Notes under the pieces: model-generated
What the model saw: the letters and a program-made list of their open reading frames with translations, nothing else
The model's database searches: none
Told to the model about the DNA's origin: nothing
Shown here: piece after piece, positions 1 through 64,000 of the stretch
Position numbering within the stretch: the stretch's first letter is position 1
Layout of the letters: every line of letters begins with the position of its first letter
Source: Clostridiales bacterium
GTDB lineage: Bacteria > Bacillota > Clostridia > Christensenellales > Borkfalkiaceae
Direction of reading: 5' to 3'
Assembly: GCA_015069285.1 (NCBI GenBank)
Contig: SVIX01000002.1
Span: 18,335-82,334 of the forward strand
Length of the DNA: 64,000 nucleotides
Program-made: the position numbers and the translations under genes

Positions 1-21
1 ATTTTGTCTGGCATAGTAAAT

Positions 22-924
22 TTAATTGTATAATAATTTGATTACTTCTTCCGCGTTTTTCCTTTCGGGGGCAAGATAATAATGATTTTGCATACGCTTA
101 AAAAAGGTAATTTGTCGTTTTGCGTAATTACGAGTATTTTTTTGAATTTCTTCCTTGATTTCTTGTATATCTTTACCCGTCAATAAACCTTCGACAACCT
201 CTTTGTATCCAATGCCTTGCATACATTGTGAAGATAGCGTAACCCCTCTATCCATTAAATTTCGCACTTCCTCCAACAAGCCGTTCGCAAACATTTGCTC
301 AACGCGAAGATTTATGCGGTTATACAATTCTTCTCTTGGATAATCGACGGAAACCGCAATAAAATCAAATCGGGGAACGTTCTCGTCCTGTTGCTGGGAC
401 TTTGCTTTCCCCGTTACTTCATATATCTCCAAGGCGCGTATTACCCTTTTTACGTCGTTTTCGTGCAATTTCTCTGCGCTAACGGGGTCTTTTTCTTTTA
501 GAATCGCGTGCAAGTAATTTTTGCCGTGCGCGTTTAAAATTTCTTCGTATTTATCGCGTACTTTTTTATCCGCGCCAACGTTTCCAAATTGGCTTTTATA
601 AAGCAACGCGTTGATATAGAAACCCGTTCCACCGCAAATTACGGGCGTTTTCCCTTCAGCCAACAACTTTTCCACGATGGGTAACGCATATTTTTCGTAA
701 TCGCTTACCGAAAAATTTGTAAAAGGGGAAACGATATCCAAAGCGTGATGCACAACGCCCCCCTGTTCTTCTAGCGTAGGTTTCGCCGTACCAACGTTTA
801 AATCCTTATAAACGAGCATAGAATCCGCGGAAATGATTTCCGTCTGCAATTCTTTTGCGCAAGCAACGGACAAGGCTGTTTTCCCTGAGGCGGTAGGTCC
901 ACAAATAACCAATACTTTGGGCAT
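22..924 (-). CDS. miaA: tRNA dimethylallyltransferase MiaA
   Basis: N-term MPKVLVICGPTASGKTALSVACAKEL P-loop and the ISADSMLVYKDLNVGTAKPT motif typical of MiaA; last gene of the miaB-mutS-mutL run. Confidence 0.97.
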   Translation of the reverse strand: MPKVLVICGPTASGKTALSVACAKELQTEIISADSMLVYKDLNVGTAKPTLEEQGGVVHHALDIVSPFTNFSVSDYEKYALPIVEKLLAEGKTPVICGGTGFYINALLYKSQFGNVGADKKVRDKYEEILNAHGKNYLHAILKEKDPVSAEKLHENDVKRVIRALEIYEVTGKAKSQQQDENVPRFDFIAVSVDYPREELYNRINLRVEQMFANGLLEEVRNLMDRGVTLSSQCMQGIGYKEVVEGLLTGKDIQEIKEEIQKNTRNYAKRQITFFKRMQNHYYLAPERKNAEEVIKLLYN

Positions 925-3083
925 TATACTATCCTCTTAAACAGTTTTTCCAAATCCGTACGCGTTAATTTTATCACGACGGGACGCCCGTGCGGACATT
1001 TCAAGCTCATATCGCCGTCCATTTGTTTTAAAAGTTCCAGCGCTTCGTCTTTCGTTAAATCCATTCCGCCTTTTACCGCCGCTTTACAAGCTGTTGAGGC
1101 AAGTTTATCCTTTAATACGTCGTCGATTTTAATCGCGCGGTATCCGTCGATATCGCTTAATACCAAATTAAAAAATGCCTCAACGTCAATACGCGGTAAA
1201 TCCACGGGAATCGCCGAAACGGAGAAAGAATTCGTATTGATTTCTTCAATATCAAATCCCATATCGGAAATTTCCGATATATGTTCCCGTATAAACGCGC
1301 TTTCAGACGCATTTAAATTTAGTTCATACGGCAAAAGCATCGGTTGACGCGCCACCGACCTATCCCTTATTTTTTGACGCAAGCGGTTATATATTAAACG
1401 CTCGTGCGCGGCGTGTTGGTCTATTATATATACGTCGTTGCCACATTCGTATAATAAATAGGTATTGAAAAGCTTGCCTTGATATACGCACGAAGAAACG
1501 TCTATTTTATCCTGCGTCGCTTTTAATTCCAATTCCTCTAAATAACGTTTATTCGCTAAAAAAGAATCGTCGTTTTGTGTTTGCTGTTCATATTCGGTGT
1601 CGTGGAAAATCAACTTTTGTTTTCCTACGGGTAACCCGGGGAACATTCTTCTAAGTTTTCCGCTCCCACTAATTTTCTTGCTGACTTTACGCCTTCCGCG
1701 TTTTGCTTTCGTTAAAAGTTTAGGATTTATATCCGGAATTTCATCTAAAGAAGTATATCCTTTTTTCTCTCTAATCGCTTGTTGTTCTTTTAACGACTCT
1801 TTAACGACCTCTTGGCTTTGCTGTATTTCTTTTTGCGCGTCTTCGTAGGTAAAAGATGCAAAACCAAACGTTTTTGCAGGCTTTTCCTCAAAGTCAAAAA
1901 CTCGTTCCTTTAAGTCTTTCTCGCTTTTTTTCGGTTGCGTATCCTTTGCTAAAATGCCCTCGGATATACTGCGTTTAACCGCTTCTATCCTTTCTTGTAC
2001 CTCTTTGGGCAATCCGCTGTTACTTCTTTGGGGTTCTTTTTCTTCCATAGCCGGAAAAACTTCTTCGTTTTTCGGTTGCTCTACGTACTTCATCGCCGTC
2101 GCATTACCGTCTAATACGGAAGATAAAATAGAATGAACCGAATGATATACGACGCCGTTATCCATAAACCGAACGTCCGTTTTGTTCGGGTGCACGTTTA
2201 CGTCCACAATTTGAGGCGGAAGATTCACGTGTAAAACGCAAAAAGGAAATTGTCTTTTCATCAGATAAGAAGCGTACGAATTGATAACCGCAGAGATAAT
2301 CGTTGTATTCAAAACGTATCGCCCGTTTATAAACACGTTTATATACGACTTGTTCGGTTTGACGTAATTATAATTGCCCATATAACCATGAACGCGAATA
2401 CCATTCTTTTCGCCGTCAATACGAATACATTGCGAATACGCGGAAACGCCGTAAACACTTAAAAACGCTTCCTCATCCCCCGTACCAAACGATTGCAAAA
2501 TCTTTTTACCGTCCACGTAATAGGTAAACGCTACGTCAGGTCTACTTAAAATAAAACGAGATACGTAATTGGTGATTTCCGTTTCTTCCGTTTTATCCTT
2601 TTTTAAAAATTTAGCCCTTGCCGGCGCGTTAAAAAAGAGTCGCTCCACGCAAACGTCCGTCCCGTCATTTCCCGAAGCCGGAGAAATAACGCCAAGCTCT
2701 CCGCCGTTGGAGGTAAGCGCGTAACATTTCCCGTCTTTTACTTTAGAAGTGATTGTCATTTTCGAAACGGAGGCAATAGAAGCAACCGCTTCGCCACGAA
2801 AACCCAACGTCATAATTTCGTTCAAATCGTCTACCGTTGCGAGCTTGCTCGTTGCGTGTGGCAAAAACGCCGATTGTAAATCTTCGCGCTCAATACCACA
2901 ACCGTTATCAACAACGCGGATTAAATCTTTACCGCCGTTTTCAATGTAAATTTCAATTTCCGTCGCGCCCGCGTCTATTGAATTTTCCACCAATTCTTTT
3001 ACTGCGGAACAAGGTCTTTCTACCACCTCGCCCGCCGCAATTCGATTAAATACTTTTGCGGGTAAAATATTTATTTTTCCCAT
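924..3083 (-). CDS. mutL: DNA mismatch repair protein MutL
   Basis: GHKL motifs RIAAGEVVERPCSAVKELVENSIDAGA, DNGCGI, GFRGEA; C-term CPHGRPV endonuclease/dimerisation motif. Confidence 0.98.
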   Translation of the reverse strand: MGKINILPAKVFNRIAAGEVVERPCSAVKELVENSIDAGATEIEIYIENGGKDLIRVVDNGCGIEREDLQSAFLPHATSKLATVDDLNEIMTLGFRGEAVASIASVSKMTITSKVKDGKCYALTSNGGELGVISPASGNDGTDVCVERLFFNAPARAKFLKKDKTEETEITNYVSRFILSRPDVAFTYYVDGKKILQSFGTGDEEAFLSVYGVSAYSQCIRIDGEKNGIRVHGYMGNYNYVKPNKSYINVFINGRYVLNTTIISAVINSYASYLMKRQFPFCVLHVNLPPQIVDVNVHPNKTDVRFMDNGVVYHSVHSILSSVLDGNATAMKYVEQPKNEEVFPAMEEKEPQRSNSGLPKEVQERIEAVKRSISEGILAKDTQPKKSEKDLKERVFDFEEKPAKTFGFASFTYEDAQKEIQQSQEVVKESLKEQQAIREKKGYTSLDEIPDINPKLLTKAKRGRRKVSKKISGSGKLRRMFPGLPVGKQKLIFHDTEYEQQTQNDDSFLANKRYLEELELKATQDKIDVSSCVYQGKLFNTYLLYECGNDVYIIDQHAAHERLIYNRLRQKIRDRSVARQPMLLPYELNLNASESAFIREHISEISDMGFDIEEINTNSFSVSAIPVDLPRIDVEAFFNLVLSDIDGYRAIKIDDVLKDKLASTACKAAVKGGMDLTKDEALELLKQMDGDMSLKCPHGRPVVIKLTRTDLEKLFKRIV

Positions 3084-3084
3084 A

Positions 3085-5682
3085 TCATTTCTCCATCTCT
3101 AATCTGTCCTTCAAATCCCCGAGCAATAAAAGCGCTTGCATTGGCGAAAGCGTATTGATGTCCGTTTCTAAAAGCGCTTTTTCAACGTCGCTGTAAGCAC
3201 GCTCTTCGCTCAGCGTTTCCTCTTCTACGGAAAATATATTCTTTTCCCCTAACAGGTCGTTTTTCTCAAGCGCTTTTAAAATAGATTTAGCCCTTTGCGT
3301 TACCTCTTTAGGAACACCGGCAAGCGACGCTACTTCAATACCGAAACTACGGAGCGCGCCACCTCTTGCAATTTTTCTTAAAAATACGATAGCGCCGTTT
3401 AATTCTTTTACCGTAACTTTATAATTTTTCACTCCGTCTAAGGTATTTTCAAGTTCCGTCAACTCGTGATAATGCGTAGAAAATAACGTTTTTGCTTGTA
3501 TATTTTTGGTCAAAAATTCAATAACCGACCAAGCAATAGATAAGCCGTCGTAGGTACTCGTACCGCGTCCAACCTCGTCCAATATCAATAAACTATCGCG
3601 GGAGGCGCGTAATAATATCGTGGCGACCTCCGTCATTTCAACCATAAAGGTACTTTGGTCTAAAATTAAATTATCACTTGCGCCCACCCTTGTAAAAATC
3701 CTATCCGTTATAGGAATTTCAGCCATACGCGCAGGGACGAACGAACCGACGTGCGCCATAAGTACGATAAGCGCCACTTGACGCATATACGTGCTTTTTC
3801 CCGCCATATTCGGGCCTGTAATGATTGCACAACGGTTCGTATCGTTATCAAGCAACGTATCGTTGGGAACAAATCGTTCTTTGGATATCGCCTCCACGAC
3901 GGGATGACGTCCGTCGTTTATTAAAAGTGGCGAACCGCTTGAACAAATCTTCGGACGAACGTAACGGCGCTCTTTCGCTACGCAAGCAAAGGAAAGTAAA
4001 CAATCCAAAAAAGCCAATGCGTCGGCGATTTGCTTCAAAACGGTAATATTTTCTTCAAGAACCTCTAATAATTTTGCGTATAACGCTTCTTCTAATTTTA
4101 ACGCTTTTTCAGAGCTCGTAAGTACCTTTTCTTCTAATTCTTTCAACTCCTCGGTAATATACCGTTCCCCAGTCGTCAACGTTTGTTTACGGATATATTC
4201 AGGCGGAACTTTATCTTTAAAGGAATTACTTACTTCAATATAATAGCCAAAAATGCGATTATAGCCCGTTTTTAAGGTTTTTATCCCCGTGCGTTCACGT
4301 TCTCTAATTTCAACGTCTTCAATTAACGATTTCGCACCGTTTTGAAAACGACGAAGCTCGTCGAGTTCCGTATTAAAACCGTAACGAATATACCCTCCGT
4401 CTTTTACAATCGCCCCCGCATCAGGGTCGATTGCGCTTTCTAATAAATCGGCAAGGGTTTGCATATCGGGCAAATTTGCGCAAATATCCGTTATCGCTTT
4501 TGAGGAGAATCCTGTAAGTTGGAATCGTATACTCGGCAAAGCTTGCAACGCATTTTTTAACTCCAAACAGTTTTTAGGATGAAAGGTTTTGTTGGATATT
4601 TTTCCTGCCAAACGCTCCAAATCACGCATTGAAGAAAGTATTTCGGTTAATCCCGCGCGAACAACGGTGGCGTTTACAAGTTCTTCTACCCCATCTAAAC
4701 GATAAGAAATTTCTTGTTTGTCCTTTAACGGCGCTAATATCAATCGACGCATCAGTCTTGCGCCCATACCCGTTTTCGTTTTGTCAAGTACCCATAAGAG
4801 CGACCCGAATTTTTTACCTTCCGAATTGCTTTGAACAAGTTCTAAATTGCGTACGGCTATCGTGTCAAGCTCCATATATTTCGCTTGATTTATAACCTTG
4901 ACCGTTTCAATATTTTTTAATGCGTGTTTTTGTGTTTCGCGTAAGTATTCGATAAGCGCGCCCGCTGAAACGATAATATTTTCTTTACCCAAAATTCCAT
5001 ACGGCGCTAACGAAGCGGTGTTAAATTGTTCGAGTAAATTCTTCTCCGCGTGTTTCACGTTAAACGCCCAAGGCACGTAACAAGAAAAAGGTGGCAACAA
5101 CCCGTGTTGCGTTTCTTTTCTATCGCGACACGCCAACAACATTTCCTCGTTACAAATTATCTCCACGAAAGAAAGCTTGCTCATTTGACCAAGTGAATCG
5201 TCGAGGGATAATTTCCCCACGTATTCTTCCGCGAAAAACTCGCCCGTAGTAATATCCGTCCAAGCCAACGCTACCGCGTCACCCGCTTTAAATGCGCACG
5301 CGATATAGTTGTTTTTACCTTGTTCCAAAAACTCTTCTTCAATCATCGTACCTGCCGAAACCACGCGTACGACGTCGCGTTCTACAAGTCCACGCCCAGC
5401 CTCTTTGGGGTCGGTAAGCTGTTCGCAAATCGCCACCCTTTCGCCCAAAGAAACGAGCTTTGCAATATATTCGTCGGAGGCGTGATAAGGTATACCGCAC
5501 ATCGGAGCACGTTGACTAAGTCCGCAATCCCTGCCAGTAAGCGTTAAATCAAGAAGTTTCGAGGCTTTTATTGCATCCTCAAAAAACATCTCGTAAAAAT
5601 CACCCAAACGATAAAAGATAATACAATCTTTATATTTTTCCTTAACGGAAAGATAATGTTTCATCATTTCTGAAAGTGCCAT
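3085..5682 (-). CDS. mutS: DNA mismatch repair protein MutS
   Basis: N-term FYRLGDFYEMFFEDA; Walker A TGPNMAGKST; DEVGRGTSTYDG; THYHEL. Confidence 0.98.
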   Translation of the reverse strand: MALSEMMKHYLSVKEKYKDCIIFYRLGDFYEMFFEDAIKASKLLDLTLTGRDCGLSQRAPMCGIPYHASDEYIAKLVSLGERVAICEQLTDPKEAGRGLVERDVVRVVSAGTMIEEEFLEQGKNNYIACAFKAGDAVALAWTDITTGEFFAEEYVGKLSLDDSLGQMSKLSFVEIICNEEMLLACRDRKETQHGLLPPFSCYVPWAFNVKHAEKNLLEQFNTASLAPYGILGKENIIVSAGALIEYLRETQKHALKNIETVKVINQAKYMELDTIAVRNLELVQSNSEGKKFGSLLWVLDKTKTGMGARLMRRLILAPLKDKQEISYRLDGVEELVNATVVRAGLTEILSSMRDLERLAGKISNKTFHPKNCLELKNALQALPSIRFQLTGFSSKAITDICANLPDMQTLADLLESAIDPDAGAIVKDGGYIRYGFNTELDELRRFQNGAKSLIEDVEIRERERTGIKTLKTGYNRIFGYYIEVSNSFKDKVPPEYIRKQTLTTGERYITEELKELEEKVLTSSEKALKLEEALYAKLLEVLEENITVLKQIADALAFLDCLLSFACVAKERRYVRPKICSSGSPLLINDGRHPVVEAISKERFVPNDTLLDNDTNRCAIITGPNMAGKSTYMRQVALIVLMAHVGSFVPARMAEIPITDRIFTRVGASDNLILDQSTFMVEMTEVATILLRASRDSLLILDEVGRGTSTYDGLSIAWSVIEFLTKNIQAKTLFSTHYHELTELENTLDGVKNYKVTVKELNGAIVFLRKIARGGALRSFGIEVASLAGVPKEVTQRAKSILKALEKNDLLGEKNIFSVEEETLSEERAYSDVEKALLETDINTLSPMQALLLLGDLKDRLEMEK

Positions 5683-5709
5683 ACGTTCACCCTTCTACCT
5701 TTATCCTTT

Positions 5710-7038
5710 TTATTCCTTAACTTTTTCTAATTCACCAAACAATGAAATGCCGTTTACTTTGGTAACTTTTAATTGCACGAATTTACCTATTACGTTTTTT
5801 TCGCTTATAAAGTACCCCATTCGACCAAACTCGTCACGCCCAAAATATAAATTCTTTTTGGAATCGTAATCTTCACAAAGTATTTCAACCGTCTTACCCA
5901 TATACTTTTCCGATTTCTTTCGCGTGAACGCATTAACGAGTTCGACAAGTCGCATTATACGGTCTTTTTGAACGTCCTCAGGAATTTGCGCGTCCATCGT
6001 CGACGCCTTCGTGCCTTGGCGTTTTGAATATACAAAAGTAAACGCAGAGGCAAATTCTACTTCTTTTACAAGCGATTCCGTTTGCAAATAATCCTCTTCC
6101 GTTTCGCCGGGAAAACCGACGATGATATCCGTCGTGACTTCCGCTTCGGGAAAATAACTTCTAAGCATTTTTATTTCGTCTAAATATTTTTCACGGGTAT
6201 ATCGTCTATTCATTGCTTGCAAAACGGTATTTGACCCCGATTGAACGGGCAAATGCACGAGTCTGCATATTTTGCGATGTTTTTGCATGACTTTTACGAC
6301 GTCCTCGTTAAAATCTTTAGGATGGCTCGTCATAAAGCGTAAACGAAAATCCCCTTCAATGGAAGCGACTGCGTCTAAGAGTTCTGAAAAAGTCATTCCC
6401 GTAGTGCCGTCGCTCCCGTAGGAATTGACGTTTTGTCCAAGCAACGTAATTTCTTTATAACCTTCTTTTACAAGGTTTTGCACTTCTCGAATAATATTTT
6501 CAGGTTTACGAGAACGCTCTCTACCGCGGACGTACGGTACGATGCAATAAGAACAAAAATTATTGCATCCGTACATAATATTCACCCAAGCGTTAGGATA
6601 ACTCGTTCGAAAAGGCGTAACGTCTTCAAAAATTTCCCCAGCCTCTTCTCGGATTTCCACCACTCGTTTCCTTTCCTTTTTCTTTTGCTTAATTAACGCT
6701 TCCAAACGCTCTAAATTGAGCGTGCCGAACATAATATCAATAAACGGAAACTTTTGTTTTAATACCTCTGTTTTTCCTTTTTCTTGCGTCATACAACCGC
6801 CGACGACAACGAGAAGCGACGGCTTTTGTTTTTTTAATTTTTTTAATGCGCCTATATTGCCAAACGCGTGATTTTCCGCATTTTCACGAATGCAACAGGT
6901 ATTAAAAACGATAATATCCGCTTCTTCTATTCGACGAGTTTCTTCATAGCCCATCGCGCACAGAATTCCCGCAATCTTTTCAGATTCGTGGACATTCATT
7001 TGACAACCGTAAGTAACGATATGATATTTTTCCGACAT
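5710..7038 (-). CDS. miaB: tRNA-2-methylthio-N6-dimethylallyladenosine synthase MiaB
   Basis: YGCQMNVHESE N-terminal cluster, radical SAM CNNFCSYCIVPYVRGRERSR, C-term TRAM-like region. Confidence 0.97.
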   Translation of the reverse strand: MSEKYHIVTYGCQMNVHESEKIAGILCAMGYEETRRIEEADIIVFNTCCIRENAENHAFGNIGALKKLKKQKPSLLVVVGGCMTQEKGKTEVLKQKFPFIDIMFGTLNLERLEALIKQKKKERKRVVEIREEAGEIFEDVTPFRTSYPNAWVNIMYGCNNFCSYCIVPYVRGRERSRKPENIIREVQNLVKEGYKEITLLGQNVNSYGSDGTTGMTFSELLDAVASIEGDFRLRFMTSHPKDFNEDVVKVMQKHRKICRLVHLPVQSGSNTVLQAMNRRYTREKYLDEIKMLRSYFPEAEVTTDIIVGFPGETEEDYLQTESLVKEVEFASAFTFVYSKRQGTKASTMDAQIPEDVQKDRIMRLVELVNAFTRKKSEKYMGKTVEILCEDYDSKKNLYFGRDEFGRMGYFISEKNVIGKFVQLKVTKVNGISLFGELEKVKE

Positions 7039-7069
7039 AATTATCCCATTTTAGCGTTTTATTTCTTCT

Positions 7070-7098
7070 ATTATACTCTTTTTTTTCTTTTTTATCAA
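7070..7098 (-). promoter_or_regulatory. Sigma70-type promoter for the miaB-mutS-mutL-miaA run
   Basis: Minus strand TTGATA (7098-7093), 17-nt spacer, TATAAT (7075-7070), upstream of the miaB ATG at 7038. Confidence 0.75.
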
Positions 7099-7149
7099 GT
7101 TTTAACGGGGGCATAAATTATAAAATTTTTCGTTATAAAAAATGTAAAT

Positions 7150-9390
7150 ATGAGAAATACTGTTTCAATGAAACTCTTTCGTAAAATATTGACTATTTCC
7201 GCATTATTTTTTTTGATATGTCTACTAACCTTTTTCGGATATTATTTTATCGTGACGGGAAACGTATCCCTTCAAAGTGAAAAACTTAATTTCCAAGAAG
7301 AAAATATCCGCGTATACGATAACGAAGGCGCTATAATCAACGCCGTTTTACCGCACGGCGAGGCGCGCTCCATTTCCCTGCAAGACGTACCTGAAAAAAC
7401 CAAACTTGCCTTTATCAATACGGAAGATAAACTCTTTTTTACCCATAACGGTTTTGATTATAAACGAATGCTAAAAGCAATATTATGCAATTTAAAAAGC
7501 GGAAAATTTCAACAAGGCGCGTCTACTATATCGCAACAACTGATAAAAAACACGCACTTAAGTCAAGAAAAAACCTTAAAACGTAAATTAAAAGAATGGA
7601 AACTTACCAAACGCTTAGAAAAAAACTACAACAAAGAGGAAATTTTAGAAAAATATTTAAGCGTTATCTATTTTGGACATAACTGTTTCGGGTTAAATTC
7701 CGCCTCGAATTTTTATTTTGGAAAAAGCGTAAACGAATTGGATTTAGCCGATTCCGCGGTACTTGCGGGACTCGTGCAATCCCCTAACAATTATTCACCT
7801 TTTAAAAATCCGCAAAACTGTTTAAGGCGCAAAGAAATTGTTTTACGGTTAATGCAAAAAAACGGTAGCATTACCGAGAAAGAAAAACAAATCGCTTTAG
7901 AAAAACCTTTACCGACGCAACCGCACGTGGATAATCAGTTAAGTTCTTATATGCGTTTCGTTTTCGACGAATTTTCCGCTTTATCACAAGAGTACGATTT
8001 CACCGTGGGCGGTCGCATTGAAATTCACACGTATTTGGATAAAAATTTACAAAATGCAATAGAAAACATCGCAAACGAATATAATTCTTCGGACAAAAAT
8101 TTAACTGTTTTAGACGCAAAAAACCACGGATTTAAAGCTTGCGTTTCCACGCTTGGGGAAAGCAGACGATTGCCAGGTTCGCTTATAAAACCTTTGCTTG
8201 TCTACGCTCCTGCTTTAGAAGAAAACGTAATTTCTCCTGCTACGCCCATTTTAGACGAGAAAATAAATTACGCGGGATACGCTCCGAATAATTACGACGG
8301 AACTTTTCACGGATACGTTAGCGCGCGGGAATGTCTTGCGCAAAGTTTAAACGTACCAGCCGTAAAACTTTTGGAAACGATAAGCGTTGAACGCGCCGTT
8401 GAATATTTAAAAACAATGCAATTACCCGTTGAAAAAGAAGATTATTCCCTTGCGTTAGCGCTTGGCGGGATGAAAAACGGGTTCACAATGAAAGAACTGC
8501 TTTCAGCTTATTCCGTTTTTCCTAACGAAGGCGAATATACGCCTTGCGGTTTTATTTCAGAAATAAAAATCGACAACGTTTGCGTATATACCAAGCCTAC
8601 AACGGTAAAAACGGTATTTTCGAAAGACACGTCCTATCTTATGTCGGATATATTAAAAACGACCGCAAAAACGGGAACGGCAAAAAAGTTGCGCTCTTTG
8701 TCCTTTGATATTTCCGCAAAAACGGGAACGGTAGGCGTTGAAAAAGGGAACACGGACGCTTACGCGCTTTCATATACGAACGACGACGTAGTCGGCGTTT
8801 GGTTGGGAAACGGCAACAACGCTTTTATCGACTGTACAGGCGGAGGCACGCCTTGTAACTTACTTTTAAAAATAAACGAATTCTTGTATAAAAACTATAC
8901 GCCCACCGATTTTATAAAACCGATGGACGTCGTAGAAATAGCATTAGATAAAGTAAGCTATGAAAAGGAACGTACTTTACGCTTAGCCGATGAAGTTTCC
9001 CCCATAGAATATAGATTTCACGAATTATTTAAAAAGGCCTGTATTCCTCAAACGAAAAGCGAGATTTTTAGCAGTCCCACGATTATTCAACCGAATCTGT
9101 CTTACGAAAACAACAAAGTCGTCATTTGTTTTCACGAAAACTCGCCTTCTTTTTATCAATATAAAATAGAACGTTTCGACCAAAATAACAACAAAACGGT
9201 TTATTTCGGTAAACGTATAGAACGGTATACAGATAACGACGTTCAAGCTAATAAAAAATACGTTTATACCGTCACGCCTCTTTATGGCGAGCGAACGGGA
9301 ATCCCTATCGTTTTGCCTTCGGTAAGCACCTACGATATAGAGTCTTCTAACAACCAAGAAATTTTAGATAAAAATTGGTGGGAATATTAA
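7150..9390 (+). CDS. Bifunctional penicillin-binding protein (class A: GT51 glycosyltransferase plus transpeptidase)
   Basis: GT51 motif NTEDKLFFTHNGFDYKRML...QGASTISQQLIKN; transpeptidase SLIK, SLN and KTGT motifs; N-terminal TM segment. Confidence 0.93.
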   Translation: MRNTVSMKLFRKILTISALFFLICLLTFFGYYFIVTGNVSLQSEKLNFQEENIRVYDNEGAIINAVLPHGEARSISLQDVPEKTKLAFINTEDKLFFTHNGFDYKRMLKAILCNLKSGKFQQGASTISQQLIKNTHLSQEKTLKRKLKEWKLTKRLEKNYNKEEILEKYLSVIYFGHNCFGLNSASNFYFGKSVNELDLADSAVLAGLVQSPNNYSPFKNPQNCLRRKEIVLRLMQKNGSITEKEKQIALEKPLPTQPHVDNQLSSYMRFVFDEFSALSQEYDFTVGGRIEIHTYLDKNLQNAIENIANEYNSSDKNLTVLDAKNHGFKACVSTLGESRRLPGSLIKPLLVYAPALEENVISPATPILDEKINYAGYAPNNYDGTFHGYVSARECLAQSLNVPAVKLLETISVERAVEYLKTMQLPVEKEDYSLALALGGMKNGFTMKELLSAYSVFPNEGEYTPCGFISEIKIDNVCVYTKPTTVKTVFSKDTSYLMSDILKTTAKTGTAKKLRSLSFDISAKTGTVGVEKGNTDAYALSYTNDDVVGVWLGNGNNAFIDCTGGGTPCNLLLKINEFLYKNYTPTDFIKPMDVVEIALDKVSYEKERTLRLADEVSPIEYRFHELFKKACIPQTKSEIFSSPTIIQPNLSYENNKVVICFHENSPSFYQYKIERFDQNNNKTVYFGKRIERYTDNDVQANKKYVYTVTPLYGERTGIPIVLPSVSTYDIESSNNQEILDKNWWEY

Positions 9391-11078
9391 GCGTTTGTCT
9401 TTTTCGCTTTCAAAATTGGAAACGCGCCCGACAAATCCCAAAATTCACCGTCGAATTCGCTTGCGTATTCTTTAGACCAATTCTTATATTTAGGCAAACA
9501 ATTATAAGAAGACGCGCCGTATTCCAACGAATAATCACCTTCTCCAAAAACGCCGTAAACGTACGTCGTATCTATTGCGCTAGGACAAAAATACAATCTA
9601 TCTCCCTTAAAACCTGCCACGTAATCGATTGCTTTTACACCTTCCAAGTTGATAAAGCAACCTTCAACCTTTCCGTTACCCGTTGCGCCAAACCCCGAAA
9701 AGCGTTCTGAAAACGTGGAAAGTTGTCCAATTTGCGCAATTTGCGCGTAACAATCTTGAACCGTTCCGTTGACGGTTACAATCAACGCCGTACTTTTACC
9801 GCCTTTTAGGTACACGTTTTTAAAAGCCGTATTTTTCAAGACGCCGTTTTCGCCCAACTCCTTAAAAAATCCGCGGTCATATTTCGTACTGTTTCCAAAG
9901 GATAACCCTGATATCGTATGTCCACGTCCGTCAAACGTACCTACAAACGTCACGTCGTTCGACCAAGTTTTATACGTAGTATAAACGATATCCGTAGCAA
10001 GTACGTAATATCCGTCCGATTTATCTTTAAACGCCTCAAATTCTTCCTTTGATGTAATCACGCCCGTTGCGAAAGTTATCTTCTTCGTGTATTTCGTTGA
10101 TTCCGTTTCAAAGATAGCTGTCTTTTCTCCCAACAAATGCAAATTTTTGATAGTAGCATTTGCCACCGTTATCGTTTCCCCGATTTGTTTGAACGCAATT
10201 TCCTTACCTTCTATCGTAAATTTTATTACGTTTTTCGGCGCAGTAACCGTATACTCCGACGTTTGCGATAAATCAAAATCCGCGCAATTCTCCATAGCGG
10301 TTTCCTGTTTTTGGAACTTCCCATACACGTTTACCGTGCCTTTTACTGTTTGTGTAAAATCAAATTCCGTCGTAAAGTCTTTATCCGCATACCAACCGAG
10401 GAAGTCGGTTTCCGTTACCGTAGGCGCGGTGAGCGTCGAACCGTATTTCGCGCTCGTAGAATAATCCAACTTTTCTTCGCCGTTATAATAGTTTACAGCG
10501 TACGTTTTTACGTACTTACTCGCACATTCGCCTCCGTCCATAAGCGCTACCTGCGCCATAGACCTACCTGCCGTACCCGTGTACGTATACGTCGTGTTTT
10601 CAAGCACGTACGGGTTGATGTTGATTACTCGGTTGTACGCGTCTTCCGTGAAGTCGTAAATATAGATATACGTATACATATACTCGTCACGTTCCGCCGT
10701 ATATTTGTCGCTGACCCGCCAATTATTCTTCGTCTTAGAAAGAACTTCGTTTCTCTTACTCGCGTACCCGTCTTCGTGCGTAAGCTCCGTATCCTTTCCC
10801 ATTTCGTCCGCAAAAGCAAGAAACGCTCCTACCGTCTTGCTTTCCAAAATAGATTTTTTCGCTACGACGCAGAAACGGATACCCGACTTGTCAACGTCGG
10901 ATTCCTCGTCGCCTACGTATACGCCTGCGCCGTCAAAGAAGACGTCTTCCGTTCTTAACGTAGGCACGTTTTGCGCCTCGTCTGCGCTTACCGTCATCGC
11001 TACTCTTGCAAAACCGAACGAAAATATCGCAGAGAGCGCCAACGTTGCTACTAAATTTCGTTTCGTTGATTTTCTCAT
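9387..11078 (-). CDS. Secreted surface protein with InlB/Listeria-Bacteroides-type repeat and GLUG-like beta-helix repeats
   Basis: Signal peptide MRKSTKRNLVATLALSAIFSFGFARVAMTVSA; YGSTLTAPTVTETDFLGWYADKDFTTEFDF repeat; VGTFDGRGHTISGLSFG motif. Confidence 0.75.
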   Translation of the reverse strand: MRKSTKRNLVATLALSAIFSFGFARVAMTVSADEAQNVPTLRTEDVFFDGAGVYVGDEESDVDKSGIRFCVVAKKSILESKTVGAFLAFADEMGKDTELTHEDGYASKRNEVLSKTKNNWRVSDKYTAERDEYMYTYIYIYDFTEDAYNRVININPYVLENTTYTYTGTAGRSMAQVALMDGGECASKYVKTYAVNYYNGEEKLDYSTSAKYGSTLTAPTVTETDFLGWYADKDFTTEFDFTQTVKGTVNVYGKFQKQETAMENCADFDLSQTSEYTVTAPKNVIKFTIEGKEIAFKQIGETITVANATIKNLHLLGEKTAIFETESTKYTKKITFATGVITSKEEFEAFKDKSDGYYVLATDIVYTTYKTWSNDVTFVGTFDGRGHTISGLSFGNSTKYDRGFFKELGENGVLKNTAFKNVYLKGGKSTALIVTVNGTVQDCYAQIAQIGQLSTFSERFSGFGATGNGKVEGCFINLEGVKAIDYVAGFKGDRLYFCPSAIDTTYVYGVFGEGDYSLEYGASSYNCLPKYKNWSKEYASEFDGEFWDLSGAFPILKAKKTNA

Positions 11079-11092
11079 TGTTTGCTCACTCC

Positions 11093-11251
11093 TTAATCTT
11101 CGTTAAACGGAGCGTCATAACTCGCACCGTTTGCCCACGCTCTATAACTTATCTCCACCGCGTTGCTTGCCCGAACGACGTCAATGGTATCAAAGTTTTG
11201 AATTTCCACTATCGGACTTTGATAAGCGTGTTTCGTTATAATAGTTTTCAT
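11093..11251 (-). CDS. 52-aa peptide with YxxPxVEIxxFDTxDVVxxS motif
   Basis: MKTIITKHAYQSPIVEIQNFDTIDVVRASNAVEISYRAWANGASYDAPFNED; strong RBS AGGAGGACTACT-ATG; 14 nt upstream of the secreted-protein start. The track's 103-aa ORF overextends into the tRNA. Confidence 0.7.
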   Translation of the reverse strand: MKTIITKHAYQSPIVEIQNFDTIDVVRASNAVEISYRAWANGASYDAPFNED

Positions 11252-11312
11252 AGTAGTCCTCCTATAAAATTTTTGTATTAGGAATAAAAAAAATGCAGAC
11301 CTCGTTAGTTTA

Positions 11313-11357
11313 TATAAAAACACGACTTTATGCAATATAATAATGCATAAAGTCGTG
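11313..11357 (-). terminator. Rho-independent terminator of tRNA-Ser
   Basis: Perfect 14-bp inverted repeat CACGACTTTATGCA / TGCATAAAGTCGTG (11321-11334 and 11344-11357), followed on the minus strand by TTTTTATATA. Confidence 0.85.
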
Positions 11358-11360
11358 CTC

Positions 11361-11450
11361 TGGCGCAGAGAAAGGGATTTGAACCCTTGTATACATTCCT
11401 GCATAACACGATTTCGAATCGTGCGCGTTCAACCGCTCCGCCATCTCTGC
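11361..11450 (-). tRNA. tRNA-Ser(CGA)
   Basis: Cloverleaf on minus strand: acceptor GCAGAGA/TCTCTGC, anticodon arm CACGA-TTCGAAA-TCGTG (anticodon CGA), long variable arm, T-arm GGGTTCAAATCCC, encoded CCA. Confidence 0.95.
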
Positions 11451-11462
11451 AACAGCTTTTAT

Positions 11463-11491
11463 ATTATATACTATCCCTAAAAAAAATGCAA
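11463..11491 (-). promoter_or_regulatory. Promoter of tRNA-Ser
   Basis: Minus strand TTGCAT, 17-nt spacer, TATAAT, 12 nt upstream of the tRNA 5' end. Confidence 0.75.
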
Positions 11492-11524
11492 GTGTTTTTA
11501 CGCCATATTTTAAATTTAACATAG

Positions 11525-11561
11525 AAAAACGGAGCAATCTATTTCAAATTGCTCCGTTTTT
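11525..11561. terminator. Bidirectional rho-independent terminator at the 3' end of the fumarate reductase/transporter cluster
   Basis: AAAAACGGAGCAAT-ctatttcaa-ATTGCTCCGTTTTT, just downstream of the transporter stop codon (11568). Confidence 0.85.
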
Positions 11562-11567
11562 GCTATT

Positions 11568-12773
11568 TTAGAAAGGTAATAATACCAAAAGGTTACAAGA
11601 AACTACGATTAATACCAAGGCAAACGGATAGGTTGCCGCGTACGCCGAAGAAACGTCGTCCGTTCCAGCCGTAGAGATTAACGCGCCAAGCGCAGGCGTA
11701 CTCGTCATTCCTCCCGTAATTGAACCGAGATTATTGAAAATGGAAAGTTTAAACACGAATTTACCCAACAAGAATCCGACGACCATAGGCACGGTTGCCA
11801 TAATAATGCCGTATACGATATAAATCCAATCGAATGCGGAAATGAAGTTGACGCCACCGGGAATTCCTGCGCCTGCAAGGAATAAAACCAAGCCGAGTTC
11901 TCTCATCATATTTAACGTTTGTTTGGATACTTTCAAGTCTATTTTACCCATATGACCGAAATGTCCTACGATAAGACCTGCAATCAAAGTACCGCCAGAA
12001 GAACCGAAACTAAAATAGTTGCCTCCGCCGATAGGAATTTTAATTGCACCGATTAAAAGCCCGAATACAACCGTCATAAAGAAAGGGAAAAATCCGAATT
12101 CTTCAAGCGTCCAGCGTTTTTTACCGTCTTCTTGGATTTGAATGGTATTAGCCGCGACAAAGCTTTCTCTTTCTTTGGCTATATCTACTTTCAAAAGGCG
12201 TGGCATAATTTGGACGAATAGAACAACCCCTAAAACGCCGTACAGATAACCGATACCGTATCCTGCCGTTACTTCTTGTTCCAAAGCCCCTGCAGAATCA
12301 CGCGCCGCGGAAAAGGCGGGGGTTGACGTAAGCGAACCAGATAAAAGCCCCGTACCCATTGCAATACTCATATCTTTATCAAGCGCGGAAATACCTACCG
12401 TGATACCAACCCCAATCAAAATGATAATCGCGCCCATTGCTACGTACGCAATCATGCTCTTATTAAAGGAACGGAAAAATTTAGGACCTGCAATTAAACC
12501 TACGGAGGTTACGAACAACACCGTACCGATATTCGAAAAAAGTTTATAAGTTTTTTCCGTATCTTTGCTCCAAAGCACTATTCCGTCGCCAATTTTAATC
12601 GTAGGAATAAACGAAAATAAAACGCCCACTAAAATTGCCGCAAGCAAAACACCTGCTGAACCCAAAGATACACCTTTAATATTAATCGCGCCGATAGCGT
12701 ATCCTACTGCCATTACGATAAATAAAACGAAGATAGGTACGATAAGCGACGACAATACCTCATATAAATACAT
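11568..12773 (-). CDS. AspT/YidE/YbjL (aspartate-alanine exchanger family) transporter, no TrkA-C domains; possible dicarboxylate/succinate exporter
   Basis: Two internally repeated halves with GLLSGSLTSTPAFSAA and GSITGGMTSTPALGAL motifs; about 10 hydrophobic segments; family recognised from these motifs, substrate inferred from context. Confidence 0.8.
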   Translation of the reverse strand: MYLYEVLSSLIVPIFVLFIVMAVGYAIGAINIKGVSLGSAGVLLAAILVGVLFSFIPTIKIGDGIVLWSKDTEKTYKLFSNIGTVLFVTSVGLIAGPKFFRSFNKSMIAYVAMGAIIILIGVGITVGISALDKDMSIAMGTGLLSGSLTSTPAFSAARDSAGALEQEVTAGYGIGYLYGVLGVVLFVQIMPRLLKVDIAKERESFVAANTIQIQEDGKKRWTLEEFGFFPFFMTVVFGLLIGAIKIPIGGGNYFSFGSSGGTLIAGLIVGHFGHMGKIDLKVSKQTLNMMRELGLVLFLAGAGIPGGVNFISAFDWIYIVYGIIMATVPMVVGFLLGKFVFKLSIFNNLGSITGGMTSTPALGALISTAGTDDVSSAYAATYPFALVLIVVSCNLLVLLPF

Positions 12774-12800
12774 TTTATTACTCCTTCATTTTTACGGACG

Positions 12801-12831
12801 AAAACGCACAAAGCGTACCTTCGTGCGTTTT
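12801..12831. promoter_or_regulatory. Hairpin in the frdA-transporter intergenic gap
   Basis: AAAACGCAC ... GTGCGTTTT 9-bp inverted repeat in a 90-nt gap of an otherwise tightly packed cluster. Confidence 0.4.
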
Positions 12832-12863
12832 GTCTAATATTTCATCAAAATCCCTTACAAAAA

Positions 12864-14468
12864 TTAGTTTGCCTTTCTTCTGTAATCAGGTAAAAGTTTG
12901 GGCGATACAGCATCCGAAGAAATACCGGCTTTCGCAAGTTCTTCTTCAAATTCGTCTACGTGCGAAAGCGTAAGTTCTTTCAATTCTACGCTCTTGCATT
13001 TTTCGCCTGCTTGTTGCCCTGCGTTTCGACCAAATACGATAATATCAAGAAGAGAGTTACCCATAAGACGGTTCGTACCGTGAATACCGCCGACCGCCTC
13101 GCCAGCCACGTACAAATTCTCTATACAAGTCATTCCGTTTGCGCCAATATCCAAACCGCCGTTTTGATAATGCAATGTCGGATAAATAAGGATAGGTTCT
13201 TTACGAATATCGATACCGTATTTACCAAACATTCTAAGCATTGCGGGAATACGCTTTTCAATCGTGCCTTCGCCGTTCAAAATATCGATAAGCGGAGTAT
13301 CCAACCATACGCCTTCGCCGTCCGTTGTCTTGATACCGTTACCACGTTCTTTACATTCGCGGATAATCGAAGACGCCGTAACGTCACGCGTTTCCAAAGA
13401 ATATACGAACGCTTCCCCGTCTTTATTGACAAGTTGCGCGCCAAGCGAACGTACTTTTTCGGTTACGAGCGCACCGTAAATTTGCGTAGGTTCTGCCGCG
13501 CCCGTGGGGTGATATTGCAAAGTTTCGGGATAGAGCAATTTAGCGCCTGCTCTGTACCCTAATACCAACCCGTCTGCCGTTGCGCCGTAGTGATTGGAGG
13601 TAGGGAACCCTTGATAGTGCAATCTACCTGCGCCACCCGTTGCGATAACGACGGTTTTTGCTCTTGCAATCAGGATTTCCTTCGTTTCCATATTCATAAG
13701 TACTGCGCCGGCAATCTTTCCGTCGGTATCTTTGATAAGTTCGATAGCCGCCGTGAAGTCTACCACCGTAATACCACGGTTAAACACTTCGTCGCGAAGG
13801 GTACGCATAATTTCCGAACCCGAATAGTCACGGCAAGCGTGCATACGTTTTCTCGACGTACCACCGCCGTGCGTGGTAACCATCGTGCCGTCAGGTTCCT
13901 TATCGAACATAACGCCAAGTCTATTCAACCACAAAATCGCTTCAGGCGCTTCGTTTACGAGCTTATACAAAAGCTCGGGTTTATTCTTAAAATGTCCACC
14001 GCCAAGCGCGTCCAAATAGTGCGTTGCAGGACTATCGTTGGGTTTATCCGCAGCTTGGATTCCCCCTTCTGCCATTGCCGTATTCGCGTCGCCTAAACGA
14101 AGTTTGGTAGCAATCATAACGTTTGCACCGCGTTCGTGCGCTTCGATAGCCGCAGACGAACCTGCGCCGCCACCGCCGATAACGAGTACGTCTACGTCGT
14201 AATCGATTTTTGTTAAATCGATATTCATACCTAAAATACGGGAATGACCTTGTAAAAGCGTAGCGAGTTCGTGTAAAACTTTTCCACCTTTATTTTTACC
14301 AACTTTCAATTCTTCATACGCAGAAGTAATATAGTCGGGGTGGAATTGCGCCAAAACCGCATCTTTTTGTTCCGCAGTCATTCTTTCGTGCAATTTTTCA
14401 ATACGAGAAGCGCGACTTGCTTCTACTTTCTTCATCGATTCAAGTTGTTCGTCAGTATAATGATACAT
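12864..14468 (-). CDS. Fumarate reductase/succinate dehydrogenase-type flavoprotein subunit (soluble type, N-terminal extension)
   Basis: FAD-binding VDVLVIGGGGAGSSAAIEA; AMAEGGIQAAD; ATGGAGRLHYQGFPTSNHYGATADG; LYVAGEAVGGIHGTNRLMGNSLLD; about 85-aa N-terminal extension. Confidence 0.92.
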   Translation of the reverse strand: MYHYTDEQLESMKKVEASRASRIEKLHERMTAEQKDAVLAQFHPDYITSAYEELKVGKNKGGKVLHELATLLQGHSRILGMNIDLTKIDYDVDVLVIGGGGAGSSAAIEAHERGANVMIATKLRLGDANTAMAEGGIQAADKPNDSPATHYLDALGGGHFKNKPELLYKLVNEAPEAILWLNRLGVMFDKEPDGTMVTTHGGGTSRKRMHACRDYSGSEIMRTLRDEVFNRGITVVDFTAAIELIKDTDGKIAGAVLMNMETKEILIARAKTVVIATGGAGRLHYQGFPTSNHYGATADGLVLGYRAGAKLLYPETLQYHPTGAAEPTQIYGALVTEKVRSLGAQLVNKDGEAFVYSLETRDVTASSIIRECKERGNGIKTTDGEGVWLDTPLIDILNGEGTIEKRIPAMLRMFGKYGIDIRKEPILIYPTLHYQNGGLDIGANGMTCIENLYVAGEAVGGIHGTNRLMGNSLLDIIVFGRNAGQQAGEKCKSVELKELTLSHVDEFEEELAKAGISSDAVSPKLLPDYRRKAN

Positions 14469-14479
14469 ATCGCTTCTCC

Positions 14480-15154
14480 TTATTTTTCAATTTCTCTATG
14501 ATTATAGAGATTTTTTTGTTCTTCCAAAGGCGTATTCATAATCGCCTCTAACGCCGCTTTGCAATCACCTCTATCTATTTCCTCTACGCGGTTGATAAGG
14601 TGTTTCGTTTCAGGAGCAAGATATTTGCCCGTAAGTCTACGAGTCAAAAGCGCGACTTGGGGATGGGAAATGCCCGCAGGGCAACGGGAAGAACATACAC
14701 CGCACATTACGCAGTCAAAGCTCTCTTCCGCCGCTTTTTCGTATTCGCCACGTTGCGCGTATGCGATATATTGCATAACGTTCAACTCTTGCGTACAACT
14801 CTTCGTACAAGCATTACAACCGATACACGAATAAATTTCGGGGTATAATTGCATCATAATTTGTTGCGTAGGCTTAATTTTTTCAATATCGTATACCTGT
14901 TTTACGAGGGGGAAGAAAGGCAAGGTTGCCACGTACATACCCTCTTGTACTTGTTGTTGACAAGCCAAACAGCTCTTTAATTCTTGTTCTCCTTTAATAC
15001 GGTATATCGTTGCACACGCGCCACAAAAACCGTTTCGGCAACCACAACCGCGAACAAGTTGATAGCCTGCATATTCCATTGCTTTCATAATCGTTAAGCT
15101 TTCCGGTACTTGATAACGTTTACCGAAAAGAAATACGTTTACCATATTTTCCAT
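14480..15154 (-). CDS. Fumarate reductase-type iron-sulfur subunit (2Fe-2S plus two 4Fe-4S motifs)
   Basis: GCGCRNGFCGACATIYR...C 2Fe-2S motif; CIGCNACTKSC and CVMCGVCSSRCP 4Fe-4S motifs; directly upstream of the FrdA-like gene. Confidence 0.88.
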   Translation of the reverse strand: MENMVNVFLFGKRYQVPESLTIMKAMEYAGYQLVRGCGCRNGFCGACATIYRIKGEQELKSCLACQQQVQEGMYVATLPFFPLVKQVYDIEKIKPTQQIMMQLYPEIYSCIGCNACTKSCTQELNVMQYIAYAQRGEYEKAAEESFDCVMCGVCSSRCPAGISHPQVALLTRRLTGKYLAPETKHLINRVEEIDRGDCKAALEAIMNTPLEEQKNLYNHREIEK

Positions 15155-15166
15155 TGTTCGTTCTCC

Positions 15167-15994
15167 TTAATATTCATCAGGCAATTCGTCAAGTTCAGTC
15201 ATTCTGAACACAGGACCGTCTTTACAAACGAATTTATCACCGACGTTACATCTTCCGCATTTTCCAACGCCACACTTCATACGAAGTTCTAACGTCGTAT
15301 ATACGCGAGATTTATCAAAACCGAGTTCTAAAAGTCCCGCAAGCGTGAACTTAATCATAATGGGAGGTCCGCAAAGCACCGCTGTCATATTAGGATTAAG
15401 CCCAAGTTCTTTCACGTAAGCAGGCACGAACCCGACGTGTCCGTCCCAACCCTCTTGCGGACGGTCAATCGTAAGATATACTTCCGTATTCGGTTCGTTC
15501 ATCCATTCCGTTTGAATTTCTTCAATATCTACCAAATCATCTTTACTCCTCGCGCCGTATACGATAACTACCTTTCCATAATTTTGGCGGTAATGACGTA
15601 CGTAATTGATAACGCTACGTAAAGGCGCAAGACCGATACCACCCGCAATGAAAAGCAAGTCTTTTCCTTTAAAATCTTCTTCTACGGGGAAGTTTTTGCC
15701 GTACGGACCGCGAACGGTAATTTGCGCGCCAACCTCCAAAGAATGGATAACTTCCGTTACGCAACCGCATTTCTTTATGGAGAATTCCATATAGTCTTTA
15801 TTTGTCGGCGAAGAAGTAATAGAGAACATACATTCGCCTACGCCGGGTACGGAAACCATCGCGCATTGACCGGGCATATGTTCGAAAAGTTTCTTTCCGT
15901 CCGTACCGACTACGCGGAACGTTTTTACGTCTGGCGTATCCTTACGAACGTCTGTAATTACGCCTACTTTAGGAATGAGCGTTTCGTTAATCAT
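15167..15994 (-). CDS. FAD/NAD(P)-binding oxidoreductase, FlxA-like (HydG/AsrB family)
   Basis: FAD-binding MPGQCAMVSVPG, NAD-binding LLFIAGGIGLAPLRSVI, C-term CGVGKCGRCNVGDKFVCKDGPVF 2Fe-2S motif. Confidence 0.88.
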   Translation of the reverse strand: MINETLIPKVGVITDVRKDTPDVKTFRVVGTDGKKLFEHMPGQCAMVSVPGVGECMFSITSSPTNKDYMEFSIKKCGCVTEVIHSLEVGAQITVRGPYGKNFPVEEDFKGKDLLFIAGGIGLAPLRSVINYVRHYRQNYGKVVIVYGARSKDDLVDIEEIQTEWMNEPNTEVYLTIDRPQEGWDGHVGFVPAYVKELGLNPNMTAVLCGPPIMIKFTLAGLLELGFDKSRVYTTLELRMKCGVGKCGRCNVGDKFVCKDGPVFRMTELDELPDEY

Positions 15995-17027
15995 TCTTTT
16001 TCCCTCCCAACGTTTTAATTACTTTTACGATATTTAATTTTTGCGGGCATTTATTTACGCAACGACCGCAACCGACGCACGAATACAAGCCATCGTTTTG
16101 CGAAGGATAATACACGAGTTTATGCATAAATCTTTGGCGGAAACGTTGCATTTGCGTCGTACGGCTATTTCCGTGCGCCATAAGCGTAAAGTCGGAATAC
16201 ATACAAGAATCCCAACAACGGTATCTAAGCACGCCTTCATTCGTTTTGAAATCACGAATATCAAAACATTGACAGGTAGGACAAACGAACGTACACGTAC
16301 CGCAACCCAAACAAGCCTCGCTCATTTCTTCCCAAGCAGAGTCTTCAAACAATTCGTTCAGATTTTCAGGCTTAAATACGCTTAAATCCAAATTTGCGTA
16401 CGGTAATTTTTGTAAAATTTCCGAGGTGGTTTGACGTTGCGCTCTCACTTCCGCGTCCCCGCCGTTTTCAAACAAATCGGCAACGAGCTTGGTAAGATTT
16501 TCGCCCTTTTCGGTGTTTGCTTGCCAATATAAGTACGATTCGTCAAGCCACGTCGTTACGTCGCCTTGAGGCGCGGTAGCGTCGATACCGAATACTCCGC
16601 AAAAACAACTTTCTTCCGGTTTAGAACAAGCAAGCGTTACAATAACGGAAGCATCTCTTCTTGCTTTATAATAAGTATCAATCGGTTCGGCAAGGAAGAC
16701 CTTATCCAAAACGTCAATCGCTTTATAATCGCAAGCCTTTACGCCAAACAACACGAAAAGTTTTCCCTCTTCCGCGTAATCTCTACGCACGTCGATAACT
16801 TCAAGGTTTTTACCTTCCGTTTTAAATTTCATCATGTTTTCCGTTTGCGGGAAAAACATATTTTTAGGGGATTTTACCGTTTTAAGCGTTTCAAGCGAAA
16901 CTTCTTTTCCCTCTTTCCAAACGGCGTAATTCACTTCTCCGGCTTTTTTAACGGGAATGAACAAACCCATCGTTTGGTTGATTCTCGCGTAAAGCTCGTT
17001 TAATCTTTCTTTTGCTATCTTTAACAT
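15987..17027 (-). CDS. 4Fe-4S dicluster protein, FlxB-like (AsrA/hydrogenase beta-type)
   Basis: CLGCGTCTFVCPTCQCFDI and CVGCGRCVNKCPQKLNIVKV; FGVKACDYKAIDVLDKVF; overlaps flxA. Confidence 0.82.
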   Translation of the reverse strand: MLKIAKERLNELYARINQTMGLFIPVKKAGEVNYAVWKEGKEVSLETLKTVKSPKNMFFPQTENMMKFKTEGKNLEVIDVRRDYAEEGKLFVLFGVKACDYKAIDVLDKVFLAEPIDTYYKARRDASVIVTLACSKPEESCFCGVFGIDATAPQGDVTTWLDESYLYWQANTEKGENLTKLVADLFENGGDAEVRAQRQTTSEILQKLPYANLDLSVFKPENLNELFEDSAWEEMSEACLGCGTCTFVCPTCQCFDIRDFKTNEGVLRYRCWDSCMYSDFTLMAHGNSRTTQMQRFRQRFMHKLVYYPSQNDGLYSCVGCGRCVNKCPQKLNIVKVIKTLGGKKND

Positions 17028-18005
17028 TATTTTGCCTCCCCGTTAAACACGTCTTTAGGTTCAACGTCACCTTCGGTGTACGAAGTAAGCGGTGTTTTAC
17101 CGTCCGACGTTTCCCCTGCTTGATATTCACCGTACATACCGTCAATATCCTTAATAAACTTTCTGTTGAGAAGGTGCAAAGGAATATTTTGCGGGCATAC
17201 ACGCGAACATTCACCGCAATCGGTACAACGACCCGCTACGTGGAATGCACGAATAATATGGAAGAGTTGTTCTTCAAATTTATCGTCGTTTGCTTTTGCC
17301 GAAATACTCGACGCAGGATTATCGAATACGCATTTTACGCACGAACACGCAGGACACACGTTACGGCAAGCGTTACAACGGATACACTTTGAAAGTTGTT
17401 CTCTCCAGAACGCAAATCTTTCTTCCTCCGTCATCGCCTCTAATTTTTCTACTTCTTCGAAACGGTTTACGTCTTTAATAGGACGTTCGTGTAAAATAAT
17501 TTCTTCGTCTTTAACTTGATGCGTCTTATTACAGGTAGCGCATTTGGTCAATACGACGTCAGGCTTATTTAACGTTATTTCACCGTCGATAGACGTGACT
17601 TTAACTTCTTTATCCACTACTTCTACGCCCGTCACGAAAGAAACGTTGTTTGCCTTTATTTTTTCAATATCCAATTTAGCTAAACATTCAATTGCGATAA
17701 CGTATACGTTTTCACGGTTGATACGGTGTTCTTTTACAAGTTGATTAAAGCTGTACGTATCGCACGGCTTTAAAAACACCGCGGTTTTTCCTTCTTTTTT
17801 GCTCATTTGAATTAAGTATTTAGAAAGATTTGCGCCACAGAAATAATCGTAAACGAAATCTTTGAGTTCTTCTACCGTTTCAAAGGACGCAGGAGAAGGG
17901 TCGAAACAAAAATCACCCTTTTTCCAGCCGATAACGCGCGCCACTTCACCGCTTTCCAATAACTGTTTTTGCGCGTTCAAGCATTTTCAATTCAACGTCT
18001 TTCAT
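17027..18005 (-). CDS. 4Fe-4S protein, FlxC-like; reading frame interrupted near its start by an apparent +1 base in an A5 run
   Basis: CIRCNACRNVCPACSCVKCVFD and CTDCGECSRVCPQNIPLHLL; in-frame ORF reaches only a TTG at 17980, whereas AGGAGGGTGAATAAAATG at 18005 opens MKDVELKMLERAK in another frame (see finding). Confidence 0.8.
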
Positions 18006-18006
18006 T

Positions 18007-18462
18007 TTATTCACCCTCCTTTACACGAAGGTCGGTAAGGCGTTTATTTTCGCCAAGCTCCGTAATTTGTTTAACAAAATCGTTCATAACCGCCGAAAAC
18101 TTTGCGCCTTCCGCCGCGGATACCCATTCCAAACGCGTACGTTCTTTTTCGATTCCCATATAATTAAGGAAACTAAACAACGTTGCCATTCTTCTTCTTG
18201 TATAATAATTACCTGTTACGTAATGGCAATCCCCGGGGTGGCAACCGCAAAGAATGACGCCGTCTGCCCCTTGTTGGAACGCTTTCAATACGAACGTGGG
18301 ATTTACACGGCAAGAACAAGGAACTCTGATAATTTTTACGTTTGCCGGATAAGTTAAACGACTCGACCCCGCAAGGTCAGCGCCCGCATACGAACACCAA
18401 TTACAACAAAACGCCACGATATTGGGGGTAAATTCTTTCTTTTCCGTTTTTACTTCTTGCAT
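18007..18462 (-). CDS. MvhD/FlxD-like [2Fe-2S] subunit
   Basis: VAFCCNWCSYAGADLAGSSRL and GVILCGCHPGDCHYVTGNYYTRRR, characteristic of MvhD. Confidence 0.93.
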   Translation of the reverse strand: MQEVKTEKKEFTPNIVAFCCNWCSYAGADLAGSSRLTYPANVKIIRVPCSCRVNPTFVLKAFQQGADGVILCGCHPGDCHYVTGNYYTRRRMATLFSFLNYMGIEKERTRLEWVSAAEGAKFSAVMNDFVKQITELGENKRLTDLRVKEGE

Positions 18463-20441
18463 ATCGTTTCCACCTCCGACATAATTTGCTTGGAGCTAAA
18501 TCCCTTCAAGTCCATAGCGCCCGAAGGGCAGGTTACCGTACAAGCGCCACAACCTTGACATACGGCAGGATTGACGGACGCAACTCTGCGTATTTCCGTT
18601 TTGCCACCGCCAAGACGGAACTCTTTATCCACGTAGGTAATCGCGCCGTACGCGCATACGTTCGCGCATTGGCTACACCCGTTACACATATTTTCGTCGG
18701 GCGTCGCTACGCAAGGATTAGTCTTTAACTTATCTTTCACAAGCAATCCAATAACCTTTGCGGCGCACGCAGAGGCTTGCGATACCGTTTCGGGAATATC
18801 TTTCGGTCCTTGGCATACGCCCGCAAGATACACGCCTGCCGTGGGGCTTTCCACGGGACGAAGTTTTGCGTGCGATTCCGTGAGGAAGTTGTTCGTATCG
18901 ATACTTGCCGTCAAAAGCGTCGCTACCTTTCTTACCGAGGGTTCAGGTTCGATTGCCGTCGCCAAAACGACCAAATCCGATTCAATGGTGATTTGTTCGT
19001 TGTCGATAAGATTCGAACCTTGCACCATCAACTTACCGTTTTCGTTATAAACTTTACCGACCATACCTTTAATATAGTCTACGCCGTACTGCTCCACCGC
19101 GCGACGATAGAATTCGTCGTAATTTTTACCCGGCGTACGTACGTCAATATAAAATACGTGTACTTCGGTGTCAGGATATTTTTCACGGATAAGCATTGCG
19201 TGTTTCGCCGTATACATACAACAAATTTTAGAACAATAGGGTTTACCGCAACCGCTCGTATCACGCGAACCCACGCATTGAATAAAGGTAACTACTTTCG
19301 GGTGTTCCCCGTCGGAAGGACGGAGCAGAACGCCGTTCGTAGGACCTGCCGCGTTCATCAAACGCTCTAATTCCAAAGAAGTGATAACGTCTTTATTGTC
19401 TGCGTAACCGTACTCGTTAAAGTTATCAAGCGCGATAGGTTTAAAGCCCGTTGCAACGACGATCGCGCCGTATTGACGTTCAATAAACGTATCTTTTTGT
19501 TCGTAATCAATCGCGCCTACGCCACAGAATTTTTGACAAATTCCGCATTTGCCCGTTTTTAATTTAAGGCATTGTTCGGGGTCGATTACCGCTACGTTAG
19601 GAATAGCTTGCGCAAACGGAATGTAGATAGCAGGACGAGTATTTAAGCCCATATTAAAAGTATTTAAGCCTTTTTTCGAAGGGCATTTTTCCATACAAAT
19701 TTTACAGCCCGTACATTTCGTTTCGTCTACGTATCTTGCCTTACGACGAATTTTTACGCTAAAATTCCCTACGAAGCCTTTAACGTCTTCCACTTCCGAA
19801 TAGGACAAAATATCTATTTTCTCGTGTTGCGCGCAATCAACCATTTTAGGCGTCAAAATACACGCGGAACAATCGAGCGTAGGGAAAGTTTTATCGATTT
19901 GCGCCATTCTACCGCCAATCGTTGCGTTTTTCTCTACGATATCCACTTCAAAGCCTGCGTCCGCAATATCAAGCGCGGCTTGAATACCCGCAATACCACC
20001 ACCGATAACCAACGCGCGTTTTACTACGGGGCTTTCGCCTGCCATAAGCGGAGCGTTAAGTTTTACTTTTGCAATCGCGGTACGAACAAGGATAATCGCC
20101 TTTTCCGTTGCTTCTTCCATATCTTTATGTATCCACGAACAATGCTCACGGATATTTGCAATTTCTACAAGATAAGGATTTAAACCTGCCGCTTCCGCAG
20201 CTTTACGGAAAGTCGCTTCGTGCATTCTCGGCGAACAAGCGCCAACTACGATGCCCGTTAAATTGTGTTCTTTAATCGCCTGCTTAATAAGCTGTTGCCC
20301 GTTTTCCGAACACATATATTGATAATTTGCGGAGAATACGACGCCCGGTTCGTCTTTGATGACTTCCGCGACCCTCTCCACGTCTACCGTTGCAGCGATA
20401 TTGCTTCCGCACCAACAAATAAAAACACCTATTCTTTGCAT
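18450..20441 (-). CDS. hdrA: Heterodisulfide reductase subunit A-like, flavin plus multiple 4Fe-4S
   Basis: N-term IGVFICWCGSNIA; ALVIGGGIAGIQAALDIADAGFEVDIVEK; multiple CxxCxxC motifs; FIQCVGSRD; C-term dicluster ferredoxin domain. Confidence 0.95.
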   Translation of the reverse strand: MQRIGVFICWCGSNIAATVDVERVAEVIKDEPGVVFSANYQYMCSENGQQLIKQAIKEHNLTGIVVGACSPRMHEATFRKAAEAAGLNPYLVEIANIREHCSWIHKDMEEATEKAIILVRTAIAKVKLNAPLMAGESPVVKRALVIGGGIAGIQAALDIADAGFEVDIVEKNATIGGRMAQIDKTFPTLDCSACILTPKMVDCAQHEKIDILSYSEVEDVKGFVGNFSVKIRRKARYVDETKCTGCKICMEKCPSKKGLNTFNMGLNTRPAIYIPFAQAIPNVAVIDPEQCLKLKTGKCGICQKFCGVGAIDYEQKDTFIERQYGAIVVATGFKPIALDNFNEYGYADNKDVITSLELERLMNAAGPTNGVLLRPSDGEHPKVVTFIQCVGSRDTSGCGKPYCSKICCMYTAKHAMLIREKYPDTEVHVFYIDVRTPGKNYDEFYRRAVEQYGVDYIKGMVGKVYNENGKLMVQGSNLIDNEQITIESDLVVLATAIEPEPSVRKVATLLTASIDTNNFLTESHAKLRPVESPTAGVYLAGVCQGPKDIPETVSQASACAAKVIGLLVKDKLKTNPCVATPDENMCNGCSQCANVCAYGAITYVDKEFRLGGGKTEIRRVASVNPAVCQGCGACTVTCPSGAMDLKGFSSKQIMSEVETICKK

Positions 20442-20473
20442 TTTATTTACTCTCTTTTCTATTTATTTTTCTA

Positions 20474-20860
20474 TTATTTATTGTACTTTCTGTACGCGCT
20501 TACCAAAAGCTGTTGAGGAATCAGCTCGTCGACTATCGGCGGAATTTCCTCGGCTTTTATACCGTTTTTGCCTTGCATACGGATTACCGTATCTCGTACC
20601 GCTTCCACGACTGCCGCAGGCGCTACGCCACGGGGACAACGCTCTACGCAAGCCATACAAGAAAGACAGTTCCAAATTGCCTTACATTCCAACAGCTCGT
20701 CAATCTTACCTTTGCCAAGCATCGTTACGAATTGATGCGGTTTTATATCCATATCCTTAAACGCCGGACAACGCCCGGAACATTTACCGCATTTCATACA
20801 TTTTCTAACGTCCGTACCGCTGATGCGTTTGATGTTTTCAATACGTTCTTCTTTCGTCAC
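20474..20860 (-). CDS. hdrC: Heterodisulfide reductase subunit C-like
   Basis: CMKCGKCSGRCP and CLSCMACVERCPRGV 4Fe-4S motifs; overlaps the end of hdrB. Confidence 0.9.
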   Translation of the reverse strand: MTKEERIENIKRISGTDVRKCMKCGKCSGRCPAFKDMDIKPHQFVTMLGKGKIDELLECKAIWNCLSCMACVERCPRGVAPAAVVEAVRDTVIRMQGKNGIKAEEIPPIVDELIPQQLLVSAYRKYNK

Positions 20861-21636
20861 TTTTGCACCCCCAACGCTTCCGCGAGAAGTTCGGTAAAAT
20901 ACTTGACGGGCAAGATATTATCACCGTTTACTTGTAAATTATATAAGCAAAGCGGACAAGCGGTAATTACTTCTTCCGCACCCTTTTCTTTTGCGCTCGT
21001 CAAAACCTTACGGCTTTTTTGTTTGGGCAGTTCGCTGTTTTTGAGCGATACGTACGCACCGCAACACTCGTTTCTAAACGGGTATGTAACGGGCGTACCG
21101 CCGATTGCGCGGATAAAATCTTCGATAATCGTAGGATTTTCGGGATTATCAAACGCTAAAACAGAGGAAGGACGCAACAAAAGGCAACCGTAATACGCCC
21201 CGACTTTCCTGTTGATAGGGTTTACCACCGCTTTTTTAATATTGTCAAAACCTACGAGATTTTTTAACATTTCCAAATAATGTAAAACTTCCGTTTCACC
21301 TTTATACGGTTCGTCAAGTTTTAAATAATTGTTCGCGCGGAACTGAATATCCGCATTATTTTTCATATCGTCGTTCGTGCGTTTAATTACGTTATGGCAA
21401 GCGGAGCAAAGGGTTAAAAGCTTTCCTCCGTTTTTCTTGGCGTAATCAAGCGCGCGCACCGCCGAAAGCTTCGTCGCGATTTCGTCCGTACCCATAGGAT
21501 ATACGCCACCGCAACATTGCCAATTTTCCACTTCTTCCATATCTACGCCGAGGGCTTTCGCGCAAAGACGAGCCGTTTCGTCAAGCTCTTTTGCTTTTGT
21601 CCTCAACGTACAACCGGGATAGTAACTGATTTTCAT
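20857..21636 (-). CDS. hdrB: Heterodisulfide reductase subunit B-like (two CCG domains)
   Basis: YYPGC...CCGGVYPMG...CSACHN and YYGC...CCGAYVSLKN...CPLC: both Cys-rich CCG motifs complete. Confidence 0.94.
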   Translation of the reverse strand: MKISYYPGCTLRTKAKELDETARLCAKALGVDMEEVENWQCCGGVYPMGTDEIATKLSAVRALDYAKKNGGKLLTLCSACHNVIKRTNDDMKNNADIQFRANNYLKLDEPYKGETEVLHYLEMLKNLVGFDNIKKAVVNPINRKVGAYYGCLLLRPSSVLAFDNPENPTIIEDFIRAIGGTPVTYPFRNECCGAYVSLKNSELPKQKSRKVLTSAKEKGAEEVITACPLCLYNLQVNGDNILPVKYFTELLAEALGVQK

Positions 21637-21670
21637 ATTTCTACGCTACCTTCTACTCTAATAATTTTAC

Positions 21671-23056
21671 TCATTTCTGAGGATACGCCATTTCTTCCGG
21701 GCGGAATACTTCATCAAATTTTTCCGCGGTCAAGAAACCAAGCGCAACGCAAGCTTCCTTCAAGGAAATGTTCTCTTTGTAAGCTTTCTTTGCCGTTTTC
21801 GCCGCGTTCTCATAACCGATATAAGGATTGAGCGCCGTTACCAACATTAACGAATTGTAAAGGTTATGGTGCATTTTTTCCTTATTTGCTTTTATGCCCG
21901 TCACGCAGTTCTTCTCAAACGAAGTGATACCGTCTGCAAGCAAACGAACGGATTGCAAGAAATTGTAAATAATCACGGGCATAAATACGTTTAATTCAAA
22001 ATTCCCTTGCGACGCGCCGACGCCTACAGCGACGTCGTTTGCCATAACTTGCACGGCAACCATCGTCATCGATTCGCATTGAGTCGGATTTACCTTCCCC
22101 GGCATAATCGAAGACCCCGGTTCGTTTTCGGGAATAAAAATCTCTCCAAGCCCGTCACGCGGTCCGCTGGCAAGCCAACGAACGTCGTTTGCAATTTTCA
22201 TCAAGTTGCAAGCAAGTGCTTTAAGCGCGCCGTGCGCAAATACGAGTTCGTCTTTCGCTGTAAGCGCGTGATATTTATTTTCAGCGGTTACGAACTTCTT
22301 ACCCGTAAGCTCGCTTACTTGTAACGCAACTTCCTCCGCGAAACCTTTCGGCGCGTTCAATCCCGTACCAACTGCCGTACCGCCAAGGGCAAGCTCTTTT
22401 AACCCGTCGAGCGCAAGCATAAGTTGTGCCTTCGTCTTTTCCACCATATTGCGCCAACCGCTAATTTCTTGAGAAAAGGCAATGGGAACAGCGTCTTGTA
22501 AATGCGTTCTTCCGCTTTTTACAATCCCTTCGTTTTCCGCTTCCAAACGCTGAAGGGTTGCAATCAACGTATCCATCGCGGGGAATAAATTGTCCTCAAT
22601 GGCAACCACCGCCGCAATATGCATTGCTGTGGGGAAAGTATCGTTTGAACTTTGGCTCTTATTGATATCGTCGTTTGGATGCAACAATTTTTGCCCAACG
22701 ATTTCGTTTCCGCGATTCGCAATAACTTCGTTTGCGTTCATATTCGATTGCGTACCGCTACCCGTTTGCCATACGACGAGCGGGAAATGACCGTTAAGTT
22801 CTCCCGAAATCACTTCGTCGCAAGCGGAACAAATAGCGTTTTTCTTTTCTTCGGATAACTTTCCAAGTTTCCAATTCGCAAGCGCCGCGGCTTTTTTTAA
22901 TACACCAAACGCGCGCGTAATTTCACGGGGCATAATTTCGTCGCCAATACGGAAATTTTGATAACTTCTTTGCGTTTGCGCCGCCCAATATCTGTCTGCA
23001 GGAACTTGCATTTCTCCCATCGTGTCTTTTTCTATACGGTAATTCATTTTATTCAC
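21671..23056 (-). CDS. fumC: Class II fumarate hydratase
   Basis: [50 protein letters not shown] signature; [15 protein letters not shown]. Confidence 0.95.
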
Positions 23057-23061
23057 TCCGA

Positions 23062-24012
23062 TTAAATTTCAATTTGCGCGATAACGCCCTTCAATACGTT
23101 TGCGCTGTGTTGCATTTTTTCAAGTTCTTCGCTGGAAAGCTTGGGGGTAAGGGTCGTAATAACACCTTCGTTTCCAATAGCGCAAAGCGTGGAAAGCGCC
23201 ACGTCGGAAATGCCGTATTCGCCGTCTAAAACCGTCGAAACGGGCAAAATCGTACAAGCCGAAGAATAAATCGCGTTCACGATTTTCGTTACGCAAGCCG
23301 CGATTCCGTAGAAGGTCGCGCCTTTTCCTGCGATAATTTGACCGCCCGATTTCTTCACGTATTCTTCCACTTCTTCACGGGAATAGGGCGCTACGGTAAG
23401 CGCGTCTTTTTCCGTAAGCGTATTTTCGTATTCAGCAAGAGGGATACCCGAGATATCCGCCGTGGACCAAGCCACGAACGAGGAATCACCGTGTTCCCCT
23501 AAAACGTACGCGTGTACTTGTTGTTGATTTACAGAATAAAGTTCGGACAAACGAGTTCTCAAACGAATACTGTCAAGCGTCGTACCCGTCCCGATAACGC
23601 GGTTTTTAGGCACACCCGTTATCTTGCAGAACACGTAGGTAAGAATATCTACGGGATTCGCCACGAACAAGTAAAGGGAATTAGGGCAATATTTTACGAT
23701 TTGCGGAGCAATGCTCTTTAAAATATTTACGTTGATTTGTGTTAAATCAATACGCGATTGACCGGGTTTTCTACCCACCCCCGACGTCACGATAACGATA
23801 TCCGACCCAACGGCGTCTTCGTACGTACCAAAATAAATTTTTGCAGGGGAAAGATACGGGGTAGCTTGTCTTATATCCATAGCCTCCCCTTTCGCTTTTG
23901 CCTCGTTGACGTCAATCAATACGATTTCCGCTACCGAACCGGTTGCAACCAAAGTGTAGGCAACGGTTGCGCCAACCGAACCTGCACCGATGATAGTAAC
24001 TTTGTTGTTCAT
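23062..24012 (-). CDS. LDH/MDH-family NAD-dependent dehydrogenase; LDH-like scaffold with Arg at the substrate-specificity position (predicted malate dehydrogenase)
   Basis: [55 protein letters not shown]; directly upstream of fumC. Confidence 0.85.
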
Positions 24013-24100
24013 AGTTTTTTCTCCGTTTTATTTGATTATTATTTGAGTATAATCAAGAAAAAGAATATACTTTCCCCATCTTTATACTCAATGCCTTACT

Positions 24101-24129
24101 ATTATACCACAAAATTCGACGAATAACAA
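24101..24129 (-). promoter_or_regulatory. Promoter of the mdh-fumC-hdr-flx-frd-transporter cluster
   Basis: Minus strand TTGTTA, 17-nt spacer, TATAAT, about 90 nt upstream of the dehydrogenase ATG. Confidence 0.65.
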
Positions 24130-24190
24130 ATACTTGACAACTACTTAGCGGAATTTTTAATCGTTAAATCGATAAATTTTTATCTTTTGC

Positions 24191-24230
24191 AAAAAAAAGA
24201 AAAACACCCGTGCAAAATACACGAGTGTAA
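24191..24230 (-). terminator. Terminator of the DUF308-like gene
   Basis: Minus strand ACACTCGTG-TATTTTG-CACGGGTGT followed by TTTTTCTTTTTTTT. Confidence 0.75.
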
Positions 24231-24244
24231 AATTGACGTTTATT

Positions 24245-24724
24245 TTAATCTTCCGTAACGGCAGTAGCTAAAACGAGTCCACCTTCAATAATCGTTAAAA
24301 TTCCGCTCAGGATAAAGACCCATTCTATCGTATTCCCTTGGTTAAAGAGGAATAACAATCCGATTATAAAGCATAACACGGGAACGGCGTATTGACAAAT
24401 CGTTTGCCAAAGAGTAGCGCAACGAACGCGGGTTTTAATTTTTTCGTACAGCAACAAGATACCGACGACGAGCAATATTGCCCCTAAAACGTATAATACC
24501 GCTTTAATAATCGTCCAACCGCATAAAATAATTACGATTCCCACTACGGCTTTCACAACCGCAGGCGGTATTAGACGGTTAAATAAATCGATTACGGCAA
24601 AGGCAATTAATCCTAACCCAAGCACCGTCATCAAAATACTTATAAATCTTCCGCGAAGCGTTATTAGTAATACACCGAGCGTAATTGTAAATAGCGCCGA
24701 AATAATTTTTTCTGTTTTTTTCAT
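24245..24724 (-). CDS. DUF308/HdeD-like multi-pass membrane protein
   Basis: 159 aa with repeated hydrophobic segments and Gly-rich TM pairs; RBS GAAAGGGGAATCTCTTATG. Confidence 0.65.
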   Translation of the reverse strand: MKKTEKIISALFTITLGVLLITLRGRFISILMTVLGLGLIAFAVIDLFNRLIPPAVVKAVVGIVIILCGWTIIKAVLYVLGAILLVVGILLLYEKIKTRVRCATLWQTICQYAVPVLCFIIGLLFLFNQGNTIEWVFILSGILTIIEGGLVLATAVTED

Positions 24725-24859
24725 AAGAGATTCCCCTTTCGTCGAACTTTATATTTTATGCGCCAAAACGCGTCACGGCAACACGGATACATCCGTTCTA
24801 ATATCAACACAATGCAAGCGACGTATTCGCGTTAAGCAAGTCTATTCCTATTATTGCGC

Positions 24860-25090
24860 TGTCGCAAGAAAAAGTATACTCTTTAAAATTTCTTTTAGGT
24901 TGTACGACTTTGCAACGAAAGTTGCAAAGCGTTACCAACCGTTTTTCTTTCGTAAAATCCATTTCTCTAACGCAAGCAAGTTCGGCGCCTTTTCCGACTT
25001 CCGCTTTTTATTTTAAGAATAAACGGCTATACGACTACGCTTATTCAATTCCTACGAGAGAGTTTTCTTTACGGATATATTATACTATAT
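24860..25090. ncRNA. Candidate structured RNA or leader in a large intergenic region; strand unresolved
   Basis: Serial hairpins: 24898-24940 (GGTTG..CTTTGCAAC-GAAA-GTTGCAAAG..CAACC followed by GTTTTTCTTT on +), 24978-25000 (AAGTTCGG/CCGACTT), 25017-25046 (GAATAAACG/CGCTTATTC); no convincing ORF. Confidence 0.3.
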
Positions 25091-25127
25091 GATATCCATA
25101 AAAAATATGCCACCAAAATCCATTATT

Positions 25128-26051
25128 TTATAATTCGCTTACCCGTAAATTCGACATTACTTCTTCGTACTTGTCTTTCGTAAACGAAACTTGCCCCGTC
25201 GTCATAACCGTTGCCGTACCAGCCGCTACGCCCGCGCGTAAAATTTCCGATAACGGCGCGTCCTCTTTCAAAGCCATTGCCGCCGCTGCGACCATACCGT
25301 CCCCCGCGCCAACCGTTGAATTTACGGCTACGTTTAAACTCTTGCAATAATAATTTTTTCTACCGTCGGTAATGACCGCGCCTTGTTTCCCCAACGACAA
25401 CAACACCCGTTTTGCTCCGCGGTCTATCAATTCGTAGCAACCCGCGAGCATATCGTCCTTATCTTGGATTCTTCTACCGAGCGTATTTTCCAACTCGTCT
25501 ATATTCGGTTTTATCAAATCCGCGCCTTCTGCAATCGCCGAGCAAAGCCTATTTCCCGACGCGTCCACAATTTTTAAAGACTTACTATCTACGGCGCGAG
25601 CCAAATTCCCGTAATAACTTTCTTCTACGCCACGAGGAAGCCCGCCCGATAAAACGGTAATAGAGCTCTGAGCGGAAATTTCACGAACGGTTGTTAAAAC
25701 CTCTCCGAGTTTTTCTTTGGAAACGGCTTCCCCTACGTCGTTGACTTCGGTGAGCATCGCACGGCTATCGATAAATTTATAATTCTCTCTCGCCCTGCCT
25801 TTATTCCAAACAAATCGGAAAGAAACGCCCTCTTTATTCAATGCGTTTTCAAACATATACCCGTTTTCGTTATACATAAAACCCGTAGCAAAAGCGTTAC
25901 CCCCCAAACGCGTTACACCAATCGCCACGTTTAAAGCTTTACCGCCAAAAGAAAGCGTCTTGCTTTTTACCACGTTGGTTTTCCCTATATTCAACGAATC
26001 CAATTCAATCGTTACGTCTATACAAGGACTCATACACACCGTTAATATCAT
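25128..26051 (-). CDS. 1-phosphofructokinase-type PfkB-family hexose-phosphate kinase
   Basis: MILTVCMSPCIDVTIELDSLNIGKTNVV; GGKALNVAIGVTRLGGNAFATGF; C-term NSTVGAGDGMVAAA. Confidence 0.88.
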   Translation of the reverse strand: MILTVCMSPCIDVTIELDSLNIGKTNVVKSKTLSFGGKALNVAIGVTRLGGNAFATGFMYNENGYMFENALNKEGVSFRFVWNKGRARENYKFIDSRAMLTEVNDVGEAVSKEKLGEVLTTVREISAQSSITVLSGGLPRGVEESYYGNLARAVDSKSLKIVDASGNRLCSAIAEGADLIKPNIDELENTLGRRIQDKDDMLAGCYELIDRGAKRVLLSLGKQGAVITDGRKNYYCKSLNVAVNSTVGAGDGMVAAAAMALKEDAPLSEILRAGVAAGTATVMTTGQVSFTKDKYEEVMSNLRVSEL

Positions 26052-26216
26052 ATCTGTTTCCTCTTCTCAAAGTGACGGGCGTTTGCTTATTTTTAAATAA
26101 CCCGTCTACTCATATTCCCCTAATTTTTTTAATATTATTTTAAAAGAATTATACAACAAAAAAATGACAATATTAAGAAAAAATTGTAAAATTTTCCATT
26201 TATTTTCGTTTGCATA

Positions 26217-26251
26217 AAAAAACCGTTCTCCGTCCTTGGAAAACGGTTTTT
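26217..26251 (-). terminator. Terminator of pfkA
   Basis: AAAAACCGTTCTCC-gtcctt-GGAAAACGGTTTTT inverted repeat just past the pfkA stop. Confidence 0.75.
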
Positions 26252-26258
26252 CGTTTGC

Positions 26259-27221
26259 TTACATAGAAATCATTTGCAACGTTTCGTACAATTCGTAATT
26301 AAACGTCTTTTTCATAGATACCGCTTCGATAATATCCATTTCAATAATTTTATTATTGCGAATACCTACCGCGCGGTTTCCTATGCCTTCGTTAAGAAGT
26401 CTTACCGCTTTATTGCCAAACTGCGCCGCCAACATTCTATCCGCCATCGTAGGCGAACCTCCGCGTTGTACGTGACCGATACAAGTAGGACGAACGTCGT
26501 ACGTAGTACTTGCCTGTAATTGTTTCGCAAACTGATCCGCGCTCATTGCGCCTTCTGCAACGACGATGATATTCGAGTGCTTTCCGTTTGCACGCGAAGC
26601 GTTAATTTTCTCTATAATTTCTCCCATATCAAAAGCAATTTCGGGAACGACGATAATCTCCGCGCCGGACGCGATACCGCTATAAAGCGCAATATCCCCA
26701 CAATGCCTACCCATAACTTCCACGACGGAAATACGCTCGTGCGAGGTCATCGTATCGCGCAACTTATTAATAATATCTAAACAGGTATTTACCGCCGTAT
26801 CAAAACCGAGCGCGTAATCGGTATATTCAATGTCGTTGTCAATCGTGGCGGGAATCCCAATCGTAGGCACGCCAAATTCCTCGGTAAGCGCTCTTGCACC
26901 GCGGAACGACCCGTCGCCACCGATAACGACCAATCCTTCAATTCCATATTTTTCAAGCGTTTTTACCGCTTGTTGCTTGCCTTCTTTCGTAAGCATTTCA
27001 AGACATCTTGCCGAACGAAGTTTCGTCCCGCCAAGTTGTACGATATTGGATACGCTACGCATTTCCATTGGAATTACGCAGTCTTCAATCAATCCAGCGT
27101 ATCCGCGTTCAACGCCGAACACTTCCATACCAAAATAAATTCCCGAACGAACCACAGCGCGAATTGCGGCGTTCATACCAGGTGCATCTCCACCGCTTGT
27201 CAATAAGCCTATACGTTTCAT
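26259..27221 (-). CDS. pfkA: ATP-dependent 6-phosphofructokinase
   Basis: KRIGLLTSGGDAPGMNAAIRAVVR; GGDGSFRGA; PATIDNDI; GHVQRGGSPTMADRMLA. Confidence 0.97.
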   Translation of the reverse strand: MKRIGLLTSGGDAPGMNAAIRAVVRSGIYFGMEVFGVERGYAGLIEDCVIPMEMRSVSNIVQLGGTKLRSARCLEMLTKEGKQQAVKTLEKYGIEGLVVIGGDGSFRGARALTEEFGVPTIGIPATIDNDIEYTDYALGFDTAVNTCLDIINKLRDTMTSHERISVVEVMGRHCGDIALYSGIASGAEIIVVPEIAFDMGEIIEKINASRANGKHSNIIVVAEGAMSADQFAKQLQASTTYDVRPTCIGHVQRGGSPTMADRMLAAQFGNKAVRLLNEGIGNRAVGIRNNKIIEMDIIEAVSMKKTFNYELYETLQMISM

Positions 27222-27376
27222 AAACTTTTACCTCTCGTTTGTTTGTATCTCACGAATTTCCTTATATCATTATGCGCCGTCGGTTTCCCCCGATTTTTTG
27301 CATACACATATATTATACCGATTTTTTAATAAAAAACAACCTTTTTTATAGCTTTTTTAGTATTTTCCCAAAAAGA

Positions 27377-30300
27377 TTATAGAAGTTTTATGCAACTTTC
27401 GTTTAAAAATCCGCTAATCTCTGCCATTAACGCTTTACTCGGCGTTACTTTTTGAGAACAAAGCATCTTTTTCCCGTTTTTGACAAATACCACCGCCGTA
27501 CTGCCTTCGTAGAAAGTAAGCGTTTCCATCAACTCGTCGACGTCCGCATCGTCCAACGACGAAACGTTCAACCAAAGTTTCTTTTCCTCGTTTGATTTTT
27601 CCCGTTGAGGCGCAACGCTGGCGGTTTGCTCGGGAGAACTCAACGAAGGTTGTCCGTCCGATACGTTAAATTCCGTCATTCGGTCTACGATAATAGCGGG
27701 AAGTTTTTCCGCGTCAATATTTAATTTTCCCGAAAGATAAACGACTTTGTCGTTTTCTAAGAACGGACGAATTTTATCGTATACTTTAGGAAAACATACG
27801 CACTCAATCGACCCGTACAAATCTTCCACCGTGACGAACGCCATAAATTGTCCCGATTTCGTTTTTAATTTCTTATACGCGGAAATCATACCGCCCATCG
27901 TCACCGGAGTACCGTCGGCAAGGTCCGTATACGTTTTTACGCCCGTTTCCTCATCTTCGGTATACGAATTAAGAACGGAGCAATTAAACGACGCGTCTTT
28001 AAAATAAGGCAAAAATTTCTCAAACGGATGTCCGCTAACGTATACGCCCAACACCGATTTTTCCTTGGATAATTTTTCCATCGTTTCATATTCGGGAATA
28101 TTCGGAAAATCAATCTTCAATGCCGTTTCCTGCAAAATACTTCCGAATAAAGAAATTTGCGCGCCCGATTTTTGTTTATCTATCGCATTCATTCTTGAAA
28201 GCGCGTCTTCGTAGACGCTTGCCACTTGCGCACGCGCATACCCAAACGAATCGAACGCCCCCGCGTAAATTAAGCTTTCTAAAATACGCTTATTCACAAA
28301 TTTAATGCAACGCATAATAAAATCGGAGAAATCTTTAAACAATCCATTTTCGTCCCGTTCTTTTATAACGGAAGAAATCGCCTCTTGTCCAACGCCACGG
28401 AGCGCGCCAAGTCCAATGCGGAGTCCGTTTCCTTCCACCCAGAAAATCTCTTTCGATTTATTGATATCGGGGGGCAAAACGTCGATGTTTTTTTCCTTCA
28501 TATACATAATATACTTGGAAACTTCGTCGATTTTATCAATACGGTCGTTGAGGATGCCCGCAAGGAATTCCTTAGGATAGAACGCTTTCAAATACGCCGT
28601 ACGATACGCCACCACCGCGTACGCCGCCGCGTGCGATTTATTGAACGCGTAGGAAGCAAAGCTTTCCATATCCGCGAAAATCTTCGCCGCAACCTCGGCG
28701 GGAATCCCCAGCGAAGCGCAACCCGTGATATTATCCTCGGGCGAACCGTAAATAAATTTATCTTTTTGTTCCATCAACTCTTTCTTCTTCTTTTTCGCCA
28801 TAGCGCGACGAACGAGGTCCGCTTGTCCGAGCGAATAGCCTGCAAGTTGTTGGAAAATTTGCATTACTTGTTCTTGATAAATAATAACGCCGTAAGAATT
28901 TTTTAAAATAGGCTCTAAATACGGTGTATCGTAAACGATGCGTTCGGGATAATGCTTATTTTCAATATACTTAGGAATAAAGTCCATAGGACCGGGACGA
29001 TACAACGAAATACCTGCAATCAAATCTTCCAAACAGGTCGGTTGCAAGTCCTTCATAAATTTCTTCATTCCGCCTTGTTCAAGTTGGAACACAGCGTCGG
29101 TATCCCCCGACGAAATAAGCTGATACGCTTCGGGTACGTCTACCCCGATTTTATTAAAATCTATCTCTATTCCACGCCCTATTTTAATGTATTCGAGGGT
29201 GTTTTGAATATCCGTAAGCGTTGTGAGCGCAAGGAAGTCCATTTTTAACATTCCCACGGCTTCCACTTCTTTCATATCAAACTGCGTAACGATATCTTCC
29301 CCGTTCCGCGCTAAAGGCACGTTATCCGAAAGCACTTTATTGCAAATAACGACGCCAGCGGCGTGTTCGGAAGTGTTTTTGGGCATCCCTTCCAATTTAA
29401 GCCCCATATCGATAACGCGGTGCAATTCCTCGTTCGTTTCGTATACTTCAATAAATTCAGGATTGCGTTTTTGTTTTTGTTCGGCAAGTTTCTTTTGTAA
29501 TTCTACGCGTTTTTCTTCGTTCTCCTCGCTCGCGATTTGTTTTTCGAGTTTAGGAATTTTCAACCCAAGCAACTCGCCAATCGTCGATTTACCGTCCATG
29601 AGCTTTGCTACTTTGTCCGTTTCAGAATAAGGAACGCCCATAACGCGTCCTACGTCTTTAATAACGGCGCGCGAAGCCAGCGTACCGAAGGTAACTATTT
29701 GCGCAACGTTTTCAGGATGATATTTTTTACGAACGTATTCTATCGTTTCGTATCGGCGTTTCGTGCAGAAATCCACGTCGAAGTCGGGCATAGAAACACG
29801 GTCGGGGTTTAAAAACCGTTCAAAGAGTAAATCGTAACGAAGCGGGTCTACGTCGGTAATACCAATCGAATACGCTACGATACTGCCTACGCCCGAACCG
29901 CGCCCCGGGCCTACGGGTATCCCGTTCAATCTGGACCAGTTGATATAATCCCAAACGATAAGGAAATAATCCGCAAAACCCATTTTTATAATAATACCAA
30001 GCTCGTAATTTACCCTATCTTTGATTTCTTGCGTTATATTATCATATCTACCCTTTAACCCGTCCCACGTCAATTTGGTGAGATAATCGGGCGAAGACGA
30101 GCCGTCGTCGGGTTTATACAAAGGAATCAGCGAGGTATCACGAATAGGGTCGCCCTTAGGCGTAATATCAAATACGGGTTCTTCGATTTTATTTGCAATG
30201 ACGCGCGTATTGGAAATAGCCTCGGGAACGTAATGAAAAAGCTCTGCCATTTCATCGCCCGATTTCATATAAAATTCGTGTTGTTCAAAACGCATTTTCG

Positions 30301-30988
30301 GATTTTCAAGAGTAGATTTCGTTTGAATACACAACAAAATTTCGTGCGCTTCCCAATCTTCTTTTTCGATGTAATGCACGTCGTTGGTCGCAACGAGTTG
30401 AATATCAAGCTCTCGTGCTATCTTAATTAAATCGGGGAGAATTTGTTTTTGTTCTTCAATACCGTGATCCTGAATTTCAATATAAAAATCTTCCCCGTAA
30501 ATTTCTTTCATTTCCGACGCCCAGCGTTTCGCCTCGTCGTATTCGCCTTTTAATAAAAGTTGCGGAAGTCTGCCTGCCAAACACGCGGAAAGACAAATAA
30601 CGCCTTCGTGATATTGCTTTATTAAATCGTAGCTAATTCTCGGTTTTCCGCCGTAATACCCGTCGATATACGAAAGCGAATCCAACTTGACGATATTTTT
30701 ATATCCCGTCTTGTTTTTTGCAAGCAAAACGATATGCTCGTTTTTTATCCCGAACTGTTTGGTAAGGTGGTCGTCTACGGCGTATAATTCACAACCTATA
30801 ATGTACTGTATGCCTTTTTTTACACATTCTTCAGCAAAATATAACGACGCGTACATATTTCCGTGGTCAGTAATTGCGCAAGCGTTAATGTTGTTTTTAA
30901 CCAAATGCTCAATTAAATCGTCCACCTTTGCGGCGCCGTCCAAAAGACTATATTCCGTATGTAAATGTAAATGCACAAAATCCGTCAT
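27377..30988 (-). CDS. dnaE: DNA polymerase III subunit alpha (DnaE)
   Basis: PHP start FVHLHLHTEYSLLDGA; GPGRGSGVGSIVAYSIGITDVDPLRYDLLFERFLNPDRVSMPDFDVDF; OB-fold C-term. Confidence 0.98.
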   Translation of the reverse strand: MTDFVHLHLHTEYSLLDGAAKVDDLIEHLVKNNINACAITDHGNMYASLYFAEECVKKGIQYIIGCELYAVDDHLTKQFGIKNEHIVLLAKNKTGYKNIVKLDSLSYIDGYYGGKPRISYDLIKQYHEGVICLSACLAGRLPQLLLKGEYDEAKRWASEMKEIYGEDFYIEIQDHGIEEQKQILPDLIKIARELDIQLVATNDVHYIEKEDWEAHEILLCIQTKSTLENPKMRFEQHEFYMKSGDEMAELFHYVPEAISNTRVIANKIEEPVFDITPKGDPIRDTSLIPLYKPDDGSSSPDYLTKLTWDGLKGRYDNITQEIKDRVNYELGIIIKMGFADYFLIVWDYINWSRLNGIPVGPGRGSGVGSIVAYSIGITDVDPLRYDLLFERFLNPDRVSMPDFDVDFCTKRRYETIEYVRKKYHPENVAQIVTFGTLASRAVIKDVGRVMGVPYSETDKVAKLMDGKSTIGELLGLKIPKLEKQIASEENEEKRVELQKKLAEQKQKRNPEFIEVYETNEELHRVIDMGLKLEGMPKNTSEHAAGVVICNKVLSDNVPLARNGEDIVTQFDMKEVEAVGMLKMDFLALTTLTDIQNTLEYIKIGRGIEIDFNKIGVDVPEAYQLISSGDTDAVFQLEQGGMKKFMKDLQPTCLEDLIAGISLYRPGPMDFIPKYIENKHYPERIVYDTPYLEPILKNSYGVIIYQEQVMQIFQQLAGYSLGQADLVRRAMAKKKKKELMEQKDKFIYGSPEDNITGCASLGIPAEVAAKIFADMESFASYAFNKSHAAAYAVVAYRTAYLKAFYPKEFLAGILNDRIDKIDEVSKYIMYMKEKNIDVLPPDINKSKEIFWVEGNGLRIGLGALRGVGQEAISSVIKERDENGLFKDFSDFIMRCIKFVNKRILESLIYAGAFDSFGYARAQVASVYEDALSRMNAIDKQKSGAQISLFGSILQETALKIDFPNIPEYETMEKLSKEKSVLGVYVSGHPFEKFLPYFKDASFNCSVLNSYTEDEETGVKTYTDLADGTPVTMGGMISAYKKLKTKSGQFMAFVTVEDLYGSIECVCFPKVYDKIRPFLENDKVVYLSGKLNIDAEKLPAIIVDRMTEFNVSDGQPSLSSPEQTASVAPQREKSNEEKKLWLNVSSLDDADVDELMETLTFYEGSTAVVFVKNGKKMLCSQKVTPSKALMAEISGFLNESCIKLL

Positions 30989-31007
30989 AATTTTCTTCCT
31001 TTTCTTT

Positions 31008-31940
31008 TTACAGTTCTTCCGCCAATTTCAATAACTTACGAATACGATGATTTAAACAACTTTTACTTATCCCTAAGTATTCCGCAAGCTCTCTTAACGA
31101 CATCGTAGGGAATTGCAGTCTTGCCCTTGCCAATATTTTTAATTCCTCGCTCATCTGATTAAAATCCGCTTTTTCGTGCAATTTGCGGATAGCTACAACC
31201 TGTTTAACAGACGCAATCACCGTTTTATCCGCGTTTCCCGCCATACAATTTTTCGCGCGGTTATCGTTGTTCGCCTCGTCGCGCTCTTCCACACGCGCGT
31301 TAAATTTTTTTAACGCGTTATCCGTACCTACGATGGATAAAAAATCGGAAATCGCCTCTTTGCTTTTGATATACACCACTTGCGTTTCTTTACGGCGGAT
31401 AAGCCGAGCAATCACTTCGTATTCATTCAATAGTTTACAAAAATCACGCGCCGTTTGTTTTTCGTCGAATACGATTTCCAAATGATAACCCGTTCCGTTT
31501 TTAGGCAAAATACAACTTCCGCTCCCCAAAAAAGCGCCTTGAATATAGGCAATTTGACAAGCCTCCGTTTTTATTAAACTAGGTAAAATCCCTTCGCGAA
31601 TTTCCTGTGTGCCTTTTTTAAGCAACCCAAGGGTTTTTAAAACGGAATACGAAATATCGGGCGGACAAAGCAAAACGAGCTTGTCCCTACCGCTCATTCT
31701 ATCCATCGACGCGCGCGTAAGCGTAAGTTCGGCTTTAAAAAGTTCGGAAAATACGTTCGTAAAATATTCTGCAACCGTTTCCGTTTCACTCACGAGAAAA
31801 AAGGTTGGCTTACCGTCGGCTACGCCAAGCGTTCCGCTCGTACGCACGAACGCGGAAAACCCCGCCGTATTCACGCCCTTCTCTTTATTGGCAGAAATTC
31901 GATTTACTATTTCTTTTTTTATTTCCGTTGAAAAACTCAT
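31008..31940 (-). CDS. whiA: DNA-binding protein WhiA
   Basis: MSFSTEIKKEI start; LAGLIDADG-like core; NDNRAKNCMAGNADKTVIASVKQV; C-term HTH LRELAEYLGISKSCLNHRIRKL. Confidence 0.95.
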   Translation of the reverse strand: MSFSTEIKKEIVNRISANKEKGVNTAGFSAFVRTSGTLGVADGKPTFFLVSETETVAEYFTNVFSELFKAELTLTRASMDRMSGRDKLVLLCPPDISYSVLKTLGLLKKGTQEIREGILPSLIKTEACQIAYIQGAFLGSGSCILPKNGTGYHLEIVFDEKQTARDFCKLLNEYEVIARLIRRKETQVVYIKSKEAISDFLSIVGTDNALKKFNARVEERDEANNDNRAKNCMAGNADKTVIASVKQVVAIRKLHEKADFNQMSEELKILARARLQFPTMSLRELAEYLGISKSCLNHRIRKLLKLAEEL

Positions 31941-31957
31941 TATATCCTCTAAAACGT

Positions 31958-32734
31958 TTACATACGTTTTTTATACTCAGAAAAACGAAAAGTCGGCAGT
32001 CTTCCCTCAACGTTATCAACGCGTTCCATAGGAAAGTTTAAGCGCATAAGTTGCGCCTCGATTAGCGCCTTATCTCCTACGCGATTCGCGGAATGAGCGT
32101 CTGAATTGATAATAAACCGCGCAGAGGTTTTTGCAATAATTTCCGTAAGCTCCTCATCCGTTAAATGTTGTTTTTTGCTGTTTAATTCTATATACGTACC
32201 GTAATCGGAAGCGCATTTTGCAACTTCTAACGCATCGGCAGGGCAAAGATATCCAAGATGCGTCACGGCGTCCAACGGATTTTTTTTGATAGCGTTAATA
32301 TAAGCTTTCGTGTTCAACGCTATCAGTTTCTCCGAAGGTTTTTTAGTAAATTTATCCGCAAAAAAGTTACCGCAACCGTATTTTGTGAAATCGGTAAAAG
32401 TATCATACCAAACAAACACGTGTTTTCCACAAAAAAATATATCGAAGTTTTCAAAATCTTTTTCCGTCAAATCGGTTACGCCGTCTACCCCGCGAACGTT
32501 CGTTTCTATTCCGACAAGGACCTTCACGCCGTATTTTTCTTCGGCTGATTTACAATCGTTTATATAGGAGGCAAGTTTCTTTCTTCTAAGTCCAAACGCT
32601 ACGTGTGAAAAACCGTGGTCGGTGATACCAATTTGTTGTAGCCCAAGCTTTTTCGCTTGACAAACGTTTTCCTCAACGGTATTTTTACCGTGAGAATAAG
32701 GCGTATGCGTATGATAATCAGCCGTTAAAACCAC
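31958..32734 (-). CDS. PHP-domain phosphoesterase, histidinol-phosphatase-like
   Basis: ADYHTHTPYSHGKNTVEENV; ITDHGFSHV; INSDAHSANRVGD. Confidence 0.85.
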   Translation of the reverse strand: MVLTADYHTHTPYSHGKNTVEENVCQAKKLGLQQIGITDHGFSHVAFGLRRKKLASYINDCKSAEEKYGVKVLVGIETNVRGVDGVTDLTEKDFENFDIFFCGKHVFVWYDTFTDFTKYGCGNFFADKFTKKPSEKLIALNTKAYINAIKKNPLDAVTHLGYLCPADALEVAKCASDYGTYIELNSKKQHLTDEELTEIIAKTSARFIINSDAHSANRVGDKALIEAQLMRLNFPMERVDNVEGRLPTFRFSEYKKRM

Positions 32735-32747
32735 TTTAATTTCCTCT

Positions 32748-33620
32748 TTATTCCAAATATCGTATTTCTTCTTCCAACCGTATTTTATATTGCGCGTATA
32801 CGGTGTTTTTTATTAAATGGATAAGCGTTCGAATTTCCGTTGAGGTTGCGTTTCCTTTATTGATTATAAAATTTGCGTGAATATCCGATATGCACGCGTC
32901 CCCGAACGCATAACCTTTTAATCCGCTATTTTCAATCAATTTCCCCGCCGATACGCCTCGTACGTTTTTAAAGACGCACCCCATACTTTTACCCTTGGGC
33001 AAATGCGCACGTCTACTTTTATAGCGTTCAAGTTCCTCTTCAATCGTCTGCATCGTGCTTTTTTCAAGTCGTAATTTTGCCCCTAAAATCACAGCGTCTT
33101 CCTGCATAAATACGCTTTGTTTATACGCGTATCCACATTCGTCGTGCGAAAGGGTATACACCTTTCCCTCTCGCCATATTTTAACTTCTTCGACAAGTTC
33201 GCCGATATATCCGCCCTGCACGCCTGCGTTCATATATAACGCGCCACCCAAAGTACACGGAATCCCTTGCAAAAATTCCGCTCCGCTCAAAAGGTGCGTT
33301 TTACAATACGCAAGCAATTTCGCGCCTTTAACGCCCGCCTCGAAAAAGTTACCCTCTATTCCCGTTAATTTTTTCGTACAAACGAAGACGCGTTTAGAAA
33401 CCCCGTCCGGCGGTAAAACGTTACTCATACACCCAACGACGTAAAAAGGAATGGCTTTTTCGGATAATGCGGATAACAACTCCACCGTATCGGAAAGAGT
33501 GGTAGGATAAAACGCCGTAACGGCTACGCCTCCGCAACCTATGGTCGAATTTTCGGAAAAAGAAAACGGTTGTTGTAAACCGAAACGCTCCCAACCTGCG
33601 TTTTTTTTAATTTCGTACAA
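32748..33620 (-). CDS. murB: UDP-N-acetylenolpyruvoylglucosamine reductase
   Basis: STIGCGGVAVTAFYPTT; QGIPCTLGGALYMNAG; SMGCVFKN; SAGKLIENSGLKGYAFGDACISDIHANFIINKGNAT; apparent TTG start. Confidence 0.93.
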   Translation of the reverse strand: MYEIKKNAGWERFGLQQPFSFSENSTIGCGGVAVTAFYPTTLSDTVELLSALSEKAIPFYVVGCMSNVLPPDGVSKRVFVCTKKLTGIEGNFFEAGVKGAKLLAYCKTHLLSGAEFLQGIPCTLGGALYMNAGVQGGYIGELVEEVKIWREGKVYTLSHDECGYAYKQSVFMQEDAVILGAKLRLEKSTMQTIEEELERYKSRRAHLPKGKSMGCVFKNVRGVSAGKLIENSGLKGYAFGDACISDIHANFIINKGNATSTEIRTLIHLIKNTVYAQYKIRLEEEIRYLE

Positions 33621-33774
33621 TACTTCTTACGCTCCTATTATAACATATTTTTTCGATTTTTGAAAGTGTTTAATCAATTAAAAAAATTTTTTTTTACAGA
33701 TTGACTCTCTTATTTATAAATATGTTTTTTTTCCTATACCTATACCTCTTCACAAAATAAAAAGCGAACGAATA

Positions 33775-33808
33775 ACGGCGTAGCGATAAATCCCTATCGC
33801 TACGCCGT
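33775..33808. repeat. Perfect 14-bp inverted repeat with 6-nt loop
   Basis: ACGGCGTAGCGATA-aatccc-TATCGCTACGCCGT between the nagA stop and murB start; no immediate U-tract. Confidence 0.8.
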
Positions 33809-33845
33809 AACTATATTATTTAAATGAAAAATCTCCAACTCTTTT

Positions 33846-34988
33846 TTACGCTTGATATACGACTTTACCGCCCACCACGGTTAAAATCACGTCGTAGTTT
33901 TCATTCAAAACGGTAAAATCCGCTCGTTTTCCAACCGCGATACTACCCGTTTCCTTATCTATCCCCAAAGTTTTAGCAGGATTAAGCGTAGCGCAATCTA
34001 CCGCTTGCGTAAAAGGAACGCCTACTTTTTCCACCATGTTTTGTATTGCTCTATTCATACGCAATACGCTACCGGCCAGCGTACCGTCTTCCAAACGCGC
34101 CTCGCCGTTTTTTACGTATACCGTTTGACCGCCAAGTTCGCTCACGCCGTCAGGGATTCCTTTCGCGCGCATAGCGTCGGTAATAAGCGTAAGTTTATCA
34201 AGCGGTTTATTTTTTACAAGCAATCGCATAGCAGGAACGGAAACGTGAATCGTATCGGCAATCAACTCACAATGAAGTTCCTCCAAAAGCATCGCGCTAC
34301 CAACCGCGCCGATTTCTCTGTGATGTAAAGCCGTTTGCGCATTATAAGTATGCGTAACCCCTTTTGCGCCAGCCTCTACGGCTTTTTCTATTTCGGAAAA
34401 CTTTGCGCCCGTATGTCCGATAGAAGCGACGACTCCGTTCGCCGACAGATAGCGAATAAAATCCATCGCTCCGTCCACCTCCGGCGCAAGCGTAACGATT
34501 TTTATGGCGTTACCGCTCGCCCTATTGTATTCTTCGAAAGTTGCAATATCCGGAAGTTTCACGTATTCCAACGGTTGCGCTCCTTTATACGAAGACGCGA
34601 TAAACGGACCTTCCAAATGTACGCCTACTACACGCGCGCCGTCTTCGTTGTTTTGCTCTCGGTAGCTTTTCACCGCTTGCATTGCGGTCGTGATTTTTTC
34701 CTTGCTTTGCGTCATCGTCGTAACGAGAAAGGAGGTCGTACCTTCCTTTACGAGCGTTTTGGCAATCGTTGCAATATCTTCCGTCGTACCGTCCATACCG
34801 TCGCTACCGCCTGCGCCGTGAATATGTTGGTCGATAAACCCAGGTAAAAGGATAGCGCCTTTGGGTAAAGTAATTTCTTCGGCTTTACTTTTTTTACCTA
34901 TTTTTACGATTTTTTCATCAAACTCTACCGTACGAACGCGTAAGCCTTTCCCCGCCTCGTACACGGTTACGTTCTTAAAACATTTCAT
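33846..34988 (-). CDS. nagA: N-acetylglucosamine-6-phosphate deacetylase
   Basis: LLPGFIDQHIHGAGGSDGMDGT; VGVHLEGPFI; IGHTGAKFSEIEKAVEAGAKGVTHTYNAQTALHHRE; LITDAMRAKGIPDG. Confidence 0.95.
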   Translation of the reverse strand: MKCFKNVTVYEAGKGLRVRTVEFDEKIVKIGKKSKAEEITLPKGAILLPGFIDQHIHGAGGSDGMDGTTEDIATIAKTLVKEGTTSFLVTTMTQSKEKITTAMQAVKSYREQNNEDGARVVGVHLEGPFIASSYKGAQPLEYVKLPDIATFEEYNRASGNAIKIVTLAPEVDGAMDFIRYLSANGVVASIGHTGAKFSEIEKAVEAGAKGVTHTYNAQTALHHREIGAVGSAMLLEELHCELIADTIHVSVPAMRLLVKNKPLDKLTLITDAMRAKGIPDGVSELGGQTVYVKNGEARLEDGTLAGSVLRMNRAIQNMVEKVGVPFTQAVDCATLNPAKTLGIDKETGSIAVGKRADFTVLNENYDVILTVVGGKVVYQA

Positions 34989-35009
34989 TTCGCCGTTCTC
35001 CTTTGCATT

Positions 35010-36401
35010 TTACTTTGCGTTTGCAGGTAAACTTGCGGCAGCAATACTCTGTCCGACGCGACGATTTTTTTCATCGGGAAGCCCAATATCAAGCGAGGCA
35101 AATTCAGAATATTCTTCCGCCAAAACGCTTTTACAAGTAGAAAGAATAATATCTCCGCCTTTACCGCCCATAACTCTGCCTAACAACAAGACGTGTTTAA
35201 TATCGTAAAACTTCGCATAAAAAGGAAGCGTATGCGCCAAATAAACCCCGATATCTTCGTAAATTTGTTTTGCAAGTTCGTCGTCCTTCTCGATAAGCGC
35301 TTGTACGACTTTAAGTTTTTGCGCAGGCGTCAACCCTTCCTCGAAGGTAAACCCGCCGTATTCTGCAAGTTTTATAACGGCGTCTTGCGAAAAATATTTA
35401 CAACCGACGCCAAAGTCACCACTCCACTCGTCCTGCATAGCGTTCTCGTTGAAATCCACGGGAGCGAACGCAAGTTCGGAAAGCCAACCGTTAATACCAC
35501 CTTGCGTGTTAATATAACCAACAGCCTCGCTCGTACCCATAGCAATACCTAATACTCCGTTATCTTCCAAGTCAATCGCCCCCGCGAGCGCCGTTACGTC
35601 ACCGTCGTTAGCTACTTGCAAAGGAATTTCTTTGCCGAGTTCTTCGCTCATTTGTTTGGCAACGTTTATATACATATTTTTTACGTAATCGCCGTGTATA
35701 CTTTTATCCACCTTTAAGAACAGCGACGCAACCATAATTTTATTATCCACGTAAACACCCGCAGAGGATACGCCAATCGCGTCAACCGTCGGCATCTTAG
35801 AAGTCGCCGTACGCATAGCCGTTAAAATTTCGTTGTAATGATAGGTGGGGTCTGCCGTAATCTTCGGATTCCAAACGACTTCTTCGCTATACACGACTTC
35901 TCCGTCAATCACCGCGCTAACCTTTCTATCCGAACCGCCGGCGTCAAAACCGATACGACATCCTTTCAGGTATCCGCCCACGCGCATAGAATTATTTTTT
36001 TGTTTTGGAATTTGATTATTTGCAAGCCAAATTACCTCAAACGGGCTTTCGTATACCCCGCTCATAAAATCCACGTCGAACGCGCGAACGCCGTCCAACG
36101 AATAAACCTTTTTAAGATGTTCGTAAACGGATTTACTCCCCGCAACGAAAATTTTGAAACCGCCGACAACCCATAAAATCGTTTTCGCCAAACGTTCGGC
36201 GATACGGAAATTAAACTCGTCGTTTATTCCGTCGGCAAGTGCGTCATACGTATATACGTAATTATATCCACCGCTACGCTCCACGACAAGCGTTACTTTA
36301 ACGCTTTTTCCGCTTTGTCGTACCGTCGTTTCAAAATCACGCAACGCTTTTATCATCGGATAAAAATTTTTATCCAATACGGGCAATCTCATAAATACCA
36401 C
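35010..36401 (-). CDS. ROK-like sugar kinase with about 145-aa N-terminal domain
   Basis: C-terminal kinase core: RIGFDAGGSDRKVSAVIDG, IGVSSAGVYVD, QVANDGDVTALAG, GIAMGTSEAVGYI; translationally close to nagA. Confidence 0.72.
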   Translation of the reverse strand: MVFMRLPVLDKNFYPMIKALRDFETTVRQSGKSVKVTLVVERSGGYNYVYTYDALADGINDEFNFRIAERLAKTILWVVGGFKIFVAGSKSVYEHLKKVYSLDGVRAFDVDFMSGVYESPFEVIWLANNQIPKQKNNSMRVGGYLKGCRIGFDAGGSDRKVSAVIDGEVVYSEEVVWNPKITADPTYHYNEILTAMRTATSKMPTVDAIGVSSAGVYVDNKIMVASLFLKVDKSIHGDYVKNMYINVAKQMSEELGKEIPLQVANDGDVTALAGAIDLEDNGVLGIAMGTSEAVGYINTQGGINGWLSELAFAPVDFNENAMQDEWSGDFGVGCKYFSQDAVIKLAEYGGFTFEEGLTPAQKLKVVQALIEKDDELAKQIYEDIGVYLAHTLPFYAKFYDIKHVLLLGRVMGGKGGDIILSTCKSVLAEEYSEFASLDIGLPDEKNRRVGQSIAAASLPANAK

Positions 36402-36511
36402 CTCTCTTTTTTTTGTTAATTATATCATTCTTTTTAACATTTTCAATCGAAATTCTTTCGTTTTTGTTTGGGATTCTTTCACTCTTTATTTTTGCTTAAT
36501 TTTTCGCAAAC

Positions 36512-36546
36512 AAAAAAAGAACTTGCTCAAGGCAAGTCCCTTTTTT
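36512..36546 (-). terminator. Terminator of phosphoglucomutase gene
   Basis: Minus strand AAAAAAGGGACTTGCC-TTGA-GCAAGTTCTTTTTTTG. Confidence 0.8.
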
Positions 36547-36558
36547 GTTTTTATCTTT

Positions 36559-38280
36559 TTATTTTTTAGCTTTTTCTAACAAATCACTTACGCCAGCTTG
36601 TATATTCTCCAGCTGTTGCAAAGCTTTACTGCTTTCCGTTGCTTTCAAAGAATAATAAATTTTTAATTTCGGTTCTGTACCGGACGGGCGAATGCAAACG
36701 AACGAACCGCCTTCAAGTTCGTAATATACGCAATTGCACTTTGGTATATCCAAATCTTCCGTTTTTCCCGTTTGCATATCTATACGCTTCGCAATGCTAT
36801 AATCTCGGATAGCCAAAACTTTTACGCCCGCGATTTCCTTCGTTGACATCTTTTTCAATCCGTCAACAACCGCGCTCATTTCTTTCATAGCGTTTAAACC
36901 GGAGTAACCCACGGAAACGTTTTTATCCAACACGTAGCCGTACTTTCCGTAAATTTCTTGCAATCTTTGATAAACGGTTTTACCAAGATAAGCATAATAG
37001 CAAACCATTTCCGCGAAAAGCATAGAAGCTACGACGGCGTCTTTATCTCGCGCGTGCGTACCGCGTAAGTACCCGCAAGATTCTTCAAACCCAAAAATAT
37101 AGGTGTGTTTGTTATCTTGCTCCCATTGTTTTATCTTTTCACCGATAAACTTAAACCCAACGGGCGTTTCGTATAACGCTACTTTGTATTCGTCACAAAG
37201 CACTTTTGCCATTCCCGTCGTTACGAAGGATTTTACCACCGCCGCATTTTTCGGCATCTTATTCGTTTCGGATAATCGGCTAAGAATATAATCCAACAAC
37301 AAAATACCGACTTGGTTACCCGAAAGCGCGATAAATTCGCCTTCGTCGTTTTTGAGCGCAACGCCAAGTCTGTCGCAGTCGGGGTCTGTACCAAACACCA
37401 CGTCCGCCTCGATTTTATTCGCAAGCTCGATACCCATAGAAAGCGTTTCTTTGTATTCCGGATTGGGAACTTGCACCGTAGAGTACTCTGTATCTTGCGT
37501 CGTTTGCTCTTCTACCACGGTAACGTTCAACCCTAATTTTTTAAGTATTGCCATTACGGGTTTATAACCACTACCGTGCACGGGGGTATATACGAGTTTA
37601 AGTTTTGCGCCCTGTTTTTCAACGGCAGTTTTAGAAAGGGTCAGTTGCGCTAATTCTTCAATATAATCCTCGTCAAATTTCTTGGGAACGGCTACGATTA
37701 ACGGGCTATTCTCTTCTCTGCCAACGGAAAAATAATCGTCAATCTTTTCTATATACGAAACGATTTTCGCGGTATCTTCAGGCGACATTTGCGCGCCGTC
37801 TTCCCCATACACCTTATAACCGTTATATTCCTTTGGATTATGGCTAGCCGTAATCATAATCCCAGCCACCGTTTTTAAGTAACGAACCGCATAAGAAAGC
37901 ATCGGAACGGGATGCACGTCGTCGAACAGATATACTTTTATTCCGTTTTTCGCCAAAACCTCAGCGGAAACTTTTGCAAACTCAGACGACTTTCTACGCG
38001 TATCGTAAGAAATAACGACGCCTTTCTTCGTTGCGTCTTCGCCCAAACTTTTTATCCATTCCGCCAAGCCCTGCGTTGCGCGCATAACCGTATAAATGTT
38101 AATTACGTTTAAGCCGTAACCGATAATACCTCGCATACCTGCCGTACCAAACGCCAATTCACCGCCAAAACGGTATTCAATTTCCTTGTCGTTGTCGGCA
38201 ATACTTAAAAGTTCTCCTCTTGCCTCTTGGCATAAACGCTTGTCATTTAACCATTCTTGATAAATATTTCGATAATCCAT
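36559..38280 (-). CDS. Phosphoglucomutase/phosphomannomutase
   Basis: FGTAGMRGIIG; MITASHNPKEYNGYKVYG; GTDPDCDRLGVAL; GFEESCGYL; RPSGTEPKLKIYY. Confidence 0.95.
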   Translation of the reverse strand: MDYRNIYQEWLNDKRLCQEARGELLSIADNDKEIEYRFGGELAFGTAGMRGIIGYGLNVINIYTVMRATQGLAEWIKSLGEDATKKGVVISYDTRRKSSEFAKVSAEVLAKNGIKVYLFDDVHPVPMLSYAVRYLKTVAGIMITASHNPKEYNGYKVYGEDGAQMSPEDTAKIVSYIEKIDDYFSVGREENSPLIVAVPKKFDEDYIEELAQLTLSKTAVEKQGAKLKLVYTPVHGSGYKPVMAILKKLGLNVTVVEEQTTQDTEYSTVQVPNPEYKETLSMGIELANKIEADVVFGTDPDCDRLGVALKNDEGEFIALSGNQVGILLLDYILSRLSETNKMPKNAAVVKSFVTTGMAKVLCDEYKVALYETPVGFKFIGEKIKQWEQDNKHTYIFGFEESCGYLRGTHARDKDAVVASMLFAEMVCYYAYLGKTVYQRLQEIYGKYGYVLDKNVSVGYSGLNAMKEMSAVVDGLKKMSTKEIAGVKVLAIRDYSIAKRIDMQTGKTEDLDIPKCNCVYYELEGGSFVCIRPSGTEPKLKIYYSLKATESSKALQQLENIQAGVSDLLEKAKK

Positions 38281-38325
38281 ATAATCCTCCGCACCTCTAA
38301 TTATAATATCGTTTCTTTTTTGCCG

Positions 38326-39315
38326 TTATTCGCTTAACCTTGCATTTTCTTGCTCATTGGCTAAAAGAGGTTCATCTACGTAATCAAAATAATGTTCTTT
38401 ATCGCCTTTATCGGGATTGCTGGCGATTTTGTCGTAAGTAATAAAATATTTTTTTCCTTTCACGGTATAGTAATACACGTATTGTAAACAAATAAGCAAC
38501 ATAAACGACGCGGGAATAGTAATCAACAACGCGCTGAAAAACGTGCAGAGTCCCGCAATTGCGTTGACGATAATTATCAAATATACGCTTATTATGTAAG
38601 TAGAATAAATTTTCCAACGCTGTCTTTTTTCCGCAAAATCTTTAGACGAGAGCGCCTTTTTTAAGCCGACTTTATCTGTCGTCATAGACGGCATCCATAA
38701 CCCCGTTACCGTCAACTTCAACGCCTGCAAAATCACGATAAGACTTACGGACATAAATAAGGCGACTAAAATAGGTATATAGCTTAAAATTAAAAACACC
38801 ACTCCGAAGGTTATCACGTCAAATATAAACACAACCGGCACGTAAACGAGCGCGTATATACTAGCTTTTCCAAGATTTTTCACGAAAGCAGTAAAAAACG
38901 GCGTATCCGAATAGGTTGTCATTTTATCGTTTAACGTATCGCCAATGGTAAAATAACAAAGCGTTTCTACAAATCGCTTAATCAAATATATGAATACGCA
39001 ACCTATTGCCAACAATATGATTTTAGTCGTTCTCGTGGCAATCAATTCGCCCAATTTTTTTATCGCTTCCAACACCGTATTCTTCGCTTCCTCTAAACCG
39101 CTTGCGTCGGCAGAAAACAACGAAGAACAAAAGTTACTCGCACCAAAGCGTAAATCTTGCATTACCTTACTTTGGAAAATCTCTATAAGCTCGGGCAAAA
39201 TCAAAGCGCAACAAAGTGCGCTTGTTATTAAAGTTATCAAAAATTTATATAATGCAATTTTGTATACGCCTTTAAAATTTTCCACGAGCAAACGAATCGC
39301 ATTACGAAATAGCAT
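38326..39315 (-). CDS. Multi-pass membrane protein
   Basis: About 6 hydrophobic segments; LWMPSMTTDKVGLKKAL resembles LWLPCMQITGFKSLEAL in the adjacent ORF. Confidence 0.7.
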   Translation of the reverse strand: MLFRNAIRLLVENFKGVYKIALYKFLITLITSALCCALILPELIEIFQSKVMQDLRFGASNFCSSLFSADASGLEEAKNTVLEAIKKLGELIATRTTKIILLAIGCVFIYLIKRFVETLCYFTIGDTLNDKMTTYSDTPFFTAFVKNLGKASIYALVYVPVVFIFDVITFGVVFLILSYIPILVALFMSVSLIVILQALKLTVTGLWMPSMTTDKVGLKKALSSKDFAEKRQRWKIYSTYIISVYLIIIVNAIAGLCTFFSALLITIPASFMLLICLQYVYYYTVKGKKYFITYDKIASNPDKGDKEHYFDYVDEPLLANEQENARLSE

Positions 39316-39337
39316 TGTTTTTTTTCCTCCAATATTT

Positions 39338-40162
39338 TTAACGATAATATTTCACCAAATCGGCGCGTTGAATATTATCTCGGTCAAAATAAGCAATTTC
39401 CATACGAACACAATATACCATAATCAATATCGCGTATAACGCGGTGGAAACCAAAATAAACACAATTTCGCTCGGCATAAAAACCGCTATCGTACAAACC
39501 AAAAACTCCGCCAACAGCAATAGAACGATTTGCCCTATTAATATACGCCATTTCACCTTAGAAACGAGGTGATAAGAATATTGTAACGCTTCTAACGATT
39601 TAAATCCCGTAATCTGCATACACGGCAACCATAAATAAATCGCGCCAACGACGTAAATCAATAATAAATGCATTCCCAAAAAGCCGAATATCAAAAAGGT
39701 ATAGGCAATGGGCATAATCGTAATTCTTGAAAAGAAAAACAATAACGCCGAAAGAATAAGCGACCACAATTCGTAAATCAAGACAATCAACAACGTATAC
39801 CCCGTCGTAGAAAGAATATTATCGTTGAGTTTAGAAAACAAACCGTTATAAGTACGCTTTCCAATACGCATATGTTTCTCTAATAAAGCAAGCATCATTG
39901 CAACGCAAAAAACCAATACTACAATTCCGATTGCGCCAAACACAATCGCTTGCCAAGACGCAAAATTCAAAACGGATACGGCGCGGAACAAATGCGCAAA
40001 GTGAAATCCTCTCAAATCCCCGCTTGCAAATATTTCAAGAGCGCAATAAATCGCCTCCTTATCCACGGAAAACGCAAAAAAGAAAGCAGGTATAATAGCA
40101 AACGGCAGTATATACCAAAAATTTTTAGCTATATATTTTGTCGATTGAACGGTATATTTCAT
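39338..40162 (-). CDS. Multi-pass membrane protein, probable distant paralogue of the adjacent ORF
   Basis: About 6 hydrophobic segments; AIYLWLPCMQITGFKSLEALQYSYHLVSKVKWRIL. Confidence 0.7.
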   Translation of the reverse strand: MKYTVQSTKYIAKNFWYILPFAIIPAFFFAFSVDKEAIYCALEIFASGDLRGFHFAHLFRAVSVLNFASWQAIVFGAIGIVVLVFCVAMMLALLEKHMRIGKRTYNGLFSKLNDNILSTTGYTLLIVLIYELWSLILSALLFFFSRITIMPIAYTFLIFGFLGMHLLLIYVVGAIYLWLPCMQITGFKSLEALQYSYHLVSKVKWRILIGQIVLLLLAEFLVCTIAVFMPSEIVFILVSTALYAILIMVYCVRMEIAYFDRDNIQRADLVKYYR

Positions 40163-40216
40163 AATATTCCTCTTATTGTATTATACCACAAAAATAAGTA
40201 AGTGTAAAGCGTTTTA

Positions 40217-40262
40217 TAAAAAAAAGTCCCTTTCTAAATACAAAAGTATTTAGCAAGGAACT
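40217..40262 (-). terminator. Terminator of isocitrate dehydrogenase gene
   Basis: Minus strand AGTTCCTTGCTAAATAC-TTTT-GTATTTAGAAAGGGACTTTTTTTT. Confidence 0.85.
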
Positions 40263-40277
40263 CTTTTTACTTTTTTA

Positions 40278-41456
40278 TTACTTCAATTTAACGAGGGTAT
40301 CCATCACGTAATTTCCAAACTCTTCACAAGTCGCACCCGTGTCACGACCCGTTATCACGAATTTCTTTTCTTCAAACGAACAAATATCGAGCGCGCGTTC
40401 CAATTTATCCGCTCTATCCTGCAAACCGATATGCGAAAGCAACATCACGCACGCGCGGAGCATCGAACAAGGGTCTGCGTATTTGCCTCTGCCTTCCGTA
40501 ATCATACGAGGCGCAGAGCCGTGTATTGCTTCAAACATCGCGTATTTTTTACCGATATTCGCGCAACCTGCCGTACCTACGCCACCTTGGAACTCGGCGG
40601 CTTCGTCTGAAATGATATCGCCGTACAAATTAGGCAAAAGCAAAACCTGAAAATCACGGCGACGCTTTTTATCTACGAGTTTAGCCGTCATAATATCGGC
40701 GTACCATTCGTCCGTAAGAATATCGGGATATAAATCAGCGACTTTATGGCAATCCTCTAAAAAGTTTCCGTCCGTCGTTTTAATAATATTTGCTTTGGTT
40801 ACAAGCGAAACGCGTTTTAATCCGTTTTTATGCGCATAATCGTAAGCAAGCCGTGCAATTCGGTCCGACCCTTGTTTGGTTGTTATCGTAAAATCCACAG
40901 CCAAGTCTTCGGTTACGTTAAATCCCGACGAACCTACGGCGTAGCCACCCTCCGTGTTTTCACGGAATATCGTCCAATTAATTCCTTCCTCGGGCACTTT
41001 TACGGGACGAATATTCGCAAACAAATCCAACGCCTTACGCATTGCCACGTTCGCCGACTCGATATTGGGCATACCGCTACCCTTTTGCGGAGTCGTGGTA
41101 GGTCCTTTTAAAATAATATGACATTCTTTTAATTGCGCCATAACGTCATCGGGAATTGCTTTGCCTTTCGCAATACGGTTCTCTATCGTCAAACCGTCAA
41201 TATCCTTAAAGGTTACCTTTCCCGCTTTCACTAAATCCGCAAGAATAAACTCCAACACGCGTCTTGCTTGTGCGGAAATGATAGGTCCGATACCGTCCCC
41301 ACCGCAAACCCCGATTTTTATACAATCAAGCGATTTATAATCCACAAAATCACCTTGCGCTTTCATATCTTCAACACGCGCAAGCTGTTGTTCTAAAATT
41401 TTCTTAAATTTTTCGCACGCCCTATCTAATTGTGCTTTATATTCTTCCTTTTCCAT
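40278..41456 (-). CDS. Isocitrate/isopropylmalate-family dehydrogenase, probable NAD-isocitrate dehydrogenase
   Basis: GVCGGDGIGPIISAQARRVLEF; FRENTEGGYAVGSSGF; NLYGDIISDEAAEFQGGVGTAGCANIG; IHGSAPRM; downstream of aconitase. Confidence 0.88.
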   Translation of the reverse strand: MEKEEYKAQLDRACEKFKKILEQQLARVEDMKAQGDFVDYKSLDCIKIGVCGGDGIGPIISAQARRVLEFILADLVKAGKVTFKDIDGLTIENRIAKGKAIPDDVMAQLKECHIILKGPTTTPQKGSGMPNIESANVAMRKALDLFANIRPVKVPEEGINWTIFRENTEGGYAVGSSGFNVTEDLAVDFTITTKQGSDRIARLAYDYAHKNGLKRVSLVTKANIIKTTDGNFLEDCHKVADLYPDILTDEWYADIMTAKLVDKKRRRDFQVLLLPNLYGDIISDEAAEFQGGVGTAGCANIGKKYAMFEAIHGSAPRMITEGRGKYADPCSMLRACVMLLSHIGLQDRADKLERALDICSFEEKKFVITGRDTGATCEEFGNYVMDTLVKLK

Positions 41457-41460
41457 TTTT

Positions 41461-43392
41461 TTATCTCTCCTGTTTCGTATAATTTAATCTACCGCCTGCA
41501 AGCAAAATAGCGCGTTGTCTTTCGCTTAATTGCAAACAAAGTTCCGCTGTTGCGCCCGTCGTCTTGTTCACGAGCGTTGCGTGCGATTGCTCGGCTACCG
41601 CATTTTTGAAATTTTCAATGCCTATGCAGTCGCCTTCCGCAAACTTTTCGTAATCCTCGGGATTTTTTAACGTCATTGGTACGATACCGAAATTAATCAA
41701 GTTCGCAACGTGTATACGCGCAAAACTTTTTGCTACGACCGCTTTAATTCCCAAATACAAAGGTACGAGCGCCGCATGCTCCCGAGAAGAACCTTGTCCG
41801 TAATTCATTCCGCCTAAAATCACACCGCCTCCCTTTGCTTTTGCCCGTTCGGGAAAATCTTTATCGCAAACGGTAAAGCAAAATTCCGAGAGTTTCGGCA
41901 CGTTCGAACGGTACGGCAAGACCTTCGTTCCCGCAGGCATAATGTGGTCGGTGGTAATATCGTCGCCCACTTTTAATATCAACTCACAAGACAAATTTTC
42001 CTCGGGCGCTTTTCCTACGGGGATGGGTTTGATATTCGGTCCGCGTTCTACGACGACTTCGTCCGATTTACTTTCTTCAACGGGTAATTCAATTAAATTA
42101 TCGTTAATCTTGAAGACCGTCGGCATTTCTATTTTAGGCGCAACGCCAAGCGTCGTAGGGTCGGTAAATACGCCCGTAATTGCGCTCACCGCTGCCGTTT
42201 CCGGAGAAACGAGATACACTTGCGCGTCCGCCGTTCCGCTACGCGCAAGGAAATTACGGTTAAACGTTCGCAAACTCACCCCTGCCGATTGCGGTGAGAA
42301 CCCCATACCGATACAAGGACCGCAAGCGCACTCCAAAATTCTTGCGCCTGCGTTAATTAAGTCGGCAAGCGCACCACATTCGGCGAGCATTGTATATACC
42401 TGTTTTGACCCGGGCGAAATAGACAAGCTGACGTCTTTATGCACCGTTTTTCCTTTGAGTATTTGCGCAACGGTCAACATATCTTGCATAGATGAATTCG
42501 TACAAGAACCGATACAAATTTGATTGATTTTCATTCCTGAAAGCTCAGAAACTTTTTTCACGTTATCAGGGCTATGCGGACAAGCAGTCAAAGGTTTTAA
42601 CGCACTCAAATCAACGGTATATTCCGCGTCAAAACTTGCGTCCTCATCGGAAGAAAGTTCCACGAAATCTTCTTCTCTGCCTTCTGCTTTTAAAAAGGCT
42701 TTCGTGACCTCGTCGGAAGGGAAGATAGAACTAGTCGCGCCGAGTTCTGCGCCCATATTCGTTATCGTTGCGCGTTGCGGTACGGACAAGGTTTTTACCC
42801 CTTCACCGCCGTACTCAACGATTGCGCCGACGCCACCTTTAACACCTAAAATACGCAACACTTCCAAAATAACGTCTTTTGCTCCTACGTAATCGGAAAG
42901 CTTTCCCAATAAATTTACGCGTATCATTTTGGGCATCGTTATGTAGTAAGTACCACCGCCCATTGCTACGGCAACGTCCAATCCGCCTGCGCCCATACCG
43001 AGCATACCGATTCCCCCTGCCGTAGGCGTATGAGAATCTGAACCGATTAGCGTTTTTCCGGGTTTAGAAAACCTTTCTAAATGTACTTGATGGCAAATAC
43101 CGTTTCCGGGACGGGAAAATCGTACGCCGTGTTTTTTCGTTACCGTTTGAATATAACGGTGGTCGTCTGCGTTTTCAAAGCCTGCCTGTAAAGTGTTGTG
43201 GTCGATATACGCAACGGAAAGTTCCGTTTTAACGCGTTTAATCCCCATTGCCTCAAACTGCAAATACGCCATCGTGCCCGTTGCGTCCTGCGTAAGCGTT
43301 TGGTCTATTTTTAACCCTATTTCCTTACCAACTACCATTTCTCCGCTGATAAGATGGTTCTTAATAATTTTTTGCGCTATCGTATAGCCCAT
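41461..43392 (-). CDS. Aconitate hydratase (643-aa aconitase form)
   Basis: LIGSDSHTPTAGGIGMLGMGAGGLDVAVAMGG; GSCTNSS; CACGPCIGMGFSPQSAG; GGMNYGQGSSREHAAL. Confidence 0.93.
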   Translation of the reverse strand: MGYTIAQKIIKNHLISGEMVVGKEIGLKIDQTLTQDATGTMAYLQFEAMGIKRVKTELSVAYIDHNTLQAGFENADDHRYIQTVTKKHGVRFSRPGNGICHQVHLERFSKPGKTLIGSDSHTPTAGGIGMLGMGAGGLDVAVAMGGGTYYITMPKMIRVNLLGKLSDYVGAKDVILEVLRILGVKGGVGAIVEYGGEGVKTLSVPQRATITNMGAELGATSSIFPSDEVTKAFLKAEGREEDFVELSSDEDASFDAEYTVDLSALKPLTACPHSPDNVKKVSELSGMKINQICIGSCTNSSMQDMLTVAQILKGKTVHKDVSLSISPGSKQVYTMLAECGALADLINAGARILECACGPCIGMGFSPQSAGVSLRTFNRNFLARSGTADAQVYLVSPETAAVSAITGVFTDPTTLGVAPKIEMPTVFKINDNLIELPVEESKSDEVVVERGPNIKPIPVGKAPEENLSCELILKVGDDITTDHIMPAGTKVLPYRSNVPKLSEFCFTVCDKDFPERAKAKGGGVILGGMNYGQGSSREHAALVPLYLGIKAVVAKSFARIHVANLINFGIVPMTLKNPEDYEKFAEGDCIGIENFKNAVAEQSHATLVNKTTGATAELCLQLSERQRAILLAGGRLNYTKQER

Positions 43393-43414
43393 ATCCGTTT
43401 ATCCTCTCTTTAAT

Positions 43415-44806
43415 TTATAAATCCGTCCAATTCATTGAGCTACGCCCGTCTTTACAAAGCGAACGCACCAATAATTCCAATTCGTCCTCACCCATAACCG
43501 TCGTTCTTCCGTCGGCGTAAAGCGCGTCGATTTGCGTTTTCATTTCTTGTACCATCCAATCCTGCTTTGTTACTTGTTTTTCGGCAGGCAATTTGTAGTG
43601 TTTATTAATCCAATACGCAATTCCTGCCAAGCCCGAAGTATTGGAAATGGACACCTCGGCAGGACGCTTTAAAATCTTTTCCGTATCGAAAATATTATAA
43701 ATTTCCGCGTCTTTCATCATTCCGTCCGCGTGCACGCCTGCACGCGTAAGATTGAACGCGCTTCCTACGAATGGCGTCATCGGAGGTATTTCATATTTTA
43801 ATTCCGTTTTAAAATACTCGGCAATATCCGTAATCGCGGTCGTATCCATTCCGTCCAGCGTTCCGCGCATAGAAGCGTATTGCATTACCATCGCTTCCGT
43901 CGGTACGTTCCCCGTACGCTCGCCAATCCCTAACAACGAACAGTTGACGGCGCTTGCGCCGTATAACCAAGCGCTTACCGCATTCGGTACGCCCATATAA
44001 AAATCGTTATGACCGTGCCATTCCAACATTTCAGAAGTTACGTCCGAATAGTGATGCAACCCGTAAACGATACCCGGAACGCTACGAGGCAAAGCCGTAC
44101 CCGTAAACGGTAAGCCGTAACCCATCGTATCGCACATACGAATTTTAACGGGAATTTTTGCCTCACGGGAAAGTTCAATTAACGCATTTACGAACGGAAC
44201 GACAAAGCCGTAAAAATCCGCGCGCGTTAAATCCTCCAAATGACAGCGGGGAGAAATACCCGCCTCAAAAGCTTGTTTTACGACGGATAAATAATGTTCG
44301 TACGCTTGCTTTCTCGTCATATTCAGTTTTTTAAAAATGTGGTAGTCGGAACAACTCACGAGTATACCCGTTTCTTTAATCCCGATATCGTGCACCAATG
44401 CAAAGTCTTCCTTTTTAGCGCGAATCCAAGTCGTGACTTCGGGGAACTTATATCCAAGCTCCATACATTTTTCAAGCGCTTCTCTATCTTTTTTGGTGTA
44501 TACGAAAAATTCGCTTTGACGGATAATCCCCTTCGGTCCACCAAGTCTTGCCAACATTTTATAAATATCTACGATTTGTTTTGCCGTATACGGCGCGCGT
44601 GATTGTTGACCGTCGCGAAAGGTCGTATCCGTTATCCAAATTTCTTTTGGCATATTCATCGGCACACGACGATGGTTAAACGGGGTTTTGGGAACTTCGT
44701 CGTACGGATAAATATCTCTGAATAATTGCGCCTGCGGAACGTCTTGCAAGGCGTATTCGTACGGGTCTTGTTCCAATAAATTACTCGAAGGATTTAATTC
44801 AATCAT
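43415..44806 (-). CDS. Probable Re-citrate synthase (isopropylmalate/homocitrate synthase superfamily)
   Basis: IWITDTTFRDGQQSRAPYT; MCDTMGYGLP; EWHGHNDFYMGVPNAVSAWLYGA; directly upstream of aconitase and isocitrate dehydrogenase; no Si-type citrate synthase in the window. Confidence 0.82.
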   Translation of the reverse strand: MIELNPSSNLLEQDPYEYALQDVPQAQLFRDIYPYDEVPKTPFNHRRVPMNMPKEIWITDTTFRDGQQSRAPYTAKQIVDIYKMLARLGGPKGIIRQSEFFVYTKKDREALEKCMELGYKFPEVTTWIRAKKEDFALVHDIGIKETGILVSCSDYHIFKKLNMTRKQAYEHYLSVVKQAFEAGISPRCHLEDLTRADFYGFVVPFVNALIELSREAKIPVKIRMCDTMGYGLPFTGTALPRSVPGIVYGLHHYSDVTSEMLEWHGHNDFYMGVPNAVSAWLYGASAVNCSLLGIGERTGNVPTEAMVMQYASMRGTLDGMDTTAITDIAEYFKTELKYEIPPMTPFVGSAFNLTRAGVHADGMMKDAEIYNIFDTEKILKRPAEVSISNTSGLAGIAYWINKHYKLPAEKQVTKQDWMVQEMKTQIDALYADGRTTVMGEDELELLVRSLCKDGRSSMNWTDL

Positions 44807-44958
44807 TTCTCTTTCTCCTCGTTTTATTTTTTCGATTAAAACAGTAATATAAATTTATTAAATCGATTATACATATTTTTAATGCGTTTGTCAAGGATTT
44901 CAAGGCAATATTTATTTTTCTTCTGAAAATTAAAAGAAAAATTTTATGGTCCGCAAGA

Positions 44959-44985
44959 AAAAACGCCCCTTTAAAAGGCGTCTTT
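44959..44985 (-). terminator. Terminator overlapping the SDR 3' end
   Basis: Minus strand GACGCCTTTTAAAGGGGCGTTTTTTC. Confidence 0.7.
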
Positions 44986-45786
44986 GCTGATTTTACTCCA
45001 ACGTTTTGCTATAAATTTTAATTTCCAAGAAGTAGGCAATAACGCGGTAAAAACGCGCATTAGTTTATTCCAAAACCCCGGTATTACCTTCCTTTTATTT
45101 TTTGCAACGGCTTTTAAGGAATATTTCGCGACCCATTGAGGCGATTTTACGGCAAGCTTACCCCACAATCCTTGCCCTTTAATTTGTTCTTTAATATCTT
45201 CACGCGTCGGCATAGCCCCGGGCAAAATTGCGGTCACGGCAATATTTTGTTTTTTTACCTCCTCGCGTAAAGCGACGGAAAAGGAAGTAAGCGCGCTTTT
45301 CGTTGCGCTATATATTGCAAAATAGGGCATTGGGTAAATTCCCGATACGCTGGAAATATTAATAATTTCCAAACGCTTAGCGCGATTTTTTATTGCTAAA
45401 TGGCAAAGAGATACGCTCGCCTCAAAATTTACACGACATTGAAAAGCGATTTTTTCTTGCGAATAATCCTCGAACGCTTTTTGGATATCCGCGCCTGCTA
45501 CGTTGACGAGCAAAGAAATTTTTTGACCGCTTTCTTCTATTTTTTCTTTTAATTTTATTCGGCTTTCCTCGTCCGTTAAATCCGCGCTATACGCGTACAC
45601 TTCGATTTTTGGAAATTTTTGAAGGAGCTCCGTTTTTAAAGAGGCAAGTTTTTCTTCCGTTCTTCCCGTTAAGATTAAATTATCCCCACGGCTTGCAACG
45701 GCGTAAACGAACGCTTTTCCTAATCCGCCCGTCGCCCCCGTAATAAGCGCGTATGTTTTTTGCGTATCGCTCATATTTTTCACCAT
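44971..45786 (-). CDS. Short-chain dehydrogenase/reductase
   Basis: ALITGATGGLGKAFVYAVASRGDNLILTGRTEEKL; NVAGAD; YSATKSALTSFSVALREE. Confidence 0.93.
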   Translation of the reverse strand: MVKNMSDTQKTYALITGATGGLGKAFVYAVASRGDNLILTGRTEEKLASLKTELLQKFPKIEVYAYSADLTDEESRIKLKEKIEESGQKISLLVNVAGADIQKAFEDYSQEKIAFQCRVNFEASVSLCHLAIKNRAKRLEIINISSVSGIYPMPYFAIYSATKSALTSFSVALREEVKKQNIAVTAILPGAMPTREDIKEQIKGQGLWGKLAVKSPQWVAKYSLKAVAKNKRKVIPGFWNKLMRVFTALLPTSWKLKFIAKRWSKISKDAF

Positions 45787-46637
45787 AACTCCTTTAAATC
45801 AAATCCAAAGGCTTGCACGATTTCAACCTTTTCCGAACGCGCCATATCTCTCGGCTTTATAATTAAACCGCCGTCGCTATCCAAATCCACGCCGAATTTT
45901 TTATACGCATACCAAACGAGGTGGGCGCATTGCGTTCCCTTTATTTCGTTAGGATTGTATTTTTTGGAAAAAATCCCCGTCGTCAAACTATACGGTATAT
46001 TGTACAAATTGTCACAAGCAAATTTTACGACCTCCGCTTTAACCGCTTCGTCGACTTTCGGTCTTAAAATTAAAAAATTGTTAAGATTCGCCATCGTATT
46101 TGCATAGGTATAATGGCTATTACTTTTAGGTTCCGAGGCTTCTAAAATTATTTTATCTACCCCGTTAATAACGAGCGTTGCGTGCCCGTAACGCCACCAA
46201 GAAACACGCGTGGTGGCGGATACGATAATGTCCCCGTCCTCCAAAACGGCAAGCGGAGCAACGCCGTCAACCTCCTCTAAGTAGGTAAAGGGCGCGAAGT
46301 GGGATACTTTTAAAGGAGGATTGCTAAAAAAATACTCTTGAATTCGTAAAATCTGCGGTATATCCTTCCTCTTTATTAAACCGTCGATACCCAACTTCGT
46401 CAAACCCGTTTGTTCGTATAAAACGCGGTAATCCTCTTCCGTTCTCTCCTTTTTTTCCAAAAACGGTAAAATATTTACTTTTTCATAATCAGGAGTAAAA
46501 TAATCCCAATGTTTTTCGGTATATACAACGCCTAATTGCAATACCCCCAAAACCGTCCCCGCGAACAAAAGAACTGCGCATAAAATTATGAGCAGTCTTT
46601 GCCACCAAGTTATTTTTCTCGTCGTTTTTTGTACCAT
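45780..46637 (-). CDS. YiiX/YebB-like permuted NlpC/P60 (papain-like) membrane-anchored protein
   Basis: N-term TM; LEDGDIIVSATTRVSWWRYGHATLVI and NEIKGTQCAHLVWYAYKKFGVDLDSDGG carrying His and Cys in permuted order. Confidence 0.75.
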   Translation of the reverse strand: MVQKTTRKITWWQRLLIILCAVLLFAGTVLGVLQLGVVYTEKHWDYFTPDYEKVNILPFLEKKERTEEDYRVLYEQTGLTKLGIDGLIKRKDIPQILRIQEYFFSNPPLKVSHFAPFTYLEEVDGVAPLAVLEDGDIIVSATTRVSWWRYGHATLVINGVDKIILEASEPKSNSHYTYANTMANLNNFLILRPKVDEAVKAEVVKFACDNLYNIPYSLTTGIFSKKYNPNEIKGTQCAHLVWYAYKKFGVDLDSDGGLIIKPRDMARSEKVEIVQAFGFDLKELW

Positions 46638-46652
46638 ATCCGTTTAACTTAC

Positions 46653-47330
46653 TTAGTTATAATCGCGCGCGCCGAACACCGTCGAACCGACGCGAATCAT
46701 ATTGCTACCTTCTTCTACGCAAAGCGTATAATCCCCGCTCATACCCATTGAAAGATATTCTACGTCGTCTGATTGCGTTTTCGCCCAATCAAAAAGCGAA
46801 CGCATTTTCTTGACTAGTTCGCGTAAAAGCGCTTCGTCTTTACTTTCGGGAAGCATTGCCATAAATCCTTTCACCTTTAAACCGTCCGTATCACGCAGGC
46901 GCAAAAAGGTTTCTCTTGCCGTTTGATAGGCGTAACCGCCTTTGCTTTCTTCCTCACCTATATTGATTTGCACTAATACGTTGGAATAAATACCACGCTT
47001 TACCGATTGACGAGCGAGTTCGTCTGCCAATTCATCCCTATCCAAAGAATGGTATAATTCTATCTTCCCTATTAAATACTTAATTTTATTCGTTTGCAAG
47101 TGACCGATAAAATGCCGAGGACAAGGCAACATAAACTCGTTTTTATCGCGAAATTCCTGCGGTTTATTTTCCGCCACAGCGTCTACGCCCGCCTCTATCG
47201 CCCAATTGATAGCCTCTACGCTCTGCGTTTTCGTCGCAACGACAAGCGTTACCTTTTCCCCGTAAGAATTGCCGTTAGCAAGTTGCGTTTTCAGTTGCGC
47301 GACGCGCGTAAAAATTTGTTCCCGTTTCAT
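46653..47330 (-). CDS. PLP homeostasis protein, YggS/PLPBP family
   Basis: VTLVVATKTQSVEAINWAIEAGVDAVAENKPQEF; RHFIGHLQTNKIKYLIGKI; LSMGMSGDY; start at MKREQI preceded by GGAGAGAGGATAAAA, not the track's upstream M. Confidence 0.93.
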   Translation of the reverse strand: MKREQIFTRVAQLKTQLANGNSYGEKVTLVVATKTQSVEAINWAIEAGVDAVAENKPQEFRDKNEFMLPCPRHFIGHLQTNKIKYLIGKIELYHSLDRDELADELARQSVKRGIYSNVLVQINIGEEESKGGYAYQTARETFLRLRDTDGLKVKGFMAMLPESKDEALLRELVKKMRSLFDWAKTQSDDVEYLSMGMSGDYTLCVEEGSNMIRVGSTVFGARDYN

Positions 47331-47352
47331 TTTTATCCTCTCTCCGTTTAAT

Positions 47353-47381
47353 AGTATACCGCATACGCGGTTTTTTGTCAA
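47353..47381 (-). promoter_or_regulatory. Promoter of yggS-yiiX-SDR operon with palindrome in the spacer
   Basis: Minus strand TTGACA, 17 nt, TATACT; spacer/edge contains ACCGC-GTAT-GCGGT inverted repeat. Confidence 0.8.
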
Positions 47382-47518
47382 TCGCCCGAGCATAATATTA
47401 TAAAACTTACAGAATTTTTATAATTTTTTTCTTTTTCTTGCGTTATTTACTTGCTTTTTATATCTTTTAGGTCTATAATTAAAATAGATAAAACCGATAA
47501 GGATAATCAATTTTTTCT

Positions 47519-48391
47519 ATGAATACCGAAGAACTTAAAACATTTATTTTTTTATCAAAAGTAAAAAATTTCACCCTTGCCGCCGAAAAATTGCACGTCG
47601 CGCAATCGACGGTTACAAACCGTATTAGCGAGCTTGAAAAAGAAGTCGGCAAACGCTTATTTTCCCGTGGTGCAAAAACGGTAAAGCTTACCGAGGCAGG
47701 TGAAATTTTTTTACGCTATGCAGAACGCATTTTAGAACTCCAAGCCACCTCTATCGACGAAATCAGCGCGCTTTCTGCGCATAGCCGTAAATTCTCCGTC
47801 GGCGCAATCAACGCTACGTACGAAACTTACGTAAAACCGCTCGTGGACGAATGTTTAAAAGACAATACGCACACTTCAATTAAAGTAATGTTAGGACATT
47901 CGCTTGATTTGATACAGTTATTGCAAGACAATATGTTGGATATGGTGTTTTCCGCTATTCCGTTAAAACGCTTGGGCTACGTCTGCGAAACGTACGACGT
48001 GGACAGAGTTGCTCTCGTTTGCAAAAAAGGTATGAATGAATATAAAAACGGCGTAACCAAATCGCAACTTGCAAAACTGCCTTATCTTATGTGCGATTTT
48101 ACTTTAAGCGATACGGGCGTTTTTATCCGTTCGCTTTTTCCCAAAAATCACGTGTTCCGTTTAGACGTAGACAACTCCTCTAAACTTATCCCCTATCTTG
48201 AAAACGGATTAGGATATTCGTTTTTGCCGTATAAGCTTGTGAAAGAGAAAATAGACGATGGCGCTTTGGAAGAAGTTTCCTTAAAAGATTTTACCGCGCC
48301 AAAGGTAACTACCTATCTTATTTACAAACAAGGCTACGACGTAAAACGTTTTTTAGAAAACAAATTCGACGAATTGAAAGACTACGAATGA
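47519..48391 (+). CDS. LysR-family transcriptional regulator
   Basis: N-term HTH MNTEELKTFIFLSKVKNFTLAAEKLHVAQSTVTNRISELEKEVGKRLFSR; substrate-binding-like C-term. Confidence 0.95.
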   Translation: MNTEELKTFIFLSKVKNFTLAAEKLHVAQSTVTNRISELEKEVGKRLFSRGAKTVKLTEAGEIFLRYAERILELQATSIDEISALSAHSRKFSVGAINATYETYVKPLVDECLKDNTHTSIKVMLGHSLDLIQLLQDNMLDMVFSAIPLKRLGYVCETYDVDRVALVCKKGMNEYKNGVTKSQLAKLPYLMCDFTLSDTGVFIRSLFPKNHVFRLDVDNSSKLIPYLENGLGYSFLPYKLVKEKIDDGALEEVSLKDFTAPKVTTYLIYKQGYDVKRFLENKFDELKDYE

Positions 48392-48400
48392 TTATAAAAA

Positions 48401-48438
48401 AACGCGGGGTGTACTGATTTTCGTACGCCCCGCGTTTT
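48401..48438 (+). terminator. Terminator of the LysR gene
   Basis: AACGCGGGGTGTAC-tgattttc-GTACGCCCCGCGTTTT. Confidence 0.85.
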
Positions 48439-48442
48439 ACTA

Positions 48443-48486
48443 TGAAAAAGAAGCTTTGACTTTTTACAGCCAAAGCTCTTTTTTTC
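48443..48486 (-). terminator. Terminator of the lipoprotein gene
   Basis: GAAAAAGAAGCTTTG-actttttacagc-CAAAGCTCTTTTTTTC, functional in either orientation. Confidence 0.75.
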
Positions 48487-48498
48487 GTATTGAAATTA

Positions 48499-50949
48499 TT
48501 ACGCAAGCGGAGAAATCTCGAAGAGCACACTTAAACCGCCTTGGTTGAATCCAATATGGTTCGCCGATTGCAACGCCATCATAAACGCCATACTTGCGTC
48601 TGCGTTCATCGTATCGCGTACCGTCGTACCGTCAAAATAGAATACTTGGTTTCCAATATTAAATACGGGAGCAGTTACCGTCGTGGTATTTGCCGTTGCG
48701 CTCAATACACCGCGCACGGTTACGCCAAGCTGGGTATTCGTCATTCTATCCAATCTCGGTGCATTTTCATCCGTAGCGTCGCCGTAAAGGAACGAACCTT
48801 GCGCCGCAAGCGAACCCAAAGCAGTCGTCGCATTCGTCCCGTCGCGCATTAACAACGCAACGATATTCATCTTACCTTCGCCGATACCCGTCGTATCCGT
48901 CGCTTTTCTGCCTTTATATATCGTTTTTCCCGCCATCATAAACAACGAGTCTAATTGAACGAATTGAGGAATAATCGCCGTTGCGCCTACAGATTTAAAC
49001 CAAAGTTCAGAACCACTCAATGCGCTATACATTACGCTATCAGCAGAAACTTGCATATGCGGAATCGCCAACGATTCGTCAGATTCATCAGGCAAATCGT
49101 GTTGCAAAATTACGAGAGGTCCGCCTGCGCGTTTAAATATAGATTTATTAACCGTTACGTTCGTATTACCCCAAGCGAATATTGCGTTTTGGAAGGAATC
49201 GTAACATTTCGTACGGTTGTACTCTATAGACGCGCCTTTGTTGGCAAAGAAAGGAATAAAGAAGTTATAGTTTCTCACGTTATCCAATTTTGCTTTGGTG
49301 TTATTGATTTTCGTAAGAATAATACCGCCTGCGTACACCAAACATTCTTTATTTTGTACTGCGCCTTCCGTAGATACGTCCACTTTGAGTTGTTTATTTT
49401 GCGCGTTGCCTCTAATCGCAAGGTTATCAAAATAGAAGGTTTCGCCTTCTTCCGAACCGGTTACCGCTTTACCGCAAGTAGAGCACTCGCTCAACGGTTC
49501 TTCCGAACTTTCTACGTGTCCGTCTTCACAAGTCCACACTTGTTCTTGAGAAGTGATATGGAACAATACCGCGTTAGAAAAGTCGTCGCCGTAATACGTT
49601 TCGTAGGTATCTTCGTTATTTACGTATTGATTGCCTTGATTATCTCTATTTGCTTTAAACGCGCAAACGAGAGGAATTTGCGACGCGTCTACTTCAAAGT
49701 AGTTGCCATAGAAACTAAACGTCTTACCCGTACCAATCGCGCGTTGATAAATCAATACGTAATCTTCCGTACCGTTTGGCGTGTCGTCGGGATTGGTCGC
49801 GTAATTATCAAAATGTTGTTTTAAGAAGGTTCTACCCATGCCCCATTCTTCGGGTGTTTTGGATACGCCGTTTTCGTCTTCGTATTTTACGTTATAATCT
49901 TCGGGCAAAGTATAATAGAAGTCTTCGGGGATATCCGTAGCCGTAAGCGCCATCGTATTATGCAAAATTACGCCGTTGGTATCCACGTTTGCAACGCCTG
50001 CTTGTCCTTTGAGTTCAACCCAAGACTCCCGTTTACTGTTATCTAAAACGGCAAGTTCTTTCGTGTTGTAAACGTTGTATCCGTCTACGATTTGCACCGC
50101 CATTACGATTGCGTCCGTAGCAGAATCCACTTCGTATACCGTTGAATCGGGAAGAATGGAAATGTTAAAAATTTGACCTACGGCAGAGGGCGCAAAGAAA
50201 AATTCGTTCTTCTTCGCGTCTTCCGTAACGAGTAACGTTTCCCCGTTGTAATATTCGTAAGTATATTCCGCGCCTTCTTTCACCGATTTGGTAAGCGTTT
50301 GATAAACGTTTCCAACAAGCACTTTTACAGTAGAATTTACCGTAACGTTCGTTAATGCGGTAATTTCGCCCGTATCAAAGTCCAACGCGTCGGCAACGGG
50401 AACGACTTTAAACGCGTTATCGTCGCCAACCATATAATATTCGTCCATTTCATTTTTAAAGAAAACGCTTTCTTCCGTACTTTCCGTTTGAGTCTTCGCG
50501 GCCTCGATTTGCGCGCGGTATGCTACGAGGAACGCAGGCGTATTAAAGGTATCGATGCTATCTAATACGACCTCTTCATCTTTTACGGTAATGGTAAACG
50601 ATTTACTCTTTTCACCGTATTCCGTAGAATATACGACTTTAATCGTTTTATTGCCTGCCGTTTCGGTGATTTTAGAAAGATTTGCCGTAATGTCTTCGTT
50701 ACCGAGATAAATTTTTACCTCAGAAAACGCAACGGCTTTGGTTTCGTCATCACTATAGGTAGCTTTCATGATAAGTCCCGACAAGTCTACGGTATCACCA
50801 ATTTCGTAACTTAAAGCCACGGCGGACGTATCCACGGTAAAATTCGTCAATTCGTAATCGCCCGACAAATTCTTACAACCCGTAGCTACCGTCGCAAAGG
50901 AAGTGCCGAGAAGTAATGAAGCAAAAATAATTTTTGTTTTCTTTTTCAT
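48499..50949 (-). CDS. Large surface lipoprotein with Ig-like N-terminal domain and internal Cys4 zinc-ribbon-like insert
   Basis: Lipobox SFATVATGC; bacterial Ig-like YEIGDTVDLSGLIMKATYSDDETKAV...; insert VWTCEDGHVESSEEPLSECSTCGKAV. Confidence 0.75.
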   Translation of the reverse strand: MKKKTKIIFASLLLGTSFATVATGCKNLSGDYELTNFTVDTSAVALSYEIGDTVDLSGLIMKATYSDDETKAVAFSEVKIYLGNEDITANLSKITETAGNKTIKVVYSTEYGEKSKSFTITVKDEEVVLDSIDTFNTPAFLVAYRAQIEAAKTQTESTEESVFFKNEMDEYYMVGDDNAFKVVPVADALDFDTGEITALTNVTVNSTVKVLVGNVYQTLTKSVKEGAEYTYEYYNGETLLVTEDAKKNEFFFAPSAVGQIFNISILPDSTVYEVDSATDAIVMAVQIVDGYNVYNTKELAVLDNSKRESWVELKGQAGVANVDTNGVILHNTMALTATDIPEDFYYTLPEDYNVKYEDENGVSKTPEEWGMGRTFLKQHFDNYATNPDDTPNGTEDYVLIYQRAIGTGKTFSFYGNYFEVDASQIPLVCAFKANRDNQGNQYVNNEDTYETYYGDDFSNAVLFHITSQEQVWTCEDGHVESSEEPLSECSTCGKAVTGSEEGETFYFDNLAIRGNAQNKQLKVDVSTEGAVQNKECLVYAGGIILTKINNTKAKLDNVRNYNFFIPFFANKGASIEYNRTKCYDSFQNAIFAWGNTNVTVNKSIFKRAGGPLVILQHDLPDESDESLAIPHMQVSADSVMYSALSGSELWFKSVGATAIIPQFVQLDSLFMMAGKTIYKGRKATDTTGIGEGKMNIVALLMRDGTNATTALGSLAAQGSFLYGDATDENAPRLDRMTNTQLGVTVRGVLSATANTTTVTAPVFNIGNQVFYFDGTTVRDTMNADASMAFMMALQSANHIGFNQGGLSVLFEISPLA

Positions 50950-51012
50950 TGTGTTATACTCCTACAATTATTATTTTTTAATTTTATATGCAAAGCCTTT
51001 TTGCTTTTACAT

Positions 51013-51486
51013 TTATTTTCTTGCAACGATACGAACGGTATCGCGCGCGTTGATATTCCCTTTCGATTCTGCAATCGTAACGTCAACCGTCAGCGTTTTT
51101 AAAAATACGATTTCTTCCGTTTCGGGAACGAATACTACGTAATCGTTATTAAAAGTATATTTCAAATTATCATTGGACGCGTCGTCGGGGGTAAGCAGGT
51201 AGACAAGTTTTACGCGATTGGGATTGTTCGCAAGACTATCCGCATCTTTGGTATATCCGCCCTCGTCTGCGCTTGGCTCAAAATAAAACCAATACCATTT
51301 CTCGCCCGTATTTGGATTCGTCCGTTCTTCCACCGTTTTGCCACGGCTGTGTTCTACACCCGTGATTTCTATCGTTTCCACGTACGCCCCGCCTTGGGGA
51401 ACGGTTGCCGGAACGCCAAAAAGCTGTACGGCGACGATGGAGGCAAGGTAGATTATGAAAATTGCAATAATAACCGTTTTCTTCAT
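51013..51486 (-). CDS. 157-aa membrane-anchored extracytoplasmic protein
   Basis: Single N-term hydrophobic segment MKKTVIIAIFIIYLASIVAVQLFG followed by polar domain; 3 nt downstream of the permease. Confidence 0.65.
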   Translation of the reverse strand: MKKTVIIAIFIIYLASIVAVQLFGVPATVPQGGAYVETIEITGVEHSRGKTVEERTNPNTGEKWYWFYFEPSADEGGYTKDADSLANNPNRVKLVYLLTPDDASNDNLKYTFNNDYVVFVPETEEIVFLKTLTVDVTIAESKGNINARDTVRIVARK

Positions 51487-51489
51487 ACC

Positions 51490-53214
51490 TTACTTCTCCT
51501 TATAATACACGCGGATTTTCAAGAAATACACGAAAATTCTAAACGCGGAAAAGATTATCGACACAATAAACGCTTTTATCCAAATTTTCGTCACGCCTTC
51601 GCCCATCAAAAGGAAAACGCAAAGCGCGAAAATAAACGCTAAGAAAAACGCTAAGAGCGTCGATTTATTTTCGTTGGGATTATTCGACTGCTCGGAAAAA
51701 GTCGCGTACTGCTCGTATTGAGGATTCATTAAATCCAACTCACCGCTCCAAAACAGGTGCGCAAGATATACGAAGTACGCCGTACCGCCAAACAACCATA
51801 AGTTCACCGACCCTGCTTGATAATATTGCGCATATACTATCGTCGTTATGATGATACCTATAAGCCCTATCGCCATATTGACGGTCAGTTTAGAAAAAAG
51901 CAAACGAGAACCGTGCGCAGAAGGCTGAACCTTATTCATTCTCGCCGCAAAGCCTTCTTTGGAATACGCGCTCGATAAACGAATATTTGCCGAAAGCATA
52001 AACAGTAATACGATAAGAAAATTGAAAGCAACCGTCATTTGTACGCCCGTCAAATCCTTTTTCATCGCGTTGTATAATCCGTTCAACAAAGCAATAGCCA
52101 ACGGCATTAAAACGACGAGTTGCGTGATAAGCGTCAGCACCGTATTATCACGAAGAGCTACTATCCATTCTTTTTTTATCGCTGAAAGAAAAACGGGAGA
52201 TTTGACGTTTTCCTTTTCTTTGATTTTCATTTTTTTCTTGAACTCAAAAGGCTTAGACGCCATTTTATAGAACAAGGGTTTCGCTAAGAACAAACAAAGC
52301 GCGACGAGTACCGCTATACTCAAAATAAGCCCTCCCGCAATCGGAAGCGTAGCGAAGGTAAAAAGTTTCGGCGCCGTTGCGTAAACGCCGTTTACCGTCA
52401 CGACGCTATAAGGATTTCCGATTAACAGCGTCGTAAGCCAAGCGATAGGCGGGAAAAACTTCGCCACGTTGCCCGTAAGCCGATTAATCGCGTCCGTCGG
52501 GATACCCGTTTTAAGAAAGTTGATTTCCTCCGGCAACGCTTTTAACAATGCGAGCACAAGGATAAACGCTACGACGTAGGTTACCAGCGAAAATAAATAT
52601 TGCGCTAATTTATATTTACGAATAAATTGGTATACGAACAAAGACGGCATTGAAATAAGCGCCGACAAAAGCACGGGCAAAGTCGCCACGAGCACAAAGA
52701 GTACGATTACCCATAAAAAATAATATATCGGATAACCAAGCACCAATCCGTACCCAAAAAACAGCGGAATTAAAAACATAAAGTTCTTTTTTAATTCGTA
52801 AACGTAATAAACCAACAATTTAGACAAAAACACCATCGTCGGTTTTGCGGGAAAGGTTAAAAGCACCAAGTTATCTTTCGATAAATACAGCGATTGCACC
52901 AAGCCAATCGTCGTAAAAACAACGGATAACCCCATCATAACGGCAACTACCGTAGTAAGTACGTTTGCTGGAATTTTCCCGTTTATTGCGTCGAATACCT
53001 TTAAAAACTGCGCAAGGAAGCAAATCAAAAAACAGACCGCCGTAATGACCACAAATTCAAGGACGAAAAAGATTACGCGAAAAAGCGTTTGTTTAAAACT
53101 ACGCAAATACGCTACGTCCATTTTTTCCTTTAATTGCATAATCGTCAACGTTTTTAAATTCGCTAACGCGCGTTTTAAGGAAAATACGTCTTTTTTCTTC
53201 GTTTTTCCCGCCAT
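51490..53214 (-). CDS. ABC-2-type permease-like membrane protein
   Basis: Multiple TM segments; 2 nt downstream of the ABC ATPase fusion gene. Confidence 0.75.
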   Translation of the reverse strand: MAGKTKKKDVFSLKRALANLKTLTIMQLKEKMDVAYLRSFKQTLFRVIFFVLEFVVITAVCFLICFLAQFLKVFDAINGKIPANVLTTVVAVMMGLSVVFTTIGLVQSLYLSKDNLVLLTFPAKPTMVFLSKLLVYYVYELKKNFMFLIPLFFGYGLVLGYPIYYFLWVIVLFVLVATLPVLLSALISMPSLFVYQFIRKYKLAQYLFSLVTYVVAFILVLALLKALPEEINFLKTGIPTDAINRLTGNVAKFFPPIAWLTTLLIGNPYSVVTVNGVYATAPKLFTFATLPIAGGLILSIAVLVALCLFLAKPLFYKMASKPFEFKKKMKIKEKENVKSPVFLSAIKKEWIVALRDNTVLTLITQLVVLMPLAIALLNGLYNAMKKDLTGVQMTVAFNFLIVLLFMLSANIRLSSAYSKEGFAARMNKVQPSAHGSRLLFSKLTVNMAIGLIGIIITTIVYAQYYQAGSVNLWLFGGTAYFVYLAHLFWSGELDLMNPQYEQYATFSEQSNNPNENKSTLLAFFLAFIFALCVFLLMGEGVTKIWIKAFIVSIIFSAFRIFVYFLKIRVYYKEK

Positions 53215-53216
53215 AG

Positions 53217-55490
53217 TTACGCTTCTACCCCCTCGGTTACGTTTTGCGAAAAACTTTTATCTTCTTTGATGGGGTCAGAATCCACGTCGGTATTTTCTAT
53301 CATATCCATATAGAGCTTTTCAAGCTGTATTCCCTTTTCTTCCAATGCTTTTACGCTCGTTTCACAAAGGATATGTCCCTTTTTAATAATGGCGATTCTA
53401 TCGCAAATTCTTTCTACGACGTCAATAATGTGGCTAGAGAAAAATACGATATTTCCCTCTTTTGCGTGCTTTTTCATCGCTTCTTTTACTTGGAAAATAC
53501 TCTCAGGGTCTAAGCCCGTAAGAGGCTCGTCCAAAATCCAAAGCCGAGGATTATGCACAAGCGCGGACATAATCGTAATTTTTTGTTTCATACCGTGCGA
53601 ATAGGTTTTAATAGGGTTATCAAACGAACCTTGCAAACGGAATCTTTCCACGTATTCGTCAATTCTTTTCGTTCGGTCTTCTTGGCTTACGTTGTATAAA
53701 TCGGCAATATAGTTCACGTATTCTCTACCCGTTAAATTTTCATATAACGCGTAATGGTCGGGAACGAACCCCGTTTGCAATTTTGCGCCGACGGGTTGTT
53801 TTTCCACGTCGTATCCGCAAACTTCAATACTACCAGAAGATATACCTTGAATCCCTACGATGCTTTTGATAATCGTACTTTTTCCCGCGCCGTTCGGTCC
53901 AAGGAAACCGAAAATTTGTCCGCCCTCAATTTCAAGATTGGCGTTATGCACTGCGTACACGTCGCTTGACGCGTATTGTTTGGAAAAGTTTCTTAAAATG
54001 AGTTTGTTAATTCCGTCCATATTAAAAGGCTCCGCTATATTTCTTCCTGCCAAACTTACCTCTAAGGCAAGCCTGTCTACTTTGATTTTCTTATTTCTTC
54101 GATATATATCCACGTATAAGTCTTCTACGTTAAACGCCAACTCGTACAAGAACCACATCGCAAAAGAAAGCACTACGTACACAAGGAAATATAGCGACTG
54201 ATATACGGGATATATCGTCATCTCAATTCCTTCTTTCGGTGTAAGCACCCAAGTAAAATCACGCAAATCAAGCGCCCATTTCCCAAGTTTTTCCGCGATA
54301 AAATCACTATTGATAAAGAAGAAATCTACACCCTCGTCGAAATTGGTGAGATAGGCGTTCATAATCAATACGAGCGCGTAATAGAAGAAAAAGCCTATCA
54401 AGGAATAAGTAAACAATTTCATCTTCGGACGCTCGTACATTTTTAACCCGATAATGGCTATCGGCATTAAAAACGCACAATAATGGTTTGCCCAAAACCG
54501 CACGCTTTCCGTTTCAAAGCAATAGGAATCGATGTTGGGCATCGCCATCGCAAAAAACGCGCCGAGCACGTTGATAAATAAAGTAAAGTAGAACACCTTA
54601 TTCAGCTTAAAAATCAAACAAAGCGGAATAATATACATTGCCGTATTGCAAAGATGTAAAGGCCACGTCGTAGGGTCTAAAAAGCTTTCGTAAGTAAGAT
54701 AGTAACTGTACGTCGTCATCGTTGCAACGGCAATATAAAGCAACGCAAAGCGTTTACGCTCGTAGTCGTATTTATGCAAAAGCGCAATCAAAAGGGCAAG
54801 CACTACAAACGCGCCGTATAACATAAGTCGGTGTTGCGCAGAAAAATCTTTAAGGGAAATATTTTTCGGCCCCGTACCAAAAATAACCTGTAATGTGAAC
54901 ACAGGAATCGATACCGCTATCATCCCCAATAAAATGCCTACGCCTTTTATAAAACGCTTCGTGTGAAAACGCGTTTTGTATTCGTTTAACCAAACGGCAA
55001 AACACATCGACAACGCAATACCCGTTTCCAAAGCAAAAAAGACGGCTTGTAGCGTAATTCCTTTATTGAGCGCGTCCGCGCCACCCATTGCTTGAATTTG
55101 CACGTTAATCGTGCATAAATCCACGAGATAAACAGCGGTTGCAAAAAATTTTACGAGCGGAGTAATCATCCCCACTTTCGTCTTAAAAAAAGGATACAAG
55201 ACGAGGAGGGTATACGCAGTCAAAGTGAACCAAACGGAAAAAATGGAAAATAGGGTTGTGATTTGCCCTTTCGTTCCAAACGGCGAACGGATATTTAAAC
55301 CGTACGTATCTTTCAGTACGATTTTACCGCCCATATAACGCAACGCAAAAACGACGGCAAAAAGCAAAGCGACGCCCTTTAAAATCCACGCCTTTTTGCT
55401 CTCTTCCGCCTTAATAAATTTATTTAATAAATAGTATCCGATTGAAAATACTACCGCCGTTATTACGGCAATTAAATAGTATGTAATCAT
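53217..55490 (-). CDS. Fusion: N-terminal YwaF/TMEM164-like membrane domain plus C-terminal ABC transporter ATPase
   Basis: N-term about 450 aa multi-TM with TTWPLHLCNTAMYIIPL motif; C-term Walker A GFLGPNGAGKSTI, signature YSHGMKQKI, Walker B LWILDEPLTGLDP; single uninterrupted ORF. Confidence 0.85.
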   Translation of the reverse strand: MITYYLIAVITAVVFSIGYYLLNKFIKAEESKKAWILKGVALLFAVVFALRYMGGKIVLKDTYGLNIRSPFGTKGQITTLFSIFSVWFTLTAYTLLVLYPFFKTKVGMITPLVKFFATAVYLVDLCTINVQIQAMGGADALNKGITLQAVFFALETGIALSMCFAVWLNEYKTRFHTKRFIKGVGILLGMIAVSIPVFTLQVIFGTGPKNISLKDFSAQHRLMLYGAFVVLALLIALLHKYDYERKRFALLYIAVATMTTYSYYLTYESFLDPTTWPLHLCNTAMYIIPLCLIFKLNKVFYFTLFINVLGAFFAMAMPNIDSYCFETESVRFWANHYCAFLMPIAIIGLKMYERPKMKLFTYSLIGFFFYYALVLIMNAYLTNFDEGVDFFFINSDFIAEKLGKWALDLRDFTWVLTPKEGIEMTIYPVYQSLYFLVYVVLSFAMWFLYELAFNVEDLYVDIYRRNKKIKVDRLALEVSLAGRNIAEPFNMDGINKLILRNFSKQYASSDVYAVHNANLEIEGGQIFGFLGPNGAGKSTIIKSIVGIQGISSGSIEVCGYDVEKQPVGAKLQTGFVPDHYALYENLTGREYVNYIADLYNVSQEDRTKRIDEYVERFRLQGSFDNPIKTYSHGMKQKITIMSALVHNPRLWILDEPLTGLDPESIFQVKEAMKKHAKEGNIVFFSSHIIDVVERICDRIAIIKKGHILCETSVKALEEKGIQLEKLYMDMIENTDVDSDPIKEDKSFSQNVTEGVEA

Positions 55491-55707
55491 AAACTTTCCG
55501 TTTTCCCGTCCGACTTCTTTCGTTAAAATATTCCGCGATAAACTTTATCTAATTTATTCTATCACGAACAGCATTAAATTGTCAAGCGTTTGAAACAATC
55601 TACCTTTTTTCTAATCGTTTGCGCCCGACAATATATAATACGCTCTATATCTTAAACAACGGTTAATTCCGTTTTTCTCACTTTTTATAAAATATTTTTT
55701 TTCTCTC

Positions 55708-55737
55708 TTGACATTCTTGCCGTTTTCGTGTTATAAT
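55708..55737 (+). promoter_or_regulatory. Promoter of adenine deaminase gene
   Basis: TTGACA (55708-55713), 18-nt spacer, TATAAT (55732-55737). Confidence 0.8.
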
Positions 55738-55776
55738 AAAAAAAAGAAAAATACCGTTCAGCGGAAAGGAGTTATT

Positions 55777-57567
55777 ATGTTGAATAAATTCTGCAAAAAA
55801 CCTTTATGGGAATGTTCTCAAACGCTTTCTCTCGTCGCGTCGGGCGCAAAAAAAGCCGATTTGGTAATTTTGGGCGCAAAACTCGTCAACGTATGCACGC
55901 ACGAAATATTGGAAAACACCGACGTTGCCGTAGCGCAAGGTAGAATTGCTTGTGTTGGCAACTGCCAATCTTGTATCGGAGAAAACACCCTCGTAATCCA
56001 CGCAAACGGAAAATACCTCGCCCCTGCCTTTATGGACGGACATATCCACGTGGAATCCTCTATGCTTTCCGTTGGAGAATACGCTAAAGCCGTAATTCCG
56101 TGTGGTACGAGCGCTATTTTTATGGACCCGCACGAAATTTGCAACGTGCTTGGTTTAGACGGCGTCAAATATATGTTGGAGGACGCAAAACACACCTCCC
56201 TCAAAGCAATGCTCACTACCCCGTCCTGCGTTCCCGCCGTTCCCGGTTTTGAAGATACGGGCGCAACCGTCGGTCCGAAAGAAGTAGCGGAAACGATGAC
56301 TTGGGAGGAATGCGTGGGCTTGGGCGAAATGATGAACTTCCCCGGTATTTTAAACGCAGACGAACATACGCACGCCATCGTCGGGGAAACGCTAAAAGCG
56401 GGAAAAATCGTCACGGGGCATTATTCGTTGCCTGAAACGGCGCAGGGCTTAAATGCGTATATCGCCTCGGGCGTAAGGTGCTGTCACGAATCCACGCGCG
56501 CCGAAGACGCGCTCGCAAAAATGCGTTTGGGCATGTATGCAATGCTTAGAGAGGGCTCAGCTTGGCACGATTTAAAAGAAGTCGCAAAAGTGATTACGCA
56601 AAATACGATAGATTCCCGTTTCGCTTGTTTAATTTCAGACGATACGCACCCCGATACTTTACAAAATAAAGGGCATCTCAACTACATCGTCAAGCGCGCG
56701 ATTGAGGAAGGAATCGACCCCGTCACCGCAATTCAAATGGTGACGATAAACGTCGCGCAATGCTTTCAACTCGACCACGATTTAGGTAGCGTAACCCCTT
56801 CTAAATGCGCGGATATGGTGCTCATTGACGACCTTGAAAATTGTAACGTAACGGAAGTATTTATCGACGGTGAATTGGTAGCGCAAAACGGTAAAATGCT
56901 AAAAACCTTCGCCCCTTACGACTACCCCGCAAAAGCTAAAAACTCCGTACACCTCGACTTGCTTACCCCTGAAAACTTCCGTATTCCTGCGACGGGCGCA
57001 AGCGTAAAAATCCGCGTAATGGAAATTATCCCCGCGCGCGTAGGTACTTTTGAACGTTTTGAAACGATGCCCGTCAAAGACGGCGCTTTACACGCCGATG
57101 TGGAACGCGACGTTTTAAAGGTGGCAGTATTTGAACGCCACCGCAATACGGGTACGGTCGGTTACGGGTTCGTCAAAGGCTTCGGAATCAAAAAAGGCGC
57201 GATGGCGCAAACGGTCGCACACGACGCGCATAATTTACTCGTCGTCGGTACGAACGACGAAGATATGGCGCTTGCCTCAAATACGCTCATTGCTTGCGGT
57301 GGCGGTATGGTCGCCGTTGCCGATGGTAAAATTTTAAGTCTTGTACCCCTGCCGATTGCAGGATTGATAAGCGATAGACCGTTAGAAGAAACGAGCGAAA
57401 AAGTTCAAAATTTAGAGAAGGCTTGGAAAGAAATGGGTTGCACGCTCCCTTCGCCGTTTATGACGATGGCGCTCATTCCCTTGGCTTGTTTGCCTGAACT
57501 TCGACTTACAAACCGCGGACTCGTCGATTGCCGAACCTTCCAGTTTACCAATTTAATTGTCGAATAA
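55777..57567 (+). CDS. ade: Adenine deaminase
   Basis: APAFMDGHIHVESSMLSVGEYAKAVIPCGTSAIFMDPHEICNVLG; LISDDTHPDTL; RBS GGAAAGGAGTTATT-ATG; the track's TTG start lies in the -35 box. Confidence 0.9.
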   Translation: MLNKFCKKPLWECSQTLSLVASGAKKADLVILGAKLVNVCTHEILENTDVAVAQGRIACVGNCQSCIGENTLVIHANGKYLAPAFMDGHIHVESSMLSVGEYAKAVIPCGTSAIFMDPHEICNVLGLDGVKYMLEDAKHTSLKAMLTTPSCVPAVPGFEDTGATVGPKEVAETMTWEECVGLGEMMNFPGILNADEHTHAIVGETLKAGKIVTGHYSLPETAQGLNAYIASGVRCCHESTRAEDALAKMRLGMYAMLREGSAWHDLKEVAKVITQNTIDSRFACLISDDTHPDTLQNKGHLNYIVKRAIEEGIDPVTAIQMVTINVAQCFQLDHDLGSVTPSKCADMVLIDDLENCNVTEVFIDGELVAQNGKMLKTFAPYDYPAKAKNSVHLDLLTPENFRIPATGASVKIRVMEIIPARVGTFERFETMPVKDGALHADVERDVLKVAVFERHRNTGTVGYGFVKGFGIKKGAMAQTVAHDAHNLLVVGTNDEDMALASNTLIACGGGMVAVADGKILSLVPLPIAGLISDRPLEETSEKVQNLEKAWKEMGCTLPSPFMTMALIPLACLPELRLTNRGLVDCRTFQFTNLIVE

Positions 57568-57574
57568 ATGATTA

Positions 57575-57598
57575 CGCCCGACCTTTAAAGGTCGGGCG
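57575..57598. terminator. Bidirectional terminator between convergent ade and GNAT-like genes
   Basis: Perfect 24-bp palindrome CGCCCGACCTTTAAAGGTCGGGCG. Confidence 0.8.
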
Positions 57599-57604
57599 AT
57601 TTCG

Positions 57605-58726
57605 TTACACTTTTTTTATATACGAACGACGGCGTTTGTGTTGAATATGCTCAAAATATTTCCATTGTGCTTGAATACTCGTATTGTCTTCCAAATTCAA
57701 ATTTGTTTCCATATACTCTACGTTCTCGTCACGCAACATATCTTGTAACGTCGTCATGATAAACGCACTTAACCCCGAATTACGGTATTTAGGCATAATC
57801 CCCACAAGCGCCAAATCAATACTTTTAGGCTTTTTAACCGCTTTAAGCAAACGAATAAGACAACCAAGCGTAAGCCGTCCACCGCTTTTTTGCACCGCCT
57901 CGCCTATCCCCGGCAATACTAACCCAAAAGCTACTACTTCTTCGTTTTCATCGCATACCGCCATAATATACCTACGATTGAGAATAAGCATAAATTGAGA
58001 AATCATCTGTCGTTGCATTTCGGGCGTATACGGCACGACGCCGTATAATTCTTTATAACATTCGTCTATACAATTAAATATCCCCTTGCCATACTTTTTA
58101 ATAAACGCGCGTTTTCCTAATTCCTCGCCTGCAATATGCAAATTCCCCCGTTGCATCGCGCGTTCCACAAGTTTTTGAAAACGCTCGTCCTCTTTTTTTA
58201 TAGAAAACAACCGCTGTTCTACCCAATCCACGTCCTTTACGTATCCGCAAGATTCAATAAGATTCGCATAGTAAGGATAGTTGTATTGCTCTTCAAAGGT
58301 GGATAAATACTCAAACCCCTCAATCAGCAGACCTTCACGCTCCAAATCGCTATACCCGAGCGGACCGACTACCTCCTCCATACCTTGCGCCCTCGCCCAA
58401 GTTTCTACCGCTTGAAATAAAGCTTTTGCCGTTTCTAAATTATTTTCACAATCAAAACGCGTAAACCGCGTTTGTTTTGCGTTATGAATATCGTTATACT
58501 GTAATTGTAAAATGCCCTGAATTCTTCCCACCGTCACGCCGTCGCGCTCCGCAAGATAAAAAACGGATTTACAGGTTTTCGTATAAATATTTTTCTCCGT
58601 AAACATTTTCATTTCATCACCGTATAAAGGCGGAACGAAATACGGATTCCCTTTGTATAAGCGCAACGGGTATTCCACAAATTCCTTTCTCTGTTTGCGT
58701 GTTTTTACTTCTACGATGCGTAACAT
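57605..58726 (-). CDS. GNAT-like acyltransferase family protein
   Basis: 373 aa; C-term LALVGIMPKYRNSGLSAFIMTTLQDMLRDENVEYMETNLNLEDN. Confidence 0.65.
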   Translation of the reverse strand: MLRIVEVKTRKQRKEFVEYPLRLYKGNPYFVPPLYGDEMKMFTEKNIYTKTCKSVFYLAERDGVTVGRIQGILQLQYNDIHNAKQTRFTRFDCENNLETAKALFQAVETWARAQGMEEVVGPLGYSDLEREGLLIEGFEYLSTFEEQYNYPYYANLIESCGYVKDVDWVEQRLFSIKKEDERFQKLVERAMQRGNLHIAGEELGKRAFIKKYGKGIFNCIDECYKELYGVVPYTPEMQRQMISQFMLILNRRYIMAVCDENEEVVAFGLVLPGIGEAVQKSGGRLTLGCLIRLLKAVKKPKSIDLALVGIMPKYRNSGLSAFIMTTLQDMLRDENVEYMETNLNLEDNTSIQAQWKYFEHIQHKRRRSYIKKV

Positions 58727-58839
58727 AATCTTCTCCTCGTTGTTTATATGCTAAGGCAGAAAACGGTTATTCTTCTTTCGCCGTTTTTCGACAAAATAAT
58801 TGTATCATATTTTCAATGAAATTGTCAAGCGGTTAAAAT

Positions 58840-58864
58840 AAAAAAGGGCTTTCGCCCTTCTTTT
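58840..58864 (-). terminator. Terminator of FocA-type gene
   Basis: Minus strand AGAAGGGCGAAAGCCCTTTTTTATTTT. Confidence 0.8.
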
Positions 58865-59591
58865 AATTCTTACTTTCTTGCCGTTCGGCTTTCTTCTTTT
58901 CCGTATACTCCCGCAATTTCGAAACGATAGGAAAAATAACGCCACCGATTAAATTACCCGAAAACGCAATAAAAATATACCCTACGACGCGCCAAGAAAT
59001 TTCTCCAAAATAGAATAAATATAACATATTCGCAACCGAGTGGTCAAACCCGCAAAACGCGAAAACGATAATCGGAAAAACAACGCCCAAAGTCGCGCTC
59101 ATTCCCTTTTGCGTAGCGTAACGACGGGATTTCACGGAAATGGTAATTAAAATCCCGCAAAGAATAGACGAGCAAAACGCGCGAATCGCCCAATCGTCAA
59201 ACGCAAGTTTCGTCCCGATAAGTACTTTGCTTTGATGAACGACCGTTTCCGATACAGGCGAATAATACGCAAGTAAAGCGACGAAAGCAACACCAAACGC
59301 ATTCCCAATAAAACATACGGGAAGTCGCCAACAATTTTTAATCCCTAAATTGGGAATCTCCGCTACCATACCCGTAAAAAGTTTCATATTATAAGTTACG
59401 ATAGCAAAAATACCGAGCGAAAACAAGGTCGCGCCAACCAACCGCCCTATCTCGCCAAGTAACGCGTTGGCTATCAACGACGAAATACCGCCGATTCCTA
59501 CCATTACGCCCGAACCCATTGAAAGCAACAAAAACACGAGCAATTCTATTCCGCTCATTTTTTCAAAAGTCTTTAATTTTATATCCGACAT
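58863..59591 (-). CDS. Formate/nitrite transporter (FNT/FocA) family channel
   Basis: GVMVGIGGISSLIANAL; GFDHSVANMLYLFYFGEISW; GNLIGGVIF; start set at MSDIKLK after AGGGGAAGAAGT RBS. Confidence 0.9.
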   Translation of the reverse strand: MSDIKLKTFEKMSGIELLVFLLLSMGSGVMVGIGGISSLIANALLGEIGRLVGATLFSLGIFAIVTYNMKLFTGMVAEIPNLGIKNCWRLPVCFIGNAFGVAFVALLAYYSPVSETVVHQSKVLIGTKLAFDDWAIRAFCSSILCGILITISVKSRRYATQKGMSATLGVVFPIIVFAFCGFDHSVANMLYLFYFGEISWRVVGYIFIAFSGNLIGGVIFPIVSKLREYTEKKKAERQESKN

Positions 59592-59718
59592 ACTTCTTCC
59601 CCTGCGCTTTTCTCTATCTTCCTCTTTCGCGCACATTTAATATTGTACCACCGTCCACAAAAAAAGGCAACAAAAAAACGAGCAAAAAAAGATTTTTTTA
59701 AAAAAGAATAAAAAATCG

Positions 59719-59747
59719 TTGACAAATAAAAAAGAAAGGTATATAAT
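59719..59747 (+). promoter_or_regulatory. Perfect consensus sigma70 promoter of tRNA-Ala
   Basis: TTGACA, exactly 17 nt, TATAAT, 12 nt before the tRNA 5' end. Confidence 0.92.
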
Positions 59748-59759
59748 AAATATGCTTTT

Positions 59760-59835
59760 GGGGTTATGGCTCAGTTGGTAGAGCGCCTCGTTCGCAACGA
59801 GGAGGCCAGCGGTTCGAATCCGCTTAGCTCCACCA
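59760..59835 (+). tRNA. tRNA-Ala(CGC)
   Basis: 76-nt cloverleaf, acceptor GGGGTTA/TAGCTCC with the G3:U70 alanine identity pair, anticodon arm CCTCG-TTCGCAA-CGAGG, encoded CCA. Confidence 0.95.
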
Positions 59836-59839
59836 AAAC

Positions 59840-59870
59840 AAAAAACACGCCACGACGGCGTGTTTTTTGT
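59840..59870. terminator. Bidirectional terminator of tRNA-Ala and the convergent SNF symporter gene
   Basis: AAAAACACGCC-acgac-GGCGTGTTTTTT. Confidence 0.85.
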
Positions 59871-59876
59871 TTTGGT

Positions 59877-61382
59877 TTATTTTAATAATTCGTCGGCGTT
59901 CGTGCCCGTTTCCCGTTCCTTTATAAACAAGAAATATATTCCGATTAACAACCCGAACAGTAGGTACGACACTAAGACGATACCCAAACCGTTCGCATCA
60001 AAGTTCCCGTTCGGGAATAACAGCTCCACTACGCCAAACACTTCAATCACCGCTATCAAAACAGGCACGACGAATTTTATCATAACGCTGATAAAGCCTT
60101 CCAACTTCCCAAATTTGTTCCCGTCTGCCGTCAATTCGTTAATCGCCTGTTTAGGTCCGATAAACCACCCCACCGCTATGCAAGACAGCAACGCGCATAT
60201 CGGCATGAATATGGTGTTAGTGACCGTGTCGAGAAAAGACAGCCAATCCAGCCCAAAAATCGTCATTTGCGCCTTTCCTGTAAGCAAATACCCAAGTGAA
60301 ATGGAAACGGGGATAGATACGGCGAAAGTAATAAGCGTAATAGCGCCCGCGGCGATTTTACGGGAAATTTTGAATTTTTGAATAACAAACTGGCTCGCTA
60401 CCTCAATAATGGAAATTACCGAAGTCACGGCGGCAATCACAACCATCGCAAAAAAGAAAAATTCTATGATATTGCCTATATAACCGATACTTTCAAACAC
60501 TTTGGGTAGCGTTTCAAACATAAGCATAATACCGTTTAAATCGAGCGTGCTCGTATCAATACCCGCTTTGCTCGTGAAATGAAAGACGGCAGGAAAAATA
60601 GCAAGCCCTGCAAGCAACGCCACCATTGTATCGAATACGCAAATCATACCCGTGGATTTTACGATATTGATTTCTTTGCCCGTGTACGAGCCGTACACAA
60701 TCATTGCGCCCATACCTAAAGATAAGGAATAGAACGCCTGCCCCAACGCCGCCAACAGCGTAGAGAAAGAAACTTTGGAAAAATCGGGAATAAGATAATA
60801 GGAAAGACCTTCTTTTACTCCCTCACCGAGGCAAAGCACGAATATAACAACGGCAACGAGCAAAATAAACAGCGCGGGCATCAACACCTTAGACGCCTTT
60901 TCTATACCGCCCTTTACGCCAGCCATAACGACGACGAGCGCCAACGCCATAAAAATTGCGGTAAATAAAATCACCTGCCAGCTTTCCCCAGCAAAATCGC
61001 CTAAATTATCGGCGTTGCCCCAAAAGGAATTCGTGGCGAACCTGACGGTGTAACCGCCCAAAACGGAATAATAACACACGATAATCGTCGGCACGACAAT
61101 GGCAATCAAGCCAATCCAGCCGAGGTTTTTATTTATCTTCTTGAACGCCGTAATCGGGTTTGCCTGCGCGCGCCGTCCGATAAAGATTTCACAAATCATA
61201 GTAACTGCGCCGATTAACAGCACGCATGCCACATATAAAAACACGAACACCGCGCCACCGTTTTCCGCCGTTTTATAAGGAAACGCCCATAAATTGCCAA
61301 GCCCTACAGCCGAACCTGCCGCCGCTAAAATAAAGCCGATAGCGCTCGTAAAGCCACCCTTCTTTGATTTCGTTTGTTCCAT
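59877..61382 (-). CDS. Sodium:neurotransmitter symporter (SNF) family transporter
   Basis: FTSAIGFILAAAGSAVGLGNLWAFPYKTAENGGAVF; GAMIVYGSYTG; start set at MEQTKSKKGG. Confidence 0.94.
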   Translation of the reverse strand: MEQTKSKKGGFTSAIGFILAAAGSAVGLGNLWAFPYKTAENGGAVFVFLYVACVLLIGAVTMICEIFIGRRAQANPITAFKKINKNLGWIGLIAIVVPTIIVCYYSVLGGYTVRFATNSFWGNADNLGDFAGESWQVILFTAIFMALALVVVMAGVKGGIEKASKVLMPALFILLVAVVIFVLCLGEGVKEGLSYYLIPDFSKVSFSTLLAALGQAFYSLSLGMGAMIVYGSYTGKEINIVKSTGMICVFDTMVALLAGLAIFPAVFHFTSKAGIDTSTLDLNGIMLMFETLPKVFESIGYIGNIIEFFFFAMVVIAAVTSVISIIEVASQFVIQKFKISRKIAAGAITLITFAVSIPVSISLGYLLTGKAQMTIFGLDWLSFLDTVTNTIFMPICALLSCIAVGWFIGPKQAINELTADGNKFGKLEGFISVMIKFVVPVLIAVIEVFGVVELLFPNGNFDANGLGIVLVSYLLFGLLIGIYFLFIKERETGTNADELLK

Positions 61383-61535
61383 AACAACACCTAATTGCAA
61401 GTATAAAGTTTTATTATTATACCAAACCCAAGCGAATAAGTCAATAAAAAGCTTACCTATAACATAAAATCCTACCTCTGTCATTTTGGAAGTGACAAAG
61501 AAACCGTTATTGCTAGGGCGGTTACCCTCTCACCC

Positions 61536-61616
61536 GTCATTGCGAGTGGGCGCAGTTGCCGTGGCAATCTCTTTCTTTCACGGGATTACTTCGTCGCTTT
61601 CGCTCCTCGTAATGAC
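61536..61616. repeat. Palindromic intergenic repeat of the GTCATTGCGAG...CTCCTCGTAATGAC type
   Basis: Imperfect inverted repeat GTCATTGCGAGtGGGCG...GTGGCAATCT...GGATTACTTCGTCGCTTTCGCTCCTCGTAATGAC. Confidence 0.8.
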
Positions 61617-61647
61617 AGGGTATGAAAAACGGATAAACAAAAAACAA

Positions 61648-61674
61648 CAATCGGCGTGGTTTCCACGCCGATTG
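61648..61674. terminator. Terminator downstream of the large secreted protein gene
   Basis: CAATCGGCGTGG-ttt-CCACGCCGATTG; minus strand followed by TTGTTTTTTGTTT. Confidence 0.85.
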
Positions 61675-61721
61675 CGTTTTTTACTCTTCTATGAATAGAA
61701 AAGCGTTTTGTGTTTGGTTAC

Positions 61722-64000
61722 TTATGCCGAAAGCTTGTCGACAACCGTACCCGTCTTATCGACGAGCTTAAAGGTGCTTCCTTGGGCAATGTCATAATAG
61801 CGATCCTCGTTCTGATACGACTTACCAAGCTTGGAGGCGTCCGTTTTCTCCTCTTCGTAAGACATCGTTTTATAGCCCGTGAAGAACGTACCCGTCGTCG
61901 AGATCGTTACGTTATCCAATGTAAGACAGCCGTTTCTCGTAAGCGAAAGAGGGCTTGCTGTCAATTCTGGCAGCGTCCCGACATCGAAAGACAACATCGT
62001 ATCTTTCATCGTGATTTTTGCACCTGCAAAAGAACTCAACACGGCGTTCCCAGCCCACGTCTCGAACCAGGGCTTTGACCAAGCATCGTAATTCAATTTA
62101 ACTTTCCAGTCGCAATTCTCGATCGTTAAGCCGCTCACAAACGTACCAAACGTAGCGTAATTATAGACTTGTAAGACGCCTGTGAAATTCTTGATCGTAT
62201 GCGTAATATTGACTGCATAACCCGAGTTCGAACCAAACCAACCGTACATTTGATAGGTACCAACCGTCATACCGAAACCTAAACCGTTCAGTACACTACC
62301 CTCCGCAGGAAGTGCCGCAGTGTTGTTCGGAGGCTGCTTCACGTTGGTAGTGAGCACGGCGTATTTTGCCGTTCTCGTCTTAAAGTATTCGAAAAATTCC
62401 GCGTCGCTATCGATTACGAGGTCTGCATAAGCAGCGTACGCGCCGTAAATGCCTTTATCGGTAATAACTACTACGTCTTTTTCACCAGTCATATTGTCAT
62501 ACGTAATAACGCCGTCCGCATACGTAAATTCTTTCTCCTCGAAAAGGAATCTGGTACCCATAGGAACTACTGCTAAAACACTCGTAGGCGTGCCTTCAAA
62601 ATCCGCGTCTAAATCGGTGAGCTTGAGTTTATTAGACTCTACGGAAATATACTCAGTATTCGTATTTTTAACGTTTAAATCGGTTTTGTCAAATACGGTA
62701 ACCTTACCTTCACCAATTTGAGGTATCGTCGAATTCATCGTACCGTTGGTTATAACGGTTACGTTATCAAGAGTATTTTTCTTTTCGTTACCCTTCGTCC
62801 AGTTCAAAGCAACGTTTTTAAAGTCATCAGTCGTATAAAGCGTAATCGTACAATTTTTGAAGGTATTATTATCTCCATCCGAATCGCCTGTCAATAACAT
62901 GCCTTTCTCAAAGAAATTAGCCGCTTCCGCAGTTGCATGTACCGTTACGTTTTCAAAAAGAGAGTTGAATACGTTTCGTCCGAAGATAGAATCATCATAA
63001 AAACGTCCGGTTTCAATCACTACGTTCTTGACGGTATAATTATTTATCGGCTGCGTACCGCACCAACCATTTAAAAATCTCATACCCCACATTTTATGAC
63101 CTAAGCCGTTAAACGTTGCACCTACAAGGGGAGCTATCGTAAGGTGATGGTTTACTTGATAACCTGTATTAAGCCCGTCGATATCCGCTACCAATACCGC
63201 ATATTTTGCAGTAGTGGCATTTTTCGTAATCGTATGCGTACCAATATCCACATTCCAAAAGACACCAGAAGAATTTTCTTGATAGAAATGGAAGTCTGCG
63301 AGAGTCCTAATAACAGCGTCGGATGCGATTACGTCTAAGTAATAGGTATCGTCTGCCGTAAGGAGCGCGTATTTTCTTTCGCCTGCGGTGAGCGTACCGT
63401 TAAAGTCAACTTTTACGGGCGTACCTTCCGTTACGTCGTAAACGTGGTCATAACCCTGAAGACTTTCGCCTTGAACAACTGCGTTGCTTTCTTCGGTTGC
63501 GATAACCGTTTCAACGTCACCGTTCTTAGAAGTTACTTCGTCTACCGCAATTTCTTTGGTAGCGGTCAAAAGACCTGCTTTTGCGGTGAACGTTGCGCCC
63601 TTGTCGTTAAGCGTTTGCGCCGAACCGTTCGTAAAGGTTACATTTGCCTTGTCCGCTTCGTCTACCGTCAATACGATATCCAAACCGATATCCACGGTCG
63701 TCGTTGCAGATACGCTATAGGTGTGCAACAATTTTTGTTGGTCGGGCGTGTTTATAACGAGTTGGGGATTTACTTCCGTATACGCATTCTCAAGCGTTAC
63801 TACTTCGCCACCGTCCTTTTGATAACCGCCTTCTACTTCTACGTAGCCTGCTTTCAAAACGAAACCTTTCTTGATGAAATCGTTCATAATCGTCTTGTTG
63901 GTTTCGTCCGTATCGTAAAGACCGGAGTTAAGCGCGCGGGAAGATACGTTGGTTACGCTACGGGAAATGTCCGAAAGCGAATCAAACGTTGCGTAGGTAC
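61722..64000 (-). CDS. Large secreted protein with duplicated beta-helix module; 5' end beyond the window
   Basis: Frame stays open from M at 63887 to the window edge (upstream translation TYATFDSLSDISRSVTNVSSRALNSGLYDTDETNKTI); repeated TAKYAVL...NGLG units. Confidence 0.75.
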   Translation of the reverse strand, partial: TYATFDSLSDISRSVTNVSSRALNSGLYDTDETNKTIMNDFIKKGFVLKAGYVEVEGGYQKDGGEVVTLENAYTEVNPQLVINTPDQQKLLHTYSVSATTTVDIGLDIVLTVDEADKANVTFTNGSAQTLNDKGATFTAKAGLLTATKEIAVDEVTSKNGDVETVIATEESNAVVQGESLQGYDHVYDVTEGTPVKVDFNGTLTAGERKYALLTADDTYYLDVIASDAVIRTLADFHFYQENSSGVFWNVDIGTHTITKNATTAKYAVLVADIDGLNTGYQVNHHLTIAPLVGATFNGLGHKMWGMRFLNGWCGTQPINNYTVKNVVIETGRFYDDSIFGRNVFNSLFENVTVHATAEAANFFEKGMLLTGDSDGDNNTFKNCTITLYTTDDFKNVALNWTKGNEKKNTLDNVTVITNGTMNSTIPQIGEGKVTVFDKTDLNVKNTNTEYISVESNKLKLTDLDADFEGTPTSVLAVVPMGTRFLFEEKEFTYADGVITYDNMTGEKDVVVITDKGIYGAYAAYADLVIDSDAEFFEYFKTRTAKYAVLTTNVKQPPNNTAALPAEGSVLNGLGFGMTVGTYQMYGWFGSNSGYAVNITHTIKNFTGVLQVYNYATFGTFVSGLTIENCDWKVKLNYDAWSKPWFETWAGNAVLSSFAGAKITMKDTMLSFDVGTLPELTASPLSLTRNGCLTLDNVTISTTGTFFTGYKTMSYEEEKTDASKLGKSYQNEDRYYDIAQGSTFKLVDKTGTVVDKLSA

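Follow-up and report, generated by a model that had tools for sequence, protein, structure and literature searches.

The window, the whole 64,000-nucleotide stretch of clostridial DNA that was analysed, comes from a host genome assembled to 1.41 Mb in 77 contigs (76% complete). It contains on its minus strand a four-gene operon in the order fusion protein, PF16949-like permease, membrane-anchored Ig-fold protein and surface lipoprotein, with intergenic gaps of 2, 3 and 63 nt. In the direction of reading, its features are:

55556–55585, minus strand: promoter-like TTGACA-18-TAGAAT with TG before the second hexamer (11/12), a consensus match only.
53217–55490, minus strand: the fusion protein, 757 aa, in one open frame.
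54828–54833, minus strand: His220-Arg221 of the fusion, invariant in 58/58 aligned fused proteins.
54648–54656, minus strand: HLC motif, His279-Leu280-Cys281, read from the sequence; H279 and C281 are present in 58/58 fused proteins.
54483–54485, minus strand: His336, invariant in the fused, split and standalone relatives examined.
51490–53214, minus strand: PF16949 (ABC_tran_2)-like permease, 574 aa long with about 12 hydrophobic segments, starting directly past the fusion stop.
51013–51486, minus strand: 157-aa protein that has a single N-terminal TM helix and, outside the membrane, a Big_2-like domain.
48499–50949, minus strand: 816-aa lipoprotein with lipobox ATGC (residues 22–25, Cys25), a Big_3 Ig domain and a beta-rich C-terminal half.
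48451–48478, minus strand: terminator-like hairpin of 11 pairs just 3′ of the lipoprotein gene, a consensus match only.

The permease scores 23.4 bits against PF16949, for which the gathering score is 25.7; 19 of 24 members of its family match PF16949 at E 0.01 or better, and the order has many permeases of this kind. The lipoprotein has a signal peptide with the lipobox cysteine present. Its model shows, at residues ∼544–640, short strands at intervals of about 23 residues, which hint at a small parallel beta-helix; a Foldseek search for such a fold gave only Ig and S-layer type domains. Three other features of the window were recorded in passing. A perfect (12/12) promoter-like TTGACA-18-TATAAT lies on the plus strand at 55708–55737, ahead of a divergent adenine deaminase gene; the listed TTG start of this gene at 55708 falls inside the promoter-like site, so that the ATG at 55777 is the likelier start. 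A minus-strand cluster at 40278–44806 encodes isopropylmalate/isocitrate-type dehydrogenase, aconitase-family and HMGL-like (homocitrate or isopropylmalate synthase type) proteins. Finally, a 721-aa protein encoded at 61722–63887 on the minus strand has no Pfam match at E 0.001.

An earlier note on this DNA had described the 757-aa ORF as uninterrupted, giving no strand; we confirm the frame and place it on the minus strand. The motifs quoted for it are present, namely WPLHLCNTAMYIIPL, Walker A GPNGAGKST, the ABC signature YSHGMKQK and Walker B WILDEP. Together with the switch histidine H687 the last three complete the set expected of an ABC ATPase, and the motif columns are invariant in the alignment. 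Taking sequence, profile matches and structural model together, the protein consists of an N-terminal 6-TM bundle (residues 1 to ∼205), a TMEM164-family 6-TM domain (216–431), a long linking helix (428–479) and the ABC ATPase (∼496–740). Residues 216–431 match Pfam PF14808 (TMEM164) at E 1.3e-19, with 71 bits against a gathering score of 25, and residues 515–657 match PF00005 (ABC_tran) at E 5.5e-25 in the same frame. The NCBIfam model TIGR02206 (‘TMEM164-related integral membrane acyltransferase’) gives 70.4 and 70.7 bits, just under its cut-off of 75, and the ATPase matches the DrrA and GldA models with scores below their cut-offs.

The assignment to TMEM164/YwaF made in the earlier note is therefore supported by the PF14808 score, and likewise by residue conservation and gene order; the match also disposes of the outcome that the note had said would count against it, a membrane region matching no such profile. 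The assignment stands for residues 216–431, but does not extend over the whole N-terminal region: residues 1–215 gave no match to the TMEM164 family in the profile search and form a separate predicted 6-TM bundle in the AlphaFold model. An internal duplication of the TMEM164 fold (residues 1–210 against 214–485) was considered and rejected, the hhalign probability being 0.7%. Neither the fusion TM region nor the permease found a match among solved structures, by single sequence or by profile, and a fold search with the fusion TM region returned nothing below E 0.001 (best E 0.15).

The AlphaFold model of residues 1–493 (pLDDT 89, pTM 0.87) comprises six helices, six more that make up the TMEM164 domain, and then a long helix, about 50 residues, that leads towards the ABC domain. 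Positively charged loops lie at about residues 24–33, 170–180, 239–246 and 349–358, and fit a predicted N-out, C-in topology with 13 TM segments. Prediction and the positive-inside rule would put H220, H279 and C281 at the outer ends of helices, opposite the ATPase. With the putative active site on the outside, the ATPase is unlikely to drive acyl-transfer chemistry directly.

H220, H279, C281 and H336 are identical in all 58 aligned fused proteins. Beyond the fused set, C281 and H336 are kept in every version examined, with the single exception of one standalone protein (L102) that has Ser in place of Cys. The HLC signature singled out in the earlier note thus survives in part: its cysteine is constant, but its histidine is invariant only within the fused subfamily, and proteins of the split type and most standalone relatives of ∼490 aa have Gln at the H279 position. 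From this near-invariance in the alignments, C281 and H336 are the candidate catalytic residues.

We then considered how widely the fusion occurs. Counting open frames of at least 670 aa in the family and at least 660 aa in the order, we found the fused frame in 27 of the 151 genomes sampled from the family and in 37 of 297 from the order. Counted by open-frame length, 62 distinct sampled genomes from ten families of this one order carry the fusion, as do 30 loci of another collection that partially overlaps these genomes. Sampling beyond the order, with 398 genomes of the phylum and 288 of the class, gave no fused frame; in these samples TMEM164-type proteins are standalone only, and the family members seen there are single-domain proteins of about 237–269 aa. 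The named relatives are uncultured Clostridia, many of them from ruminant, rabbit and other gut samples. One locus (L119, G041:C7) holds a tandem pair of complete, diverged fused four-gene operons.

Gene order around the fusion is conserved. A permease of 534–590 aa directly follows it in every fused locus whose contig extends far enough, and in most of these loci the permease is followed by a protein of ∼130–180 aa that combines a single N-terminal TM helix with a Big_2-like domain, and then by a large extracytoplasmic protein. At three loci (L123, L145 and L151) the TMEM164-type protein (472–483 aa) and the ATPase (242–244 aa) are encoded by separate adjacent genes of the same operon. One of the three genomes belongs to the window’s own genus; in L123 a Shine–Dalgarno-like AAGGAG precedes the separate ATPase gene; and the genome that carries L151 (G087) also has a fused operon (L118). 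Because these separate ORFs lie inside the same operon, they support a TMEM164–ATPase link rather than an assembly error. The earlier note had allowed for an assembly fusion of separate ORFs here; truly separate versions do occur, as just described, but the same fused frame recurs in dozens of independently assembled genomes, related ones included, and we regard an artefact of assembly or sequencing as practically inconceivable. Its further suggestion, that an enzyme domain is tethered to a transporter motor, gains support from the constant neighbouring permease and from the split versions.

A second arrangement was found in four genomes, where a small TMEM164-type gene encoding 285–313 aa closes a related operon with a diverged permease (L132:4686–5576, L133:7646–8503, L139:7055–7924 and L152:7828–8769). 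These small proteins have the motif NLC and keep the cysteine and the later histidine, and the large partner in their permease/Ig-protein operons is membrane-anchored, with 1367–1713 aa. The permease tree unites fused and split systems in a single clade (98/94) and places the TMEM164-free and small-TMEM164 systems in another, apart from them. The deep forks of the ATPase tree are poorly resolved, with long branches, and the main fused group is kept together (98/93). TMEM164-type proteins thus appear to have been coupled to this type of transporter at least twice, which we take to be the strongest evidence of a functional link.

Standalone proteins of ∼490 aa, with QLCN in place of HLCN, are followed at nine loci of the family and order (L120, L125, L126, L128, L146, L147, L148, L149 and L150) by an Acyl_transf_3 (PF01757) gene; two other standalones, L124 and L127, have unrelated neighbours at the tested position. 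Acyl_transf_3 proteins transfer acyl groups onto extracytoplasmic acceptors, so this sister group also adjoins a membrane protein that supplies acyl groups, which we count as supporting evidence. Numbers of family members per genome vary: one 1.4-Mb genome (G000) has seven TMEM164-family genes above the Pfam cut-off, two adjacent pairs included (contigs C53, C61, C36 with two, C68, and C76 with two), and in several other genomes of the order the fusion is the sole TMEM164-family gene.

The lipoprotein tends to accompany the large TMEM164 module. Judged by one lipobox rule, 36 of the 39 fused systems in which the large downstream protein is seen encode it as a lipoprotein, and so do all three split systems. 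The first figure includes L046 (fused) and L070 (a fused-type operon cut by a contig end), both with a lipobox, and is 34 of 37 in the automated table, which lacks these two because of ORF overlap and a contig edge. In TMEM164-free systems the count is 0 of 18, the large partner being membrane-anchored instead, and small-TMEM164 systems have an operon lipoprotein in 0 of 4. The association gives a Fisher p of 3e-14, a statistic that ignores ancestry; because fused and split systems form one permease clade, it may reflect only one or two events. In three fused systems (L039, L066 and L138) the large downstream protein is membrane-anchored and lacks a lipobox, and the core Cys and His are kept; the operon lipoprotein cannot therefore be the obligatory acceptor there. 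Where a lipoprotein is encoded, a surface protein partner is at least as likely as bulk lipid export.

How might these parts work together? LhaT (YpjA, DUF1405) of Bacillus subtilis N-acetylates lipoproteins on the outer face of the membrane, and has been placed with TMEM164 in the ATGY superfamily (PMC12345273). By analogy with LhaT, we propose an exporter that carries an outer-face acyltransferase and most likely works with the operon lipoprotein. The fusion would be the ATPase subunit of an ABC exporter with an N-terminal extracytoplasmic acyltransferase of the TMEM164 superfamily, paired with the permease and acylating a surface acceptor, a proposal to which we give about an even chance of being correct. 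Two copies of the fusion would dimerize through their ABC domains and pair with the PF16949-type permease, so that two acyltransferase domains sit beside the translocation path. The exporter would deliver its substrate, a lipid or a lipid-linked compound, to the outer leaflet. In that leaflet Cys281, aided by His220, His279 and His336, would remove an acyl chain from a lipid and transfer it to an acceptor. The operon lipoprotein would most likely be this acceptor, or else the partner that presents the acyl chain, and the 157-aa anchored Ig-fold protein would serve as a scaffold. Membership of the superfamily suggests the acyltransferase activity, and association across genomes makes the lipoprotein the best-placed partner and most likely the relevant one; complex formation, direction of transport, acceptor and donor are those that we presume from the arrangement as a whole. 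The lipid-handling role proposed in the earlier note is likewise putative.

Other schemes have to be weighed against this one. The TMEM164 domain might instead remodel bulk outer-leaflet phospholipid by transacylation or deacylation, with the ABC–permease pair as a flippase that supplies or removes substrate, and the lipoprotein and anchored Ig protein only holding the complex at the cell wall. Human TMEM164, which with LhaT makes up the two superfamily members of known activity, shifts acyl chains between phospholipids (PMC10474074, PMC12345273), and three fused systems manage without an operon lipoprotein. Such remodelling, however, leaves unexplained the tie between the lipoprotein and the large TMEM164 module (39 of 42 systems with it, as against 0 of 18 without it), and we consider it a serious but somewhat unlikely alternative. 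Alternatively, the TMEM164-like domain could be catalytically idle, an extra membrane anchor or a substrate gate in an exporter whose cargo is a peptide, a polymer or something else. Structural reuse of domains is frequent, and in the TMEM164-free relatives ATPase and permease make up a system by themselves. We nevertheless find idleness hard to reconcile with C281 and H336, which stay unchanged even where identity falls below 30% and most of the remaining residues differ, and think it quite unlikely.

The remaining alternative is that the membrane part of the fusion is the transporter’s own transmembrane domain and that the neighbouring permease belongs to a different transporter. A TM region joined to an ABC domain is a usual exporter layout, and 13 TM segments are predicted; yet in split and TMEM164-free operons the ATPase directly precedes the same kind of permease, and residues 216–431 belong to an enzyme family, which together make this highly improbable. 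The preferred reading, an exporter with a fused outer-face acyltransferase, can itself be sharpened: the ABC–permease pair would flip an acyl-donor lipid outwards and hand it directly to the fused enzyme, which would N-acylate the operon lipoprotein. In this specific form we hold the idea to be unlikely. If true, donor flipping and acyl transfer would be coupled in one complex, and there would be a route of lipoprotein modification independent of Lnt, Lit, LnsAB and LhaT. The route by which activated acyl groups reach outer-face enzymes is open even for LhaT, the passage of whose donor lipid across the membrane is described as unclear (PMC12345273).

The fusion ties a relative of LhaT to a transport ATPase within one polypeptide, and this pairing is seen again as adjacent genes and in a second, small-gene version. 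With such systems one could test directly whether acylation of lipids or lipoproteins is coupled to ABC transport, and bacterial TMEM164-family proteins, of which there are several per genome here, gain a functional context.

Among known systems, LhaT is the functional analogue of our best explanation, sharing with the fusion its superfamily, six TM segments and, as we propose, an action on lipoproteins at the outer face. Its donor lipid is made by PcrB, and it has no reported ABC partner (PMC12345273). The fusion has no match to DUF1405 (PF07187) up to E 0.1. In a sample of 12 related genomes, 11 of them at least 94% complete, neither DUF1405 (0/12) nor PcrB (0/12) was found, and the B. subtilis control for PcrB was detected; the pathway here is therefore not the same as that of LhaT, and we rejected the LhaT/PcrB pathway as such.

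ABC exporters with PF16949 permeases and DrrA/GldA-like ATPases provide the closest counterpart for the other half of the system, as the ATPase resembles DrrA and GldA, if below the cut-offs of their models, and the permease is PF16949-like. Unlike the fusion operon, none of the 22 TMEM164-free loci of this kind that we examined has an acyltransferase domain or a downstream lipoprotein. NosDFY, a transporter for copper-site maturation, likewise has a single operon for ATPase, permease and an extracytoplasmic protein rich in beta structure; neither sequence nor fold matches connected it with the window operon proteins, and we treat the likeness as a lead only. Within the literature covered, the family names YwaF, TIGR02206, PF14808 and PF16949 led to neither the fusion nor the four-gene system. 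Like the TMEM164/YwaF family (PF14808, TIGR02206), the fusion keeps the conserved cysteine and the later histidine, but it differs from the single-domain members in its additional N-terminal 6-TM bundle and its C-terminal ABC ATPase. Judged by sequence, each part comes from a known family, and the fusion and the four-gene system appear to be a new combination of them.
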